Program-made: the position numbers and the translations under genes
Shown here: one piece after another, positions 1-64,000 of the stretch
How the letters are laid out: each line of letters begins with the position of its first letter
Position numbering within the stretch: position 1 is the first letter of the stretch
Notes under the pieces: generated by a model
The model's input: the letters and a program-made list of their open reading frames with translations, nothing else
What the model was told of the DNA's origin: nothing
Database searches by the model: none
Origin: Clostridia bacterium
GTDB taxonomy: Bacteria; Bacillota; DSM-521; Neomoorellales; SLTJ01
Assembly: GCA_004347685.1 (NCBI GenBank)
Contig: SLTJ01000038.1
Span: 1-64,000 of the forward strand
Length of the DNA stretch: 64,000 nucleotides
Direction of reading: 5' to 3'

Positions 1-87
1 AGTAGAGCCAAGGGCGACTTTGACAAAGGGTCCCGGGTAGCGCCGGGCCAGGGCCTTCACGCTGCGGTCAAAGACATTGACGGCCAA
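1..87 (-). CDS. Partial hypothetical protein, possible Rpn/DUF4351-type nuclease-like N-terminus (runs off left edge)
   Basis: Only the first 29 codons are visible, from a TTG start at 87 to the window edge. AAAGGA lies about 9 bases upstream of the start. The peptide contains FDRSVKALARRYPGPFVKVA, which resembles the opening of PD-(D/E)XK Rpn / DUF4351 'transposase-like' proteins (an Asp followed by K-x-L and a P-x-x-F stretch). That family link is weak and rests on pattern only. A DUF4351-like C-terminal remnant also occurs near 58776-58931, so this family may be present more than once here. The start could be elsewhere, because the frame stays open upstream. Confidence 0.35.
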   Translation of the reverse strand, partial: MAVNVFDRSVKALARRYPGPFVKVALGST

Positions 88-126
88 GGGGCAAAATCCT
101 TTCCAGCGATACTTTCTGACAAAGTC

Positions 127-135
127 ATTATACCA
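127..135 (-). promoter_or_regulatory. Extended -10 promoter for the left-edge gene
   Basis: Read on the minus strand, positions 135 to 127 give TGG followed by TATAAT, an extended -10. No good -35 is visible at 150-155 (TTTCCC). The expected transcript start near 120 lies about 33 bases before the TTG at 87. Confidence 0.4.
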
Positions 136-227
136 CGCGCAGGAAACAGGGGAAAGAAAAAATCCGTGCTGACAGAAATAACAGCATTCTACCCTGTCTC
201 TGCGCGGTCAAAAGCCTTTTTGTGCCG

Positions 228-341
228 GGGCTTGTAGCTAGGGGATAACCCCGGTTCGCTGGGAATGGCCCCAAGCGGGCTGGCCAGCTATGTTGGTGTC
301 TGCTAAGCCGCTAATCTTTTCTGAAAGGAGACGAAATCTTC
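228..341 (+). promoter_or_regulatory. Structured 5' leader, possible riboswitch of unassigned class
   Basis: The gap before the gene at 342 holds nested complementarity: TAGCT near 236 pairs with AGCTA near 287, and the enclosed region has a GGGG-ATAA-CCCC hairpin and a CGCT...AGCG hairpin. The leader then runs to an AAAGGAG ribosome binding site at 324-330. I do not find the conserved cores of the TPP, cobalamin, SAM, c-di-GMP or T-box classes. Function is unknown. Confidence 0.3.
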
Positions 342-1097
342 ATGGAACTAATGCTCGACCTAAAACCGTCAACTCAACCGACTTCCCTATTTTCCGCCCG
401 GACCGCGCAAAGGATAGACTGGCAGCGAGTCAACCCCACCTGGCGGGGCATCCAAAAAGCCGAAGAGTGGGCGAGACCTAAAGTGCTGGAAGCGGTAAAA
501 GAATTTCGCCTGGCCGCCAGGTTTCAATTGGTGAAGTCTCTCTACCGAAATCCGGACAAAGGCAAAAAGGACCTGGACCGGGCCGCGCGCACCGGGATAC
601 TGGTGCGCCACGACCTGGTGACGGAAAAAGGGAACGTCCCCCTGCTCACGCTGGGGCCGCTGGGGGCAAGACTTATTGGCGACCGGTTCGTGCCCAACTG
701 GTGGGTAGACATCCCTCTGGCTGAGGTATTAAAGCGGCTGGTGGTAGTCCAGTTAGTCCTGCGGCTGAGAGAAGCCGGGGAATGCCACCTGTTTAACGCC
801 CGTTCTCCACTTTCGGCAATCGTCGTGTTCAACAATCTGGACTACGGCGTGCTGGTTGTCCGGCAGGACGTGGAAGAAGTCATGGAGAATTTGTTGTTCC
901 TGCAGGCAAGAAGGCTGCTGATGGTGACTGAAGACCTGGAGCAGGCCGGAATTCTGGCCGGAGAGCTGGGGGACCGGGGCAGGTTTGCGACTGACCTGGA
1001 ACTTATGAGAAGCCCTTTGGTGTTTTACCGGTGGGATGGCGGGTTTGTGACAGATAAGGTGTTTAAGCTTCCTGGAGCCGGGAGGGTGAAATTTTAG
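342..1097 (+). CDS. Hypothetical protein, possible winged-helix / replication-relaxation-like
   Basis: 251 residues, soluble, no signal peptide or membrane segment. The ATG at 342 is chosen because AAAGGAG (324-330) sits 11 bases upstream. Residues about 40-110 look helical and basic and include a phrase of the kind DRAARTGILVRHDLV, as in helix-turn-helix 'replication-relaxation' proteins, where a hydrophobic wing follows an R-x-G turn. This resemblance is only suggestive. The gene sits alone behind a structured leader and ahead of the radical SAM gene by 85 bases. No catalytic motif is recognisable. Confidence 0.6.
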   Translation: MELMLDLKPSTQPTSLFSARTAQRIDWQRVNPTWRGIQKAEEWARPKVLEAVKEFRLAARFQLVKSLYRNPDKGKKDLDRAARTGILVRHDLVTEKGNVPLLTLGPLGARLIGDRFVPNWWVDIPLAEVLKRLVVVQLVLRLREAGECHLFNARSPLSAIVVFNNLDYGVLVVRQDVEEVMENLLFLQARRLLMVTEDLEQAGILAGELGDRGRFATDLELMRSPLVFYRWDGGFVTDKVFKLPGAGRVKF

Positions 1098-1182
1098 CTG
1101 AGTGATCGCGGCGGCTTGTCAAAGAAGTCCATTTCACGTTACAATAACTAGAGCCAGCTAAAAACTTGGGAGGGGAAGATTA

Positions 1183-2364
1183 TTGGCAACTACGGTGGAG
1201 TTAGCAAGGGAGCTGAAACTGAAAGCAGAGTTGCTTACTGAGGGAGTAACCGCCGAGGCAGAGGCTATAGAAGGGTTGGGAAAAGAATACAAAGAGCAGT
1301 GTCACGGGCTTTTTGGCTGGGATTTTGAGAATCACGTCGGACAGACACTGCCAGATGACTTCCGCCTCCTGCCAGGAGGTACAGTCGTCCAGTTTCGCCA
1401 AAACAGCAAATCCAGATTTTGCGTCAGCAAGACTGCCGATGGCCTTGTGCTCCGTGAGGCCAACGAAGTTCTTTGCAGAGTAGAATGGCTGCCCCGGCCT
1501 GCCTTTTACGAAAGGACGACTACTGATGGCACCCCCATGACCAAAGTGGCCCAAATAGGAGGGGAAGACAGCTTCTTTGTCTGTTACAACAACTACTGCA
1601 GCCACTGGCAAAATGGCAAGCAGTGTCTTTTCTGCAATCTGGTAACTACCAAACAAACGTACCGGAGTGTACTTACTCGAAAAAAGCTGAATCAAATCGG
1701 AGAAACCGCCGCCGCAGCGTTTTCCGAAGGAGTAGTGAGGCACTGCCTTCTTACCGGAGGCTGTTTTCCTGGAGAAAACGAGACTGATCTGGTGGTAGAG
1801 ATCCTCCATACCTTGCGGAATTACCTGGGAGTTTCAGACGTGCCTGGTTGCGTGCTGGCTTCTCCGCCAAGGGACCTGCGGGAAATCGAACGGATCCGGG
1901 AAGCAGGGATAACAGGTATCGGCTACAGCCTAGAAATATGGAATCGGGACATGTTCAAGGCTATATGTCCAGGCAAGGAGGAACATCCTGGTTATGAGAA
2001 ATTTCTGGATTCTTTGGAGTACGCCGTGGGCATTTTTGGCAGGGGCAACGTCTTTTGCGCTCTGGTTACCGGAATTGAACCCCGTGAATACCTTTTGGAG
2101 GGAGTAGAGTACCTGGCAGCCAAGGGTATAACAAGCCTTTGTTTTATATGGAGCCCCGTGCCTGGTTCCAGGCTGGAGGGCCACCGCAACCCCACCGCAG
2201 AGTGGTACCTGAACACTACCAGGCGAGTAGTGGACATCTTCGAAAAAAACGCTTTACCACTCAATGAGAACATTCATTGCTATCGTTGTGACGGCAACAC
2301 CCTTTTTCACGATGAGGCCCGGCTGCGGAGTCTGTCAAGTGCTACTAATAAAACAGCTGGGTGA
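1183..2364 (+). CDS. Radical SAM protein with atypical cysteine spacing
   Basis: 393 residues from a TTG start with GGAGGGGAAG just upstream. Residues 134-151 carry the putative cluster site: C139-x8-C148-x2-C151, with a further Cys at 134. This is not the usual Cx3Cx2C but fits the loosened-motif radical SAM enzymes. A glycine-rich GGCFPGENE segment (SAM binding) follows about 45 residues later, then a TIM-barrel-like body with YSLEIW and a final H-C-x2-C at the C-terminus that could hold a second cluster or zinc. Family members cleave S-adenosylmethionine to start radical chemistry. The substrate is unknown. A small Cys-containing reading frame follows at 2394. Confidence 0.75.
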   Translation: MATTVELARELKLKAELLTEGVTAEAEAIEGLGKEYKEQCHGLFGWDFENHVGQTLPDDFRLLPGGTVVQFRQNSKSRFCVSKTADGLVLREANEVLCRVEWLPRPAFYERTTTDGTPMTKVAQIGGEDSFFVCYNNYCSHWQNGKQCLFCNLVTTKQTYRSVLTRKKLNQIGETAAAAFSEGVVRHCLLTGGCFPGENETDLVVEILHTLRNYLGVSDVPGCVLASPPRDLREIERIREAGITGIGYSLEIWNRDMFKAICPGKEEHPGYEKFLDSLEYAVGIFGRGNVFCALVTGIEPREYLLEGVEYLAAKGITSLCFIWSPVPGSRLEGHRNPTAEWYLNTTRRVVDIFEKNALPLNENIHCYRCDGNTLFHDEARLRSLSSATNKTAG

Positions 2365-2393
2365 TGGATTTTAGGGGCTGCCGGGAATAAGGG

Positions 2394-2603
2394 ATGTTGG
2401 AGCCCATGCCCCAGAAAGTGCTGGCCTGCGCCTGGTGTCAAGGAGCCCCCAGGGACGCCGAACTTATAGAAGAATCGGTGGCCTTTGACCGCCTGGGCAT
2501 GGTGTTGACTTTGCTCTACATACCGGTGGATGAGACGAAGATGCAATCTAAGCATCATTTTGGGCTTCGGGGTAGCATTACTTTCTTTTCCCAGGAGTGT
2601 TGA
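2394..2603 (+). CDS. Small cysteine-containing hypothetical protein
   Basis: 69 residues from a TTG with AAGGGATG upstream; an ATG at 2406 is an alternative start. The protein has CAWC near its start and ends in SQEC, the spacing seen in small treble-clef zinc-binding proteins whose last knuckle is S-x-E-C. It may be complete or a truncated remnant. It lies 29 bases after the radical SAM gene and could be co-transcribed with it. Confidence 0.35.
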   Translation: MLEPMPQKVLACAWCQGAPRDAELIEESVAFDRLGMVLTLLYIPVDETKMQSKHHFGLRGSITFFSQEC

Positions 2604-2730
2604 GATGGTCCCAGGAGGGGAGGCATAGTGCCTATGCCTTAAAGAGGAAATCCAGAAGCAGCAGGAACAGGTAGCCGCCGGGGTAGAAGGTCCAGGCGGT
2701 GGAGGCCCTTACCGGGGTTTTGACCCCTTC

Positions 2731-2943
2731 ATGCAGTACCTGCTGCACAGGCTGGACAGCATGGAAACCACCCTGCGGGGCGAAATGAACAACCTGCGCC
2801 AGGAAATAACCACCCGGATTGATCAGGTTGATGTTAAAATGGATAGCCTGCACCAGGAATTGCATAGCACTACCAGGTGGGTAATCGGGACTGTCATAGC
2901 CGCTGTGGGTGCCGCCGTGGCCGTGATACATTGGCTGAAATAG
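2731..2943 (+). CDS. Small coiled-coil protein with C-terminal membrane anchor
   Basis: 70 residues. Residues about 1-48 form a heptad-like coiled coil (LRQEITTRIDQVDVKMDSL), and residues 50-67 are a single hydrophobic helix, giving a tail-anchored layout like phage XhlA or DUF1640-type proteins. The frame stays open upstream to a stop at 2626 and reads as plausible protein (KEEIQKQQEQV) with no ATG, GTG or TTG. The 5' end is therefore uncertain: either the ATG at 2731 is used or the gene has lost its start. Confidence 0.5.
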   Translation: MQYLLHRLDSMETTLRGEMNNLRQEITTRIDQVDVKMDSLHQELHSTTRWVIGTVIAAVGAAVAVIHWLK

Positions 2944-3125
2944 GCTGCCTGCAAGAATACCGGGTATAGGTACGCCCCAACTTTTTGTCACCAGTTCGTC
3001 ACAGACCAGGCGAAAACTGTGGTACAAGGCGGGAGATGGCGGTATTTGCCAGGGCCGGGGAGCCGGATTTGATAAGGTTCTGCGGATTTAATGATACTAG
3101 ATGGTGCTAGCAAAGACGTCCTTTT

Positions 3126-3175
3126 TCTGCCTTACAAGCAGGAGGTCATAAGTTCAAGTCTTATCGCCTCCACCA
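3126..3175 (+). other. 3' half of a tRNA-Val(UAC), probable attachment-site remnant
   Basis: The stretch folds as the 3' half of a tRNA. It has an anticodon arm TCTGC / GCAGG with loop CTTACAA (anticodon UAC, valine), then a short variable loop, a T-arm ATAAG-TTCAAGT-CTTAT, the acceptor strand CGCCTCC, discriminator A and encoded CCA at 3173-3175. No matching 5' acceptor strand or D-arm lies upstream, so this is not a functional gene. Integrases commonly recombine at tRNA 3' ends, leaving exactly such a half copy. A broken integrase lies 146 bases downstream. Confidence 0.75.
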
Positions 3176-3263
3176 GATTTGACAAGGGTTTCAGGGTTCT
3201 GGGTGTTACTAAGGGAAGGGCAAATACTAATAACTTACTAAAGTGGGTTCCCGCGCCCTGGAG

Positions 3264-3305
3264 ACAAATAAAATAGCCGGCCAGGGGTGCTATCCCTGCC
3301 GGCTA
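3264..3305 (-). terminator. Rho-independent terminator of the integrase remnant
   Basis: A TAGCCGGC...GCCGGCTA stem spans 3274-3305. On the minus strand it is followed by ATTTTATTT. It lies 16 bases past the integrase stop. Confidence 0.7.
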
Positions 3306-3320
3306 GGGTATCTAGCGTCT

Positions 3321-3640
3321 TTAGCTCCTTTCCACCTTGGAAGGGGCTTTTTCTTTCTTCAGCACCTCGTTCAGCCGGGCCGCCGCCTTCCGCTCCAGGT
3401 CCAGGGAAACGTGGCTGTAAATATCTAAGGTCATAGCTATGCGGCTGTGACCCAGCATCTGCTGCACCACCTTGGGATGTTCCCTTAGCTCCAGCATCAG
3501 CGTGGTGGAAACGGATGTGGGGCAGATCAGCATGTTTGAGCATTACGTCGAAATGCCGGGTGAAGTTCCTTGGGCTTGGGTCCAATGGCCTCCCATCTTG
3601 CTCTCGCCGGACTGGTGGTAGGTGATGAACATGGTAGAAA
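3321..3640 (-). pseudogene. Tyrosine recombinase (phage integrase), C-terminal remnant with internal deletion
   Basis: Two minus-strand frames together give the C-terminus of a tyrosine integrase. One (about 3640 to 3506) reads DGRPLDP, NFTRHFDVMLKHADLPHIRFH; the other (about 3500 to 3321) reads HPKVVQQMLGHSRIAMTLDI-YSH, with the catalytic LGH and final tyrosine region. The join lacks the conserved D-L-R-H-T-x-A block, so roughly 20 bases are missing there, which removes the catalytic Arg and shifts frame. The N-terminal two thirds of the gene are absent. It points toward the tRNA-Val half, as expected for an element once integrated in that tRNA. Confidence 0.8.
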
Positions 3641-3718
3641 ACCTTCGTTGTGTAATAGAGTGTAACTAGATTAACCTAAGTATGCTACAGGTTACGGGAT
3701 AAGTCAAGAAGAACTGTA

Positions 3719-3750
3719 TTGAAATGTAGGGCCATGTATGATAGTATAAT
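3719..3750 (+). promoter_or_regulatory. Probable promoter of the HTH gene
   Basis: A perfect TATAAT lies at 3745-3750. The best -35 is TTGAAA at 3719-3724, but the spacer is 20 bases, longer than usual, so only the -10 is convincing. Confidence 0.35.
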
Positions 3751-3771
3751 GAGTGAAAGGGGAGATAGGCG

Positions 3772-3948
3772 ATGGAGAATTACTATACGCCACAAGAAAT
3801 AGCTGATAAGCTAAAACTTAACGTCAGAACTCTCTACAAATGGATCAGGGAAGGGAGGCTACATGCCATTAAGCTGGGTGATGTTTGGCGCATTCCCGAA
3901 ACCGAATTAAGACGCCTCCTGGGAGGCGAACAGGACGGTGCAAGATAG
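3772..3948 (+). CDS. Excisionase-family helix-turn-helix DNA-binding protein
   Basis: 58 residues, beginning MENYYTPQEIADKLKLNVRT. This is a MerR-like HTH_17 / excisionase fold: Y-T-P-Q-E-I-A-x-x-L, L-Y-K-W-I-x-E-G-x-L-x-A-I-K-L-G-x-x-W-R-I. It fills the whole protein. AGGGGAG precedes the ATG at good distance. Such proteins act as excisionases (recombination directionality factors) or small repressors. It lies close to an integrase remnant and may be a surviving part of the same element. The surrounding DNA is visibly more AT-rich than the neighbouring genes. Confidence 0.8.
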   Translation: MENYYTPQEIADKLKLNVRTLYKWIREGRLHAIKLGDVWRIPETELRRLLGGEQDGAR

Positions 3949-4033
3949 CAGGGGGGATACTTATATCTCCGGCCATTTCCCCGGCCTTACAAGGTAATCT
4001 AAAGGGCTGTTTTTCAAGGGAAGGAGACTATGA

Positions 4034-4345
4034 GTGCTTGACCAAATACAGAAATGCATTGAAGAAGGTAAATGGCGTATATCGTACCATGCCCTCAAAC
4101 GGTGCGATGCAAGAGGCATCGATATGGAGGACGTGCTGGCGGCCATAGCTGGCGGTGAGATACTGGAAGATTATCCCGAAGACCCTCGTGGAGCCAGTTG
4201 TCTGGTGCTGGGCCATATACCTGCCGGGGAGCCGTTGCACGTAGTCTGCTCTATTGACAAGGAAGGATGGGTAATAATCATAACGGTTTACCGTCCTGGG
4301 GAACCTAAATGGATTAACGAGCGAACGAGGAGGGAAAAGCAGTGA
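4034..4345 (+). CDS. DUF4258 domain protein, probable toxin of a toxin-antitoxin pair
   Basis: 103 residues from GTG 4034, with AAGGAG 7 bases upstream. The sequence has the DUF4258 pattern: an early S-x-H-A-x-x-R-C-x-x-R-G-I segment, D-V-x-x-A-I, a Y-P-E-D core, and a final V-V-x-x-x-x-P. DUF4258 belongs to the RelE/BrnT-like small fold and often sits beside a zinc-finger antitoxin. The stop overlaps the start of the next gene (GTGA at 4342-4345), so the two are translationally coupled. RNase activity is inferred from the family, not shown. Confidence 0.75.
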   Translation: MLDQIQKCIEEGKWRISYHALKRCDARGIDMEDVLAAIAGGEILEDYPEDPRGASCLVLGHIPAGEPLHVVCSIDKEGWVIIITVYRPGEPKWINERTRREKQ

Positions 4346-4587
4346 TCGAATGTCCGGCATGTGGCGGTAAGGTTACTCAGAAGAAAGTTGATGTAGAAAG
4401 ATGGTGGCATGGCCGTCTGGTCATTATTGAAGGTGTGCCCGCCCATGTATGCCAGCAATGCGGAGAAATGTACTTCAACGGCGACGTTGCCAGTGAGATG
4501 GAAAAAATTAAACGGGCCGCTACCGTGAGCGGGGAAAGATTTATCCAGGTGCCGGTACGTCCTTATAGGCCGGCTCACCAGGCGTAG
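4342..4587 (+). CDS. YgiT-type zinc-finger protein, probable antitoxin
   Basis: 81 residues from GTG 4342. Two CxxC knuckles (C4-C7 and C37-C40) flank a basic W-W-x-G segment, the layout of the N-terminal zinc domain of MqsA/YgiT antitoxins. There is no C-terminal HTH domain as in full-length MqsA, which is normal for the short YgiT-type family. It is coupled to the DUF4258 gene by a 4-base overlap, and such pairs recur in bacterial genomes. Confidence 0.75.
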   Translation: MIECPACGGKVTQKKVDVERWWHGRLVIIEGVPAHVCQQCGEMYFNGDVASEMEKIKRAATVSGERFIQVPVRPYRPAHQA

Positions 4588-4926
4588 ATACTCGAAGTAG
4601 TCCACCTGGTGGGCCAGCCGGGCTAGCACGTCAGAATGAGGGGCATCCTGCATGATTTTTCCCCATCCGCCACGGGCTAGGGCTGTATTCACGTCACAGA
4701 TCATCACTGCTAAGTCACGGGCTACCCTGGCCTCGGCATTGCGGAAACGCCGCTCCAGTGCCGATTCCACCTGATTCCGGGCCGCCTCCCGGCGTTCAGC
4801 ATTGGTTATCCGCCGTCGGGGGGCATCTGGCCGGGGTGGGAACAGGTCTGTTTTTGGTGAGAGGCGGTAGCCTGAGCAGTTACAAGAAATCTAGCTTGCC
4901 TGGCGGCCGCTGTTTCTTGCCCGAAA
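4588..4926. other. Gap with a possible minus-strand gene remnant
   Basis: No complete gene. On the minus strand, about 4890 down to 4590, one open frame reads as plausible protein: acidic/arginine-rich helices, then DLAVMICDVNTALARGGWGK and a segment ending FEYLRL. It has no clear start, and its 3' end would run into the antisense of the zinc-finger gene, so it is probably a truncated remnant of the integrated element. Family not recognised. Confidence 0.3.
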
Positions 4927-5550
4927 TCAGGCTGGGCCGATGAGGATGGCCCGGCAGGGGGCGGCCTCGGTGCCCACCAGGGATAGCGGCAGGGCCAGGA
5001 GGAAATAGGAGCCGGGCTGCACCTCGGTCAGCCTGACACCTTCCATGACAACGATACCGTGGCGCAAAAGGATTTTGTGGGTTTCGTGGCCCGGCTGGTC
5101 ACGTTCAATGCCTAGGGCGTCGAGCCCTACGCCGCGCACGCCGGCGTCAGCGAGGGTACGGGCCGCTCCGGCCTCTAGGTAGACGAAGTCCTGACCGTAA
5201 CTTTCGGTAAGGGAATTTCTGGTTTTGAGAAGAAGAAAGTCGCGGGGTTGCACGGAATGGGCATGGAGGTCCGGGGCGGTGATTTTTTCCGTGACTGCCG
5301 TTAGGTCCAGGACACGGCACGGGCCGATTAGGGGGAGCAGGTCCAGCCGGTCGAGGGAGGCGCCGCCGGCTTCCACATGCAGGGGCGCATCCAGGTGGGT
5401 GCCGGTATGGGTGTCGAGGATTATCCTGGTTTCCCTTATCCCTTGCGCGAAGTCCCGGGTGATCTCGATTTGCGGTCTCTTGTCGGGTTCATCCTTATAC
5501 ACCGGCATTTCCGGATAGATCGGCAGGGAAATGTCATAGAGGCAAAACAT
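4927..5550 (-). CDS. Cyclase family protein (KynB-like metal-dependent hydrolase)
   Basis: 207 residues. The signature HTGTHLDAPLH (about residues 48-58) is the metal-binding motif of the cyclase / arylformamidase (KynB) superfamily. Later acidic and His residues (G-x-D-x-x-x-I-E, H-x-x-L-L) complete the usual Zn/Mn site, and the length matches KynB. Family members hydrolyse N-formylkynurenine or related amides, and some act on lactone-like substrates. The gene begins 28 bases after zwf and appears to be the last gene of gnd-zwf-cyclase. No 6-phosphogluconolactonase gene is visible in this operon, so a lactonase role is conceivable but unproven. Confidence 0.85.
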   Translation of the reverse strand: MFCLYDISLPIYPEMPVYKDEPDKRPQIEITRDFAQGIRETRIILDTHTGTHLDAPLHVEAGGASLDRLDLLPLIGPCRVLDLTAVTEKITAPDLHAHSVQPRDFLLLKTRNSLTESYGQDFVYLEAGAARTLADAGVRGVGLDALGIERDQPGHETHKILLRHGIVVMEGVRLTEVQPGSYFLLALPLSLVGTEAAPCRAILIGPA

Positions 5551-5578
5551 GGTAGCTCACCTGCCTTATGTCTCGCAG

Positions 5579-7114
5579 CTATGCCTCCGCAGCCGGGCTG
5601 GCGGCGGGCGGTTCCGGGCCGTACCCGGCTTCGGCCCATTGGCGGCCGTCTCGCCTCATGAGCCACCCGGCGTCCTCGGGCCCCCAGGTCCCGGCCGGAT
5701 AGTTGGGAAAAGAAGGAACTGCCCTGGCCCAGGCTGCAGCCAGGGGATCTACAAATCTCCAGGCATATTCTACTTCCTCCCACCCGGTAAACAGGGTGGG
5801 ATCGCCGCGCATTACGTCCAGCAGCAAGCGTTCATACGCCTCCGGCGAGTTAACCCCAATCTCGCAGTTCTGGCAAAAATCCAGCTTGATCGGGACGATA
5901 AAGTTATCGGTCCCCGGCCTCTTGGCGTTCAGGCGCAGGAATACTCCTTCCTGGGGCTGAATGCGGATGACCAGGAGGTTGGGGGAGAGTTCGCCGTACT
6001 CCTTGAAATACAGTACTTGAGGCAGGGCCTTGAACTGCACGGCTATTTCCGTATATCGGCGGGCCAGCCGTTTGCCGGTGCGCAGGTAGAAAGGCACGCC
6101 GGCCCAGCGAAAATTGTCAATGTGCAGTTTCAGGGCCACAAAGGTTTCGGTGGCGGAATGAGGAGCCACCGCCTTTTCCTGGCGGTAGCCGGGAACTTTT
6201 CCCTCCGGAAAGAAACCTTCGCCGTATTGCCCCCGTACGGCGTTCTTGCGGATATTTTCCTCTGTGAGCAGTTGGAGACTGCGGAGAACCTTCACCTTTT
6301 CTTCGCGGATATCCGCAGTGGCCAGGCTGGTAGGGGGTTCCATGGCGATCATGCTGACAAGCTGCAGCATGTGGTTCTGCAGCATGTCCCGGAGGGCGCC
6401 GGCCCTTTCATAGTACCCGCCGCGGTTTTCTATCCCGCCGGTTTCCAGGGAGCTTATCTGTACGTGGTCTATCCAGCGGCTGTTCCACACCGGCTCAAAA
6501 AAAGCGTTGGCGAAGCGGATGACCATGATGTTTTGGATCATTTCCTTGCCCAGGTAGTGGTCAATGCGGTAGATGTCCCGCTCGGGAAAGACTTCCACCA
6601 GTTCCCGGTTTAACTGCCTGGCGGATTCCAGATCCCAGCCAAAAGGCTTTTCGATTACCACCCGCCGCCAACCCGGCCCGTTACCGCTGGCCAAACCGTG
6701 CTGGCGCAGGTTTCGTACCACCGGGCCGAAGAATTCAGGGGCCAGGGCCAGGTAAAAGGCGGAATTGCCGCCGGTGCGGCCGCGCTCCTCCAGTTCGGCC
6801 AGCAGGCTGCGCAGCCGGGCATAGCCCTGCGGATCGCGGATGTCCGTCTGGAGATAGGTTATCCGCGTGAGCAGGTGCTGCCACCTGATATCGTTTCCCT
6901 CTGTGCCTCCTGCTTCCTGCACCGCGCGGACCACTTCCTGGCGAAAGGATTCCTGGGTCCACGGCCGCCGGGCCACAGCCGCCACGGTAAAGCCCGCGGG
7001 CAACAGGCCCCGGGCTGCCAGCCGGGCCAGGGCCGGGAAAAGTTTTTTCCGGGCCAGGTCACCGGTGGCCCCCAGGACTACCAACACGCAGGGATCAGGC
7101 CGGTGGGATACCAC
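5579..7114 (-). CDS. zwf: Glucose-6-phosphate 1-dehydrogenase
   Basis: 511 residues, the usual length. It oxidises glucose 6-phosphate to 6-phosphogluconolactone with NAD(P)+ and opens the oxidative pentose phosphate pathway. The N-terminal nucleotide fold has GATGDLARKKL at residues 15-25, the lysine motif E-K-P-F-G-W-D follows, and the catalytic RIDHYLGKE lies near residue 180. The start is GTG at 7114 behind a G-rich ribosome binding site. It lies 119 bases downstream of gnd and just upstream of the cyclase gene, probably one operon. Confidence 0.95.
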   Translation of the reverse strand: MVSHRPDPCVLVVLGATGDLARKKLFPALARLAARGLLPAGFTVAAVARRPWTQESFRQEVVRAVQEAGGTEGNDIRWQHLLTRITYLQTDIRDPQGYARLRSLLAELEERGRTGGNSAFYLALAPEFFGPVVRNLRQHGLASGNGPGWRRVVIEKPFGWDLESARQLNRELVEVFPERDIYRIDHYLGKEMIQNIMVIRFANAFFEPVWNSRWIDHVQISSLETGGIENRGGYYERAGALRDMLQNHMLQLVSMIAMEPPTSLATADIREEKVKVLRSLQLLTEENIRKNAVRGQYGEGFFPEGKVPGYRQEKAVAPHSATETFVALKLHIDNFRWAGVPFYLRTGKRLARRYTEIAVQFKALPQVLYFKEYGELSPNLLVIRIQPQEGVFLRLNAKRPGTDNFIVPIKLDFCQNCEIGVNSPEAYERLLLDVMRGDPTLFTGWEEVEYAWRFVDPLAAAWARAVPSFPNYPAGTWGPEDAGWLMRRDGRQWAEAGYGPEPPAASPAAEA

Positions 7115-7233
7115 AGCTTAACCGCCCCCCGATTTTCTTGCCTGAAATGAGACGCCTGCACTGTCCGTGACGATACCGGCTACCTCCAACTTCTAATCTC
7201 CAGCTTGCGGACAAAGCCATCGGTAAGCTGGGT

Positions 7234-8151
7234 TCACCAGCCGCAGTCCCCTGGGGCCGGGCTTTCCACCGGGTGGGCGCCGAATTCGTGACGCAGGGCG
7301 GCGATCACCTTGGCGGCCAAGCTCTCGGCCTGCTCCGAGCGGTAGCGGGCGAAGACAGAAGCGGTTATTACCGGAGCCGGAATGCCTAGATCCAGGGCTG
7401 TCTTGGCTGTCCACAGGCCTTCGCCGGACGAGTGGACGACGTCTTTGATGCCTTCCAGCCGGGGATTGGCGGCCAGGGCGCCGGCCAGCAATTCCACCAA
7501 CCAGCCGCGGATGACCGAGCCGTGGGCCAAGACCCGCGCCACCTCTGCCAGGTCCAGGTCGAAAGGTCCACGGGCCAGGATTTCGAAGCCTTCTCCCAGG
7601 GCCTCAAGCATCCCGTACTCGATACCATTATGCACCATCTTCACAAAGTGACCGCTGCCGGTGGGGCCGGTGTGCAGATAACCCGCAGGCAGGCTCAGGT
7701 CGGCAAAGAGCGGTTCCAGATAGGAGAAGGTGTCGGCGTCGGCACCCACCATGGCACAGATGCCACGCCGCGCGCCCTCGATGCCGCCGCTGGTGCCGCT
7801 ATCGGCCAGGTGGAGACCCCGGTCTGCTAATTCCTGGTAGCGGCGGCGGGTATCACGGTAATGGGAGTTGCCGCCGTCAATGATGATATCGCCCCGGGAG
7901 AGTAACCCGGCCAGGGCCTGCACTGTTTCCTCGACTGCCTCCCCAGCCGGAAGCATCAGCCATACCACCCGGCGGGGGAGCAGCTTAGCCACCAGTTCTT
8001 CCAGGGAGTGGACACCGGTAACGCCGAACTTTCCGGCCTCCCGCGTCTTTTCCGGCGAACGGTTATAGGCCACCACCTGGTGGCCGTGGTCCACCATGTT
8101 CAGGGCGAGGTTAAACCCCATGCGTCCCAGCCCGACCAGTCCTACCTGCAA
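7234..8151 (-). CDS. gnd: 6-phosphogluconate dehydrogenase, decarboxylating (short GntZ/YqeC type)
   Basis: 305 residues from a TTG at 8151, with AGGAAGGAAG upstream; the open frame continues further 5' but the Rossmann motif GLGRMG begins at residue 7 from this start. It converts 6-phosphogluconate to ribulose 5-phosphate with CO2 release. Visible motifs: D-G-G-N-S-x-Y (substrate loop), D-x-G-T-S-G-G-x-x-G-A-x-x-G, and G-x-G-H-F-V-K-M-V-H-N-G-I-E-Y with the catalytic Lys. The protein lacks the long C-terminal helical domain of the 470-residue enzymes, typical of the short, often NAD-preferring form. It heads the operon with zwf. Confidence 0.93.
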   Translation of the reverse strand: MQVGLVGLGRMGFNLALNMVDHGHQVVAYNRSPEKTREAGKFGVTGVHSLEELVAKLLPRRVVWLMLPAGEAVEETVQALAGLLSRGDIIIDGGNSHYRDTRRRYQELADRGLHLADSGTSGGIEGARRGICAMVGADADTFSYLEPLFADLSLPAGYLHTGPTGSGHFVKMVHNGIEYGMLEALGEGFEILARGPFDLDLAEVARVLAHGSVIRGWLVELLAGALAANPRLEGIKDVVHSSGEGLWTAKTALDLGIPAPVITASVFARYRSEQAESLAAKVIAALRHEFGAHPVESPAPGDCGW

Positions 8152-8383
8152 GACTTCCTTCCTCCTGTTTACCGGCGGCAATGGGATGGCCACAGCGGTT
8201 GCCTGTGGCGCCAATGTATCTAGGGTAAGTTTCCCCGGTCTCTCGGTTAAGTATGTAGGCCTGATCCCCGCCGCCGGGCCGCGGGAACGGCACCGGCCGA
8301 AGGGCGGGATCGGTAGCCGCAAGCGTACCCCCTCTTGGCCCGGCCGGAGGTGCCGGGCTCAAGCTGCCTGTGGCCGCTAGAAA

Positions 8384-8412
8384 TTGACTCAGTTGCCGCC
8401 TGGTGATAAACT
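8384..8412 (+). promoter_or_regulatory. Sigma-A promoter of the Nif3/RNase H gene
   Basis: TTGACT at 8384-8389, a 17-base spacer and TAAACT at 8407-8412, 31 bases before the ATG at 8443. The remaining gap back to gnd (8152-8380) is GC-rich and can fold, but holds no recognised element. Confidence 0.6.
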
Positions 8413-8442
8413 GGGTTGAAAAATCTTGCCAGAGGTGAGGTT

Positions 8443-10137
8443 ATGCCGGTACAGTGCAAACAGGTGATTGAGGTCATGGACAGGCTGGCTCCGCAGCGCC
8501 TGGCCCGCGATTGGGACAACGTCGGTCTGCTGGTGGGCGATCCTGCGGCCAGGGTGGAAAGAGTGCTGGTAGTCCTTACCGTCACGCCGGAGGCGGTGGC
8601 CGAGGCTGGGCGCCAGGGCGCAGAGCTGATTATTTCTCACCATCCGCTGTGGCTGAAACCACTGCGGCAGGTCCGCCTTGACAGCCCGACAGGGAGGCTG
8701 CTGGGGCAGTTGCTGGGCGCTGGGATAGCCGTCTTTGCCGCCCATACCAATCTAGACGCGGCCCCGGGAGGCGTAAACGCCTGTCTGGCCGCGGCCCTGG
8801 GCCTCGAGGAGTGGCGCGTCTTGGAAACCTGGGAATATGAGCCCCTTTACAAGCTGGTTGTTTTTGTCCCCCAGGGATACGAGGATACGGTCCGGCAGGC
8901 CCTGGGGGAGGCCGGTGCCGGCCACACCGGCCAGTACGCCGGCTGCACCTTCCAGTCTCCCGGCACGGGTACTTTTTTGCCCCTGGCCGGAGCCAGGCCC
9001 TTTATCGGCCGGATAGGCGAACTGGAAAAGGCGGCCGAGAGCCGGCTGGAAACCATCGTCCCGGCTTCCCGGCTGGCCGCTGCCGTGGATAAAATGCTGG
9101 CCGTCCACCCGTACGAAGAGGTGGCTTACGATGTTTACCGGCTGCAGAACCGCGGCCGGGAGTACGGCCTGGGCGGTGTGGGCCGGCTGGCGGCGGAAAC
9201 GAGTCTGGCCGCCCTGGCCGGCCGGGTGGAACAGGCTTTGGCCAGCCAGGTCAGGGTCTACGGCGACCCGGGCCGGAGGATAGAAAAAGTAGCCTTTTGT
9301 GGCGGGGCCGGCGGTGATCTGGCCGCCGCGGCCAGGGCCGCCGGGGCCCAGGTGCTGATAACCGGGGACGTGACTTACCACCAGGTGCTGGAAGCCGGCG
9401 GTCTGGACCTGGCTGTGGTTGACGCCGGCCACGCGGCCACGGAAATCCCGGTTTTGCAGCCGCTGGCCGAATACTTGCGGGAACAGCTTCCCGAACTGTC
9501 TGTCCAGGTTCTTTTGCCAGAACGGGGGAGCCATACCGGCCCGGGTGAAATATCTTGGGTGCAACAGACGAAATCAGGAGGAATTTGTCAGGAGCAGGAG
9601 AAATGTGAATCCAGGTCGGCGGAGACAAGTACCGTGAAAATGGTCCTGCATGTTGACGGAGCGGCCCGTGGCAACCCCGGGCCGGCTGGTATCGGGGTGG
9701 TGATACAGGACAGCGAGGGCCACGAGATAGCCTGCATCAGCGATTACCTGGGGGAAACCACTAACAACGTGGCCGAGTACCGGGCCCTGATCCGGGGCCT
9801 GGAAGAAGCCCTGGACCGAGGAGCCACGGCGGTGGAAGTCTTCACCGACAGCCAGTTGCTGGCCCGGCAGGTAAACGGCACCTACCGGGTAAAGCACCCG
9901 GGCTTGCAGCCGCTCTTCCGGCAAGTGATTGCCCTGCGTGGCAGGTTTCGTCAATTTACCATCACCAGTGTTCCCCGGGAAAGGAACAAGCAGGCCGACC
10001 GCCTGGCCAATGAGGGGGTTGATGGGGGGAAGGTAAGTGATCACGGCAGAGAACCTGGAAAAGGTAATACAGGAGACGCTGCTGGCCATGGAACGGTCCA
10101 AAGAGGAGATATATTCGATAGCCGCCGGGGCCACTGA
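8443..10137 (+). CDS. Nif3-like dinuclear-metal protein fused in frame to ribonuclease HI
   Basis: 564 residues with no stop between two normally separate proteins. Residues 1 to about 370 are a Nif3/YqfO (DUF34) protein: I-S-H-H-P-L-W, H-T-N-L-D-A-A-P-G-G-V-N and a late D-A-G-H-A-A-T-E hold the metal ligands, with a CutA/PII-like insert in the middle (H-P-Y-E-E-V-A-Y). Residues about 400-527 are a type 1 RNase H: V-D-G-A-A-R-G-N-P-G, N-V-A-E-Y-R-A-L, T-D-S-Q-L-L and Q-A-D-R-L-A-N supply the D-E-D-D catalytic set that cuts RNA in RNA-DNA hybrids. A GTG at 9634 with GGCGGAG upstream could start a free RNase H from the same frame. The last 101 bases overlap the next gene. Confidence 0.85.
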   Translation: MPVQCKQVIEVMDRLAPQRLARDWDNVGLLVGDPAARVERVLVVLTVTPEAVAEAGRQGAELIISHHPLWLKPLRQVRLDSPTGRLLGQLLGAGIAVFAAHTNLDAAPGGVNACLAAALGLEEWRVLETWEYEPLYKLVVFVPQGYEDTVRQALGEAGAGHTGQYAGCTFQSPGTGTFLPLAGARPFIGRIGELEKAAESRLETIVPASRLAAAVDKMLAVHPYEEVAYDVYRLQNRGREYGLGGVGRLAAETSLAALAGRVEQALASQVRVYGDPGRRIEKVAFCGGAGGDLAAAARAAGAQVLITGDVTYHQVLEAGGLDLAVVDAGHAATEIPVLQPLAEYLREQLPELSVQVLLPERGSHTGPGEISWVQQTKSGGICQEQEKCESRSAETSTVKMVLHVDGAARGNPGPAGIGVVIQDSEGHEIACISDYLGETTNNVAEYRALIRGLEEALDRGATAVEVFTDSQLLARQVNGTYRVKHPGLQPLFRQVIALRGRFRQFTITSVPRERNKQADRLANEGVDGGKVSDHGREPGKGNTGDAAGHGTVQRGDIFDSRRGH

Positions 10138-11179
10138 TGAGAGCCGTCACCTGCAGGAGGAGCTGGAAGCTCTTACTGGCGAGATCAAGGAAGTGGTGGG
10201 CGAGGTTGAGACCTTCCAGGAGGAAGAGAGACAGGCGCGGCGGCACCTGGTCCTGGTCAGCAGCCGGTTTGATATTTACAGCGAAGACGACATCCGCCTG
10301 GCTTACGACCGGGCCCGGGAAGCCCAGGTGAGGCTGGCCTTGCTGCAGGAAAAGGAGAAAAACCTGCAGTTACGCCGCCGGGAAACAGAGAGAGCCTGGA
10401 AGATAATGCGGGATATTGTCCAGCGGGCCGAGAATATGCTTTCCCACGTAGGGGTGGCCATGGAGTACCTGCGAGAGGGAATGGAGCGGGTAGACACCAG
10501 TGAGGTGGAAAGTACCGGTCTGGCCGTGATCCGGGCTCAGGAGAAGGAACGGCGCCGGATTGCCCGGAGTATCCACGATGGCCCGGCCCAGGAGGTAACC
10601 CGCTTAGTAATGGGAATAGAGTATTGCGAGAAATTATGGCAGATGGGGGCGGCCTCCCTGGCCGAAGAGCTGCGTTCCCTGGCAGGGATATCCAGGTCCC
10701 ACCTGGACAACCTGCGGAAGATTGTTTACGATTTGCGGCCGGTTAACCTTGACCAAGGCCTGGTTGCCTTTCTGGGCAGTTACCTGGATGATTTCCGCGA
10801 CCGTACTGGCATTTACGTAGAATTCTGTTTTACCGGTAAGCCCGCGGGTACCTTCCCGGAGGCGGAGGTGGTAGTGTTTCGGGTAATTCAGGAAGCCCTC
10901 AACAATGTGTGGAAGCATGCCCGGCCTACTGTGGTCAAGGTGATCGTCGAGAGGAGCGACAGCCACCTGCGCGTGCAGATCTTCGATAATGGGTGCGGGT
11001 TCGACCTGGAGGCTAGCCATACAGGTTTCGGTCTGGTAAGTATGCAGGAGTGGGCGACGATGGTCGGCGGTTCATTAGCGGTCAAGAGCCGTCCCGGGGA
11101 AGGGTGCATGGTACGACTGGAAGTCCCTATTGCTGGGCGAGGGGTGGATAACAGTGCCTATCAAAGTATTGCTCGTTGA
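10037..11179 (+). CDS. DegS-like cytoplasmic sensor histidine kinase
   Basis: 380 residues from GTG 10037 after GGGGGGAAGG. No membrane segment. Residues about 1-165 are a long coiled-coil sensor region as in DegS. A HisKA_3 dimer/phosphoacceptor segment E-K-E-R-R-R-I-A-R-S-I-H-D-G-P-A-Q-E follows near residue 170-190, then a HATPase domain with E-A-L-N-N-V-W-K-H-A (N box) and D-N-G-C-G-F, G-F-G-L (G boxes). It autophosphorylates on His and passes phosphate to the response regulator encoded next. Its start lies inside the preceding RNase H frame, and its end overlaps the regulator by 26 bases. The signal is unknown. Confidence 0.9.
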   Translation: MITAENLEKVIQETLLAMERSKEEIYSIAAGATDESRHLQEELEALTGEIKEVVGEVETFQEEERQARRHLVLVSSRFDIYSEDDIRLAYDRAREAQVRLALLQEKEKNLQLRRRETERAWKIMRDIVQRAENMLSHVGVAMEYLREGMERVDTSEVESTGLAVIRAQEKERRRIARSIHDGPAQEVTRLVMGIEYCEKLWQMGAASLAEELRSLAGISRSHLDNLRKIVYDLRPVNLDQGLVAFLGSYLDDFRDRTGIYVEFCFTGKPAGTFPEAEVVVFRVIQEALNNVWKHARPTVVKVIVERSDSHLRVQIFDNGCGFDLEASHTGFGLVSMQEWATMVGGSLAVKSRPGEGCMVRLEVPIAGRGVDNSAYQSIAR

Positions 11180-11789
11180 CGACCACCAGCTTATTCGGGA
11201 TGGGCTGCGCAAATTTATCTCCCTGGCACCGGAAAAGGCCGTGGTGGCGGGGGAAGTGGCCAGCGGACGGGAAGCCGTCGCGGCCGCGGTTAACCTGCAG
11301 CCGGACGTAGTTTTGTTGGACATAAACCTTCCGGATCAGGACGGGGTGGCCACCCTCCAGCGGTTAAGACAGGTCCTGCCCCAGGTCAAGGTAATCATTC
11401 TTACCGTATACGATGACGAGGCCCATGTGCTGGAAGCGGTCAAGGCCGGGGCCAACGGTTATCTGTTAAAAGACATTTCCCCGGACGAGCTTGTCGCCGC
11501 GCTGGAACAGGCGGCTGCTGGCCAGACGCCCATGCCCCCCAGGATTACGGGCAAGGTGGTCCGGGAGCTGCGCCGGGTCTCCCAGGAAAACACCCATATA
11601 CCGCTTACTCCCAGGGAAATCGAGGTTCTGCGCCTGGTGGCCCAGGGCAAGAGCAACAAGGCCATTGCTGAGACTCTTTTTGTAAGTGAAAAGACAGTGA
11701 AGACCCACCTCACCAACATTTTCCGCAAGCTGGAGGCCAGAGACCGGACGGAAGCGGCGGTATGGGCTATCAAGGCCAGCATTATTTAG
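11154..11789 (+). CDS. NarL/DegU-family response regulator
   Basis: 211 residues from GTG 11154 (GAGGGGTGG upstream). The receiver domain (residues 1-120) has the acidic pair V-D-D-H, phosphoacceptor D in L-L-D-I-N-L-P, and the K-A-G-A-N-G-Y-L-L-K-D switch region. The C-terminal LuxR-type HTH has L-T-P-R-E-I-E-V-L-R-L-V-A-Q-G and S-E-K-T-V-K-T-H-L-T-N-I-F-R-K-L. It is coupled by overlap to the DegS-like kinase and should be its partner. Target genes cannot be told from the sequence. Confidence 0.92.
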   Translation: MPIKVLLVDDHQLIRDGLRKFISLAPEKAVVAGEVASGREAVAAAVNLQPDVVLLDINLPDQDGVATLQRLRQVLPQVKVIILTVYDDEAHVLEAVKAGANGYLLKDISPDELVAALEQAAAGQTPMPPRITGKVVRELRRVSQENTHIPLTPREIEVLRLVAQGKSNKAIAETLFVSEKTVKTHLTNIFRKLEARDRTEAAVWAIKASII

Positions 11790-11840
11790 GCCGCCTAAGA
11801 CCGGTCGCAGGGAAAATTACACCTAAGGGCCGATGGTGCT

Positions 11841-11949
11841 GGGGAACTGGCCGGGTATAATATCACCTGGACATCCCAAATGGCCAGTTCCCCTGGCGAA
11901 AGGCACCCGCCTTTCACCGTTTGCCCGGGTTTAACCCCCGGGTTTTCTT
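11841..11949 (+). terminator. Hairpin cluster ending in a rho-independent terminator, possible small RNA
   Basis: Three structures in a row follow the response regulator. An inverted repeat GGGGAACTGGCC (11841-11852) / GGCCAGTTCCCC (11882-11893) has a TATAAT at 11856-11861 in its loop. A small AAAGGC/GCCTTT hairpin spans 11899-11914. A CCCGGG/CCCGGG stem at 11924-11942 is followed by TTTTCTTT. The last is a clear terminator for the two-component operon. If the TATAAT is used, a transcript of about 80 bases would result, but no -35 is visible. Confidence 0.6.
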
Positions 11950-11957
11950 TGTCCAGC

Positions 11958-12227
11958 CTACTGCGGCGGAGCGGCCGGCTTGCGCGCGTTAAGCATTTTC
12001 ACCAGCATACTGGTCATGGCCGTACGTTCCTGCTCGTTCCCCGCATCCCAGAGTTCCTTCAGTAACCTGTTTTCCCGGCTGGAGGGGTCAATCTTGTCCG
12101 CCAGAAAGTTGCCCAGGCGGTAGGCGGCGTTTTTTACCGTATCCTCAGAGATCCCTACTGTTTCGGCCACGTTGATGGCTGTGCCTAGAGTATTCTTCCA
12201 TCCTTCCCAGGACAGAGGTACTTCCAC
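11958..12227 (-). CDS. DUF3243 family protein
   Basis: 89 residues from GTG 12227. It matches the small Firmicute DUF3243 (YmfJ-like) family: W-x-x-W-K-x-x-L near the start, then S-E-D-T-V-K-N-A-A-Y-x-L-G-x-F-L-A-x-K-x-D-P, R-E-N-R-L-L-K-E-L-W, and a final helix with M-x-x-M-L-V-K-x-L. All helical, cytoplasmic, function unknown; the family is common in spore formers. It follows cotJC by 62 bases on the same strand and is probably co-expressed. Confidence 0.8.
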   Translation of the reverse strand: MEVPLSWEGWKNTLGTAINVAETVGISEDTVKNAAYRLGNFLADKIDPSSRENRLLKELWDAGNEQERTAMTSMLVKMLNARKPAAPPQ

Positions 12228-12289
12228 GAATCTGCACCCGCCTTTTTCCCTTAGTATGCGCCGCAGACAGGAGGATAATTCTCCTCATT

Positions 12290-12871
12290 TCATGGGCCAT
12301 AGAAGACATGCCGGTGGTTGTAAAGCTCGTGGACGCGGTCCAGGGTTTCGCCAAAGCGCTGGAAGTGGACGACTTCCCGCTGCCGCAGGAAACTCAGGGT
12401 TTCATTGAGTTTCTTGTCGTTGGAAAGGCAGATCAGGTTCTCATAGGTGGACCGGGCCTTCTGTTCGGCCGCCATATTTTCGTGCAGTACCGTCACCGGG
12501 TCGTCAAAGGACTGTAGGTAAGTAGCCGTCCACGGGACACCGGCCGCGTCGTGAAACCAGAGATTGTGGCCGTGCTGGGCGAAGTGGTCACCCAGACCTG
12601 CTTTTTCCATCTCTTCCGGCGATGCGTCCTGGATGAGGAGGTGGATAATGGTCCCGACAATTTCCAGGTGGGCCAGTTCCTCGGTGCCGATGTCGTTTAA
12701 AACCGCCTTAGCAAATCCTGTCGGCATAGCAAACATCTGGGTCAGATAGCGCCACCCGGCGCTGAATTCTCCATCCGGGCCGCCGTACTGGGTAAAAACG
12801 TATTTGGCCATCTGCAGATCCGGCCGGCTGACCTCGACTTGGCGTTCAAGGTGCTTAACGTAAACCCACAT
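12290..12871 (-). CDS. cotJC: CotJC, manganese-catalase-family spore coat protein
   Basis: 193 residues from the ATG at 12871 (GGGGGGG upstream; the frame is open further 5' but overlaps cotJB). It has the ferritin-like Mn-catalase ligands: E-E-L-A-H-L-E-I (E-x-x-H) and a second E-x-x-H in R-E-V-V-H-F-Q-R. It starts W-V-Y-V-K-x-L-x, as CotJC proteins do. It is much shorter than free catalases and assembles in the spore coat with CotJA and CotJB, where peroxide removal is the presumed role. Third gene of cotJABC. Confidence 0.92.
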   Translation of the reverse strand: MWVYVKHLERQVEVSRPDLQMAKYVFTQYGGPDGEFSAGWRYLTQMFAMPTGFAKAVLNDIGTEELAHLEIVGTIIHLLIQDASPEEMEKAGLGDHFAQHGHNLWFHDAAGVPWTATYLQSFDDPVTVLHENMAAEQKARSTYENLICLSNDKKLNETLSFLRQREVVHFQRFGETLDRVHELYNHRHVFYGP

Positions 12872-12885
12872 GATCGTCCCCCCCC

Positions 12886-13164
12886 TCACAAACCGATTTG
12901 CCAGGGCCAGGGTTCCTCGATCCAGGCCCATGGGTACGGGCTGGGCGAATGTCCGTGCGCCATGAGTGGGCCGTAGCGGCGCTCATATTCCTCCACGGCC
13001 TGGTGCAGGCGCTGGACCGCCTCGTTATAATCCCGCAAAGCCTCGCGGTTGTCCCAGTGGGTGTCCAGGAACAAGGTGAGCTCCGTGGCCACGAAATGCC
13101 ACTGGTGAATCTGGGTGAGCAGCTCTCGCCGGCCCCGGTCCAGTACCCACGGTTTGTTGGCCAT
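12886..13164 (-). CDS. cotJB: CotJB spore coat protein
   Basis: 92 residues from ATG 13164. Matches the CotJB family: L-L-x-x-I-x-x-x-x-F-x-x-x-E-L-x-L-F-L-D-T-H, then a Y-N-E-A-V-x-x-L helix and Y-E-x-x-Y-G-P-L, followed by a Pro/Trp-rich tail. It begins three bases after the cotJA stop and is followed by cotJC after 14 bases, so the three are one transcript made in the mother cell during sporulation. Confidence 0.92.
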   Translation of the reverse strand: MANKPWVLDRGRRELLTQIHQWHFVATELTLFLDTHWDNREALRDYNEAVQRLHQAVEEYERRYGPLMAHGHSPSPYPWAWIEEPWPWQIGL

Positions 13165-13167
13165 GCT

Positions 13168-13401
13168 TCACTCCCCCCTTCGCTTAAAAGGGCATTCGTA
13201 GGGTTGCCAAAGGGCGGGCCAGAGGCTCCCGCGGTCCAGGGCCTCTTGGGGGCTGAATCTTTCGCCGTAATCCTGGACAGGCACGTAAGCTTCGGCGTAA
13301 TTAATATAGGGCGGCAACTCCCGGTCCGGCACCGGGGGTCTGGGAGGCCCCTGCGGCGGCCGGGGGCGGCCCATCCCCAACCGGCCTTCTCTTGCTGACA
13401 T
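13168..13401 (-). CDS. cotJA: CotJA spore coat associated protein
   Basis: 77 residues from the ATG at 13401 with GGAGGAGGG upstream. The N-terminal third is Pro/Arg-rich. The C-terminal part has the CotJA signature: Y-V-P-x-Q-x-Y-x-x-x-F-x-P-x-E-A-L-x-x-G-x-L-W-P-x-L-x-x-P-Y. It heads cotJABC. A longer open frame upstream lacks family similarity and is not used. Confidence 0.88.
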   Translation of the reverse strand: MSAREGRLGMGRPRPPQGPPRPPVPDRELPPYINYAEAYVPVQDYGERFSPQEALDRGSLWPALWQPYECPFKRRGE

Positions 13402-13434
13402 GGTTTCCCTCCTCCAGTTTATATTTTCCATTTC

Positions 13435-13442
13435 AGTGTATG
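13435..13442 (-). promoter_or_regulatory. Sporulation-type -10 element upstream of cotJA
   Basis: On the minus strand this reads CATACACT, an exact fit to the sigma-E -10 consensus (CATACAMT), 34 bases from the cotJA start. The -35 is not a clear sigma-E match; CACC sixteen bases upstream of the CATA would fit sigma-K spacing. Mother-cell control agrees with known cotJ regulation in Bacillus. Confidence 0.4.
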
Positions 13443-13573
13443 AATTGGCAGGCGGGGTGGTGCCAAGGTTGGCTGTCAGAAGAAAAGGGGGACGGATAAG
13501 AAAGAGCAATAAAAAAGGCCAGGCATCCAGTTGCACCTGGTCCTCCGGGCCAACGCGGTTGGGGGTCTCTGGT

Positions 13574-14134
13574 CTAAGAAAGGGTTTGAGCCGACAGCTT
13601 CTCCAGAGCCTTCACATAGGCGGTGTAGGTGGCCTGGTCAAAAAGCACCATGCGGATCTCGGCCGGGGAAGAGCTATTCTTGAGGCAGGCCATCATAGTC
13701 TCCAGGGCTACCTTGGCCGCGGCGGTGACAGGGTATTGATAGGCTCCGGTGCTGATTGACGGGAAAGCCACTGTCTTTAGCCCGTTAGCTTCGGCCAGGC
13801 GCAGGCTCTCCCGGTAACAACTGGCCAGGGTCTCGGCCTCGCCCTGGTTTCCGCCGTGCCATACCGGCCCCACCGTGTGGATGACGTAGCGCGCCGGCAG
13901 GTTGCCGGCGGTGGTTATCACCGCCTGGCCCGGCGGCAGCGGGCCACGTTCGGCCACAATGGCCCGGCAATCTTCCAGGATGGCCGGCCCGCCGGCCCGG
14001 TGAATAGCCCCGTCTACTCCCCCGCCTCCCATCAGGCTGGAGTTGGCGGCATTGACGATGGCCTCCACTTCCTCTTTGGTGATATCCCCCTGCTTGATGA
14101 CCAGCCGGCTCTGGCCCGTGGTTACCTCTACCAT
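13574..14134 (-). CDS. Macro-domain protein (ADP-ribose / O-acetyl-ADP-ribose deacetylase)
   Basis: 186 residues from ATG 14134, with GGGAGGTGA upstream. It is a single macro domain: I-x-x-G-D-I-T, then I-V-N-A-A-N-S-S-L-M-G-G-G-G-V-D-G-A-I-H-x-A-G-G (ADP-ribose loop), T-x-x-G-x-L-P-A-R-Y-V-I-H-T-V-G-P-x-W and F-P-S-I-S-T-G-x-Y. This is the MacroD/YmdB subclass, which removes acetyl or ADP-ribosyl groups from ADP-ribose esters or proteins. It stands alone, divergent from cinA. Confidence 0.92.
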   Translation of the reverse strand: MVEVTTGQSRLVIKQGDITKEEVEAIVNAANSSLMGGGGVDGAIHRAGGPAILEDCRAIVAERGPLPPGQAVITTAGNLPARYVIHTVGPVWHGGNQGEAETLASCYRESLRLAEANGLKTVAFPSISTGAYQYPVTAAAKVALETMMACLKNSSSPAEIRMVLFDQATYTAYVKALEKLSAQTLS

Positions 14135-14304
14135 TTTCTTCACCTCCCAAGCATATTTTACCGTACCGAGGGGTAAATTGCAATTATACCCCCATGCCGC
14201 CCGCGTCTCACCAGTAGCAGGAGTAAATTGGCGGCGAGGCAGAGGAGAATTGGGTTCACTGTGGAACATACTCTTGAATATGGTATCGCGGGGAGGTTGG
14301 CAGT

Positions 14305-15546
14305 ATGCGGGCTGAAGTTATTTTCTCCGGGACAGAATTGCTGTTGGGGCAGATCTTGAACACCAATGCCCAGGTGCTTTTGCAAGACCTGGCGGCCGCC
14401 GGGATAGAGGTCTACCGCCAGGTGACGGTGGGAGATAATCTGAAAAGGCTGACCGAAGCCATTCGGGAGGCCAGCCAGCGGGCCGACCTGGTATTAGTAG
14501 GCGGTGGGCTGGGTCCTACCGATGACGATTTAAGCCGGGAAGCCCTGGCCGGGGCGGTTGGCCTGCCCTTGGAGGAAGACCCGGTGGCCATGGAAAACGC
14601 CACCAGGTTTTTTAAGAAGCGGGGGATGGCGATCCCTCCGGGCAACTACAAGCAGGGCCTTATTCCGCGGGGCGGCCTGGCCCTGGAAAATGCGCTGGGC
14701 ACGGCTCCGGGCGTTCTCCTGGAATACGGGGGTAAAATTTATGCCCTGCTGCCGGGGCCGCCACGGGAATTCGCCCATGTACTTAAGGAGCGCCTATTGC
14801 CTTATTTGCGCGGTCGCGAGGGCGAAGTCAGTCAGGTTCTGCGGTCCCGGGTGCTACGGCTGGCCGGCATTGGTGAATCGGCCGCCGAGGAGCTGGTCAG
14901 GGATCTGCTCAGCCGCAAGAACCCTACCCTGGCCCCCCTGGCGCAGACGGCCGAGGTGCACCTGCGCCTAACTTCCCGGGCGGGAACCGAGGAAGAAGCA
15001 GCCGGCCTGATTGCCGAGCTCGAGGAAGAACTGCGCCAACGCCTGGGCAAGTACATTTACGGCACTGACGCGGAACAGCTTGAAGACAGGATCGGGGCCG
15101 AAATGGCTGGCCGGGGCCTGACCCTGGCCGTGGCCGAATCCTGCACCGGCGGTTTAGTATCGCATCGCATAACCAACGTGCCCGGGAGTTCCAGGTATTT
15201 TCACTTGGGAGTGGTAGCTTATGCCAACGAAGCCAAGATCAGGCTCCTGGGCGTGGACAGCCATGTGCTCGCGACCTGTGGCGCGGTAAGCGCAGAGGTG
15301 GCTGGGGCCATGGCCACGGGAGCCCGGGAGGCAGGGGCGGCCAACGTTGGCCTCGGCGTTACCGGCATCGCCGGGCCGGAAGGAGGTAGCCCGGAGAAGC
15401 CGGTGGGCCTGGTCTTCACCGCCCTGGATTTCGCGGGCGAGGTGCAGGTGCGGCGCGACTTCTACGAGGGAGGACGGGAAACCATCAAGGAGCGGGCGGC
15501 CCAGGGCGCCTTGTTGATGTTGTGGCGCAAGTTACGCGAACAGTAG
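14305..15546 (+). CDS. cinA: CinA family protein (nicotinamide-nucleotide amidase / ADP-ribose pyrophosphatase)
   Basis: 413 residues, full length. The N-terminal MoCF/COG1058 domain has F-S-G-T-E-L-L-L-G and G-G-L-G-P-T-D-D-D. The C-terminal PncC amidase domain has A-E-S-C-T-G-G-L-V-S-H-R-I-T and G-V-T-G-I-A-G-P-E-G-G. It recycles NMN and damaged pyridine nucleotides. ATG 14305 follows GGGGAGG. In many Firmicutes recA follows cinA, but here a different region follows instead. Confidence 0.93.
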   Translation: MRAEVIFSGTELLLGQILNTNAQVLLQDLAAAGIEVYRQVTVGDNLKRLTEAIREASQRADLVLVGGGLGPTDDDLSREALAGAVGLPLEEDPVAMENATRFFKKRGMAIPPGNYKQGLIPRGGLALENALGTAPGVLLEYGGKIYALLPGPPREFAHVLKERLLPYLRGREGEVSQVLRSRVLRLAGIGESAAEELVRDLLSRKNPTLAPLAQTAEVHLRLTSRAGTEEEAAGLIAELEEELRQRLGKYIYGTDAEQLEDRIGAEMAGRGLTLAVAESCTGGLVSHRITNVPGSSRYFHLGVVAYANEAKIRLLGVDSHVLATCGAVSAEVAGAMATGAREAGAANVGLGVTGIAGPEGGSPEKPVGLVFTALDFAGEVQVRRDFYEGGRETIKERAAQGALLMLWRKLREQ

Positions 15547-16006
15547 ACAGTGGGCCTGAAAAGTCGGCATATTTCGTCACGCCGCCCCTTGTTTTTACCT
15601 TCTCTTAGCGTTCCACATACTTGTCCACAGCAAAAATGGAGCCGAATCCGGGTTAGTCACAGCTTTATCCACATTATCCACAGTCAGCGGGTTAGCTGGC
15701 GGGATATTATTCGACATGACCCCTATGCCAGAACCAGGCTCCTTCATCCTGTAGGTGTGGCCGTTGATGGTAAAGAGGATGAATCTGAAGGTGTTGCGCG
15801 GGCCTGGCTCATAGAAATAAGGGCCGGATTCTCGGTAAAGTTCAGAAGGAATTCCTCCATAAATGGTGAATCAACCCAACAAAGGAAAACAAGATTTCCG
15901 ACGGCGCTTTGTGCCAGATCCATCCGTAGTGCGTAAGGAAGGTCTTCTGCCGTGGGCGGAATGATGCTCTTGTCTATTGCTAAACACCATAATTGGGGAA
16001 AGGGTT
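15547..16006 (+). other. Intergenic region with DnaA boxes
   Basis: 460 bases without a convincing gene. The left third holds the DnaA-box cluster listed separately. On the minus strand a short frame (about 15940 to 15760) reads as fairly ordinary protein from an ATG (MDLAQSAVGNLVFL) but has no clear ribosome binding site or family. GGGGAAAGGG immediately before 16007 is the ribosome binding site of the sigma factor gene. Confidence 0.5.
15621..15682 (+). promoter_or_regulatory. Cluster of DnaA boxes
   Basis: Two perfect boxes TTATCCACA abut head to tail at 15665-15673 and 15674-15682. A near-consensus TTGTCCACA lies at 15621-15629 and a weaker TTAGTCACA in between. This could be a DnaA-controlled promoter region, a DnaA-titration site, or part of a former plasmid or element origin. 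No AT-rich unwinding region or initiator gene is visible beside it. Confidence 0.65.
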
Positions 16007-17422
16007 ATGTCGAAGGAAGAACTGGCGCTGGAACGGTGCTGCCGTCAGTTGGTATCGCTGGGCAAAAGGCAAGATGGCTACGTTACCTACCAGGTCGTAA
16101 TTGATATGTTCCGCGCCAGTGAATGCGATGTCTCCATGGAAGCCCTCGATTGGGTTTATGAGCGTCTGGTCGCTGAAGGGATAGAGCTCGTTGACCAATT
16201 GCCCGGCGGCGAGGCTACGAAAGGGGAGTGGCCAGAGGACCGGGAACCCCTCCCGGAGAGCCCGCGACAGCCGGAAGTGGTGCCCAGTAGGCGGCGCAAG
16301 AGGCTTGAGTACTACCCGATAGAAGAACTGGAGCAAACGGAACCAGCTTCGTGTCCCGAGGAAGCTATTGACAGGTTGTTACTTCTGGCGGAAACGCGGC
16401 CGCTCTTCGCTGAAGACCTCCTAACCCTTATTGAAGACTGTTGTCTATCGGCGCTCGAGACACGCCAGTTGTTTGATTATCTGGGCTCAAGGGGGATTGA
16501 TGTTCCGGCGGTAGACTTATCCCAGGTGTTCCGTAGTGCTGCCGGGGAAGGTGGCGAGATGGAAGAGGAGGGCGAGGACGAGCCGGATTTTTTCGCTGAT
16601 CTCGGGGTGCAGATGTTACTGCGGGATATTGGCCGGCTGAAGAAGCTAACGGCCAACGAGGAACAGTGGCTGGCCCGCCTGGCCGAAGAGGGTGATCGAG
16701 AGGCTGCGTCACACCTTATTGAGGCCAACCTGGGGCACGTTTTCAATTTGGCCACTAATTACGTCGGGATGGGTTTGGACCTCCTCGATCTCTTCCAAGA
16801 GGGGTGCGTCGGTCTGATGAAGGCGGTGGGCAGGTTTGACTGGAGGCCCGGATACCGGCTCAGCGCCTATTCTTCCTGGTGGATTTCCCAGGCGATCAGT
16901 CGGGCTATTAGCGACCACGGCCGGGTTGTTCGTTTGCCGGTTCATGTGTTAGAAACCCTCAGGCGGCTGCAAAACATAACCGACGATCTTTACCAGGTGC
17001 ACGGGAGAGAGCCAACAGCAAAAGAAATCGCTGGTGAAATGAATGTGCCTGAACGGCAGGTGCGCGAGCTACAGGCTATGTCCCGGCCGGTCGTGTCCTG
17101 GGAAGCCACGCTGGCAGAATGGGAAGAAGCGGGAACGTATCCGGGGTGGTTCCTGGAGGAATACGGAGCGTCGCCGGATGACGGCCTGTACTGGCCTTTG
17201 TTACGCGAAGCTGTGGCTGAGGTTATGGCCGGGTTGGAACCTAGACAGGAACAGGTCTTGCGGTTACGTTTTGGTTTCGACGGCCACGAGCCACAAACCC
17301 TGGACGAAATCGGACAGCATTTTGGTTTGACGCGCGAGCGTATACGTCAAATTGAAGCCAAGGCCCTCAAGAGGCTCACGCATCACAAGCACTCCAACAA
17401 GCTGCGCGATTTTCTGGTTTAG
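16007..17422 (+). CDS. Sigma-70 family RNA polymerase sigma factor with duplicated region 1.1-like module
   Basis: 471 residues from ATG 16007. Residues about 8-60 look like sigma region 1.1 (Y-V-T-Y-Q, then E-A-L-D-W-V-Y-E-R-L-x-x-E-G-I-E-L-V-D), and residues about 115-165 repeat the same helical pattern, ending S-R-G-I-D-V-P. Regions 1.2 and 2 follow (L-L-D-L-F-Q-E-G-C-V-G-L-M-K-A-V), with a 2.4 helix Y-S-S-W-W-I-S-Q-A-I-S-R-A-I close to that of primary sigma factors. Region 4 ends with T-L-D-E-I-G-x-x-F-G-L-T-R-E-R-I-R-Q-I-E. It should read promoters much like sigma-A. The BREX-like locus begins 27 bases downstream on the same strand. Confidence 0.9.
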   Translation: MSKEELALERCCRQLVSLGKRQDGYVTYQVVIDMFRASECDVSMEALDWVYERLVAEGIELVDQLPGGEATKGEWPEDREPLPESPRQPEVVPSRRRKRLEYYPIEELEQTEPASCPEEAIDRLLLLAETRPLFAEDLLTLIEDCCLSALETRQLFDYLGSRGIDVPAVDLSQVFRSAAGEGGEMEEEGEDEPDFFADLGVQMLLRDIGRLKKLTANEEQWLARLAEEGDREAASHLIEANLGHVFNLATNYVGMGLDLLDLFQEGCVGLMKAVGRFDWRPGYRLSAYSSWWISQAISRAISDHGRVVRLPVHVLETLRRLQNITDDLYQVHGREPTAKEIAGEMNVPERQVRELQAMSRPVVSWEATLAEWEEAGTYPGWFLEEYGASPDDGLYWPLLREAVAEVMAGLEPRQEQVLRLRFGFDGHEPQTLDEIGQHFGLTRERIRQIEAKALKRLTHHKHSNKLRDFLV

Positions 17423-17449
17423 TAGCCGTAAAAGGAAGCATGGTCTCCC

Positions 17450-18763
17450 ATGTATGAGATTCGATGGGACAATGATACAGGCGGCGTCTTGCTGGCCGAT
17501 ACCAGGGAGACCGGGGTCGGGAGCGAGATCCGGCCCGTGTTTTTTGAGGAACTTGACCTGTTAGGCTTTAACCGGCACTGGAATTATCCCCGCGTGGAAG
17601 AACCTTTGTTATGGGCCATTGGCGGCCGGAAGTATTATTACCGGGGTGAACTGGTGGCGGAGGCCGAGGGCGGGGGTTTGTTCTCCCGGCCTGAACTCAA
17701 GATTCACCGGCCAGGATTGGCCCTGGACCCGGTCAAGGTCGAGGCCATGGTGGCCAAGAACGGGCCTCTCCTCCAGGGGCTGGTGCAGAGGTCGCTCAGG
17801 TTTATCTACCAAACTTGCACGCGGCAGCGGAAAAGGGTGGATATCGTAGCCGTAGCTTTCTCCGGTGGTAAGGATTCCCTGGTAACTTTGGACTTGGTGC
17901 AGCGGGTCCTGGAGCCGGACCAATTTGCCGTCGTTTTTGGCGACACCGGCATGGAAGTCCGTGATACGTACCTGGCCGTGGAGGCAGCCAGAGAACGGTG
18001 GCCCCACCTGACCTTCCGCACGGCCAGGAGCGTGAAGGATGCCAGGACGAGCTGGCGGGAGATGGGCCCCCCAGCCGTATTCACCGCTGGTGCTGCTCCG
18101 TGCACAAATCGGTGCCCACCCTGCTGCTCTTGCGCCAGTTGGCCGGCAAGGCGTCGGCGAAGGTCCTGATCTTCGACGGCGTGCGCCATGAAGAAAGCGC
18201 CGGCCGGGCGGCCTATACGGCCCTCACCCCGGGAGGCAAACACAAGACGCAGACCAACGCCAGCCCCATTATTGCCTGGAACGCCGGCGAGGTCTTTTTA
18301 TATCTCTTTGGCCGGCGCCTCTTGTTGAACCGGGCCTACCCTCGAGCAGGTAAAGGGCGGCCGGGTTATCTTTACCCTGCGCCAGCCGGCCGAAGACTGG
18401 CAGGAATGGGCTAAAACCCTGGGCCGCCTGTCACGGACCGGCCCCGGCCAGGGCTACATCGAACGGGGCGGCGCGGTGTACCCTTATGTCATAAGGTGTA
18501 ACGACCACAGCGTCATGGTGGAGGTAGACGGTCTGGCTCACGCCGACCGCTATGTTCTCAAGGCCTTTCGCGCCGTGGCCCTCAAGAGCGCCTATTGCTG
18601 CCACTGCCAGGCCTGCCAGGTAGAGTGCCCCACCGGGGCTTTAGTTACCCATGAGCAGGTACGGGTCGGTGACGACTGCTTGGCCTGCGGCCTGTGCCTC
18701 GACCTGCACGGGGAAGCCTATCTCACCGCCAAATCCCTAGCAACAAGCGAGGGAGGCTTGGGT
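17450..18763 (+). pseudogene. brxP: BrxP-like PAPS-reductase-family protein, frameshifted
   Basis: Three frames must be joined. Frame one (17450 to about 18070) has the ATP-pyrophosphatase PP-loop SGGKDS at residues 138-143. It breaks at a run of six C (18067-18072), after which frame two carries the expected R-W-C-C-S-V-H-K-S motif. Near 18350 a second break, apparently with a deletion, leads to frame three, with V-K-G-G-R-V-I-F and two ferredoxin-like cysteine clusters (C-C-H-C-x2-C-x3-C-P and C-L-A-C-G-L-C). Family members activate or reduce sulfur compounds; in BREX type 4, BrxP takes the place of the PglX methylase. Frame three has no stop before the DUF4007 gene. Identity as BrxP rests on neighbourhood. 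Confidence 0.75.
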
Positions 18764-19552
18764 ATGAACAGTGCAGAAAAACAAAGCTTGCCATCGTACC
18801 AGACTTTCGGCTTACAAGAAGGCTGGCTGGCGGAGTTCTTCCGGTCCCCGCAGGACTGGGTTAGCCGCAACAGCCTGGGTAACCGGCAGTTTGACGCCAT
18901 GCTCCTGTGGCTCAAACATGCCGAACTAGTAACGAGTGGCAGTAGCAAGAGATCGCTGGCGGTTACCGCCCTGGGGGAAAGGCTGGCCAAAAGGGGAGCC
19001 GGCGATGTGGTGACCTGGGCCGTCATCTGGGCCAACCTGGCCCGCAACTCGACGCCGGTGCAGTGGTATCTGACTGCCGTTCCCTGGGGGGCGGTCATGA
19101 CCAAAGCCGAGTGGGTGGCCAAAATGGGTGAAACCCATTCCCAGAGTGAGACTACCAGGCGGAACGCCATGACAGCGCTTTTTGGTTTACTTACGAAGAC
19201 GCCTTTGGGCCACGGGTTGGGGCTGGGCGAAGAAGTTGAGCCTGGCAAGCGCACCGGCGGCGCCCTGTACAAAAGGGGCTGGCACGACCCCGAGCCGGTG
19301 GCCATCCTCTACGCCCTCTACCGGTACGCGGAAAGAACAGGGAGGTACGAGCTGACCGTGCGCGAGTTGTACGAGGGCGCTGACGAGGGGCCATACACGT
19401 TGTTTGGCGTCCGCCGGGAGACGCTGGAGGGTATCCTCAGGGGCCTGTCCGCCCGGGGCGACGGCCTCATCCGCGTTAACATCGTGCTGGACCTGGACAA
19501 CATTTTCCTGGACCATACCTGCAAGGCGGTTGAGGTGCTCGATCTTGCTTGA
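18764..19552 (+). CDS. DUF4007 family protein, copy 1
   Basis: 262 residues from ATG 18764 with GGGAGG 8 bases upstream. The frame is open into the Fe-S tail of the brxP pseudogene, so an in-frame fusion would also be read if that region were translated. The DUF4007 N-terminus is recognisable: T-F-G-L-Q-E-G-W-L, then N-S-L-G-N-R-Q-F-D-A-M-x-x-W-L-K. DUF4007 genes are found beside PAPS-reductase genes in DNA-modification and defence loci, and their biochemical role is unknown. The stop overlaps the start of a second copy. Confidence 0.75.
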   Translation: MNSAEKQSLPSYQTFGLQEGWLAEFFRSPQDWVSRNSLGNRQFDAMLLWLKHAELVTSGSSKRSLAVTALGERLAKRGAGDVVTWAVIWANLARNSTPVQWYLTAVPWGAVMTKAEWVAKMGETHSQSETTRRNAMTALFGLLTKTPLGHGLGLGEEVEPGKRTGGALYKRGWHDPEPVAILYALYRYAERTGRYELTVRELYEGADEGPYTLFGVRRETLEGILRGLSARGDGLIRVNIVLDLDNIFLDHTCKAVEVLDLA

Positions 19553-20288
19553 TTGGGGTTACGAGAGAGGCTGGTCTCGGCACCAACGTTTTGGTCTGCG
19601 GCAGGAGTGGCTGGACCTTTACCTGTCCGACCGCCGGGGTTGGCGCCACCGCTCAATCCTGGGTAACCGGCAGATAGACTCCTTGGCCGCGTGGCTGAAA
19701 ACAGCCGGCATCGAGGACGGCAGCGCCCACCTAACCCCCCTGGGGGAACAGTTCGCCGCGCGGGGGACCGCCTGCCGTCCCCTGTGGGAGTTACTTTGGG
19801 TCAATGTGGTGTTCGCCTTTCCCACCGCTTGCTGGTACGCGCACCTGGGACCGGGCGCGTGGACTACTACCGAACTGAAGGCGCTGCTGCGGCAGGCGGT
19901 GCCCCGCCTGGCAGAGTGGACGGCGGCCAATGCCATCATGGAGTTGGCTGGGCTGCTGGAGCGGACCCCCATTGGTAACGAATTGGGCCAGGGGCAGGTG
20001 AGCGGGGAGAGACCGCGCCGCCTCGTCCGCCGCGGTGGGCAGCCTGGTGACGCCGCCCTAATCCACGCCTTGGGGCGACTTTACCTGCAGCAGGGCCGGA
20101 CCAGGCTCCCCTGGGCCGCCGATTTTACCTGGCCCTGGGTGGTTTTCGGCTGCAGCCGGCAATTTGTTTTGGAACGCCTGACCGTCCTGGACCAGGATTA
20201 CTTTGAGCTTGACGAGCACGGCGTGACGATATGCCTGGCAGATAAGGGGTGGTGGCAGTGTGGCGCTACGGTGATTTCCTGGCTGTAA
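19545..20288 (+). CDS. DUF4007 family protein, copy 2
   Basis: 247 residues from TTG 19545, overlapping the previous stop by 8 bases, with GAGGTG upstream. It is a diverged paralogue of the preceding gene: H-Q-R-F-G-L-R-Q-E-W-L and R-S-I-L-G-N-R-Q-I-D-S-L-A-A-W-L-K align with the first copy, and both end in a winged-helix-like region. The two overlapping paralogues suggest a heterodimer. Its 3' end overlaps the ATPase start, so all three are translationally coupled. Confidence 0.7.
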   Translation: MLDWGYERGWSRHQRFGLRQEWLDLYLSDRRGWRHRSILGNRQIDSLAAWLKTAGIEDGSAHLTPLGEQFAARGTACRPLWELLWVNVVFAFPTACWYAHLGPGAWTTTELKALLRQAVPRLAEWTAANAIMELAGLLERTPIGNELGQGQVSGERPRRLVRRGGQPGDAALIHALGRLYLQQGRTRLPWAADFTWPWVVFGCSRQFVLERLTVLDQDYFELDEHGVTICLADKGWWQCGATVISWL

Positions 20289-22885
20289 GCGAAGACTTTA
20301 TCCCGGTATTCTCCGAGGAGGTGGACAAAAACCACCAGGGTAACTGGAAGTTCTATATTCCCCATGCCCAGATGCGGAACCTGCTGGAGAAACTCATCGC
20401 CGCCCTGGAGCGGGCGCATGGCGGTGACAAGCGTTCCCTCTGGCTTACCGGGGCCTACGGGACGGGTAAAACCTACGCCTCCTTCGTCGTCAAGCACTTG
20501 CTGGAAGACGATCTGGAGGCGATCGAGGACTATTTTCAAAAGCACCAGATCCTGACGCCTTTATGGCCACGGTTCAAGGCGCTGCGCCAGAACAACCGCT
20601 GCCTGGTGATATACCGTTCGGCGTCGGGATATATCACCTCGAATCGCCGCCTGATGATGGAAGTGCAACAGGCGATCAAGGACCAGTTACAGTCCCGTGG
20701 TTACTCCAATGCTTTTAGCGAAAGCCTCATGGACCAACTGGTGAACAAGCTGAGTGACCCGAGCGGCATCTTCAACTGGGAGGCGGCCTTCACCAAGTAC
20801 CGTGGCCGTTTCCGGACCGCGGCTGCGGCCGAAGAAGTGATTGAGCGCCTGCGCGCCGGCGATGTAAGGCTGGGAGAGCAGGTGGCGGCCGTGCTGGAGG
20901 AAGAAGGCCTGACTTTGGTTGATTCCCCGGCGGCCGTCAAGGCCTGGATCAAGGAAGTCATCGCCGCCAATGACCTACAGGGCATCGTCTTCATCTGGGA
21001 CGAGTTTACGGAGTTCTTCGCTAACAACGTGCCGGTGACGCCGCTACAGGAACTGGCCCAGGCTACGGCCGACATGCCCTTCTATCTCTTCCTCGTCACC
21101 CACCGCGCCCTAAATCAGTTCACGCGCATTGACGAGGACACGCGGAAAAAACTCCTCGACCGGTTCCACAACTGCCAGTTGGAAATGACGCCGGTCACGG
21201 CTTACAAACTTATCGCCAATGTGATTGAGGCCCAGCCTGACCGGCGGAGCGAATGGGAGGCGAAGCTGGATTCCCTCTGGAGTAAAGTGGACGTGGCTGT
21301 GTTCCACATCAATGTCCTGGGCGAGCGGGTTAACAAAGACGACCTCAAGCGCATGGCACCCATCCACCCATTCACCGCCTATCTCCTGGCCACCATTTCG
21401 TCCCTCTACAGCTCGAGCCAGCGCACCCTTTTCCAATTTCTAAAAACCGAGGCCCCGGGATCCTTCCAGTGGTTTATTGCCAACTATCCGCAGGACAACT
21501 GGTACTGGCTGACGCCCGAATACCTGTGGCAGTATTTCTTTGAGGACGTTAAGATTGAAAGCATCGAAGCCATAAGCGACCTCCTGAGTCATTATCGTTC
21601 TGCCAGGGACAGCCTGAGCGAGGAAGAATTGCGGGTATTCCGCGTCATGCTGCTGCTCATCGCCTTATGGCGGCAAACGCAGGGTGCCCACGATTTGCTT
21701 AAACCGAGCCTGTCGGTCCTCAAGCGCATGTTTGTTGGCACCGAGCTTTATCAACGGGTGGGGGAAGTGGCCGACGGCCTGTGCGCCCGTGGTGTCATGC
21801 TTGCCGTGCCTGCGGGCAATGACTGCGAGTATATCATACCTACCAACACCATTGACCAGGCCAAGCTGGAGGAATGTCGGCGGCGGGCCGAAACCACCCT
21901 TACCTTGGAAAAAATGATCAGGGCCGGAAGCCACGAGGCTGGATTCGCCTCTGAACTTAAAGGACTGCTGTCCTTGTTGGGAGCAGCCAAGCTGCGCCAC
22001 CCGGTCGAGATCATTTCCGCCCGGGAACTGAAGCTGCGGCGCGAGCGCGTCCTCCAGGGCGTGGAAAGGCCCTACGAGGTGGGGGTAATTTTAGTCGCCC
22101 AGGAAGACGAACATTTCCGAAGAGCGCTGGCGGAACTTATCGAGCAGGTGATGAAGGGGTTTAAGCTGTCGGAGAACTACACGATCCGGAAAATGTCGGC
22201 GCAGGGGGAGCGCTTCTGCCAGATGGCGCGCGACGTTTTTCGCCTTACCCCGGAGCAGGCGGCCTACCCCGAAGAGGCGCGGAAAAATATGCGCAAGACG
22301 TTTATGGAAATGGGTTATCCTTTATGGGCCCTTGTCTATTATGTCCAGGGCACGTCCGGTCCGAGTCCGGTACGTGATATGGCGCGGGCCGCCGAAGCGC
22401 TCGGCGAGATTTTGGCTTACGCTCAGGATGAACTCGGAGATCGGGAGATGGAAGCGGTTGTCGAGGCCGTTAAGCCGGTGCGCCATGAGCTCTCTCGGCT
22501 GCTGAGCAGGGATAGGACGCAGGAAGGCATAAAGAAGTTCTGGGAGGTTCATGCCCCCCGGCTGACCTCGCTCATGGCGGCCCTGCGTCTTGATGTTTTC
22601 CAGGTAATGAGCCGGCTGCGGGCCCTTCTTAACAGAGGAGCGGGTGAAGGAGAAGCTACCCGAAGTCGTCCGCGACCTCGACCTGGTGGATGCCCTGAAT
22701 ACCCTGTGCGGGGTAAAGAAACAGGACCTGAACGAGCTGCGGAGCTATTTTTCACTGGTTCGGCATCGCCGGAGCGCTGGAGCGAGGAAAGGGGTACCCC
22801 CATCCAGCGGGTGCTGGAGGGCCACGCCCACCATAATTTCTCGTTCGCTATGACAATATACACCGGTTGCCTGAGACGGACATAG
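20258..22885 (+). CDS. brxC: BrxC-like P-loop ATPase of BREX type, C-terminal end frameshifted
   Basis: 875 residues from GTG 20258 (AAGGGG 8 bases upstream; GTG 20249 is an alternative). Walker A L-T-G-A-Y-G-T-G-K-T lies near residue 65-75 and Walker B G-I-V-F-I-W-D-E-F-T-E-F-F near residue 250, the pattern of the large BrxC/PglY ATPases, which are usually around 1200 residues. The frame is clean to about 22620. Beyond that the natural continuation moves to another frame (V-K-E-K-L-P-E-V-V-R-D-L), returns near 22750, and shifts again. The last 90 residues of this frame are therefore partly out of frame. Probably non-functional or truncated in vivo. Confidence 0.75.
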   Translation: MWRYGDFLAVSEDFIPVFSEEVDKNHQGNWKFYIPHAQMRNLLEKLIAALERAHGGDKRSLWLTGAYGTGKTYASFVVKHLLEDDLEAIEDYFQKHQILTPLWPRFKALRQNNRCLVIYRSASGYITSNRRLMMEVQQAIKDQLQSRGYSNAFSESLMDQLVNKLSDPSGIFNWEAAFTKYRGRFRTAAAAEEVIERLRAGDVRLGEQVAAVLEEEGLTLVDSPAAVKAWIKEVIAANDLQGIVFIWDEFTEFFANNVPVTPLQELAQATADMPFYLFLVTHRALNQFTRIDEDTRKKLLDRFHNCQLEMTPVTAYKLIANVIEAQPDRRSEWEAKLDSLWSKVDVAVFHINVLGERVNKDDLKRMAPIHPFTAYLLATISSLYSSSQRTLFQFLKTEAPGSFQWFIANYPQDNWYWLTPEYLWQYFFEDVKIESIEAISDLLSHYRSARDSLSEEELRVFRVMLLLIALWRQTQGAHDLLKPSLSVLKRMFVGTELYQRVGEVADGLCARGVMLAVPAGNDCEYIIPTNTIDQAKLEECRRRAETTLTLEKMIRAGSHEAGFASELKGLLSLLGAAKLRHPVEIISARELKLRRERVLQGVERPYEVGVILVAQEDEHFRRALAELIEQVMKGFKLSENYTIRKMSAQGERFCQMARDVFRLTPEQAAYPEEARKNMRKTFMEMGYPLWALVYYVQGTSGPSPVRDMARAAEALGEILAYAQDELGDREMEAVVEAVKPVRHELSRLLSRDRTQEGIKKFWEVHAPRLTSLMAALRLDVFQVMSRLRALLNRGAGEGEATRSRPRPRPGGCPEYPVRGKETGPERAAELFFTGSASPERWSEERGTPIQRVLEGHAHHNFSFAMTIYTGCLRRT

Positions 22886-23060
22886 ACGAGATGATGGGCT
22901 ACCTCACAGAGCGCGGCCGAGCTGGCCCTCCTGCAGAATCACCAGTATGTCCTGGACGGGTTTATCCAGGCGGCCGCTGGCGATTACGCCGACCTGGTGC
23001 GCCAGGTAGGAATGGCCGGTGAACTTCAGGCCTATATTCATCGAGCGCTTAACGGCGATG
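22622..23060 (+). pseudogene. Decayed C-terminal part of the BrxC-like gene
   Basis: Pieces of one protein appear in changing frames: V-K-E-K-L-P-E-V-V-R-D-L-D-L (from 22644), Y-D-N-I-H-R-L-P-E-T-D-I-D-E (about 22850-22890), then L-Q-N-H-Q-Y-V-L-D-G-F-I-Q-A-A and V-R-Q-V-G-M-A-G-E-L-Q (about 22929-23040). At least three frame changes occur in about 400 bases. A deletion junction with brxL follows. Confidence 0.6.
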
Positions 23061-23540
23061 TCTACCACTGGCAACATCCCCGAGGAAAAGATGCGCGAAG
23101 ACGCCGATATGTTCACCGAGCTACCCTACGCTTTTCAGGAATCAGCCCTTATTGACCGCTTTCACGGATTCATCAGGGGATGGGATATCCCGCGGATGCG
23201 GGAAAACATGAAGGCTGAGGGGTGGGCCCTCAACGTGGAGTACTTCTCGGAAGTTATGCATTCCTTGAGGAGCGAGATTATTTACCCGGCTCTCGTGGAT
23301 GCCCTCCTAGAGATCCCCAGGTCTGGCGATACCCGCGACACCACAGCCATCAAACGTATCTGCTCCGGGTTGGTGAAATTGATCTTCCCGCACGTCAGGC
23401 AGATGGAGGATCTCGACAAAGAGGAGTTTCGGACGTACTGCCTGGAGCCTGCGCTACAGATGCGCGGTCTTATCAGGCGCCAACTCCACCTGATGGATAG
23501 AGAGTACAGCGACACCGTACCAGATATTCAAATACAGTAG
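23019..23540 (+). pseudogene. brxL: BrxL (Lon-related BREX protein), C-terminal remnant
   Basis: 173 residues remain from a GTG at 23019. The sequence is the conserved end of BrxL: E-L-P-Y-x-F-Q-E-S-A-L-I-D-R-F-H-G-F-I-R-G-W-D-I-P-R, then L-N-V-E-Y-F-S-E-V-M-H-S-L-R and a run-on C-terminal helix region. The N-terminal half, with the AAA+ Walker motifs, is missing. Full BrxL is a ring-forming DNA-binding ATPase and is usually the last gene of BREX types 1 and 4. The lost sequence would also have included pglZ, so one deletion explains both. Confidence 0.8.
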
Positions 23541-23671
23541 AAGCCCATGCTGCTCATACTTATAGGGTATCCCCTGTCCGTTTGGAGCATAAATTTTCCT
23601 GAGCGACTGTAGGGGCGATAACCAGTTCGGCATCGAGATATCCAAGGTCTTTATAAAGGCGGGTACCTGCT

Positions 23672-23872
23672 GTGCGGATCAAACCATGTTATAACTGTGA
23701 CCGGCCGGTCGTAAAGGATGTCATGGCTCTCAACAAGAAACTTCTTGGCCGGTCCACCAAGCGGTTCTTATGCCTGACTTGCCTGGCAGAGTATCTTGAT
23801 TGTACCGAGGATGACCTTTCGAGAAAGATCGAGGAATTTAGGGAACAAGGGTGTGCACTTTTTGCCTTATAG
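23672..23872 (+). CDS. Small zinc-ribbon-like hypothetical protein
   Basis: 66 residues from a GTG. Two CxxC pairs (C-Y-N-C near residue 6 and C-L-T-C near residue 34) are spaced like a zinc ribbon, followed by a helix (D-L-S-R-K-I-E-E-F-R). Family not recognised. It lies after the BREX-like remnants and upstream of the cold shock gene, with no obvious operon partner. Confidence 0.5.
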   Translation: MRIKPCYNCDRPVVKDVMALNKKLLGRSTKRFLCLTCLAEYLDCTEDDLSRKIEEFREQGCALFAL

Positions 23873-24333
23873 CAGTTAATTTACTTTTTGGGTGGGGAGA
23901 AATAGAGCAATTAGGAGACCTGGAGCGGCTGTGGCTGGTTTTCAGGCTGAGGCCCGTACGCGATCTCGGGGAGCAAGCGGGGCAATTGCAGTGCTCGCTG
24001 GCGCCCGGCGAGGTCGAGCATCCGGCGCGAGAATTCGAGGTTGACGTTGAGCAAGAAAATTTGACCTTTCGCTACGGCCTTCGCTAACTTCTCTGGTTCT
24101 CCTTCGCTTCTGCTCCACTTATCCATAGTACAAGTAGTCCTGACCAATAGCCATACTTAATTCAGCGAACTGCCCGTGCACTTCAAGAAGATCAGATATG
24201 TTGGGTGCTAACCGGTGCAAAGATCTCCCTGGCCTGTACCGCCAACCCTGGCAGCAGGGTGGACCCTTCCGCTTTAACCCGCTGCTGGAGGATAAATCTT
24301 CCTTTCTGGCAATGTATAGTCGGCGCAAACTTC
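23873..24333. other. Gap with a possible small minus-strand gene
   Basis: On the minus strand, ATG 24126 to a stop at 23911 gives 71 residues (M-D-K-W-S..., then N-L-E-F-S-R-R-M-L-D-L-A-G-R-Q-R, ending Pro/Gln-rich). It has normal codon use but a weak ribosome binding site, and I do not recognise it. Nothing else convincing is visible before the csp promoter. Confidence 0.35.
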
Positions 24334-24362
24334 TTGACACGGGGCTGGCTATGTGCTAGACT
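24334..24362 (+). promoter_or_regulatory. Promoter of the cold shock gene
   Basis: TTGACA at 24334-24339, a 17-base spacer, and TAGACT at 24357-24362 preceded by TGC (extended -10). It leaves a leader of about 50 bases before the start. Confidence 0.8.
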
Positions 24363-24418
24363 GGAATTGCTTGTGGGGTTTCCCTGCAGGGATTTTATTT
24401 TTAGGAGGAATGTTTTTA

Positions 24419-24616
24419 ATGCAAGGCAAGGTCAAGTGGTTTAATCAGGAAAAGGGTTACGGGTTTATTGAAAGGGACGACGGTAGCGATGTTTTTGTTC
24501 ATTACTCGGCCATTCAGGAGGAAGGGTTCAAGACTTTGGCCGAGGGGCAGATGGTGGAGTTTGATATAGTGCAGGGACCCCGTGGACCACAAGCAGCTAA
24601 CGTAACGAAACTCTAA
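24419..24616 (+). CDS. csp: Cold shock protein (CspA family)
   Basis: 65 residues. The start is ATG 24419, because AGGAGGA (24403-24409) abuts the earlier ATG at 24410 and leaves a proper 9-base gap to this one. One cold-shock OB fold with both RNA-binding motifs: K-G-Y-G-F-I and D-V-F-V-H-Y, after the opening G-K-V-K-W-F-N. It melts RNA secondary structure. It has its own promoter and terminator, so it is monocistronic. Confidence 0.95.
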
Positions 24617-24644
24617 GCCTTATTTCAACCAGCGAAAACCAGGT

Positions 24645-24672
24645 GCCCCGGACTTCGCGTTCGGGGCTTTTT
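24645..24672 (+). terminator. Terminator of the cold shock gene
   Basis: GCCCCG and CGGGGC arms at 24645-24667, followed by TTTTT. Confidence 0.85.
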
Positions 24673-24745
24673 ATGTGCTTGCAGCAGGATTTTGCCAGGT
24701 TTTCGGGAATAATACTTCGTGAAGGGCAGAAAGGAGGACTTGTTG

Positions 24746-25276
24746 TTGCAGGTTAACTTGCAGGCACGGAACATGGAAATAACGGGCTCTCTGGCTGATT
24801 ACGTGGAGAAAAAGATCGGTAAGCTGTCGCGTTACCTTGACGCCGAGGAGGCCCAGGTCACGTTATTGATAGAGAAGAACCGGCACGTGGCCGAAGTAAC
24901 CATTTCCCTGGGCGGCATCATCCTACGGGGTGAGGAAGAAACCAACGACATGTACCACTCCATTGACCTGGTGGTGGAAAAGCTGGAGCGCCAGGTGCGC
25001 AAATATAAGACCAGGCTGGGCCGGCGGGTCAAGGCGCAGGGGATGAAGGAGTTGGAAGGCCGGCCGGCCGGTGAGGAGGAAGATGCCAGCGAAGAGGAGA
25101 TCGTCCGTACCAAGCGTTTTGCCATCAAGCCCATGTCAGTGGAAGAGGCCATCATGCAGATGAACCTGCTGGGACATAGTTTTTTTGTTTTCGCCAACGC
25201 CGATTCCGAGCAGGTAAACGTAGTTTACCGTCGTAAGGACGGCCGTTACGGTCTGATTGAGCCTGAATACTCCTGA
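24746..25276 (+). CDS. hpf: Ribosome hibernation promoting factor, long form
   Basis: 176 residues. TTG 24746 is preferred for its spacing from AAGGAGG (24731-24737); TTG 24740 and 24743 are alternatives. The N-terminal S30AE domain (residues 1-95, with L-S-R-Y-L-D-A-E-E-A-Q-V) binds the 30S subunit. A linker rich in Glu leads to the C-terminal dimerisation domain (K-R-F-x-I-K-P-M-S-V-E-E-A-I-x-Q-M-x-L-L-G-H-x-F-F-V-F-x-N). The long form pairs 70S ribosomes into 100S dimers in stationary phase. Lies upstream of secA, as in many Firmicutes. Confidence 0.93.
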   Translation: MQVNLQARNMEITGSLADYVEKKIGKLSRYLDAEEAQVTLLIEKNRHVAEVTISLGGIILRGEEETNDMYHSIDLVVEKLERQVRKYKTRLGRRVKAQGMKELEGRPAGEEEDASEEEIVRTKRFAIKPMSVEEAIMQMNLLGHSFFVFANADSEQVNVVYRRKDGRYGLIEPEYS

Positions 25277-25320
25277 GGGGCCATTTTGGGAGGAATGTCG
25301 TTGAGGAGAGGGGCTAGTCT

Positions 25321-25974
25321 TTGAATGAGGGTACTGCTGGAGGGCCTTTCGGCCGGGTAATAATAGAAGAGGTTATCAGGAAGGTGAGGGGTGTTTTGGC
25401 AGTACGGGTGATCGGCGACGAGCAGGAAGTGGCGGAGATACATATTCTGGCCAACCGGGAGCGCACCCCCAAGCAACTGGTGCGGGATGTAGAGAGCGCC
25501 TTGCTGTTGCACCTGGGGGTAAGTGTAGATTATAAGAAGATCAGCATATTGCAGTTAGAGCCGGAGGGATTGGCGGCAGGCATCAGCCCCGTGTATCCGT
25601 GGGTAACCGCGATCCGTACCGGATCCTCCTCTGGTCAGTGGGTGGCCGAAGTAGAGCTGACATTGAAGGATAGTGTGCGTACATACAAAGCCAGTTGCCC
25701 TATGACGCGGCGCAACCGGCTGCGGGTGGTGGCCATGGCGATCACCGGGGTGCTGGAACCGTTTTTCGGTACCGGTACGGTCTTGATAGTAGAAGATGTC
25801 CTGGAAGTAGAAGTGGCCCATCGCCGGGCCGTGGTGGTGGCGGTGGACCTGGCCCTGGAAGGAAACGAGGAAAAGCTTGTTGGCTGTGCCTACGTGGAGA
25901 CGACCCGGGATGAAGCTGTAGCCCAGGCCACGTTACGGGCTGTCGGCTACCATCTGGCCGCCTGGCTGACCTGA
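25321..25974 (+). CDS. Hypothetical protein between hpf and secA
   Basis: 217 residues from TTG 25321, with GGAGAGGGG 8 bases upstream. No signal peptide or membrane segment. Residues about 15-80 form an alternating strand/helix domain (R-K-V-R-G-V-L-A-V-R-V-I, E-I-H-I-L-A, D-V-E-S-A-L-L-L-H-L-G-V), which resembles small ferredoxin-like folds or a regulatory domain. The remainder has a second strand-rich half ending in paired helices. Clean coding statistics and a good start suggest a real gene. I do not recognise the family. It lies 44 bases after hpf. Confidence 0.7.
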   Translation: MNEGTAGGPFGRVIIEEVIRKVRGVLAVRVIGDEQEVAEIHILANRERTPKQLVRDVESALLLHLGVSVDYKKISILQLEPEGLAAGISPVYPWVTAIRTGSSSGQWVAEVELTLKDSVRTYKASCPMTRRNRLRVVAMAITGVLEPFFGTGTVLIVEDVLEVEVAHRRAVVVAVDLALEGNEEKLVGCAYVETTRDEAVAQATLRAVGYHLAAWLT

Positions 25975-26016
25975 GGACTAACTTCCAACCTCCGTTTTTT
26001 CCGGCCTGGGCGCTAC

Positions 26017-26045
26017 TTGTCACTTCGCCGTATTGGTGTTACAAT
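26017..26045 (+). promoter_or_regulatory. Promoter of secA
   Basis: TTGTCA at 26017-26022, exactly 17 bases, and TACAAT at 26040-26045. Confidence 0.75.
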
Positions 26046-26060
26046 AGGTAGGGCTCTGTG

Positions 26061-26112
26061 GGAACCCGTAAGGGTTCCTTATTGTTCCTTGGGGTCCGGT
26101 TACCGGGACCCC
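26061..26112 (+). promoter_or_regulatory. Two hairpins in the secA leader
   Basis: GGAACCC-GTAA-GGGTTCC at 26061-26078 is followed by a T-rich tract, as in an attenuator. GGGGTCC...GGACCCC at 26091-26112 ends a few bases before the ribosome binding site. No known leader class is recognised. Confidence 0.45.
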
Positions 26113-26128
26113 TGCTGGAGGTGTAAAG

Positions 26129-28762
26129 ATGCTTGCTGTCCTGCGCAATTTACTGGACGACAACGCCCGGGATATAAAGAAGCTGAGCCGGACGGTTCAG
26201 CAGATCAACGACCTGGAACCCGAAATGCAGCGTCTACGGGATGAGGAACTGGCGGCCAGGACCGGGGAATTCCGCCAGCGCCTGGCCAACGGGGCCGGTC
26301 TGGACGACCTCCTGCCGGAGGCCTTTGCCGTGGTGCGGGAAACCTCGCGTCGGGTACTGGGCCAGCGGCCCTTTGACGTGCAGTTGATGGGCGGGATCGT
26401 GCTCCACCAGGGGAAAATCGCCGAAATGAAGACCGGCGAAGGTAAGACCCTGGTGGCTACCATGCCGGTATACTTGAATGCCCTGGCTGGCAAGGGCGTG
26501 CACGTGGTGACGGTGAACGATTACCTGGCCCGCCGGGACAGTGAATGGATGGGCCGCATTTATCGTTTCCTCGGGCTTTCGGTGGGCCTGATCGTCCACG
26601 GCCTGGACTACGCGCAACGTCGGCAGTCTTATGCCTGCGACGTGGCCTACGGCACCAACAACGAGTTTGGGTTTGACTACCTGCGGGACAATATGGCCTT
26701 GGAGGCCAGCCAGTTGGTACAGCGGGAACTCCACTACGCCATCGTGGACGAGGTGGATAGCATCCTCATTGACGAGGCGCGCACCCCGCTGATTATTTCC
26801 GGCCAGGCAGAAAAACCGACCGACCTGTACTACCGGGTGGCCAAGATTATCCCGCGCCTGGTACGCGAGACCGATTATACAGTGGACGAGAAGGCCCGGG
26901 TGGTGGCCCTTACCGAGGCCGGGGTGGCCAGGGTGGAGAGGCTCCTGGGCGTAGACAACCTTTACGATGATGTCAATATGGAGCTCTCGCACCAGGTTAA
27001 CCAGGCCCTGAAGGCCCACGTGCTCATGAAGCGGGACCGGGACTACGTGGTCAAGGACGGCCAGGTTATCATTGTGGACGAGTTCACCGGCCGGTTAATG
27101 TTCGGCCGCCGGTACAGCGAGGGGCTGCACCAGGCCATTGAGGCCAAGGAAGGGGTCAAGATCCAGCGGGAATCCCAGACCTTGGCTACCATCACTTTCC
27201 AGAACTTTTTCCGCATGTACGGGAAACTGGCCGGCATGACCGGGACGGCAGCCACTGAGGCTGAGGAGTTCCGCAAGATTTACGGCCTGGACGTGGTGGT
27301 GATCCCCACCAACATGCCCATGATCCGGACAGACCACTCGGACCGGATTTACCGTACCGAAGCCGGCAAGTTCCGGGCGGTGGTGGAGGAGATCAAGGAA
27401 TGTTATCAGCAGAAGCGGCCGGTGCTGGTGGGCACCATTTCCATTGAGAAGTCGGAGAAGCTGAGTGGGATGCTCAAGCGGGAAGGAATCCCCCACCAGG
27501 TCCTCAACGCTAAGTATCACGAGCAGGAAGCCCAGATAATCGCCCAGGCCGGCCGGTTGGGGGCTGTGACCATTGCCACCAATATGGCCGGCCGCGGTAC
27601 CGATATCATGCTGGGGGGCAACCCGGAGGCCCTGGCCCGGGAAGAACTGCGGCGGCAGGGAGTAGAACCGCAGGGGGTAGATTCGGACACCTGGCAGCAG
27701 CTCCTGGACAAGTACCAGGCCCAGACTGAGGCGGAGCACGAGCAGGTGGTGGCCACGGGCGGACTGCACATCATCGGCACCGAGCGCCACGAAAGCCGGC
27801 GCATTGACAACCAGTTGCGCGGCCGGTCCGGGCGTCAGGGAGACCCGGGGTCCAGCCGTTTCTACGTCTCGCTGGAGGACGATCTGATGCGCCTCTTTGG
27901 GGCCGACAGCCTGGGGGGTATTCTGGACCGGCTGGGCATGGACGATTCTACGCCCATTGACCATTCCCTGGTATCCCGCGCCCTGGAGAACGCTCAGAAG
28001 AAGATTGAGGCCCGGAACTTTGATACCAGGAAAAGGGTGCTGGAATACGACGATGTGATGAACCAGCACCGGGAAGTGATCTACCGCCAGCGTATGGAGG
28101 TGCTGCGGGAGCACGACCTGCGGGGGCAGATCCTGGGCATGCTGGACACGGTAGTTGACCGGACCGTCGAGCGTTACTCTGGGGAGAGCCGCTTCCCGGA
28201 GGAATGGGACCTGAACAGCCTGCTGGACTATGCCGAGCAGTCCTTCCTGCCGGGTCACGGGCTGGTCCCCGGCCAACTGGCCGGCCTGGAAAAGGAAGAA
28301 GTCCGGCAGTTGTTTCAGGCCCGGGCCAGGGAAATCTACCAGGCGCGGGAAGATGAACTGGAGGCCGAGCTCATGCGGCAGCTCGAGCGCCTGGTGGTGC
28401 TCAAGGTGGTGGACGCCAAGTGGATGGACCACCTGGACGCGATGGACGACCTGCGCCAGGGCATCGGCCTCCGGGCCTATGGCCAGCGGGATCCGCTCAT
28501 TGAGTACAAGTACGAGGCTTTCCAGATGTTTAACGATATGATCGAGGCCATCCAGGAGGATGTGGTGCGCTACATCCTGCGGGTGAGACTGGCGCAACAG
28601 CCCCAGCCGGTGCGGCCCAGGCAGGTCACGGAGAACCGGGGCCAGGCCGAGCAGGCATCCAGGCCGGTCAAGCGGGAAACCAAGGTGGGCCGCAACGACC
28701 CCTGCCCCTGTGGCAGCGGGAAAAAGTATAAGAAGTGTTGCGGCCAGAACCAGATTGCCTAG
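26129..28762 (+). CDS. secA: Preprotein translocase ATPase SecA
   Basis: 877 residues from ATG 26129 (GGAGGTGT upstream). The motor that drives proteins through SecYEG. Walker [10 protein letters not shown] is near residue 100, Walker [15 protein letters not shown] near residue 205, and the second helicase half has [10 protein letters not shown] and [13 protein letters not shown]. The C-terminal zinc site [15 protein letters not shown] binds SecB or phospholipid. prfB follows at once, the common secA-prfB order. Confidence 0.98.
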
Positions 28763-28772
28763 GAGGGATATG

Positions 28773-29883
28773 ATGCTGGGTGATTACAAGACGGTGCTGG
28801 AATCTATGGGGAAACGCCTCGATGATTTGAGGGGTTCCCTTTGACCTGGCTGGTAAGGAGAAAAGGCTCCGAGAGTTGCAGGAAGAAATGGAGACGCCTG
28901 ATTTCTGGCAGGACCAGGAGCGGGCGCGGGGAGTAACCCGGGAACTGCGTCGCCTGGAGCGGCAGTTGGATGACTTTGCGGCCCTGAGCCACCAGTTCGG
29001 GGAGCTGGCAGCCCTCTGGGAGCTAGCGGTGGATGAGGGGGAAGATTCCCTGGAGCCGGAACTGGCCCGGGACATCCAGGAACTTGAGGGCAAACTGGCC
29101 GAGAAGGAGAAGCAAGTGCTTCTCGGTGGACCCTACGACAGCCACAACGCTATCCTTTCCCTGCATGCCGGGGCCGGGGGCACCGAGGCTCAGGACTGGG
29201 TGGAAATGCTGATGCGCATGTACCTCCGCTGGACGCAGGAGCACGACTATCCTGTGGAAGTACTCGACTGCCTGCCCGGAGACGAGGCGGGCATCAAGAG
29301 TGTTACCTTACTCATCAGCGGGGAAAACGCTTACGGGTACCTGAGGGCGGAGAAAGGGGTGCACCGCCTGGTACGCATTTCCCCCTTTGACGCGGCCCGG
29401 CGGCGCCACACTTCTTTTGCTTCGGTGGACGTTCTGCCGGAGGTCACCCCGGACGAAGAGGTAGAGATAAACCCGGACGACCTCCGGGTAGATACTTTCC
29501 GCTCCAGCGGCGCGGGCGGCCAGCATGTCAACAAGACGGATTCGGCGGTGCGGATTACCCATCTGCCTACCGGGATCGTGGTCACGTGTCAGAATGAGCG
29601 TTCCCAGCACGCCAACCGCCTGGCCGCCATGAAGATCCTCCAGGCGCGCCTGTTGGAACTAAAGCGCCGGGAGCAGGAGAAGGAAACCATGGCCCTGCGG
29701 GGCGAGCAGGGAGAAATTGCCTGGGGTAACCAGATCCGTTCCTATATTTTTCAACCCTACACCCTGGTCAAGGACCACCGTACCCAGGTAGAGGTAGGCA
29801 ACATTGAATCGGTTATGGACGGCAATCTGGACCCCTTTATTTCCGGGTACCTGCTCTGGGCCAGCAGCCAAGAAGCCCGGTAG
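28773..29883 (+). CDS. prfB: Peptide chain release factor 2, with programmed +1 frameshift
   Basis: 369 residues when the frameshift is included. The first 23 codons run from ATG 28773 to CTT TGA C at 28839-28845, and reading continues +1 from GAC 28843. An in-frame AGGGG lies just upstream, as in other prfB genes, where RF2 shortage favours the shift. The mature protein recognises UGA/UAA through S-P-F (in R-I-S-P-F-D) and triggers hydrolysis through G-G-Q (S-G-A-G-G-Q-H-V-N). It begins 10 bases after the secA stop, and the next ATG (28770) is equally in frame. Confidence 0.96.
28831..28845 (+). other. RF2 programmed frameshift site
   Basis: The Shine-Dalgarno-like AGGGG, the slippery CTT and the stop TGA followed by C match the known autoregulatory site. 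Confidence 0.9.
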
Positions 29884-29897
29884 TGAATAGAGAATCG

Positions 29898-29923
29898 CGG
29901 CCCCTGAAAGCGGGGCCGTTTTT
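29898..29923 (+). terminator. Terminator after prfB
   Basis: CGGCCCC and GGGGCCG arms with a 7-base loop, followed by TTTTT. Confidence 0.88.
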
Positions 29924-29947
29924 CATGGCTCATACGGAGGAATAGGC

Positions 29948-31603
29948 TTGCAGCGGTACCGTCACCTCTCGCGCCTGCGGGAGATAATCAATGTTTTCGC
30001 CCGGGCCGGCTTCAGCTACCTCGTAAGCCAGTTAGGCTTGGGCCACCTCGTTTCTCTGCCCTGGCGGCAAGGGAAGGGGCCGGGATCCATGGCGCCGGCT
30101 GGAGAGAAGCTCAGGGCGGCCTTGGAGCAGTTGGGCCCAACCTTTATTAAACTCGGCCAGGTAATGAGCACCCGTCCTGATATCCTTCCGGCCGAAATCG
30201 TTTCTTCATTGCGGCGGCTGCAGGATGAAGTCGCGCCCTTCTCTGCGGACCTGGCCCAAAAGCAGATTGAAAAGGAATTAGGGGTGCCTGGGGAGCGGGT
30301 ATTCGCCTGGTTTGACCGGGAGCCCCTGGCAGCGGCTTCCATCGGCCAGGTACACCGCGCGCGCCTGGTAACCGGCGAAGAAGTGGTGGTAAAGGTCCGC
30401 CGGCCGGGCATTGAGGAGACGGTGGAAGTAGATCTGGACATCCTGTTTACGCTGGCCCGCCTGGCCAAGGCCCATACCGCCTGGGGAGAGATTTACGATT
30501 TCGTGGCCATGGTGGAGGAGTTCGCCCGCACCATCCGGCAGGAGATGGATTTTGCCCAGGAAGGGCGCAATGCTGACCGGCTGCGGGAGAACATGGCCGA
30601 GTTGGGCGGAGTCTACGTGCCCCGGATCTTCTGGGAGCATACCACCACTGGCGTGCTGGTAATGGAGTATGTGCCGGGGGTGAAGCTTAATGACCTGGAC
30701 CGCATCCGCCAGGCCGGCCTTGACACTTCCCGCCTGGCCGCTAATCTGATCCTGGCCTTCTTATATCAGGTGCTGGACAAGGGTTTCTTTCATGCTGACC
30801 CGCACCCCGGCAATCTGGCCGTCCTGCCGAATGGGGTGATTGTGTTCATGGATTTTGGCATGGTGGGCAGCCTCAGCCAGCAGCGGCAGGAGCAATTTGG
30901 CCAGCTCATCCTGGGCCTGTTGCGAAAAAACAGCCGCCGCATTGTTCGTACCATCAGCGACATGGGCATTGTCCCCAAGGGGACGGATATGCTGCAGTTG
31001 CGCCGCGATGTGGACCGGCTGCGGGACCATTACTACGAGGTGCCGTTTCAAGAAATCCACCTGGGCAAAGCCATTCAGGAGATCCTGGATCTGGCCTTCA
31101 AGTATCATATCCAGTTGCCCTCTGAGTTTACCTATTTGGCCAAGGCCTTGATTACCCTGGAAGGCCTGGCCCTGGATCTTGACCCTGATCTCAGCATTGT
31201 GAGAATAGCTGAGCCAGTGGGCCGCAAGCTGTCGCGGTCGCAGTACAGCTCCCGGTCCCTGCGCCGCCGTCTGCAGGAACACCTGGAGGATCTGACGGAA
31301 ATACCCTCCCTGCTGTACGAGATCGTCAGCCAGACCGCTTCTGGCAACCTCGCCGTCCGCCTCGAGCACGAAGGACTGCCAAAGGTCCTCACCCAGGTCA
31401 GCCGGCTGGTGAGCCAGTTATCCCTGAGCCTGGTTCTGCTTTCATTCAGCATTGTCATGTCTGGGCTGGTCATAAGTTCCGCCCTAGGAAAGGAGGCCGG
31501 CGGGCTCTTTTTCCGCCTGCCGGTTCTAGAAATAGGTTTTGTCGCGGCTACGGTCATGGCCATCTGGCTGATCATCTCCATTTACCGCTCTACCCGCTTG
31601 TAG
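29948..31603 (+). CDS. ABC1/UbiB-family atypical kinase (AarF-like)
   Basis: 551 residues from TTG 29948 (GGAGGAA upstream). Family motif F-I-K-L-G-Q-V-x-S-T-R-P-D-I-L-P (KxGQ) is near residue 65, with A-A-A-S-I-G-Q-V-H-R-A, the Lys in V-V-K-V-R-R-P-G-I, and the metal-binding H-A-D-P-H-P-G-N and F-M-D-F-G-M-V-G. Two hydrophobic helices close the C-terminus (about residues 495-550) and anchor it in the membrane. UbiB/ABC1 proteins support quinone or lipid biosynthesis or transport in ways still unclear. Here it may relate to menaquinone. Confidence 0.9.
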   Translation: MQRYRHLSRLREIINVFARAGFSYLVSQLGLGHLVSLPWRQGKGPGSMAPAGEKLRAALEQLGPTFIKLGQVMSTRPDILPAEIVSSLRRLQDEVAPFSADLAQKQIEKELGVPGERVFAWFDREPLAAASIGQVHRARLVTGEEVVVKVRRPGIEETVEVDLDILFTLARLAKAHTAWGEIYDFVAMVEEFARTIRQEMDFAQEGRNADRLRENMAELGGVYVPRIFWEHTTTGVLVMEYVPGVKLNDLDRIRQAGLDTSRLAANLILAFLYQVLDKGFFHADPHPGNLAVLPNGVIVFMDFGMVGSLSQQRQEQFGQLILGLLRKNSRRIVRTISDMGIVPKGTDMLQLRRDVDRLRDHYYEVPFQEIHLGKAIQEILDLAFKYHIQLPSEFTYLAKALITLEGLALDLDPDLSIVRIAEPVGRKLSRSQYSSRSLRRRLQEHLEDLTEIPSLLYEIVSQTASGNLAVRLEHEGLPKVLTQVSRLVSQLSLSLVLLSFSIVMSGLVISSALGKEAGGLFFRLPVLEIGFVAATVMAIWLIISIYRSTRL

Positions 31604-31723
31604 GCATATCCGCCAGCCAAACGTGGCTTTCTCCGCGCCTGGCGCCGCAAGCTTCCAGTTTTGCGGGCATAGAAATTCCCCCCATGGTGAAGATTAAGAA
31701 AAAGCACTGGCGGAGAGAGCTAT

Positions 31724-31912
31724 TTGCCGTACGTGATCGAGGATAACTGCATCGCCTGCGGCATTTGCCGTGCGGCCTGCCCGGAAGAAGCCATTACCGA
31801 TGGCTACCGTCAGGGTAACCCCTGGGAGATGTTTAAGATAACGGCGGCCTGCACCGGTTGTGGTCGTTGCCACCCTGTTTGTCCTACCGGAGCGATAACT
31901 TTCGTTCCTTAG
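31724..31912 (+). CDS. Small 4Fe-4S dicluster ferredoxin
   Basis: 62 residues from TTG 31724 (GGCGGAGAG upstream). Two clusters: C9-x2-C12-x2-C15-x3-C-P in the first half and C-x2-C-x2-C-x3-C-P in the second, with about 25 residues between them. A low-potential electron carrier of the anaerobe type. It stands between the UbiB-like gene and the YitT-type gene, with no clear partner. Confidence 0.92.
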   Translation: MPYVIEDNCIACGICRAACPEEAITDGYRQGNPWEMFKITAACTGCGRCHPVCPTGAITFVP

Positions 31913-31949
31913 CAGGAATCCGGGCAGCCAGGGCGAAAAGTGGAGAACT

Positions 31950-32813
31950 ATGGCCAAGGACCGGATATGGCAGGTGGTAATAGATTATGCGGTGATAACG
32001 CTCGGTACTGTAATCGTGGGCACCGGGCTGGGCTTTTTTCTGGTCCCGCACAAGATTGCCGCCGGCGGCATCAGCGGCCTGGCCACAGTCATCTATTACC
32101 TTACCGGCATCCCGGTGGGAGTAACCATGTTCACCCTGAACGTGCCGCTATTTATCATGGCGGTGCGAAATCTCGGGGTGCGCTTTGGCGTTCGCACCCT
32201 TTACGGCACGGCCATCCTTTCCCTCTGGATAGATTTTCTGGTGGGCCGGGTGAGTGCTCCTACCCAGGAACCTCTGCTGGCCGCCATTTACGGGGGGCTG
32301 CTTACCGGCGTCGGCCTGGGGTTGGTTTTCCGGGCCGGCGGTACTACCGGCGGCACCGACCTGGCCGCGCTGCTCCTCCGCCGTCGCCTCCGGGCCAGCA
32401 CCGGCCAGGCGCTGCTGGTGGCTGACGGCCTGGTTATCGCTACGGCCGCCGCTGTTTTCGGGGTGGAGCTAGGGTTGTACGCCCTCATTTCCCTGCTGGT
32501 CAGCAGCCGCATGATTGATTCCGTCCAGGAAGGGGTCGGCTACGCCAAAGTCGTCCTTATCATTTCTTCCCAGCCCCAGGAGATAGCCAACTCCATTTTA
32601 TTTAACCTTAACCGCGGGGCCACCGCCCTGGAGGGCGAAGGTTTGTACACCAGCCAGAAAAGGCGCGTGATTCTTTGTGTGGTCAACCGGGCGGAAATCA
32701 GCCGCCTCAAGGCCCTGGTCAGGAACATTGACCCGCAGGCCTTTATGATCGTAACCAGTGTGCATGAGGCCCTGGGCGAAGGGTTCAAAGATCTGACCCG
32801 GGAAATTATTTAG
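31950..32813 (+). CDS. YitT family membrane protein (DUF161 + DUF2179)
   Basis: 287 residues from ATG 31950. Five or so membrane helices fill residues 10-180, including G-F-F-L-V-P-H-K-I-A-A-G-G-I-S-G-L-A and G-G-T-T-G-G-T-D. The cytoplasmic DUF2179 domain (about residues 205-285) has R-G-A-T-A-L-E-G-E-G and I-D-P-Q-A-F-M-I-V-T. This is the usual YitT/YpjC layout. Function not established; transport or sensing is suspected for the family. Confidence 0.9.
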   Translation: MAKDRIWQVVIDYAVITLGTVIVGTGLGFFLVPHKIAAGGISGLATVIYYLTGIPVGVTMFTLNVPLFIMAVRNLGVRFGVRTLYGTAILSLWIDFLVGRVSAPTQEPLLAAIYGGLLTGVGLGLVFRAGGTTGGTDLAALLLRRRLRASTGQALLVADGLVIATAAAVFGVELGLYALISLLVSSRMIDSVQEGVGYAKVVLIISSQPQEIANSILFNLNRGATALEGEGLYTSQKRRVILCVVNRAEISRLKALVRNIDPQAFMIVTSVHEALGEGFKDLTREII

Positions 32814-32831
32814 GCACGAGGTGATCGGTAA

Positions 32832-33671
32832 ATGTCTGAAGACCTGGCGGCCTTGGCCGAGCGGGCGCGGGTAATCCGGCGGCACATTGTCCGCATGATC
32901 ACGCGGGCCGGATCCGGGCACCCGGGAGGCTCGCTTTCGGCCGCCGACATAGTTACCACCCTTTATTTTCACGAGCTGCGGCTGGACCCGCGCCGGCCGG
33001 ACTGGCCGGAGCGGGACCGGTTCATTCTCTCCAAGGGGCACGCTGCCCCGGTGCTATACGCGGCCCTGGCCGAGCGCGGGTTCTTCCCGGTGGAGGAACT
33101 GGACACCCTGCGGCAGTTAGGCAGCCGGCTGCAGGGGCACCCGGACCTGCGCAAGCTGCCGGGGGTGGAGATGTCCACCGGGTCCCTGGGTCAGGGCCTG
33201 GCCGTGGGCAATGGCATGGCCCTGGCCGCCCGCCTGGACGGCCGCGACTCCCGGGTTTACGTGCTGCTGGGGGACGGCGAGGTGGAAGAAGGCATGGTTT
33301 GGGAGGCAGCCATGGCCAGTTCCCACTACCGGCTGGACAACCTGGTGGCCATGCTGGACCACAACCGGCTGCAGATTGACGGTCCGGTGGCGGAGGTCAT
33401 GTCTCCGGAGCCGCTGGCCGAAAAATGGCGGGCCTTTGGCTGGCATGTATTGCCGATTGACGGCCATGATTTCTCCCAGATCGTCGCGGCCCTGACCCGG
33501 GCCCGCAGCCTCAAGGGGCGACCGACGATGATAGTTTGCGAAACGGTCAAGGGTAAAGGTGTATCCTTCATGGAAAACCAGGTGGAGTGGCATGGCACCG
33601 CCCCCAAGGAGGAGGAGCTGGCCCGGGCTCTGGAAGAACTGGAGGGGAAAAGCGATGTCTATGCCGGCTAA
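32832..33671 (+). CDS. Transketolase, N-terminal (TPP-binding) subunit
   Basis: 279 residues from ATG 32832. Carries S-G-H-P-G-G-S-L-S, then S-K-G-H-A-A-P and the thiamine-diphosphate loop G-D-G-E-V-E-E-G-M-V-W-E-A with its distal N in D-H-N-R-L-Q. With the next gene it forms a heterodimeric transketolase that moves C2 units between pentoses and hexoses. It overlaps the C-terminal subunit by 17 bases. Confidence 0.95.
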   Translation: MSEDLAALAERARVIRRHIVRMITRAGSGHPGGSLSAADIVTTLYFHELRLDPRRPDWPERDRFILSKGHAAPVLYAALAERGFFPVEELDTLRQLGSRLQGHPDLRKLPGVEMSTGSLGQGLAVGNGMALAARLDGRDSRVYVLLGDGEVEEGMVWEAAMASSHYRLDNLVAMLDHNRLQIDGPVAEVMSPEPLAEKWRAFGWHVLPIDGHDFSQIVAALTRARSLKGRPTMIVCETVKGKGVSFMENQVEWHGTAPKEEELARALEELEGKSDVYAG

Positions 33672-34599
33672 GATAGCCACCCGCGAAGCCTATGGCCGGG
33701 CCTTGGCCCGGCTGGGAGAAGAAAACCTGGATATTGTCGTCTTGGACGCTGACCTGTCTAAGTCTACTAAGACGGAAATTTTTGCTAAACAGTTTCCGGA
33801 CCGTTTTTTTGACATGGGCGTGGCCGAGCAGAATATGATGGGTACGGCCGCCGGTCTGGCCCTGTCTGGCAAGATACCCTTCGTCAGTTCCTTTGCTGTT
33901 TTCGCCACCGGGCGGGCCTTTGAGCAGACCCGGAATTCCATCGCCTACCCGGCCTTAAATGTAAAGATTGCCGCCAGCCATGCCGGCATCAGCGTCGGCG
34001 AAGATGGCGCTTCCCACCAGTCGGTGGAAGATATCGCCCTCATGCGCGTCCTGCCGCATATGACCGTAATCGTCCCCGCTGATGCCCGGGAAACGGAACA
34101 GGCAGTGCGGGCCGCCGCCGGCATCCAGGGGCCGGTATACCTGCGCCTGGGCCGGCTGAGCATTCCGGTGCTTTACGGTGAAGACTACGTTTTCCGCCCG
34201 GGCCGGGCTAATATCCTGCGGGAAGGCCCGGACGTGACCATTGCCGCCACCGGCCTCATGGTGTGGGAAGCACTGCAGGCAGCCGACCGGTTGCAAGCCG
34301 AAGGCATAAAACCCACCGTGTTGAATATCTCCACTATTAAGCCGCTGGACGCGGAGACTCTGGCGGCCGCGGCGGCCAGGACACACGCGGTGGTTACCGC
34401 GGAGGAGCACAGCGTCATCGGCGGTCTGGGCAGCGCCGTGGCGGAAGTGCTGGCCGAACGCTGCCCAGTGCCTATGCGGCGGGTGGGCCTGGCAGACACT
34501 TTTGGCGAATCCGGCCGCCCGGATGAACTGCTGCGCAAGTACGGGCTAACGGCGGAACATATTGTCTCTGCCGTCCGGGAGGTTATGGCTCGCCGGTGA
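33655..34599 (+). CDS. Transketolase, C-terminal subunit
   Basis: 314 residues from ATG 33655, behind GGAGGGGAAA inside the N-subunit gene. It has the pyrimidine-binding domain with D-M-G-V-A-E-Q-N-M-M-G-x-A-A-G-L-A (catalytic Glu), G-E-D-G-A-S-H-Q and the C-terminal domain with E-E-H-S-V-I-G-G-L-G-S-A. It resembles half of DXS/transketolase, but the pairing with the N-subunit is that of split transketolase. It supplies the non-oxidative branch that complements zwf and gnd. Confidence 0.95.
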   Translation: MSMPAKIATREAYGRALARLGEENLDIVVLDADLSKSTKTEIFAKQFPDRFFDMGVAEQNMMGTAAGLALSGKIPFVSSFAVFATGRAFEQTRNSIAYPALNVKIAASHAGISVGEDGASHQSVEDIALMRVLPHMTVIVPADARETEQAVRAAAGIQGPVYLRLGRLSIPVLYGEDYVFRPGRANILREGPDVTIAATGLMVWEALQAADRLQAEGIKPTVLNISTIKPLDAETLAAAAARTHAVVTAEEHSVIGGLGSAVAEVLAERCPVPMRRVGLADTFGESGRPDELLRKYGLTAEHIVSAVREVMARR

Positions 34600-34730
34600 G
34601 ATCAAAAGAGGATTTGGGCCGACGGTGTCGAAACCTACTCAAGGTTGAACGCCGGTCTTAGGGCGAAGTTTCACGGCAAGGCTGTCATCAGTCGGGATTT
34701 CCGGCTGAGTCCGGGTTAGGGGGAGGGCCT

Positions 34731-35417
34731 TTGATCCAGTTCTATAACGTAACCAAGATATACCCCACCGGGGTCTATGCCCTACGGGATTGCACCGCCG
34801 GTATTGAGAAAGGGGAATTTGTTTTTCTGGTGGGACCCAGCGGCGCCGGCAAGAGTACATTTCTGCGCCTTATCTTCCGGGAGGAACTCGCTACTCGCGG
34901 TCAGGTGCTGGTGGGAGGCCGCTCGGTTTCCAGGCTGCGGCCCCGGGAGGTGCCGCTACTGCGGCGTCAGATAGGGGTGGTCTTCCAGGATTTTCGTTTG
35001 CTGGAGGATCGTACCGTATACGAAAATGTGGCCTTTGCCATGCAGGTTCTCGAACGACCGTCCAAGGAAATCCGGCAGCGGGTGCCGCGGGTACTGCAGA
35101 TGGTGGGGCTGGCCGCACGGGCTAATATCTATCCGCAGCATCTGTCCGGAGGGGAGCAGCAGCGGGTGGCCATTGCCCGGGCCATAATCAATACCCCGCC
35201 TATCCTGGTGGCCGATGAGCCTACCGGCAACCTGGACCCGGATACGGCCTGGGACATCTTGCAGTTGTTGTTGGAAATCAATAAGGGCGGCACTACGGTG
35301 ATCATCGCCACGCACAACCGGGAGATCGTAGACCGGCTGCAGCGGCGGGTGATCGCCCTGGGGCAGGGGCGGATACTGCGGGACGAAGCGAAGGGCGTGT
35401 ACCGGCGTGAAGCTTAG
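34731..35417 (+). CDS. ftsE: Cell division ATP-binding protein FtsE
   Basis: 228 residues from TTG 34731 (GGGGGAGGG upstream). ABC ATPase: Walker [11 protein letters not shown]-loop V-F-Q-D-F-R-L-L, signature L-S-G-G-E-Q-Q-R, Walker [13 protein letters not shown] and a switch H in T-H-N-R-E. Q-D-F-R-L-L is typical of FtsE. With FtsX it drives peptidoglycan hydrolases. It overlaps ftsX by 11 bases. Confidence 0.96.
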
Positions 35418-36294
35418 GACGGTGGGTTACTATTTCCGCGAGACCTTCCGCTCCGTGCGGCACCATAGCTGGATGACCGTGGCCGCGATCATTACCGTGG
35501 CCATCTCGCTGTTTATTCTCGGCATCTTTTCCCTGGCGGTGGTCAACGCCAACCAGGTGGCGACCGGACTGGTGTCGGAGCTGGAGATTGCAGCTTTCCT
35601 GCGGGTGGACACGCCCCCGGAAGTGGTGGCCCAGGTGGGAGACGCGATCCGTCGCGTCCCAGGCGTGCAGGAGGCTATTCTCGTCCCCAAGGAGGAAGGG
35701 TTGCAGCAATTGGCGGCCCAATTCGGCGAACAACATGACTTGCTGCAGGCCCTGGGGGGCGTCAATCCCCTTCCCGACTACTACCGGGTCAAAGCCGTGG
35801 CCCCCGACCGGGTGGAGAGCATAGCCCGGAGCATTGAGCGGATAAACTATGTGGAATCTGTAAACTACGGCCGGGACGTGGTCGGGCGGTTGCTGGAAGT
35901 GGCGGCCTGGGTGCAGTGGCTGGGCATGGCGGCAGTGGTCATGCTGGCCGTGGCCGCCGTAGCCCTGGTGGCCAACACCATCAGGCTGGCAGTGATGACC
36001 AGGGCCAGGGAAATAGCCATTATGAAATACGTTGGGGCCACGAACTGGTTTATCCGCTGGCCGTTTTTCCTCCAGGGATTGTTCCTGGGTTTGGTCGGGG
36101 CCGGGGTGGCAGTGGTATGCCTCTACTGGGGCTACAACTGGGTAATTGCCCGCATGCAATTGGCCCTCCCCTTTTTGCCCCTGGTTACCGGGCAGGAAAT
36201 CGTCCTGCAACTTGTCGGGCTGCTGGTGCTGCTGGGCATGGTGGTGGGCAGCCTGGGTAGCCTCATCAGTGTCCGCCGCTTCTTGCAGGTTTAG
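35407..36294 (+). CDS. ftsX: Cell division protein FtsX
   Basis: 295 residues from GTG 35407. One N-terminal membrane helix (about 22-44), an extracellular loop of about 120 residues including E-I-A-A-F-L and V-P-K-E-E, then three membrane helices from about residue 165 to the end. [13 protein letters not shown] is the FtsX cytoplasmic coupling segment. Partner of FtsE. The next gene is the protease. Confidence 0.95.
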
Positions 36295-36418
36295 CGGCGG
36301 GGTGGTGTTTAGGTTTTATTTTGGCCTTACGGACCATATAGTTATGGTTGGCAGGAGATATTTCTGCTGGAAATTCGCGGCAACGGCCGGTCACGCTGCC
36401 GCCGAGGAGCGAAGTAGC

Positions 36419-37585
36419 TTGCCATTGCGTCGGTATGCCAGGACCCTCCTGGTGGTAGTCGCGGCCTTATCTATGGTCTTTACCGCGGTCACCGCCGTCT
36501 TCTTCTTTAGTCATTACCCGCAGATTTCCGAACTGCTGCAAGTGACGGCCATGATCCGCAGCGAGGCCCTGGAACCCGTTGCCACCGGGGAGCTGCTGCA
36601 CGGAGCCACCAAGGGGGTGGTGGCCGCCCTGGAGGACCCTTACTCCACCTATCTCGAGCCGCAGGAGTATAAGAGCCTTTCCGAGCAGATCAGCGGCGCC
36701 TACACCGGGGTAGGCCTGCTGATCGAGCTTGACCCGACCCGGGGCATAGTGGTGGTAACGCCGTTTCGGGGCGGCCCTGCCTACCGGGCCGGCATTCGCA
36801 GCGGTGACGTTATTGTGCGAATAGACGGCCGTTCCACGTTAGGCATGCGGCTGGAGGAAGCAGCGGCCATGATGCAGGGGCGGCCTGGCACCCGGGTGAA
36901 GCTGGCCATCCAGCCGGAAGGCGAGGCGGTGGGGGAGATCGAGCTGGTACGGGAGGAGATCAGGATCCCGTCGGTAGAAGGGAAGCTGCTGGACGCCTCC
37001 CCCGGCACCGGCTATGTCAGCCTCACCAACTTCAATACCCATACGGCCCGGGATCTCGCGGATAAACTGGCCGAACTAAAAAGGGAAGGTATGCGCAGGC
37101 TGGTTTTGGATCTGCGGAACAACCCGGGCGGGGACCTCATGGCCAGCGTTCAGGTGGCCAGTCAGTTCATCCCGGCGGGGCCGGTGGTCTACACCGTCAG
37201 CCGGGCCGGAACCCGGTCCTTTGAGGCTCAGGGTGAAGCTACGGACCTGCCGCTGGTGGTCCTGGTAAACGGCGGCACGGCCAGCGCGGCTGAAATCGTG
37301 GCCGGCGCGCTGCAGGATACCGGCCGGGCCAGGCTGGTAGGCGAAAAGACCTTTGGCAAGGGACTGGTGCAAAAGCTATTCCTCCTGGACAACGGGGCGG
37401 CCCTGAAGCTGACCACGGAGAAATACCTGACGCCAAAAAAGCGGGATATCAACAAGGAAGGCATTCACCCGGACATTGTGGTCAAGCCGGCGCCGGGCGA
37501 GAAGCCGGCAGGATTGGGGCAGGTAGATCCAAATCAGGATGCCCAATTGCGCCGGGCTCTGGCCGAGCTGGGAAAAGCAGGCTAG
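36419..37585 (+). CDS. C-terminal processing protease (S41 family, PDZ domain)
   Basis: 388 residues from TTG 36419, with GAGGAG 9 bases upstream; ATG 36344 is an alternative that adds 25 residues. A signal anchor lies at about residues 8-30. S41 N-terminal helix region, a PDZ domain (Y-T-G-V-G-L-L-I-E, A-G-I-R-S-G-D-V-I), then the catalytic core: N-P-G-G-D-L, the Ser in N-G-G-T-A-S-A-A-E and the Lys in K-T-F-G-K-G-L-V-Q. Cleaves at protein C-termini outside the membrane. The ftsEX-ctp order is common in Firmicutes and suggests a cell-envelope role. Confidence 0.93.
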   Translation: MPLRRYARTLLVVVAALSMVFTAVTAVFFFSHYPQISELLQVTAMIRSEALEPVATGELLHGATKGVVAALEDPYSTYLEPQEYKSLSEQISGAYTGVGLLIELDPTRGIVVVTPFRGGPAYRAGIRSGDVIVRIDGRSTLGMRLEEAAAMMQGRPGTRVKLAIQPEGEAVGEIELVREEIRIPSVEGKLLDASPGTGYVSLTNFNTHTARDLADKLAELKREGMRRLVLDLRNNPGGDLMASVQVASQFIPAGPVVYTVSRAGTRSFEAQGEATDLPLVVLVNGGTASAAEIVAGALQDTGRARLVGEKTFGKGLVQKLFLLDNGAALKLTTEKYLTPKKRDINKEGIHPDIVVKPAPGEKPAGLGQVDPNQDAQLRRALAELGKAG

Positions 37586-37685
37586 GGCGGACGGTTTGTC
37601 GCCGGCGGCGTCACCTGTGCGCGGGCGAGCCTAATAAAGACTGGGGATACCCCTGTAGGTAGAGTTGACGGGAAGGAGAAAAGAG

Positions 37686-38681
37686 ATGCATGCAGTCACC
37701 CTCATTCCCGGTGATGGGACAGGCCCGGAGGTGACGGCCGCCGCTCGGCTGGTCATTGAGGCTGCCGGAGTGCCCATAACCTGGGAGGAAGTCCAGGCCG
37801 GCGAGGCGGTCATGGCCAAATACGGCACGCCCCTGCCGGATTATGTGCTGGAATCCTTGCGCCGGACCCGGGTGGGCTTCAAGGGTCCCCTGACCACCCC
37901 GGTGGGCACGGGTTTCCGCAGTGTGAACGTGGCTTTGCGCCGGGAACTTGACCTGTATGCCAACGTACGGCCAGCCCGCACCTACGCTGGGATTAAGAGC
38001 CGCTACGAGCAGGTGGATCTGGTGGTGGTGCGGGAGAATACAGAGGACCTCTATGCCGGCATTGAACACATGGTCGGCCCGGACGCAGCCGAGAGCATCA
38101 AGATCATCACCCGCCGGGCCAGCGAGCGCATTGTCCGCTACGCCTGTGAATATGCCGTAAGCCACCAGCGGCACAAGGTTACGGCCGTACATAAGGCCAA
38201 TATCATGAAGTGCACCGACGGTCTGTTCCTGGAGGTGGCCCGCCAGGTGGCCGGCACCTACCCGCAGATAGAATTCGAGGACCGCATCGTGGACAACATG
38301 TGCATGCAACTGGTGCAGAAGCCGGAACGGTATGACGTTTTGGTCATGCCCAACCTTTACGGAGACATCGTTTCCGACCTGTGCGCCGGGCTGGTGGGCG
38401 GCCTGGGGGTGGTTCCAGGCGCCAACATCGGGGCCGGGGCCGCGGTTTTCGAGCCGGTTCACGGCAGCAGCCCGAAATACGCCGGTCAGGACAAGGTCAA
38501 CCCCACGGCCATGATTCTCTCCGGAGTCATGATGCTGGAATACCTGGGCGAATGGGAGGCGGCCCGGCGGATCGAGGAGGCCACGGCCGCGGTTATCCGG
38601 GAGGGCAAGACGGTGACCTATGACCTGGGTGGAAGCGCCGGCACCATGGCCATGGCGGCGGCCATTGCCGCCCGGGTGTAG
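37686..38681 (+). CDS. Isocitrate/isopropylmalate dehydrogenase family, probably NAD-dependent isocitrate dehydrogenase
   Basis: 331 residues from ATG 37686 (GGAAGGAG upstream). [10 protein letters not shown], then L-D-L-Y-A-N-V-R-P and [12 protein letters not shown] (which favours isocitrate over isopropylmalate), K-A-N-I-M-K and the metal site D-N-M-C-M-Q-L and D-I-V-S-D. Cofactor region [12 protein letters not shown]. No citrate synthase or aconitase is next to it. Substrate is inferred from the R-E-N-T-E-D motif, and homoisocitrate or tartrate dehydrogenase are less likely alternatives. Confidence 0.88.
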
Positions 38682-38704
38682 GTAGGTGAGAAAGGGGCCT
38701 TATC

Positions 38705-39496
38705 TTGGCCACCCTGGAAAAGGGAGAAATAATCGCTAACCGCTGTCTCGCGGGTCCATACTGGGAAATAGCCGTGCGCCTGCCCCAGGTGGCTGTCGCG
38801 GCCAGGCCGGGCCAGTTCGTGCATGTCCGCTGCGGCGCCGGGCTCTGGCCCTTGCTGCGCCGGCCCTTCAGCCTTTTCGCGGTGGACCGGGAGGCGGGGG
38901 AGATCAGGCTCGTTTACCAGGTGAAGGGCACGGGTACCCTGGCCCTGACTAAGAAGCAGCCGGGTGAGGAATTGGATGTGATGGGACCTCTCGGTCTGGG
39001 CTTTCCCCTGGAGCCAGGGCTGCGGAAGATCTGGCTGGTAGGCGGCGGGGTGGGCATGGCCCCTCTTTACTTCCTGGCCCGGGAAGCGGCAGCCTCTGGC
39101 CTCACCTGCGACGTCTTCCTGGGAGCGGTTACTGCAGCCGGCCTTTTGCACCAGGAGCTCTGGCGGGGGGTGGCGGCCAGGCTGGAGCTAGCCACAGAAG
39201 ACGGCACCGCCGGGCACAAAGGGGTGGTAACGGACCTGGTGGAGACCGTCTTGAGGGGCAACAGGCCCGCCGCCATCTATGCCTGCGGTCCCCTGGGAAT
39301 GTCGCGGCGCCTGGCGGTCATGGCCGCGGCGGCCGGGGTTACCGGTTATGCCTCCCTGGAGAGCCGCATGGCCTGCGGTGTCGGGGCCTGCCAGGGGTGC
39401 GCCGTGCGCCTCAAGGATGGCAGCTACCGGCTGGTTTGCCGTGACGGCCCGGTTTTCCGCCTGGAAGAAGTGGAAGGTGAACCGGATGGCCCCTGA
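38705..39496 (+). CDS. pyrK: Dihydroorotate dehydrogenase B, electron-transfer subunit
   Basis: 263 residues from TTG 38705 (AAAGGGG upstream). FAD domain (R-P-G-Q-F-V-H-V, R-R-P-F-S-L-F), NAD domain (G-G-G-V-G-M-A-P-L-Y) and a C-terminal [2Fe-2S] site C-G-V-G-A-C-x2-C-x(about 12)-C. Passes electrons from PyrD to NAD+. It overlaps pyrD by 11 bases. Confidence 0.95.
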   Translation: MATLEKGEIIANRCLAGPYWEIAVRLPQVAVAARPGQFVHVRCGAGLWPLLRRPFSLFAVDREAGEIRLVYQVKGTGTLALTKKQPGEELDVMGPLGLGFPLEPGLRKIWLVGGGVGMAPLYFLAREAAASGLTCDVFLGAVTAAGLLHQELWRGVAARLELATEDGTAGHKGVVTDLVETVLRGNRPAAIYACGPLGMSRRLAVMAAAAGVTGYASLESRMACGVGACQGCAVRLKDGSYRLVCRDGPVFRLEEVEGEPDGP

Positions 39497-40412
39497 TCTG
39501 AGTGTTTCCCTCGGGCCTTTACGCCTTAAGTCCCCGGTCATGTGCGCGTCCGGAACCTTCGGGTTTGGCGAGGAGTATACTGACTATCTGGACCTCAGCC
39601 AGCTCGGGGCCGTGGTCACCAAGACCATCACCCTGCAGCCCAGAGAGGGTAACCCCCCGCCCCGCCTGGCCGAAACCCCGGCCGGCCTGGTAAACTCCAT
39701 CGGCCTGGCCAACCCCGGCCTGGAGGTTTTTCTCCGGGAGAAACTGCCTTTTTTGCGGCGGCGGCGGGTGCCGGTGGTGGTAAGTATAGCCGGTAACACG
39801 GTGGAGGAATATGCGGAGCTGGCCCGGGCCCTGGAGGGGACGGCGGGAATCGCCGCCGTGGAGGCGAACATTTCCTGTCCTAACGTAAAAGAAGGCGGGA
39901 GGCTCTTTGGCAGCCGCCCGGCCACAGCGGCCGACGTCACCCGGGTTATCCGCCGGAGCACATCTCTGCCTTTGCTGGTTAAGTTGCCGCCGCTTTTCCC
40001 AGGGCTCATGGAGGTGGCCGGAGCCGTAGAGGAAGCCGGGGCGGATGCCCTGGCCGTTACCAATACCCTGCCGGCCATGGTCATTGATGTGCAGGCCCGC
40101 CGGCCCGTCCTGGGAGCCGGTACCGGCGGGTTGAGTGGTCCGGCCATTCGTCCGGTGGCCGTCTATCTGGTCTGGCAGGTAGCCACGGCCGTGCGCTTGC
40201 CCCTGATCGGCATGGGGGGTATCGCCACCGCCTCCGATGCGCTGGAATTCCTCATCGCCGGCGCCAGCGCCGTGGCCGTGGGTACGGCCACCTTTGGCAA
40301 TCCCCGGGCCATGGTGGAGATTTCTACCGGTATCGCGGCTTACCTGGAGGAACGCGGCATGTCCAACTTGCGGGAAATTATCGGCAGCCTGCGGCCGGGT
40401 GGATGTAGCTAA
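39486..40412 (+). CDS. pyrD: Dihydroorotate dehydrogenase, class 1B catalytic subunit
   Basis: 308 residues from ATG 39486, inside the pyrK end. FMN TIM barrel: A-S-G-T-F-G-F-G, K-T-I-T, N-S-I-G-L-A-N-P-G, the catalytic Cys in N-I-S-C-P-N-V, K-L-P-P and G-M-G-G-I. Oxidises dihydroorotate to orotate in UMP synthesis. No other pyr genes lie nearby. Confidence 0.95.
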   Translation: MAPDLSVSLGPLRLKSPVMCASGTFGFGEEYTDYLDLSQLGAVVTKTITLQPREGNPPPRLAETPAGLVNSIGLANPGLEVFLREKLPFLRRRRVPVVVSIAGNTVEEYAELARALEGTAGIAAVEANISCPNVKEGGRLFGSRPATAADVTRVIRRSTSLPLLVKLPPLFPGLMEVAGAVEEAGADALAVTNTLPAMVIDVQARRPVLGAGTGGLSGPAIRPVAVYLVWQVATAVRLPLIGMGGIATASDALEFLIAGASAVAVGTATFGNPRAMVEISTGIAAYLEERGMSNLREIIGSLRPGGCS

Positions 40413-40847
40413 ACCCCCGGAGGGGGTGAAGGGCACTGGATTCCGCCCCTGCCGGCGAACCTGCAGGCGAATAAAATCACAAGGGTTATCACGGACTTTT
40501 CTCGGCCTCCACGGGCAAATTTGCGTCTAGATCGTCTAAGCACCAATAAGGACTATTTTTTGTGCCGAAAAGGAATCGCCGTGCCTGGTGGCGAATACAA
40601 GACCCATGGCCTATCCTGATGGTCTTACGTTTTGCCGGGAGGTGTTGGGGCAGGTTATTTAATTTTTCCCGGTATCTACTCAGCCTGTCAGGCCGGTCGG
40701 GGTCTGACGGCGAACGGGTGAAGCCGCAAGCCGGGTTATCAGGCGGCGCGAAAGTGGCGGCAAGGCCGCCGACAGCGGTAGTAATAGGCGGTGACCTGAG
40801 TAGTTACTTTTCCCGTTACCTTAAACCTTGAAGGGAGGCTGGCATAG
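40413..40847. other. Intergenic region before etfB
   Basis: 435 bases without a convincing gene. An 89-codon frame at 40562-40831 is basic and lacks a good ribosome binding site. The region holds short GC-rich repeats of complementarity but no recognised riboswitch or clear promoter. GGGAGG at about 40832-40838 is the etfB ribosome binding site. Confidence 0.5.
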
Positions 40848-41615
40848 TTGCAAATTGCTGTCTGTCTCAAGCAAACCTTTGATACCGAGGCGAAGATCAA
40901 GCTGACCGGCGATGGGCAGATTGACAGTGCGGGGGTCAACCTGATAATCAACCCCTACGACGAATTTGCCGTGGAGGAAGCCCTGCGCCTCAAGGAGAAG
41001 TTGGGTGGAGAAGTGGTGGTGGTGAGTGTGGGCCCGGCGCAGGTGCAGGAGTCCGTCCGCCAGGCCCTGGCCATGGGCGCCGACCGGGCGGTGTTGGTAA
41101 GCGACCCCGCTGTTGCTCCCTCCGACCACAGCCAGGTGGCGGCCGTCCTGGCCAAGGTGCTCCAGAGCGAACCCTTTGACCTCATTCTCAGCGGCTGGGT
41201 GGCCATTGACGACAATGCGGCCCAGGTACCGGCGCGGCTGGCCGAGAAGTTGAACCTACCTCAGGTAAACATGGCGGTAAAAATTGAAATCGGCGGTGGC
41301 AAAGCCACTGTCACCAGGGAAGCCGAAGGGGCCACAGAGATAGTGGAAGTGCCGCTTCCAGCCATTATCACCGCGCAAAAGGGGCTAAACGAGCCCCGTT
41401 ATCCGTCCCTGAAGGGAATTATGCAGGCCAAGAAAAAGGAACTGAAGCTCCTGACGGCCGCCGACCTGGGAGCAGAGTTGGGCGCGTCGCAGGTAAAGAT
41501 ACTCCAGTACAGCCTGCCGCCGGCTAGACAGGCCGGCAAGAAGATTGAAGGGGAACCGGTGGACTCCGCCCGGGAATTGGCGCGGTTGCTGCGCGAGGAA
41601 GCTAAGGTTATTTAG
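40848..41615 (+). CDS. etfB: Electron transfer flavoprotein, beta subunit
   Basis: 255 residues from TTG 40848. Begins M-Q-I-A-V-C-L-K-Q-T-F-D-T, as EtfB does; N-P-Y-D-E-F-A-V-E-E-A-L and the conserved recognition loop L-P-A-I-I-T-A-Q-K-G-L-N-E-P-R-Y-P-S-L-K-G-I-M are intact. Binds AMP (or a second FAD in bifurcating types) and pairs with EtfA. Followed by etfA after 12 bases. Confidence 0.95.
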   Translation: MQIAVCLKQTFDTEAKIKLTGDGQIDSAGVNLIINPYDEFAVEEALRLKEKLGGEVVVVSVGPAQVQESVRQALAMGADRAVLVSDPAVAPSDHSQVAAVLAKVLQSEPFDLILSGWVAIDDNAAQVPARLAEKLNLPQVNMAVKIEIGGGKATVTREAEGATEIVEVPLPAIITAQKGLNEPRYPSLKGIMQAKKKELKLLTAADLGAELGASQVKILQYSLPPARQAGKKIEGEPVDSARELARLLREEAKVI

Positions 41616-41627
41616 GGGGTGCGGGTT

Positions 41628-42614
41628 GTGGGTAAGGACGTATTTATATTCGCCGAGGTTAAGGCCGGGCAACTGCGCAAGGTGGCCGTTGAACTCCTCA
41701 GCCACGGGCGGGCGGTGGCCGACCAGTTCGGGGGCCAGCTTGTTGCGGTATTGGTAGGCCAGGGCGTAGGGGCCGCCGCCGCGGCCTGCGGGCAGTACGG
41801 GGCCGACAAAGTGCTGGCGGCTGATAGCAGTGAACTGGCTACATACATCACCGAGCCGTATGCGGCGGTGGTCGGCCAGATAATCGCCGAAAACCAGCCG
41901 GGGGTATTCCTGGCCGGAAACACCATGCTGGCCAGGGATCTCTTTCCGCGGGTGGCTGAGAGGGTAAAGGCCGGCCTGGTGACCGACTGCACGGGCATGA
42001 CCCTGGAGGGCGGTAACCTGGTTTTCACCCGCCCCATCTATGCCGGTAAAGCCTTGACCAAAGTCCAGGTAGAGAGTAGCCCGGTGATGGCCACCATCCG
42101 GCCCAATGCCCTGGGAGTGGCGGAGGTGGCGGCCAGGCAGGCCGAGGTGGTGCAGGTGGCGGTGACGATCCCGGCCGAGGCCAAAAGGGTGGCCATCAAA
42201 GAGGTCCAGCGGCGGGAATCCAAGCGGCCCGAGCTTACCGAGGCGGAAATAATCGTGTCCGGCGGCCGGGGGATGAAGGGCCCGGAGAATTACGTCATCC
42301 TGGAGGAACTGGCCGATGTGCTGGGAGCGGCTGTCGGCGCGTCCCGGGCGGCCGTGGATGCCGGCTGGCGCGACCATGCCTTCCAGGTGGGGCAAACCGG
42401 CAAGACGGTTTCGCCAAACCTGTATATTGCCTGCGGTATTTCCGGGGCTATCCAGCACCTGGCCGGCATGGGCTCGTCCAAGGTCATAGCGGCCATTAAC
42501 AAGGACCCGGAAGCCAATATCTTCAACGTGGCCGACTATGGCATCGTAGACGATCTGTTCAAGGTGGTACCGGCCTTGACCCAGGAGGTCAAAAAGCTGG
42601 TCCAGGAATCTTAA
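41628..42614 (+). CDS. etfA: Electron transfer flavoprotein, alpha subunit
   Basis: 328 residues. GTG 41628 is preferred over GTG 41619 because AGGGGG at 41614-41619 then has normal spacing. C-terminal FAD domain: [48 protein letters not shown] and the ending [11 protein letters not shown]. Accepts electrons from acyl-CoA or similar dehydrogenases and, here, probably hands them to the membrane FeS protein encoded next. Confidence 0.95.
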
Positions 42615-42632
42615 CCTGAGGAATAAATCGGA

Positions 42633-42836
42633 GATAGCTGACAGGCAGCGCCCCTGGGAAAAACGGGGTCGTACCCAAATTTCGCACCTTTTTTGCCGCG
42701 AGCCTCGGAGACATGCGGCTTGTGATCTTAAGTGCGGCAGGCTTTCAGTGATGGGTACGGAAATGGTTGGGGGGCTGGCGACGCCCCGGGCGTCACGGGG
42801 AGTTGCTCCTTTCGTGGGTGTGTCCTGTCAGCTATC
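42633..42836 (+). other. 204-nt element bounded by a 13-bp inverted repeat
   Basis: GATAGCTGACAGG at 42633-42645 and its exact complement CCTGTCAGCTATC at 42824-42836 enclose GC-rich DNA that can form inner hairpins (CCCC...GGGG near 42651, GTACCCA...TGGGTAC, GCCGC...GCGGC, and GACGCCCCGGGCGTC near 42780). No flanking target duplication is seen, so a structured RNA closed by a long stem is as likely as a MITE-like insertion. It lies 23 bases before the FadF-like start. No known RNA class recognised. Confidence 0.5.
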
Positions 42837-42859
42837 GTCCCTAAGGCGAGGTGACCAAG

Positions 42860-44899
42860 TTGATTCCCCATCGCGAAGTTTACTGGAACATTGAGGGTCA
42901 CTTGTTGATTTACTTATTTCTTGTTATTGCCCTGATCTTCTTTTTCTACGGCTATTACCGCCTCTACAAGTACTGGCGCATCGGCCAACCCCGGGATCTT
43001 TCCGGTCACGCCTGGGAACGGATCAAGTCCGTCCTGGTGAATGCCTTTGGCCATGCCCGCGTCCTCCGGGAGACCTATCCTGGCATCATGCATTTTGCCA
43101 TTTTCTGGGGCTTCCTGGTGATGGTGGTAGGCACCATCATTGTTATGCTCGAAGCTGACTTGGGCTTTAAGCTCATTTATGGGAATTTCTATCTGTATTT
43201 TATGTCCCTGGGGCTGGATATGGCCGGCCTGGCTGCCATTATTGGCATCGTTATGGCTATTATTCGCCGCTACGTCTTGCGGCCTGGGCGGCTGGATAAC
43301 AAGCCGGATGACGCCTGGTCTCTTATACTTATCCTGGTGATCTTGATAACAGGTTTTGTCCTGGAGGGTCTGCGAATCGCCGCCACGCGGCAGCCGTGGG
43401 ATGTATGGTCGCCGGTCGGGTGGTTAATTGCCGGCTGGCTGGGACCGGCCGCTCCCTGGCAGGAGACGCTGCACCGGGTTTTGTGGTGGGCCCATATGGC
43501 CCTGGCCTTGGGCTTCATCGCTTATATTCCCTTTTCTAAGCTGTCGCATATCTTCCTCTCGCCCCTCAATCAGTATTACCGCTCCCTCGAGCCGAAGGGC
43601 GCCTTAATCAAGCTGGATTTGGAGAACGAGGAAGCAGAAAGCTTCGGGGTGGCCGCGGTAGAGCAATTCACGTGGAAAGATCTGTTTGACGCCGAGGCCT
43701 GTACCCGGTGCGGCCGCTGCCGGGACAACTGCCCGGCGCATTTGAGCCAGAAGGCCCTCTGCCCGAAGAAGCTGATCCAGGATATCAAGGGCGAACTGGA
43801 AATAAAGGCTCCAGTGCTTTTGAGCGCCACGGCCGTCGGCGTGGAAGGGCAGGCAGCGGAGGCCGCGGCCTCCAGCGAGGCGGTCCAGTCTATCGCCAGC
43901 CGGGTCCTGATCGGCGAAGCGGTAAGCGAAGAGGAAATCTGGACCTGCACCACCTGCCGTTCCTGTATGGAGCAGTGCCCGGTGTTTGTGGAGCAGGTGC
44001 CCAAGCTGGTCGAAATGCGGCGTTACCTGGTGCTGACCGAAAGCCGCTTCCCGGCCGAAGCCCAGACTGCCTTCCGTAATATGGAGAACAACGGCAATCC
44101 GTGGGGTGTGGGCTGGGCCAACCGGGCTGACTGGGCCACGGAGCTGGGGGTCAAGGTTGCCGCCGAGGACAGCGACATGGAGATCCTCTACTGGCCGGGC
44201 TGTGCCGGGGCCTTTGACGATCGCAATCGCCGGGTGGCCACGGCCATGGTGAAGCTGTTGCAGGCCGCCGGCGTCAATTTCGGCATCCTGGGCACGGAAG
44301 AAAAATGCTGCGGAGACTCGGCCCGGCGTCTGGGCAATGAATATCTTTTCCAGATGCTAGTAGAGGAAAACGTGGAAACCATGAAAGGGTACAACGTCAA
44401 GAAGATTGTTACCCAGTGCCCGCATTGCTATAACACGCTGAAGAACGAGTACCCGCAGTTTGGCGGCGACTTTGAGGTCGTGCACCACACCCAGTACCTG
44501 CTGGAGCTGGTGAGCAGCGGCCGCCTCAAAGTACAAAAACCTCTGGGCAAGCGGATCACCTATCACGATTCCTGCTACCTGGGCCGTTACAATGATATCT
44601 ATCGCGAGCCAAGACAGTTGCTGCAGGCCGCCGGGGGGACGCAGGTGCTGGAAATGGAGCGGCACCACAACCGGAGCTTCTGTTGCGGCGCCGGCGGCGG
44701 CCGCATGTGGTTGGAGGAACGGGAGGGACAGCGCATAAACATCATGCGCACCGAGCAGGCCTTGGCTACTAATCCCGAAGTCGTCTGTACGGCCTGCCCC
44801 TTCTGCCTGACCATGCTGGGCGATGGCCTCAAAGACAAGGGCCTGGAGGAGCAGGTGGCCGCCATGGATATTGCCGAAATCCTGGCTGGCGCTGTCTAG
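42860..44899 (+). CDS. EtfAB:quinone oxidoreductase-type membrane FeS protein (FadF / HdrD-like)
   Basis: 679 residues from TTG 42860 (GAGGTGA upstream; GTG 42851 is an alternative). Residues 1 to about 240 form a NarI-like membrane domain of about six helices with candidate haem His residues. Two ferredoxin-type clusters follow (C-x2-C-G-x-C-x3-C-P and C-x2-C-x2-C-x3-C-P, near residues 280 and 370), then two CCG domains (E-K-C-C-G-D-S and F-C-C-G-A-G-G-G-R-M-W) like HdrD. In syntrophic anaerobes this FadF/EMO protein links EtfAB to menaquinone. The etfBA-fadF order supports that role. Confidence 0.92.
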   Translation: MIPHREVYWNIEGHLLIYLFLVIALIFFFYGYYRLYKYWRIGQPRDLSGHAWERIKSVLVNAFGHARVLRETYPGIMHFAIFWGFLVMVVGTIIVMLEADLGFKLIYGNFYLYFMSLGLDMAGLAAIIGIVMAIIRRYVLRPGRLDNKPDDAWSLILILVILITGFVLEGLRIAATRQPWDVWSPVGWLIAGWLGPAAPWQETLHRVLWWAHMALALGFIAYIPFSKLSHIFLSPLNQYYRSLEPKGALIKLDLENEEAESFGVAAVEQFTWKDLFDAEACTRCGRCRDNCPAHLSQKALCPKKLIQDIKGELEIKAPVLLSATAVGVEGQAAEAAASSEAVQSIASRVLIGEAVSEEEIWTCTTCRSCMEQCPVFVEQVPKLVEMRRYLVLTESRFPAEAQTAFRNMENNGNPWGVGWANRADWATELGVKVAAEDSDMEILYWPGCAGAFDDRNRRVATAMVKLLQAAGVNFGILGTEEKCCGDSARRLGNEYLFQMLVEENVETMKGYNVKKIVTQCPHCYNTLKNEYPQFGGDFEVVHHTQYLLELVSSGRLKVQKPLGKRITYHDSCYLGRYNDIYREPRQLLQAAGGTQVLEMERHHNRSFCCGAGGGRMWLEEREGQRINIMRTEQALATNPEVVCTACPFCLTMLGDGLKDKGLEEQVAAMDIAEILAGAV

Positions 44900-45088
44900 A
44901 CATAATGGAGGGGCCGGCCCCACTAGCGTTACGTAGGTTATAGGGGAAGATCAGGACCCTCACCGAGCTACGAGCTAGGGAGGCCGGCTCATGTTGCCCG
45001 TGTCAAGGACCTGGCGATATGAAGACGACAGGCAGGAATCCGCTCCTGGACGGCGAAGAATATCCTGGCTACATGGCCAGGAGGGATC

Positions 45089-46252
45089 ATGATGCGCATC
45101 GGTTTCTTCACCGACAGTTACCACCCGTACACCAGCGGCGTAGTACGGTCCCTGGAGATTTTTCAGGAGGAACTGCGCTGCCGCGGGCACCAGGTGTATA
45201 TATTTGCCCCCAATTACCCGGACTGCCCCCCGGAGGAGGATGTCTTCCGTTTTTTTTCCATCCCGGCGGTAACCCAGAAAAACTTTACCTTGGCTGTTCC
45301 CCTTTCACCAACTTTGAGCCGCAGGGTGAAATCTTTAGAGCTGGATATAGTTCATGTCCACTCCCCTTTTCTCTTGGGAAGCGTGGGAGCGCGCTGGGCC
45401 AGGCGGTTAGGCCTACCCCTGGTCTTCACCTACCATACCCGATATGAGGAATACGTGCACTATTTTCCTTTCTTTCCCCAGGTATCCCGGCCGGTGGTGC
45501 GCTACTACGTCAGGGATTTCAGCAATCGCTGTAATTTGGTCGTGGCTCCTAGCGGCAGCATGGCCGAGAAATTGCAGGGGGACGGAGTGAGGTCTCCGGT
45601 AACAGTTGTCCCCACGGGCATCAGGTACGCGCGGCTGCAGGGGGGGGAACCGGGATGGTTGCGCCACCGCTACGGTATCCCGGAGGGGGTGCCGGTCTTG
45701 CTGTACGTAGGGCGCCTGGCCAGGGAAAAAAATCTGGAATTTCTCCTGGAGGCGTTTCAGCAGATTTTACGCCAGGAACCGGAGTGCCGGCTGGTAATGG
45801 TGGGGTCGGGGCCGGCCCGGGAGGAATTGGTACGTCGGGCGGCTCGTCTCGGCGTCGCAGGCCGGCTGGTTTTCACCGGGGTACTGCCGCCGCCAGAGGT
45901 AGCCAACTGTTATCAGGGAGCCGATCTTTTCCTCTTTGCTTCGCTGACCGAGACCCAGGGTTTGGTTTTGGTCGAGGCCATGGCGGCCGGACTGCCAGTG
46001 GTGGCGGTGCAGGCCGGCGGCGTGACGGATGTGCTGCAGGACGGCCGGCAGGGGTTTATCAGCCAGGAAAAGGTGCAGGACCTGGCGGCAAAGGCGCTTC
46101 TCTTGCTGCGTGACCCGGAACTTCGCCGACAGATGGGGGCGCGGGCCCGGGAGCGTGCGCAGGAGTTTACTGCCGAGCGCTGTACCGACCGCTTGCTTGC
46201 GGCCTATAACCTGGTACTGACTCAAGAGACGCGGTTTAGCCGGGCCGGGTAA
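45089..46252 (+). CDS. Glycosyltransferase family 4 (diacylglycerol glucosyltransferase-like)
   Basis: 387 residues from ATG 45089 (AGGAGGG upstream; ATG 45092 equally possible). GT-B fold: G-F-F-T-D-S-Y-H-P-Y-x-S-G-V at the start, Y-V-G-R-L-A-R-E-K-N in the nucleotide domain, and the E-x7-E retaining motif in S-L-T-E-T-Q-G-L-V-L-V-E-A. Close in pattern to family 4 enzymes that add sugar to diacylglycerol or phosphatidylinositol lipids. A palindrome GGGGCCGGCCCC at about 44911-44922 lies in the 189-base upstream gap, with no T-run. Exact substrate unknown. Confidence 0.88.
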   Translation: MMRIGFFTDSYHPYTSGVVRSLEIFQEELRCRGHQVYIFAPNYPDCPPEEDVFRFFSIPAVTQKNFTLAVPLSPTLSRRVKSLELDIVHVHSPFLLGSVGARWARRLGLPLVFTYHTRYEEYVHYFPFFPQVSRPVVRYYVRDFSNRCNLVVAPSGSMAEKLQGDGVRSPVTVVPTGIRYARLQGGEPGWLRHRYGIPEGVPVLLYVGRLAREKNLEFLLEAFQQILRQEPECRLVMVGSGPAREELVRRAARLGVAGRLVFTGVLPPPEVANCYQGADLFLFASLTETQGLVLVEAMAAGLPVVAVQAGGVTDVLQDGRQGFISQEKVQDLAAKALLLLRDPELRRQMGARARERAQEFTAERCTDRLLAAYNLVLTQETRFSRAG

Positions 46253-46283
46253 GAGGGTGGGGTTAGAGGTCGGACCGGCCGCC

Positions 46284-46745
46284 TCAATGTTTCTCCTTGA
46301 ACCTTTGGCTGAGGGCGCGGACGATGTCGCCGCGGCTGATCAACCCCACCAGCACATTGTCCCGCACTACCGGGACCTTCTTTATCTTCCGGTCGCTCAT
46401 GAGGGCCGCCACCATGCCCAGTTCGGTATCTTCGCCGGCGGTGGCCACGCGGCGGGTCATGATATTCCGTACTGGCACGTCTATCAGTTCTCTGGCCTTG
46501 TCCTCGAGCTGGGTCATGTCGGCAAAGACAAAAATGTCCGTGAGCACATCCACCACCATGGGCCGGTGGGTACGGATATGCTTCATCAGGTCGCCGTCGG
46601 TAATGATACCGAGGACTTCATTCCGGTCGTTCACCACCGGCAGGCCGCCGATCTTGTTTTCGGCCAGCAGGTGGATGACCTCACCCACAGTGGCGTCTTC
46701 CCCCACCTTGATAACTTCGCGGACCATGATATCCTTGGCCAGCAA
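46284..46745 (-). CDS. CBS-domain pair protein
   Basis: 153 residues from TTG 46745. Two CBS motifs: residues about 4-55 (A-x-D-I-M-V-R-E-V..., I-G-G-L-P-V-V-N-D, V-L-G-I-I-T-D-G-D-L) and about 90-150 (V-x-N-I-M-T-R-R-V, K-K-V-P-V-V, L-V-G-L-I-S-R-G-D-I). Such stand-alone proteins bind adenosyl nucleotides and regulate partners. Convergent with the glycosyltransferase gene and divergent from uvrB. Confidence 0.93.
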   Translation of the reverse strand: MLAKDIMVREVIKVGEDATVGEVIHLLAENKIGGLPVVNDRNEVLGIITDGDLMKHIRTHRPMVVDVLTDIFVFADMTQLEDKARELIDVPVRNIMTRRVATAGEDTELGMVAALMSDRKIKKVPVVRDNVLVGLISRGDIVRALSQRFKEKH

Positions 46746-46946
46746 TTCTTTATCACCCCATCAGTTTTTTGGCTGTGGCGCAGACCAGAAAAATATTTGC
46801 CCTCTGATCAATTATACCATAATCACGGTGAGAAAAGATGTTTTTTTGGCTTGTGGATTTTGTTTATACCTCCCTTCCCTTAGGCCTACCTCTTTGGTAC
46901 AATATAAAGATAGAGACCTCCAACCTTTGGTTTATGGTGAGCGAGT

Positions 46947-48932
46947 ATGGATGAGTTTGTGTTGAGAAGTGAATTTGCCCCCCGGGGGGATCAGCCCCGG
47001 GCCGTCCGGCAACTGCTGAGCGGGCTGGAAAAGGGGTACCGGCATCAGACCCTTCTGGGCGTAACCGGCAGCGGCAAGACGTATACCATGGCCTGTGTTA
47101 TTGCGGCCGTACAGCGGCCCACCTTGGTTATTGCACCCAACAAGACCCTGGCCGCCCAGCTCTGCGGCGAGTTCAAGGAGTTCTTCCCGCAGGCCGCCGT
47201 GGAGTATTTTGTCAGCTACTATGACTACTACCAGCCTGAGGCCTACGTGCCCCAGACCGACACGTATATCGAAAAGGACTCTTCCATCAACGACGAGATA
47301 GATAAGATGCGCCACGCGGCCACGGCTGCGGCCTTGGAGCGGCGGGACGTGATTATCGTGGCCAGCGTCTCCTGCATCTACGGCCTGGGCTCGCCACAGG
47401 ACTACCAGCAGTTGATGCTTTCCCTGCGGGAGGGAGAGGAATACGAACGCGACCAGGTGCTGCGGCGGCTGGTCGCCATCCAGTACCAGCGGAACGACCT
47501 CACGTTTACCCGCGGTACCTTCCGGGTCCACGGCGATGTGGTGGAAGTGTTCCCCGCCGGGTTTGACGAACGGGCCATCCGCATGGAGTTCTTCGGCGAC
47601 GAGGTAGAGCGCATCCTGGAGTTTGACCCCCTCACCGGCGAGGTCGTGGCCCGGCGCCGCCATGTCTCTATCTTTCCGGCCAGCCATTACGTGATAGAAG
47701 AAGATAAGATGGAGCGGGCCCTGGCGGCTATCGAGCAGGAACTGGAGGAAAGGCTGGCGGAACTCCGCGCCCGGGACAAGCTGCTGGAGGCCCAGCGGTT
47801 GGAGCAGCGCACCCGGTATGACCTGGAAATGATGCGGGAGATGGGGTTCTGTAAGGGGATCGAGAACTATTCCCGCCACCTCACCGGACGGCAGCCGGGG
47901 GAACCGCCCTATACCCTGCTGGACTATCTCCCGGAGGATTTCCTGCTTTTTATTGACGAATCCCACGTTACCGTGCCGCAGATCGGCGGCATGTTCGCCG
48001 GAGACTATTCCCGCAAGAAAACCCTGGTGGAATACGGCTTCCGCTTGCCGTCGGCCCTGGATAACCGGCCCCTGACTTTTGCCGAGTTCACGGCCAGGGT
48101 CGGCCAGGCCGTTTACGTTTCCGCCACCCCGGGACCGTACGAGCTGGAGCGCAGCCAGCAGATAGTGGAGCAGATTGTCAGGCCCACCGGGCTGGTGGAC
48201 CCGGAGGTAGTGGTGCGGCCGGTGAGCGGCCAGATAGACGACCTGCTGGAGGAAATCCGCCGGCGGGCGGATAAAGGTCACCGGGTACTGGTGACCACCC
48301 TGACCAAGCGCATGGCCGAAAACCTGTGCGACTACCTGCGGGAAGCCGGGGTGCGGGTGCGGTACATGCACTCGGAGATAAACGTCATTGAGCGCATGGA
48401 GATTATCCGCGGCCTGCGCCTGGGAGAGTTTGACGTGCTGGTGGGCATTAATCTCCTGCGGGAAGGACTGGACCTGCCGGAGGTATCCTTGGTGGCCATC
48501 CTGGACGCCGACAAGGAAGGGTTTTTGCGCTCCGAGCGTTCTCTCATCCAGACCATGGGCCGGGCCGCCCGAAATGTGGAGGGGCAGGTCCTCATGTATG
48601 CCGATACCGTCACTGACTCGATGCGCCGGGCCATTGAGGAAACCAACCGCCGGCGGCAGTTGCAACTGGCCTATAACCAAGAGCACGGGATCACGCCCCA
48701 GACGGTGCGCAAGGGCATTCGCGATCCCATTGAGGTTTCCCGGGTGGCCGAGGAGCGGGCCCGGTACCCGACCGAACGCCGGGAAAAGCTAAAGCTGGGG
48801 CCGCGGGAGTTGCGCCAGACCATTAAGGAGCTGGAACAGGAGATGCGCCAGGCGGCCCGGCAACTGGAGTTCGAAAAGGCGGCGCAACTGCGGGATGTCC
48901 TTATCGAACTGCGGCAGGAGCTTTCTGGGTAA
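46947..48932 (+). CDS. uvrB: Excinuclease ABC subunit B
   Basis: 661 residues from ATG 46947. Walker [10 protein letters not shown], the beta-hairpin [12 protein letters not shown] that grips damaged DNA, D-E-S-H-V-T, helicase motifs R-E-G-L-D-L-P-E and Q-T-M-G-R-A-A-R-N, and a C-terminal UvrC-binding helix. Nucleotide excision repair. Its own upstream region has TACAAT near 46899 but no strong -35. Followed by uvrA after 96 bases. Confidence 0.97.
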
Positions 48933-49028
48933 ACGGTAGGGGCCTTTTGTGGCATAATAGGGCGAGGAGTTAGGCAGCTCGATTTCTCGATTGTTGCTTT
49001 CCGACTTCCGGTTTATGGGGGTTTGTGG

Positions 49029-51908
49029 TTGGGGCAAGAAGATATTATCGTCAGAGGAGCCCGGGTCCACAATCTGAAGAACATTGACGTGGTCATCCCC
49101 CGGAACCGGCTGGTAGTCATTACCGGCCTTAGCGGGTCCGGCAAGTCCTCGCTGGCCTTCGATACCATTTACGCCGAAGGCCAGCGGCGGTACGTGGAAT
49201 CCCTTTCGGCCTATGCTAGGCAATTCCTGGGACAGATGGATAAACCTGACGTGGATTATATCGCCGGACTTTCTCCGGCCATTTCCATTGACCAGAAGAC
49301 TACCAGCCACAATCCCCGTTCCACTGTGGGCACGGTGACGGAGATTTACGATTACCTGCGCCTGCTTTTTGCCCGGGTGGGCCGGCCCCACTGCCCTAAC
49401 TGCGGCCGGCCCATTGTTTCCCAGACGGTCTCCCAGATGGTGGATACGGTGATGGCCTACCCGGAGGGGACCCGTTTCCTGGTGCTGGCACCCCTGGTGC
49501 GGGGCCGTAAGGGAGAATACCGGAAGCTCCTGGAGGACTTGCGCCGCCAGGGGTACGTCCGGGCGCGGGTGGACGGAGAGGTGGTGGAACTGGAGGGGCA
49601 AGGGCCCGGGCTGGATAAGAATAAGAAGCATACCATTGAAGCGGTGGTTGACCGGCTGGTGGTGCGGCCGGGCGTGGCCGGCCGGCTGGCGGAGTCCTTG
49701 GAGACAGCTCTGGGGCTGGCCGAAGGCCTGGCCGTGGTGCAAGTGCTGGAGGGCGAAGAAATCGTCTTCAGCAGCAAGTTTGCCTGCAGCGAGTGTGGCA
49801 TGAGCCTGGCCGAAGTGTCGCCGCGCCTCTTCTCCTTCAACAGCCCTTACGGGGCCTGCCCGGAGTGCGGCGGCCTGGGGTTTACCCGGGTGGTGGACCC
49901 GGAACTGGTTATTCCTGATAAGAGATTGACTTTACGCCAGGGAGCCATCGCCCCCTGGCGCTTATCCAGTCATTATTATCCCCGGCTGCTGGAGACTCTG
50001 GCCCGGCGCCACGGCTTCAGTCTGGACGTGCCAGTGGCCGAGCTGGCCGCCGAGCACCTGGACCTTATCCTTTACGGCAGCGGGGAAGAGGAACTCTCAT
50101 TTTCCTATACCAACCGCTTTGGCCACACCCGCCACCACCAGCGGCCCTTTGCCGGGGTGGTAAACCACTTGGCCCGGGCTTACCGCGAAGCTGCTTCGGA
50201 TCAAGAGCGGCAGGAGATCGAAGCCTATATGACCGCCCGGCCTTGCCCCAGGTGCCAGGGCCGGCGTTTGAAACCCGAGGCCCTGGCGGTGTTGGTGGCC
50301 GGGAAAAATATTTCCGAAGTGGCCGGCATGACCGTCAGCCTGGCCCGCTCCTTCCTCGCTTCTCTGACCCTGACCTCCAGGGAGCAGTTGATTGCCCGCC
50401 AGATATTGAAGGAAATCCAGAACCGGCTGGGTTTCCTGGAAAACGTGGGCCTGGACTACCTGACCCTGGACCGGGCCGCAGCCACCCTTTCCGGCGGCGA
50501 GGCCCAGCGCATCCGGCTGGCCACCCAGATCGGCTCCCAGTTGGTCGGGGTGCTGTATGTGCTGGACGAGCCCAGCATCGGCCTGCACCCGCGGGACAAC
50601 TCTCGCCTAATCGCTACCCTGAAGCAGCTTCGCGATCTGGGCAATACCATCATCGTGGTGGAGCACGACGAAGACACCATCCGGGCGGCCGACTACGTCA
50701 TTGACATCGGTCCCGGGGCCGGGGCCGGCGGCGGCCGGGTGGTGGCGGCGGGTAGCGTAGACGAGGTATGTGCCGTGGACGAATCCCTTACCGGGCAGTT
50801 TCTTACCGGCCAGCGGTCCATCCCCTTGCCGGCCGCGCGTAGGCCGGGCAATGGCAAGTGGCTGAGGATTACCGGGGGCCGGGAGAATAACCTGAAGGAT
50901 ATTGACGTGGCCTTTCCCCTGGGCTGCTTTGTCTGTGTCACCGGTGTTTCCGGCTCCGGCAAGAGCACCCTGGTCAACGACATCCTGTACAAGGCCCTGG
51001 CGGCAAAACTGAACCGGGCGCGGGAGAAGGCCGGCCGGTACCGGGAGATAACGGGATGCGAGCACCTGGAAAAGGTGGTCAGCGTGGACCAGTCCCCCAT
51101 CGGGCGCACGCCCCGTTCCAACCCAGCTACCTATACCGGCACCTTCGACCATATTCGGGAATTATTTGCCAGCACGCCGGAAGCCCGGATGCGCGGCTAC
51201 AAGGCCGGCCGTTTCAGCTTCAACGTTCGCGGCGGCCGCTGTGAGGCCTGCCAGGGCGATGGCATCATCAAGATCGAAATGCACTTCCTGCCGGATGTCT
51301 ATGTCCCCTGCGAAGTCTGTAAAGGGCAGCGGTACAACCGGGAAACGCTGGAGATTCACTATCGGGGCCAGACAATTGCCGACGTGCTGGCCATGACGGT
51401 AGACGAGGCGGTGGAGTTTTTCCGCCACCATCCCCGCATTTTCCGCAAGCTGAAGACAGTGCAGGACGTGGGATTGGGGTATATCCAGTTGGGCCAGCCC
51501 GCTACCACTCTTTCCGGCGGCGAGGCCCAGCGGGTAAAGCTGGCCGCCGAGCTTTCCCGCCGCTCCAACGGCCGCGCCCTTTACGTCCTGGATGAGCCCA
51601 CTACCGGCCTGCACGCGGCTGATGTGGCCAGGCTGCTGGAGGTGCTCAACCGCCTCACGGATACCGGCAATACCGTGGTGGTTATCGAGCATAACCTGGA
51701 CGTGATCAAGTCGGCTGATTATATCATTGACTTGGGGCCCGAGGGCGGGGACGGGGGTGGGTATGTGGTGGCCCGTGGCACCCCGGAGGAAGTAAGCCGG
51801 GTACCGGAATCCTATACCGGCGCTTTCCTGCGCCGGATTCTAGAAACAGCTCCTCAAGCGGAGGAGAACGGGGCTCCGGAGGCGAAAAAAAGGGCAGAGG
51901 TTTGTTAA
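49029..51908 (+). CDS. uvrA: Excinuclease ABC subunit A
   Basis: 959 residues. TTG 49029 is taken for its 7-base gap from GGGGG; TTG 49023 is possible. Two ABC modules: G-L-S-G-S-G-K-S-S and G-V-S-G-S-G-K-S-T Walker A, two L-S-G-G-E-A-Q-R signatures, and zinc fingers C-P-N-C-G, C-x2-C in each half ([14 protein letters not shown]). Recognises bulky DNA lesions and loads UvrB. Confidence 0.97.
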
Positions 51909-51923
51909 GGGAGGGAAGCCGAA

Positions 51924-53765
51924 ACGGACCTCGCGGAAAAGCTGGCGCAACTGCCGGACAATCCAGGCGTATACCTGATGCGGGACGCCGCAGGAGAAAT
52001 AATCTATGTGGGCAAGGCCGGCTCCCTCAAGAACCGGGTGCGGTCCTACTTTCACAGCCCTGCCTCACAGCCGCCCAAGGTACAGGTGATGATGCGCCAC
52101 GTGGCCGACCTGGAGTACATCATTACCCGCTCCGAAGTGGAGGCCTTGGTGCTGGAGTGCAACCTGATCAAGAGCTACCGGCCCTATTACAATATTAACC
52201 TCAAGGACGACAAGAGCTATCCGTACCTTAAGGTGGCCGTGAACCAGGAGTTTCCCTACATGACGGTGACCAGACAAAGGGTTCGGGACGGCTCCCGCTA
52301 CTTCGGCCCGTACACCAATGTCGGGGCCCTGCAAGACACCCTGCGCTGGTTACGGCGTTACTTCAGCCTGCGTACCTGCCGCGGCGGGGTGTGGAAGGAG
52401 GCCTGCCGCAGCCGCCGGCCCTGCCTGGACGGGCATATCGGCCGATGCATCGCCCCCTGCAGCGGTGCGGTGAGCCCGGAAGCATACCGGGTCATGGTGC
52501 AGGAACTGATCCTCTTCCTGGAGGGCAAGGGAGACGACCTGGTGCACCGCCTGGAGGAAAAAATGCGGCAGGCGGCCGAGAGGCTGGCCTTTGAGGAGGC
52601 GGCCAAATGGCGGGATCAGCTCGCAGCCATGCGCCAGGTGCTGGCCCGGCAGCAGATGGCTACTGAGAGGACTGGGGACCAGGATTACCTGGGGGTGGCC
52701 CATGAGGGGAGCCTGGCCTGCGTGCAGGTCTTCTTCGTGCGGGACGGCCGGGTGACGGGCCGGGAGCATTTTTACCTGGACGGGGAGGGTGGACTGGATC
52801 CGGGGGAGGCCCTGGCCGCCTTCATCCAGCAGTATTATAGTGGTGCCGGCTACGTGCCGGAAGAAATGGTTCTCTCGCTGCCCCCACCCGGGCAGGAAGT
52901 TATGCAGGAGTGGTTGAGCCAGCGGCGGGGAAAGAAAGTGCACCTGACGGTGCCGGTACGGGGGGAGAGAAGGCAACTCCTTTCCTTGGTGGAAGAAAAC
53001 GCTCGCCTGCTCCTGAATACGAAGGCGGCCGGGCAGAGGCGGGAGACTGAAGGTGTGCTGGCGCTCCAGGAGGTTCTGGGCTTACCGGTTGCGCCCGGCC
53101 GGATAGAGTGCTATGATGTTTCCAACCTGCAAGGAAGTAATGCGGTCGGCTCCATGGTGGTTTTTAGGCACGGCCGGGCGGTCAAAGGCGAATACCGCCG
53201 TTTCCAGATCAGAGGCGTTAGCGGCCCGGATGATTACGCTTCGCTGCGGGAAGTTTTGGGCCGCAGATTTCGCCGCCTGCAGGCCGGGGACCCCAGGTTT
53301 GCCGCCGCGCCGGACTTGATCCTCATTGACGGCGGCAAGGGCCAGTTAAGCGCGGCCATCCAGGTTATGAACGAAATGGAGGTGGGCCATATCCCGGTTT
53401 TCGGGCTGGCCAAGCGGGAGGAGGAAATCTTTGTCCCGGGTACGGCTGAGCCAGTCCGGCTGCCCCGAGATTCGGCGGCCCTGCAGTTGCTGCAGCGGGT
53501 CCGGGACGAAGCCCACCGTTTTGCCGTGACCTACCACCGTCAGTTAAGGGGACAGCAACTGACGGGATCCACCCTGGACGCTGTGGCCGGGATCGGCCCA
53601 CGGCGCAAGGCGGCCCTCCTGCAGGCCTTTGGCTCGGTGGCCAGGATGCGGGAGGCCAGCCTGGAAGAACTGACCGCGGTGCCGGGAATGAATCGTCAGG
53701 CGGCCGGGAGATTGTATGCGCATCTGCATTCTGAGGGGCGGTTGCCGGCTGAAGGTGGGAGTTAG
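51924..53765 (+). CDS. uvrC: Excinuclease ABC subunit C, without a canonical start codon
   Basis: About 613 residues. UvrC N-terminal similarity begins at position 51924 (T-D-L-A-E-K-L-A-Q-L-P-D-N-P-G-V-Y-L-M), but no ATG, GTG or TTG exists between the stop at 51906 and ATG 51978. A strong AGGGAGGGAAG at 51907-51917 precedes an ACG at 51924, so ACG initiation is the best reading. Starting at 51978 would cut away the G-V-Y half of the GIY-YIG nuclease motif and leave only I-Y-V-G-K-A. UVR, UvrC endonuclease-V-like core and C-terminal HhH (I-G-P-R-R-K-A-A-L-L) are intact. It incises both sides of the lesion. Confidence 0.9.
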   Translation, partial: TDLAEKLAQLPDNPGVYLMRDAAGEIIYVGKAGSLKNRVRSYFHSPASQPPKVQVMMRHVADLEYIITRSEVEALVLECNLIKSYRPYYNINLKDDKSYPYLKVAVNQEFPYMTVTRQRVRDGSRYFGPYTNVGALQDTLRWLRRYFSLRTCRGGVWKEACRSRRPCLDGHIGRCIAPCSGAVSPEAYRVMVQELILFLEGKGDDLVHRLEEKMRQAAERLAFEEAAKWRDQLAAMRQVLARQQMATERTGDQDYLGVAHEGSLACVQVFFVRDGRVTGREHFYLDGEGGLDPGEALAAFIQQYYSGAGYVPEEMVLSLPPPGQEVMQEWLSQRRGKKVHLTVPVRGERRQLLSLVEENARLLLNTKAAGQRRETEGVLALQEVLGLPVAPGRIECYDVSNLQGSNAVGSMVVFRHGRAVKGEYRRFQIRGVSGPDDYASLREVLGRRFRRLQAGDPRFAAAPDLILIDGGKGQLSAAIQVMNEMEVGHIPVFGLAKREEEIFVPGTAEPVRLPRDSAALQLLQRVRDEAHRFAVTYHRQLRGQQLTGSTLDAVAGIGPRRKAALLQAFGSVARMREASLEELTAVPGMNRQAAGRLYAHLHSEGRLPAEGGS

Positions 53766-53794
53766 CCAGCGCATGCTGGGGAGGGGGCCCGCAG

Positions 53795-54661
53795 GTGGAG
53801 GAACTGGTAATCATTACTGGCCTGTCCGGGGCGGGAAAGACGCAGGCCATTCGCTGCCTAGAAGATCTGGGGTATTTTTGCGTGGATAACCTATTGCCGG
53901 GTCTGGTACCGAAGTTCGTGGAACTGCTGGATGAGGCCCAGGAGCATCTGAAGCAGGCGGCTGTGGTCATGGATATTCGTGGCGGGAGGTTTTTCAGCTC
54001 CGTTTTTGAGGCCCTCGATTATCTGGATACCAGCGGCATCAAGTACGAAATCCTGTTCCTTGAAGCCACGGACGAAGCCCTGGTTCGCCGCTATAAAGAG
54101 ACACGCCGCCGCCACCCCCTGACGCCGGAAGGACGCATCCTGGAAGGGATCATGGAGGAAAGGCACCGGCTGGAGGAGTTACGGGGCCGGGCCAGCAAGA
54201 TCATTGATACGTCAGAACTGGCCCCCCTCGAGCTGCGGGAGCAACTCCGGGAACTGTACGCGGAGGACCGGCAGGCGCGGCTGGTAGTAACCATTATCTC
54301 CTTCGGATTTAAGTATGGTATTCCGTTGGACGCGGACCTGGTCATAGACGTGCGCTTTCTCCCCAACCCTCACTATGATGAGGCCTTGCGGCCTTTGACC
54401 GGTAAAGACGAAAAGGTGCAGCAGTACGTGCTGGGTTCCGCGGTAACCCATACCTTCCTGGAGAACTTTATCGCCCTTCTCAGCTTTCTGCTGCCGTACT
54501 ATATCCAGGAAGGCAAGTCGCACCTGGTGGTGGCCATCGGCTGCACCGGCGGGCAGCATCGTTCGGTGGTCCTGGCCGAGAAGGTAGCCGAAGCCCTGCG
54601 GGAAAAGAAATACCGGGTTACCCTCAAGCATCGCGACGTATTGCGGAGGGGTTCCGGGTAG
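53795..54661 (+). CDS. rapZ: RapZ/YvcJ family nucleotide-binding protein
   Basis: 288 residues from GTG 53795. Walker A G-L-S-G-A-G-K-T near residue 10, D-N-L-L-P as in the family, S-F-G-F-K-Y-G-I-P and G-C-T-G-G-Q-H-R-S. In Gram-negatives RapZ controls GlmS through sRNA decay; YvcJ in Bacillus affects competence. Usually followed by yvcK then whiA, but yvcK is absent here. Confidence 0.95.
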   Translation: MEELVIITGLSGAGKTQAIRCLEDLGYFCVDNLLPGLVPKFVELLDEAQEHLKQAAVVMDIRGGRFFSSVFEALDYLDTSGIKYEILFLEATDEALVRRYKETRRRHPLTPEGRILEGIMEERHRLEELRGRASKIIDTSELAPLELREQLRELYAEDRQARLVVTIISFGFKYGIPLDADLVIDVRFLPNPHYDEALRPLTGKDEKVQQYVLGSAVTHTFLENFIALLSFLLPYYIQEGKSHLVVAIGCTGGQHRSVVLAEKVAEALREKKYRVTLKHRDVLRRGSG

Positions 54662-54790
54662 TAGAGGGGGCAAACCCCTGAGGGCGGTAGCCATGCCGTT
54701 AGGCAGAAAGCTTTCTTCGGGAATCATCAGGCACTCACCCGGCACTCACCTAGTACAAGGCAAGTGGTACCCACCGTGGGAGGCGCGGGA

Positions 54791-55753
54791 ATGTCCTTCT
54801 CTGACCAGGTAAAGGAGGAACTGGCCCGGGTTTTACCCGAAAGGAAATGCTGCCAGGCGGCCGAGTTGGCCGCGCTATTGTACCTGGACAGCACCTTGAG
54901 CCTGGGGGCACCGGGCGAGCTGGGGCTGAGCCTGACCACCAGGAATGCGGCCGTGGCCCGGAAATTCTACCGCCTGGCCAAATCCTATTTTTCCTGCCGG
55001 CCCCGCATCCGGGTAACCAAGAGTCAGCGGCTGCGCCCGGGTAATACGTATACCGTATACGTACCCCTGCTGGAACAGGTGCAGGGGGGGCTGAAGGCCT
55101 TGGGCCTGGAACTGGGACACCTGCGCCTGGCCAGCCCGCCGGCCGGCCTGGTGAGCCGGCCCTGTTGCCAGCGGGCCTTCCTGCGGGGAGCCTTTCTGGG
55201 AGCCGGGTCCCTGAGCAAGCCCCAGAGCCCTTATCACTTGGAGGTGGTCGCCAGCCAGCAGGAACGCCTGGCAGTGGTGGCCAGGCTGATGCGGGAACAC
55301 GGCCTCAGCCCGAGGCTGACGTGGCGGAAGGGCCAGCACGTCCTTTACCTGAAGGAAGCCGAACAGATCTCTGAATTGCTGAACCTCATGGGGGCGCCGG
55401 CCAGTCTGCTGCAATGGGAAAACGTGCGTGTCCTCAAGGAGATGCGCAATGAGATCAACCGGCTGGTTAATTGCGATGCCGCCAACGTGGCCAAGTCCGT
55501 GGTCACTGGGACCCGCCAGGCAGCCAAGATAACTTACCTGACCGAACACTACGACCTGGAGAAACTGTCGCCCCGATTACGAGAAGTGGCCAGGTTGCGT
55601 TTGGTCTATCCGGACTTCAGCCTGCAAGAGTTGGGCCAGATGCTTGAACCCAGGGCCAGCAAATCGGCGGTGAACCACCGCCTGCGCCGCCTGGAGAGCC
55701 TGGCCGACGCGTTGCGGGCCGAAAAGGAGGCCGCCCCGCCAGCGGACGGATGA
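54791..55753 (+). CDS. whiA: DNA-binding protein WhiA
   Basis: 320 residues from ATG 54791 (GGGAGGCG upstream). Opens S-F-S-D-Q-V-K-E-E-L, the middle region is the LAGLIDADG-like fold (C-C-Q-R-A-F-L-R-G-A-F-L-G-A-G), and the C-terminal HTH has S-L-Q-E-L-G-Q-M and S-K-S-A-V-N-H-R-L-R-R-L. In Firmicutes it affects division and chromosome segregation. Part of the uvrC-rapZ-whiA string. Confidence 0.95.
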   Translation: MSFSDQVKEELARVLPERKCCQAAELAALLYLDSTLSLGAPGELGLSLTTRNAAVARKFYRLAKSYFSCRPRIRVTKSQRLRPGNTYTVYVPLLEQVQGGLKALGLELGHLRLASPPAGLVSRPCCQRAFLRGAFLGAGSLSKPQSPYHLEVVASQQERLAVVARLMREHGLSPRLTWRKGQHVLYLKEAEQISELLNLMGAPASLLQWENVRVLKEMRNEINRLVNCDAANVAKSVVTGTRQAAKITYLTEHYDLEKLSPRLREVARLRLVYPDFSLQELGQMLEPRASKSAVNHRLRRLESLADALRAEKEAAPPADG

Positions 55754-55766
55754 GAGGTAACCGAGC

Positions 55767-56258
55767 TTGAGACGACTGGAACGCTATCCCGTCACCGGGA
55801 AAAACTCAATGCAGTTCTGGCCCCGGGTGGTATCCCCCTGGCGCATGGTCAAGAACTTCGTGGTGATCGAGATCGGGCGGTATATCCCGGTTCTTTCCTG
55901 GAAGAACTCCCTGTACCGCCGCTTCCTGGGTCTGGACATCGGCTCCGATGCTTCCATTGGCCTCATGGTGATGCTGGATATCTTTCACCCGGACTATATC
56001 AGTATCGGCGCCGGCAGTATTATCGGCTACAACACCACCATCCTCTGCCACGAGTTTCTCCCCCGGGAGTACCGGCTGGGGAGGGTAAGTATCGGGCAGG
56101 GGGTGCTGGTGGGGGCCAACTGTACCATTCTGCCCGGCGTAAGCATTGGCGACGGAGCCGTGGTGGCGGCCCATTCCCTGGTGAACCGGGATATCCCGCC
56201 GCACACCCTGGCTGGGGGCGTGCCGGCGCGGGTGATCCGCCCTCAGGAAGATCCGTAG
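55767..56258 (+). CDS. Left-handed beta-helix (hexapeptide) acyltransferase
   Basis: 163 residues from TTG 55767. Hexapeptide repeats run through the centre (I-G-S-D-A-S-I-G, I-G-A-G-S-I-I-G-Y, V-L-V-G-A-N-C-T-I-L-P-G-V-S-I-G-D-G-A-V-V-A-A) and end V-P-A-R-V-I-R, the acetyltransferase tail. Begins 13 bases after whiA. O- or N-acetyl transfer, substrate unknown. Confidence 0.88.
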   Translation: MRRLERYPVTGKNSMQFWPRVVSPWRMVKNFVVIEIGRYIPVLSWKNSLYRRFLGLDIGSDASIGLMVMLDIFHPDYISIGAGSIIGYNTTILCHEFLPREYRLGRVSIGQGVLVGANCTILPGVSIGDGAVVAAHSLVNRDIPPHTLAGGVPARVIRPQEDP

Positions 56259-56422
56259 GTGGCGGCCCGCAAAGCTTCGTCCGGCTTTTTCGGGTCAGCC
56301 GTCCGGTGCTTACGTAACCGCCAAGATACGCTCCGCTCCGTACATGCGTCGCCTTCGCGCCGGGCGAAACCTTTCGGCAACTTGCTCCCAGACCTATTCT
56401 ACTGAAAGCAGGGCTGTCGGCC

Positions 56423-57025
56423 ATGTTGAACCTGGTTCAGGCCTTATGGGACACCCTCTGGCACCACCCCTTTCGCCGCCGTTTCCTCTGGTTTCTCCTG
56501 GTGGTGAACGCCATCGGAGCGGTGTCAGGCTATTTTTGGTACGAAAACCAGTTGGCCACCACGTCCTGGCGCTGGTGGATTTTTGTCCCTGACAGCCCCC
56601 TATCCGCTGCCCTTTTTACCCTGGCCCTGGCCGGGTGGCTGGGTGGCCGCCGCTGGCCGGTATTCTCCCTCTGGGCCTGTACCGCAGTGATCAAATACGG
56701 CATTTGGGCCGTGATTCTAATCTCAGACTACTGGTGGCGCGGCGGCGTGCCCACCTTCCTGGAGTGGATGCTCTGGCTTTCCCATATCGGCATGGCTGTA
56801 GAAGGCATCCTCTATCTCCGGCACCTGCGCCTCCTTCCCTGGCACGTGGCCGCCGTGGGGGCGTGGCTCCTTTTTAATGACTGGGCCGATTACGGGTGGG
56901 GTTTACACCCGTATCTCTACCGGCCGGACCAGTGGACCCTGGCGGTCGTCACGGCCCTCATCCTCACCGTGACTCTTATTGTCGTCCCGTGGAAAAACAT
57001 TTATCGGGCAAAGCAGGAGATATAG
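56423..57025 (+). CDS. DUF1405 (YpjA-like) membrane protein
   Basis: 200 residues from ATG 56423. About six hydrophobic helices, with aromatic-rich loops (W-Y-E-N-Q-L, W-W-I-F-V-P-D-S-P) and D-Y-G-W-G-L-H-P-Y that match the DUF1405 family. It stands alone between the acyltransferase and rpoN. Function unknown. Confidence 0.83.
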   Translation: MLNLVQALWDTLWHHPFRRRFLWFLLVVNAIGAVSGYFWYENQLATTSWRWWIFVPDSPLSAALFTLALAGWLGGRRWPVFSLWACTAVIKYGIWAVILISDYWWRGGVPTFLEWMLWLSHIGMAVEGILYLRHLRLLPWHVAAVGAWLLFNDWADYGWGLHPYLYRPDQWTLAVVTALILTVTLIVVPWKNIYRAKQEI

Positions 57026-57193
57026 GGAAAGAAACGAATACAGATATGTAGAGGGTTTTCTCCCAAGAGACAAACGACTAAGCCGGAGGCAAGCCTACGT
57101 GGCTGAGTTGGGGCGGGTATGCCTCAGGTTTTAATAAAATCTTCAATTCTGTACTTTGTAGGAACAGGCTGGAGAAGGAAGGGACATACGGGG

Positions 57194-58579
57194 ATGCGCA
57201 CGAATTACGGATTAAACCTGGAGCAGAGCCAGAGATTGATTATGACCCCGGAACTGCGGCAGGCCATGGCGGTGCTGCAGCTCCCGGCCATGGAACTGGC
57301 CGATTACGTGGAACAGGTGCTCAGGGATAATCCGGTACTGGAAATGCGCGAAGACGGCGAGGACAGCCCGGCGGAAAATGTTCCGGCCGAGGAATGGGAG
57401 TGGGAGGATTATTTCCACGATACCAGCGACCTTGGCTACCTCCGCCCGGCCGGAGAGAGTAAGAGTGGGTTCACCCTGGAGAACATCGTATCTGAAAGTC
57501 CCACCCTGCATGACCACCTGAGGTGGCAGTTGCAGGTGAGCCCCTGCACTAGGTTTCAGCAGGCCATCGGCGAGTTTCTGATCGGCAACATTGATGATAA
57601 CGGCTACCTGTGCGTTTCCCTGGAAGAAGCGGCCAGGATATTACAGGTAAACCCGGCCCAGGTGCAAAAAGTGCTGGCGCTGGTCCAGAATTTTGATCCG
57701 CCGGGCGTGGGGGCGCGTAACCTCACCGAGTGTTTGCTGCTGCAATTGGAGCGGCGCGGCGCGGTAGATCTCAAGGTTAAGCAGGTGATAAGTTTTCACC
57801 TTCCGGACTTGGCGGCCGGCAAGCTCAACCGGGTGGCCAAGAGCCTTAACATTAGCCTGGTGGAAGCCCAGCGCATAGCCGATGTCATTCGCTCTCTGGA
57901 TCCCAAGCCGGGGAGAGTTTACGGCGGCTACCAGGATGTGCGCTACATTGTCCCGGACGTGACCATTGAAAAGGTGGAGGGGCAGTATGTGGTGACGATC
58001 AACGACGGGGTGGCCAGCCGGGTGACCATCAGCCCCACCTACCAGGCTATCCTGCGGCGGGGCGGGGAATGTGAGTGCGATCCCCAGACGCGGAAGTTTA
58101 TCGAGAGCAGGTTAGAAGCAGCGGCTTGGCTGATCCGTTGTATTGAACAGCGACGCGTGACCCTTTACCGCGTTGCCTGTTGCCTGACGGAACTCCAGCG
58201 CGATTTTCTCGATCGGGGCGTAAAATGCCTCAAGCCTTTGACCCTCAAGGAAGTGGCGGCCATGCTGGGCCTTCACGAATCCACCGTCAGCCGCGCCACG
58301 GCGAACAAATACGTGCAGACCCCGCAGGGCGTTTTTGAACTGAAGTTTTTCTTCGACAGCGGCGTGAAACGCCAGGCTAACCTCCCTGACGCCTCCTCGG
58401 AAAGCATCAAGCGCCTGATATCCGAACTGGTAGCCGCCGAGGACCAGCACCACCCCTTGAGCGACCAGCAACTGGTAAACCTCCTGCGCCAGCGGGGCAT
58501 CCAGATCGCCCGGCGCACAGTGGCCAAATACCGGGACCAGGCAGGCATCCCCTCAGCCCCCAAGCGCCGGCGGTACTGA
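57194..58579 (+). CDS. rpoN: RNA polymerase sigma-54 factor
   Basis: 461 residues from ATG 57194. Region I Gln-rich activator-interaction helix (Q-S-Q-R-L-I-M-T-P-E-L-R-Q-A-M-A-V-L-Q), an acidic region II, the core-binding region III (D-D-N-G-Y-L, D-P-P-G-V-G-A-R-N-L) and the C-terminal HTH with the RpoN box A-R-R-T-V-A-K-Y-R. Requires bEBP activators and -24/-12 promoters; no such activator gene lies in the window. The gap of 168 bases upstream shows no certain promoter. Confidence 0.95.
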   Translation: MRTNYGLNLEQSQRLIMTPELRQAMAVLQLPAMELADYVEQVLRDNPVLEMREDGEDSPAENVPAEEWEWEDYFHDTSDLGYLRPAGESKSGFTLENIVSESPTLHDHLRWQLQVSPCTRFQQAIGEFLIGNIDDNGYLCVSLEEAARILQVNPAQVQKVLALVQNFDPPGVGARNLTECLLLQLERRGAVDLKVKQVISFHLPDLAAGKLNRVAKSLNISLVEAQRIADVIRSLDPKPGRVYGGYQDVRYIVPDVTIEKVEGQYVVTINDGVASRVTISPTYQAILRRGGECECDPQTRKFIESRLEAAAWLIRCIEQRRVTLYRVACCLTELQRDFLDRGVKCLKPLTLKEVAAMLGLHESTVSRATANKYVQTPQGVFELKFFFDSGVKRQANLPDASSESIKRLISELVAAEDQHHPLSDQQLVNLLRQRGIQIARRTVAKYRDQAGIPSAPKRRRY

Positions 58580-58763
58580 GAGAATCCCATCTTCCCAGGC
58601 CTCATTCTCGTAACTACCCCGAAATCTTTCTGGCGTACTGCTAAAGCCAGGAGCGATTTTGATGGAACGGCAAGAGCTCCGCTGGTAGAAAAGAAAGCAC
58701 GCAGATAGAGTTTGTCCGCGCCTGCCTTGAGGCCGGGGCTGGGGCGGAACCGCGGCTGGTACT

Positions 58764-58931
58764 GGCGGTTCGGAGTTCCTGGAGAGCCGCTTTGGGGAGT
58801 GCCCGCCATGGGTGGCCGAGAGTCTGGAGAGCATTGCGGACCCGGAGCGCCTAAGGAAGCTGCGGTGGGAGGTCTTTAGCGCCAGTTCCCTGGAACAAGC
58901 TCAGGAGATTATCCGGGATGTGTTGAGCTAA
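58764..58931 (+). pseudogene. DUF4351-like C-terminal remnant
   Basis: About 55 codons read F-L-E-S-R-F-G-E-C-P-P-W-V-A-E-S-L-E-S-I, then D-P-E-R-L-R-K-L-R-W and A-S-S-L-E-Q-A-Q-E-I-I to a stop at 58929-58931. The pattern (R-F-G, P-x-W-V, L-E-x-A) is that of DUF4351 in Rpn-type nuclease-like genes, whose main body is missing upstream. A gene here has been lost between rpoN and gap, where other Firmicutes carry cggR. Confidence 0.55.
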
Positions 58932-59018
58932 GTCCGATAGGACATAGGATAGAGAGACAATGGGCCTGGTGAATACGTCGCCGGGCCATCCGTGGATAAG
59001 GATACAGCATAATGGCAA

Positions 59019-59046
59019 AGGCGGTCGGGCCGCGGCCTGTTTTTTT
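59019..59046 (+). terminator. Terminator before the glycolytic operon
   Basis: A GC-rich imperfect stem (AGGC...GCCT ends, 59019-59038) is followed by seven T. It closes transcription from the rpoN side. Confidence 0.6.
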
Positions 59047-59093
59047 ATGCCTGGCCGAAAGGAATTCCGGTGGCCAATGTGGAAATATGAACC

Positions 59094-59130
59094 ATGCCTG
59101 AGGCATACCGCCGGGTTTTACGGGTATAAT
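59094..59130 (+). promoter_or_regulatory. gap promoter with overlapping palindrome
   Basis: TATAAT at 59125-59130 is 35 bases before the gap start. The perfect palindrome ATGCCT-G-AGGCAT at 59094-59106 takes the -35 place, and no -35 hexamer is visible. This suggests control by a DNA-binding regulator, identity unknown. Confidence 0.55.
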
Positions 59131-59149
59131 GAGTTTAACAGTTTTCTAA

Positions 59150-60172
<1,023 letters not shown>

Positions 60173-60198
60173 CCCCGGAAACGAGAGGGTGGATCAGG

Positions 60199-61377
60199 GT
60201 GAACAAACTCACCGTAAGGGACGTAGAGGTTTCCGGAAAAAGAATCCTGGTGCGGGTGGATTTTAACGTTCCCCTGGACGATGCCGGACAGGTGACGGAT
60301 GCTACCCGCATCCGGGCCGCCCGGCCCACGATCAATTACCTGGTGGAAAGGCAGGCCAAGGTAATCCTGGCCTCTCACCTCGGCCGGCCCAAGGGCCAGC
60401 CCGACCCCAAATACAGCCTGGCCCCGGCGGCCCGGTGTTTGAGTGACCTGCTGGGTCGGGAGGTGCGCCTGGCGCCGGACTGCGTGGGGCCGCAGGTCCA
60501 GAGCCTGGTGGCGGTCCTGGACGCCGGTGAAGTCCTGCTGTTGGAGAACCTCCGGTTCCACCCGGAGGAGGAAAAGAACGAGGCCGAATTCGCCCGCGAG
60601 TTGGCTTCCCTGGCCGACCTGTACGTCAACGATGCCTTCGGCACGGCCCATCGCGCCCACGCTTCCACCGCCGGGGTAGCCGCCCACCTGCCGGCGGTGG
60701 CCGGTTTCCTGATGGAAAAGGAAATTATTTTCCTGGAAAAGGTGACCGCTACGCCGCAGCAGCCCCTGGTGGCCTGCCTGGGCGGAGCCAAGGTGTCTGA
60801 TAAGATCGGGGTAATAACCAATCTGTTGGAGGTGGCTGACAAGGTTCTCGTTGGCGGGGGCATGGCCAATACTTTCCTCAAGGCCCAGGGATATGAGGTA
60901 GGGCGCTCCCTGGTGGAGGACGACCGTCTCGAGACGGCCCGGGATATCCTGGCCCGCGGCGGCGACCGGCTGATACTGCCGGAAGACGTGGTGGTGGCCC
61001 CCGAAGGTAAACCCGGCGTTCCCTACCGCGAGGTGGGGGTGGACCAGGTACCGGCGGACTGGATGATCCTGGACATCGGCCCGCGGACAGCCTGGAAGTT
61101 TGCGGCGGCTGTGGAGGGGGCGGCCACAGTTATCTGGAATGGCCCGATGGGCCTGTTCGAGGTGGAGCCCTTTGACCGGGGGACAAAGGCGGTGGCTGAG
61201 GCCATGAGCCGCTGCCCGGGCACAACGGTGGTGGGCGGCGGGGATTCCGTGGCCGCGGTGGAAAAGGCGGGCGTGGCCGATCGGGTAACCCATATTTCCA
61301 CCGGCGGCGGTGCCACCCTGGAGTTCCTGGAGGGCAAGGAACTCCCCGGGGTGGCGGCCTTGAACGACAAGAGATAA
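60199..61377 (+). CDS. pgk: Phosphoglycerate kinase
   Basis: 392 residues from GTG 60199 (GAGAGGGTGG upstream). R-V-D-F-N-V-P-L, S-H-L-G-R-P-K-G, L-L-E-N-L-R-F, L-G-G-A-K-V-S-D-K and G-G-G-D-S-V-A-A motifs present. Makes ATP from 1,3-bisphosphoglycerate. 26 bases after gap. Confidence 0.98.
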   Translation: MNKLTVRDVEVSGKRILVRVDFNVPLDDAGQVTDATRIRAARPTINYLVERQAKVILASHLGRPKGQPDPKYSLAPAARCLSDLLGREVRLAPDCVGPQVQSLVAVLDAGEVLLLENLRFHPEEEKNEAEFARELASLADLYVNDAFGTAHRAHASTAGVAAHLPAVAGFLMEKEIIFLEKVTATPQQPLVACLGGAKVSDKIGVITNLLEVADKVLVGGGMANTFLKAQGYEVGRSLVEDDRLETARDILARGGDRLILPEDVVVAPEGKPGVPYREVGVDQVPADWMILDIGPRTAWKFAAAVEGAATVIWNGPMGLFEVEPFDRGTKAVAEAMSRCPGTTVVGGGDSVAAVEKAGVADRVTHISTGGGATLEFLEGKELPGVAALNDKR

Positions 61378-61389
61378 GGAGAGGGGAAA

Positions 61390-62154
61390 TTGCGTCGTCC
61401 GATTATTGCCGGTAACTGGAAGATGTATAAAGGGCCGGCTGAAACCGCAGCCTTCGTAGCGGAGCTGTGGCCGCAGGTGAGGGAAAACAAAGAGGTGGAG
61501 ATTGTGGTCTGCCCGCCCTTTGTCTCCCTGGAAGCGGCGGTGCGGGCCGGCCGCGACACGGCCATAGCCGTGGGAGCCCAGGATGTCTATTGGGAGAAGC
61601 AGGGAGCATTTACAGGTGAGGTCTCAGCGGGGATGTTGGCCGAGGTTGGGTGCCGCTATGGCCTCGTCGGCCACTCCGAGCGCCGGCAGCTTTTTGGCGA
61701 AACGGATGCCGGGGTGAACCGCAAGGCCAGGGCTCTGCTGGAAGTTAACATAACTCCCATCATTTGTGTGGGTGAAACCCTGGAGCAGCGCGAGCAGGGG
61801 GCGACTGCCCGCGTTTGCCAGGGGCAACTGGAGGCGGCGCTCCAGGGCCTGAGTCCAGAGCAGGTGGGGGGACTGGTGGTGGCCTACGAGCCGGTATGGG
61901 CCATCGGCACGGGCCGCAATGCCACCTCAGCGGATGCCCAAGCGGTCATCGGCGACCTGCGCCGGCTGGTCGTGTCCCTTTGCGGCCCGGAGGCCGGGAA
62001 AAACACCCGCTTTCAGTACGGTGGCAGCGTGAAACCCGGCAACATCGCCGATTTCATGGCCCAGCCTGACATTGACGGCGTCCTGGTAGGCGGGGCCAGC
62101 CTCGTGGTGGCCGACTTTGCGGCCATCATCAACTACCGGGTGGCGGCTGGATGA
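61390..62154 (+). CDS. tpiA: Triose-phosphate isomerase
   Basis: 254 residues from TTG 61390. A-G-N-W-K-M-Y-K at the start, V-G-H-S-E-R-R catalytic His, [11 protein letters not shown] catalytic Glu and phosphate loop, and G-G-S-V-K-P-G-N. Its stop overlaps the gpmI start (ATGA). Confidence 0.98.
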
Positions 62155-63698
62155 GCCCCAGACCACTGGTCCTGATAATCATGGATGGCTGGGGCATAAG
62201 TGACGAGCCAGAAGGAAACGCTATCTGTCAAGCCGACCTGCCCCACTACCGGCGTTACTGGCAGGAGTATCCCCATACGTGCCTGGAAGCCTCAGGTGAG
62301 GCGGTGGGCTTGCCGGCCGGCCAGCAGGGCAATTCCGAGGTAGGTCACCTGAATCTGGGCGCTGGCCGGATCGTCTACCAGGATCTCACCCGGATCAGCT
62401 TGGCTATCCGGGAAGGGAGTTTTTTTACCAACCCCGTGCTGGTACAGGCCATGGAAATGGCCCGGCGCCCGGGAAAGGCCTTGCACCTTATGGGGCTGGT
62501 ATCTGACGGCGGGGTGCACAGCCATCTCGACCACCTGCTGGCCCTGCTGAGGATGGCGGTACGGCACGGGGTAGAGCGCCTCCACGTGCACGCCTTTCTC
62601 GACGGCCGGGATGTACCCCCGGCCAGCGCCGGGCCTTACCTGGCGGCAGTGGAAGAAAAGCTGCGTGACCTGGGCCGGGGCGATCTGGCCAGCCTCATGG
62701 GACGGTACTATGCCATGGACCGGGATAAGCGGTGGGAACGTACGGCCAGGGCTTACGGGGCCCTGGTGGCCGGGGACGGTCACCAGGCTGTTTCAGCGGC
62801 GGCAGGGCTGGAAGCGGCCTACGCCCGCGGCCAGACAGATGAATTTGTGGAGCCGACGGTGATCACCGGCGGCTCCGGGCAGCCACGCGGGCTGGTGCGG
62901 CCGGGGGATGCCATTATCTTCTTCAATTTCCGGGCCGACCGGGCGCGGCAACTGACCTGGTCTTTGGTGGACCCTGATTTTACCGCCTTTGTTCGTCCCG
63001 GGGGGTTCCTGGCCCCACGCTTCGTCTGCATGGCGGAGTACGAAGCCACCATTCCGGCGCCGGTGGCCTTTCCGCCTGACAACCTGGCGAATACCCTGGG
63101 CCAGGTCATGTCCCAGGCCGGTTTGCGGCAGTTGCGCCTGGCCGAAACGGAGAAATACGCCCATGTAACCTTTTTCTTTAACGGTGGCGTGGAGGAGCCG
63201 AATCCCGGCGAAGACCGGCTCCTGATCCCCTCTCCCAGGGTGGCCACCTACGATCAGCAGCCGGAAATGAGCGCTTACCAGGTAACCGAAGCCGCACTGG
63301 AAAGGATTGTTACTGGCACCTATGACGTTATTATCATGAATTACGCCAATGCGGATATGGTGGGTCATACCGGTTACCTCCAGGCGGCTGTCAAGGCGGT
63401 TGAGGCAGTGGATGCCTGCCTGGGACGGGTGGTAGAGGCGGTTTTGGACAAAGGCGGCGTGGTTTTGCTCACAGCCGACCACGGCAACGCGGAAAAAATG
63501 ATTGAAGCGGAAACGGGCGAGCCCCACACGGCCCATACCACGAATCCTGTCCCCTTCATCTTGATCGGCGGTCAGGCCGGAGGGGTTACCCTGCGCTCCG
63601 GGGGCGCCCTGCGGGACGTGGCCCCCACCATGCTGGGCCTTCTCGGCCTGCCGCAGCCGCGGGAAATGACCGGGAGGACTTTGATCAAACGTCAGTAA
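62151..63698 (+). CDS. gpmI: 2,3-bisphosphoglycerate-independent phosphoglycerate mutase
   Basis: 515 residues from ATG 62151. Mn-dependent alkaline phosphatase fold: I-M-D-G-W-G at the start, the nucleophile S in [17 protein letters not shown], and T-A-D-H-G-N-A-E near the end. Interconverts 3- and 2-phosphoglycerate. Coupled to tpiA and followed by eno after 22 bases. Confidence 0.98.

Positions 63699-64000
<302 letters not shown>

Follow-up and report, generated by a model that had tools for sequence, protein, structure and literature searches.

What was the gene block at positions 15977–23872 of this stretch of DNA, can any of it still work, and what is the gene at its head? The stretch, called the window below, is the whole 64,000 nucleotides that were analysed. 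A preliminary description, made from the letters and their open reading frames, had read 17450–23540 as a decayed defence locus resembling BREX type 4, with pglZ and most of brxL deleted. We find that the locus at 15977–23872 is very probably a decayed anti-phage operon of BREX type 4, the phosphorothioation type. The original order of the operon is sigma factor, brxP with a fused DUF4007, DUF4007, brxC, pglZ, brxL and a small Cys-rich ORF.

Gene content and lesions

Region 17450–23540 was scanned with PADLOC, Pfam and NCBIfam models, and 101 related genomes were searched for relatives, among them G010, which belongs to the same order as the window genome and to another family. The features found are listed in Table 1. 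The PADLOC matches, to three fragments of brxP, to the second DUF4007 gene, to brxC and to the final third of brxL, are far stronger than chance would give and bear out the gene content that had been proposed, including the identification of the ATPase as BrxC and of the 173-residue remnant as BrxL. The three brxP fragments match positions 1–213, 210–310 and 428–773 of the 779 in the BrxP model, and the second DUF4007-like ORF matches the DUF4007 part of this model again. The 878-codon brxC ORF matches the BrxC model at positions 3–622 and in a second stretch at 864–935, and the 173-codon ORF matches positions 320–478 of 482 in the BrxL model.

Table 1. Features of the locus, in window coordinates.
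Feature	Position	Strand	Evidence
Left edge of DNA block shared with G010, 82% identical	15803..15972		No flanking repeat found
Intact sigma-70 factor, 481 aa from TTG or 471 aa from ATG at 16007	15977..17422	+	Pfam Sigma70_r1_1, r1_2, r2, r3, r4 above cutoff
brxP fragment 1, PAPS-reductase N-terminal part, residues 1–209	17450..18076	+	PADLOC BrxP E=1.2e-76; 93% aa identity to G010
brxP fragment 2, other frame, residues 206–305	18064..18366	+	PADLOC BrxP E=1.2e-41; G010 alignment
brxP fragment 3, residues 374–777, Cys-rich ferredoxin-like domain and fused first DUF4007	18338..19552	+	PADLOC BrxP E=4.4e-89
Second DUF4007-like gene, open	19542..20288	+	PADLOC BrxP E=3.3e-26
brxC residues 1–630, AAA+ ATPase part	20249..22116	+	PADLOC BrxC E=3.4e-144; 92% identical to G010
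Junction of in-frame 699-nt brxC deletion	22117..22126		G010 alignment; PADLOC BrxC match passes from profile position 622 to 864
brxC residues ~867–1081, frame change at ~22633	22126..22751	+	G010 comparison
brxC residues ~1209–1316, degraded, after 382-nt deletion	22752..23071	+	G010 comparison
brxL residues 328–483	23070..23540	+	PADLOC BrxL E=2.1e-72
Small CxxC/CxxC ORF, 66 aa, open, type 4 BREX accessory gene	23672..23872	+	Homologues in 54/61 type 4 loci

As had been described, brxP has two breaks: a frame change at ~18065–18076, which sits within a run of C, and a deletion of ~230 nt at 18343 relative to G010, through which ~68 residues are lost. Both DUF4007 units are open, but the first is not the separate gene it was taken for; it is the C-terminal domain of brxP (its Pfam match, in fragment 3, is below the cutoff). 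The second is open in the window, broken in G010 and intact in the Ammonifex locus L042.

For brxC, about 800 open codons and a frameshifted end had been reported. One frame is indeed open to 22885, and the change of frame is present, but the open stretch contains an in-frame deletion of 699 nt at ~22117 that had been overlooked and that removes residues ~631–866 in G010 numbering. A second brxC deletion, of 382 nt relative to G010, lies at ~22751. The join between brxC and the brxL C-terminus, and with it the loss of pglZ and most of brxL, is explained by a deletion of 3485 nt at 23070, which connects brxC residue ~1316 to brxL residue 328 and removes the end of brxC, the whole of pglZ and brxL residues 1–327; of BrxL, residues 328–483 alone remain. 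Neither pglZ nor dndC was found elsewhere in the genome, which is 99% complete. The joins of the four deletions share just 0–3 nt, so that recombination between repeats is not indicated, and repeat-mediated deletion was rejected.

These lesions were read from one genome of the species, and the breaks are known from that genome's assembly. Given also that one frame change falls in a C run, the operon might in fact be intact and its breaks artefacts of sequencing or assembly, a reading to which we attach a very small probability. Taken alone, the brxP frame change could be a sequencing error; the four deletions could not, being separate and clean (230, 699, 382 and 3485 nt), and the genes that flank the operon are intact. 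Moreover, two other genomes of the order carry different lesions in the same operon. In G011 (L037 8313–11030) brxP is truncated and the downstream genes are absent at that place, and in G013 (L012) brxP is joined to brxC, with DUF4007 and the BrxC N-terminus missing. Together with the window, this makes three of the four type 4 copies in the window's order broken, and loss is therefore not unusual in this group.

Origin of the operon and timing of its loss

Genome contigs were scanned with an alignment of BrxP, and 80 loci, from many phyla, were obtained. Of the 61 that extend 8.6 kb or more beyond brxP on its downstream side, 59 have the genes brxP, brxC, pglZ and brxL in this order, with DUF4007 in places after brxP, and the G010 copy is among them; the list of loci is ranked by BrxP match and hence favours intact ones. 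The remnants in the window sit in the same order, as had been anticipated. Homologues of the small Cys-rich ORF are present in 54 of these 61 long loci, mostly directly after brxL; PMC12839542 mentions a small zinc-finger protein, which this ORF probably encodes. The locus is larger than the span 17450–23540 described before, as the sigma factor and the small ORF on either side of it had been overlooked as members.

At the G010 locus the order is sigma factor, brxP (777 aa, DUF4007-fused), broken second DUF4007, brxC (1382), pglZ (777), brxL (483) and small Cys-rich ORF. Its proteins are 76–94% identical to those of the window (BrxC 92% and 88% in two stretches), and the two loci have the same sigma fusion and the same edge sequences. 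They differ in that brxP, brxC, pglZ and brxL are intact in G010, and in that its second DUF4007 gene is the broken one (L011, between brxP and brxC). Similarity between the two at the DNA level spans 15803 to 23867 and is absent outside. The BREX proteins are 87–94% identical, whereas CinA is 60% and Hpf 57% identical, which indicates that the block was transferred horizontally, an origin that the preliminary description also missed. At the borders of the transferred block no insertion element was found, and no repeats other than 8–12-nt chance matches; the plasmid collection gave just three distant matches.

The remnants were under selection before the lesions arose: their dN/dS against the G010 copy is 0.07–0.24. 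With the Ammonifex locus as outgroup, nonsynonymous and synonymous changes stand at 73/128 for the window branch and at 64/141 for that of G010 (Fisher p=0.29), and relaxed selection on the window branch was not detected in this comparison. There are no nonsense codons in the 1,600 surviving codons, whereas 23–29 would be expected if the whole branch had been neutral. On this estimate, from one pair and one outgroup, to which synonymous sites are near saturation, the operon would have been inactivated in roughly the final tenth of the branch, which agrees with the recent inactivation proposed earlier.

Very probably, then, the operon was acquired by horizontal transfer into a thermophilic Bacillota chromosome, kept its function for most of the time since its split from the G010 copy, and lost it recently through the brxP frameshift and the series of deletions. 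In itself the decay is an ordinary case of a horizontally acquired defence system being lost; thanks to an intact copy that is 92% identical, it can be followed unusually well.

The gene directly upstream of brxP

The new part is the first genes of the locus, where there is an unreported type of first gene. In the window, the stop codon of the sigma factor gene is 27 nt before the brxP ATG, and the gene is within the transferred block. The protein has two N-terminal sigma-1.1-like domains followed by regions 1.2–4, and as a member of the sigma-70 family it has regions 1.2, 2, 3 and 4 all present above the Pfam cutoff. It is 76% identical to the G010 copy in the matching position, and the gene is open in both, with a dN/dS of 0.37 (window against G010) that reflects faster evolution than in the brx genes.

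Over its core the protein shares 50% identity with the SigA of the window genome, the housekeeping SigA/RpoD factor, and regions 2.4 and 4.2 are nearly the same, so that similar promoters should be read. The first N-terminal domain resembles B. subtilis sigma-1.1 (structure match probability 1.00, TMt 0.65, E 0.053); the predicted structure of the N-terminus is moderately confident (pLDDT 63, pTM 0.31), and the fold match therefore rests on the first domain. In contrast to SigA/RpoD, the window protein has a second 1.1-like domain, stands at the head of a BREX operon and has spread horizontally with it. A promoter scan upstream of the sigma gene gave nothing above shuffles.

At E<1e-8 the N-terminal family occurs in 4 of 399 genomes of the phylum, in all four at a type 4 BREX locus. 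The N-terminus stands alone, as a protein of 209–306 aa just before brxP, in Ammonifex, a Fermentithermobacillaceae MAG, Pelotomaculum propionicicum and G011; among loci with this N-terminal family, the window and G010 are the only ones with a full sigma core. Separately, we observed in G312 (L041 10300–11316) a 338-aa sigma-1.1-like protein after brxL, with a repeated domain and without the sigma core; brxC is split into two ORFs in that genome. From its position and domains, the sigma factor, whose regions for reading the -10 and -35 elements are like those of SigA, would most likely have been the transcription activator of the operon, with the extra 1.1-like domains as its regulatory part.

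Most other type 4 loci have, in the place ahead of brxP, a protein of 460–1418 aa with a conserved core of ~458 residues, predicted to be a row of winged helices and closest to the winged-helix arrays of UFL1 and SelB; the core model is locally confident (pLDDT 91), its domain packing not (pTM 0.56). The gene usually ends 0–15 nt from brxP and is present in ~64 of 82 type 4 loci with at least 600 nt upstream, a count made up of 58 by an adjacent-gene test plus loci from a wider search. Examples are L092 6820–9996, L120 6953–8335 and L047 7040–9919, besides ~60 other type 4 loci. Searches of Pfam, PADLOC, NCBIfam and PDB sequences gave no match general to the protein; there are scattered matches to N-terminal modules, for example HARE-HTH and sigma region 4. 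The 399 genomes gave seven strong matches to the core, all adjoining brxP, including G278, where the fetched locus has its edge at the brxP start.

Upstream proteins that include or resemble the helix-turn-helix of sigma-70 region 4 were seen in L047 (a Thermincola MAG), L048 (a Nitrospirae MAG), L066, G278 (L152) and G190 (L154), which shows that sigma parts have been used here more than once. Among 52 upstream proteins, one, an A3 member, gave a match to the Schlafen group 3 helicase domain (E=9e-89); such a fusion is unusual for a BREX locus. When profiles of the sigma-1.1-like N-terminus and of the tandem winged-helix core were compared, the result was not significant; we therefore rejected homology and regard the two as distinct genes that occupy one slot.

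No gene upstream of brxP is listed in section 34, on type 4, of the published survey (PMC12839542), the part of it with which we made the comparison. We give even odds to the proposal that a first component of BREX type 4, encoded immediately before brxP, has gone unrecognised. In most lineages it would be a protein of tandem winged helices whose N-terminal modules can be exchanged (HARE-HTH, sigma region 4 and others); in the Moorella-like lineage it would be a sigma-1.1-like protein, which in the window and G010 would have become a full sigma-70 factor. Its functional role, for which we judge the balance to be equal, would be to control transcription of the operon or to guide the modification complex on DNA; in other lineages the tandem winged-helix protein may be a regulator or a DNA-scanning partner. 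If the proposal is true, the first component would tie defence to RNA polymerase, and through a dedicated sigma factor the regulation of a BREX operon could be tested directly.

Function and comparison with known systems

By analogy with its family (PMC11931770, PMC12839542), the intact operon would use the sulfur chemistry of BrxP, with DUF4007 and BrxC as partners, to place phosphorothioates in host DNA, and BrxC, PglZ and BrxL would block unmarked phage DNA. On this analysis the window copy cannot do either, because PglZ and most of BrxL are gone and BrxP and BrxC are broken. Both DNA phosphorothioation and phage protection would be expected to be absent in the window strain.

Could the locus be a streamlined variant that works without PglZ, through a shortened BrxC and the other pieces still present? 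The 878 open codons of brxC, with its large internal deletion in frame, and the open second DUF4007 gene, sigma factor and small ORF are what such a variant would have. It is nevertheless hard to credit, given that brxP is in three pieces, that brxC changes frame and has lost its end, and that brxL is without its first two thirds, including the ATP-binding part. Furthermore, PglZ, missing from the window genome, is kept in all 457 taxa that the published survey covers (PMC12839542).

The probability that the locus belongs not to BREX but to MZA, or to the Ssp or Dnd systems of phosphorothioation, is practically negligible: BrxC also matches SspC, but at 8e-24 against 3e-144 for the BrxC model; BrxP weakly matches DndC, but the fragment with a BrxP match of E=1e-76 has no DndC match; Ssp, Dnd and MZA are without BrxL, of which a remnant is present; and at the intact G010 locus pglZ and brxL were seen and no SspE or DndFGH effector. 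MZA likewise has a sigma-70 protein, MzaA, at a defence locus, and the window sigma factor matches its core at E=1e-55. However, this match covers just the generic sigma core (profile 408–667 of 683), and a scan of ten neighbouring ORFs found neither MzaB–E nor any other Mza match.

A decayed BREX type 4 operon is thus the reading we retain. With type 4 as described in PMC11931770 and in section 34 of PMC12839542, the window locus shares its genes, their order and the fusion of BrxP, ferredoxin and DUF4007. Compared with that section, it is without pglZ and most of brxL, its brxP and brxC are broken, and it adds a second DUF4007 gene and a sigma-70 factor, neither of which the section names.
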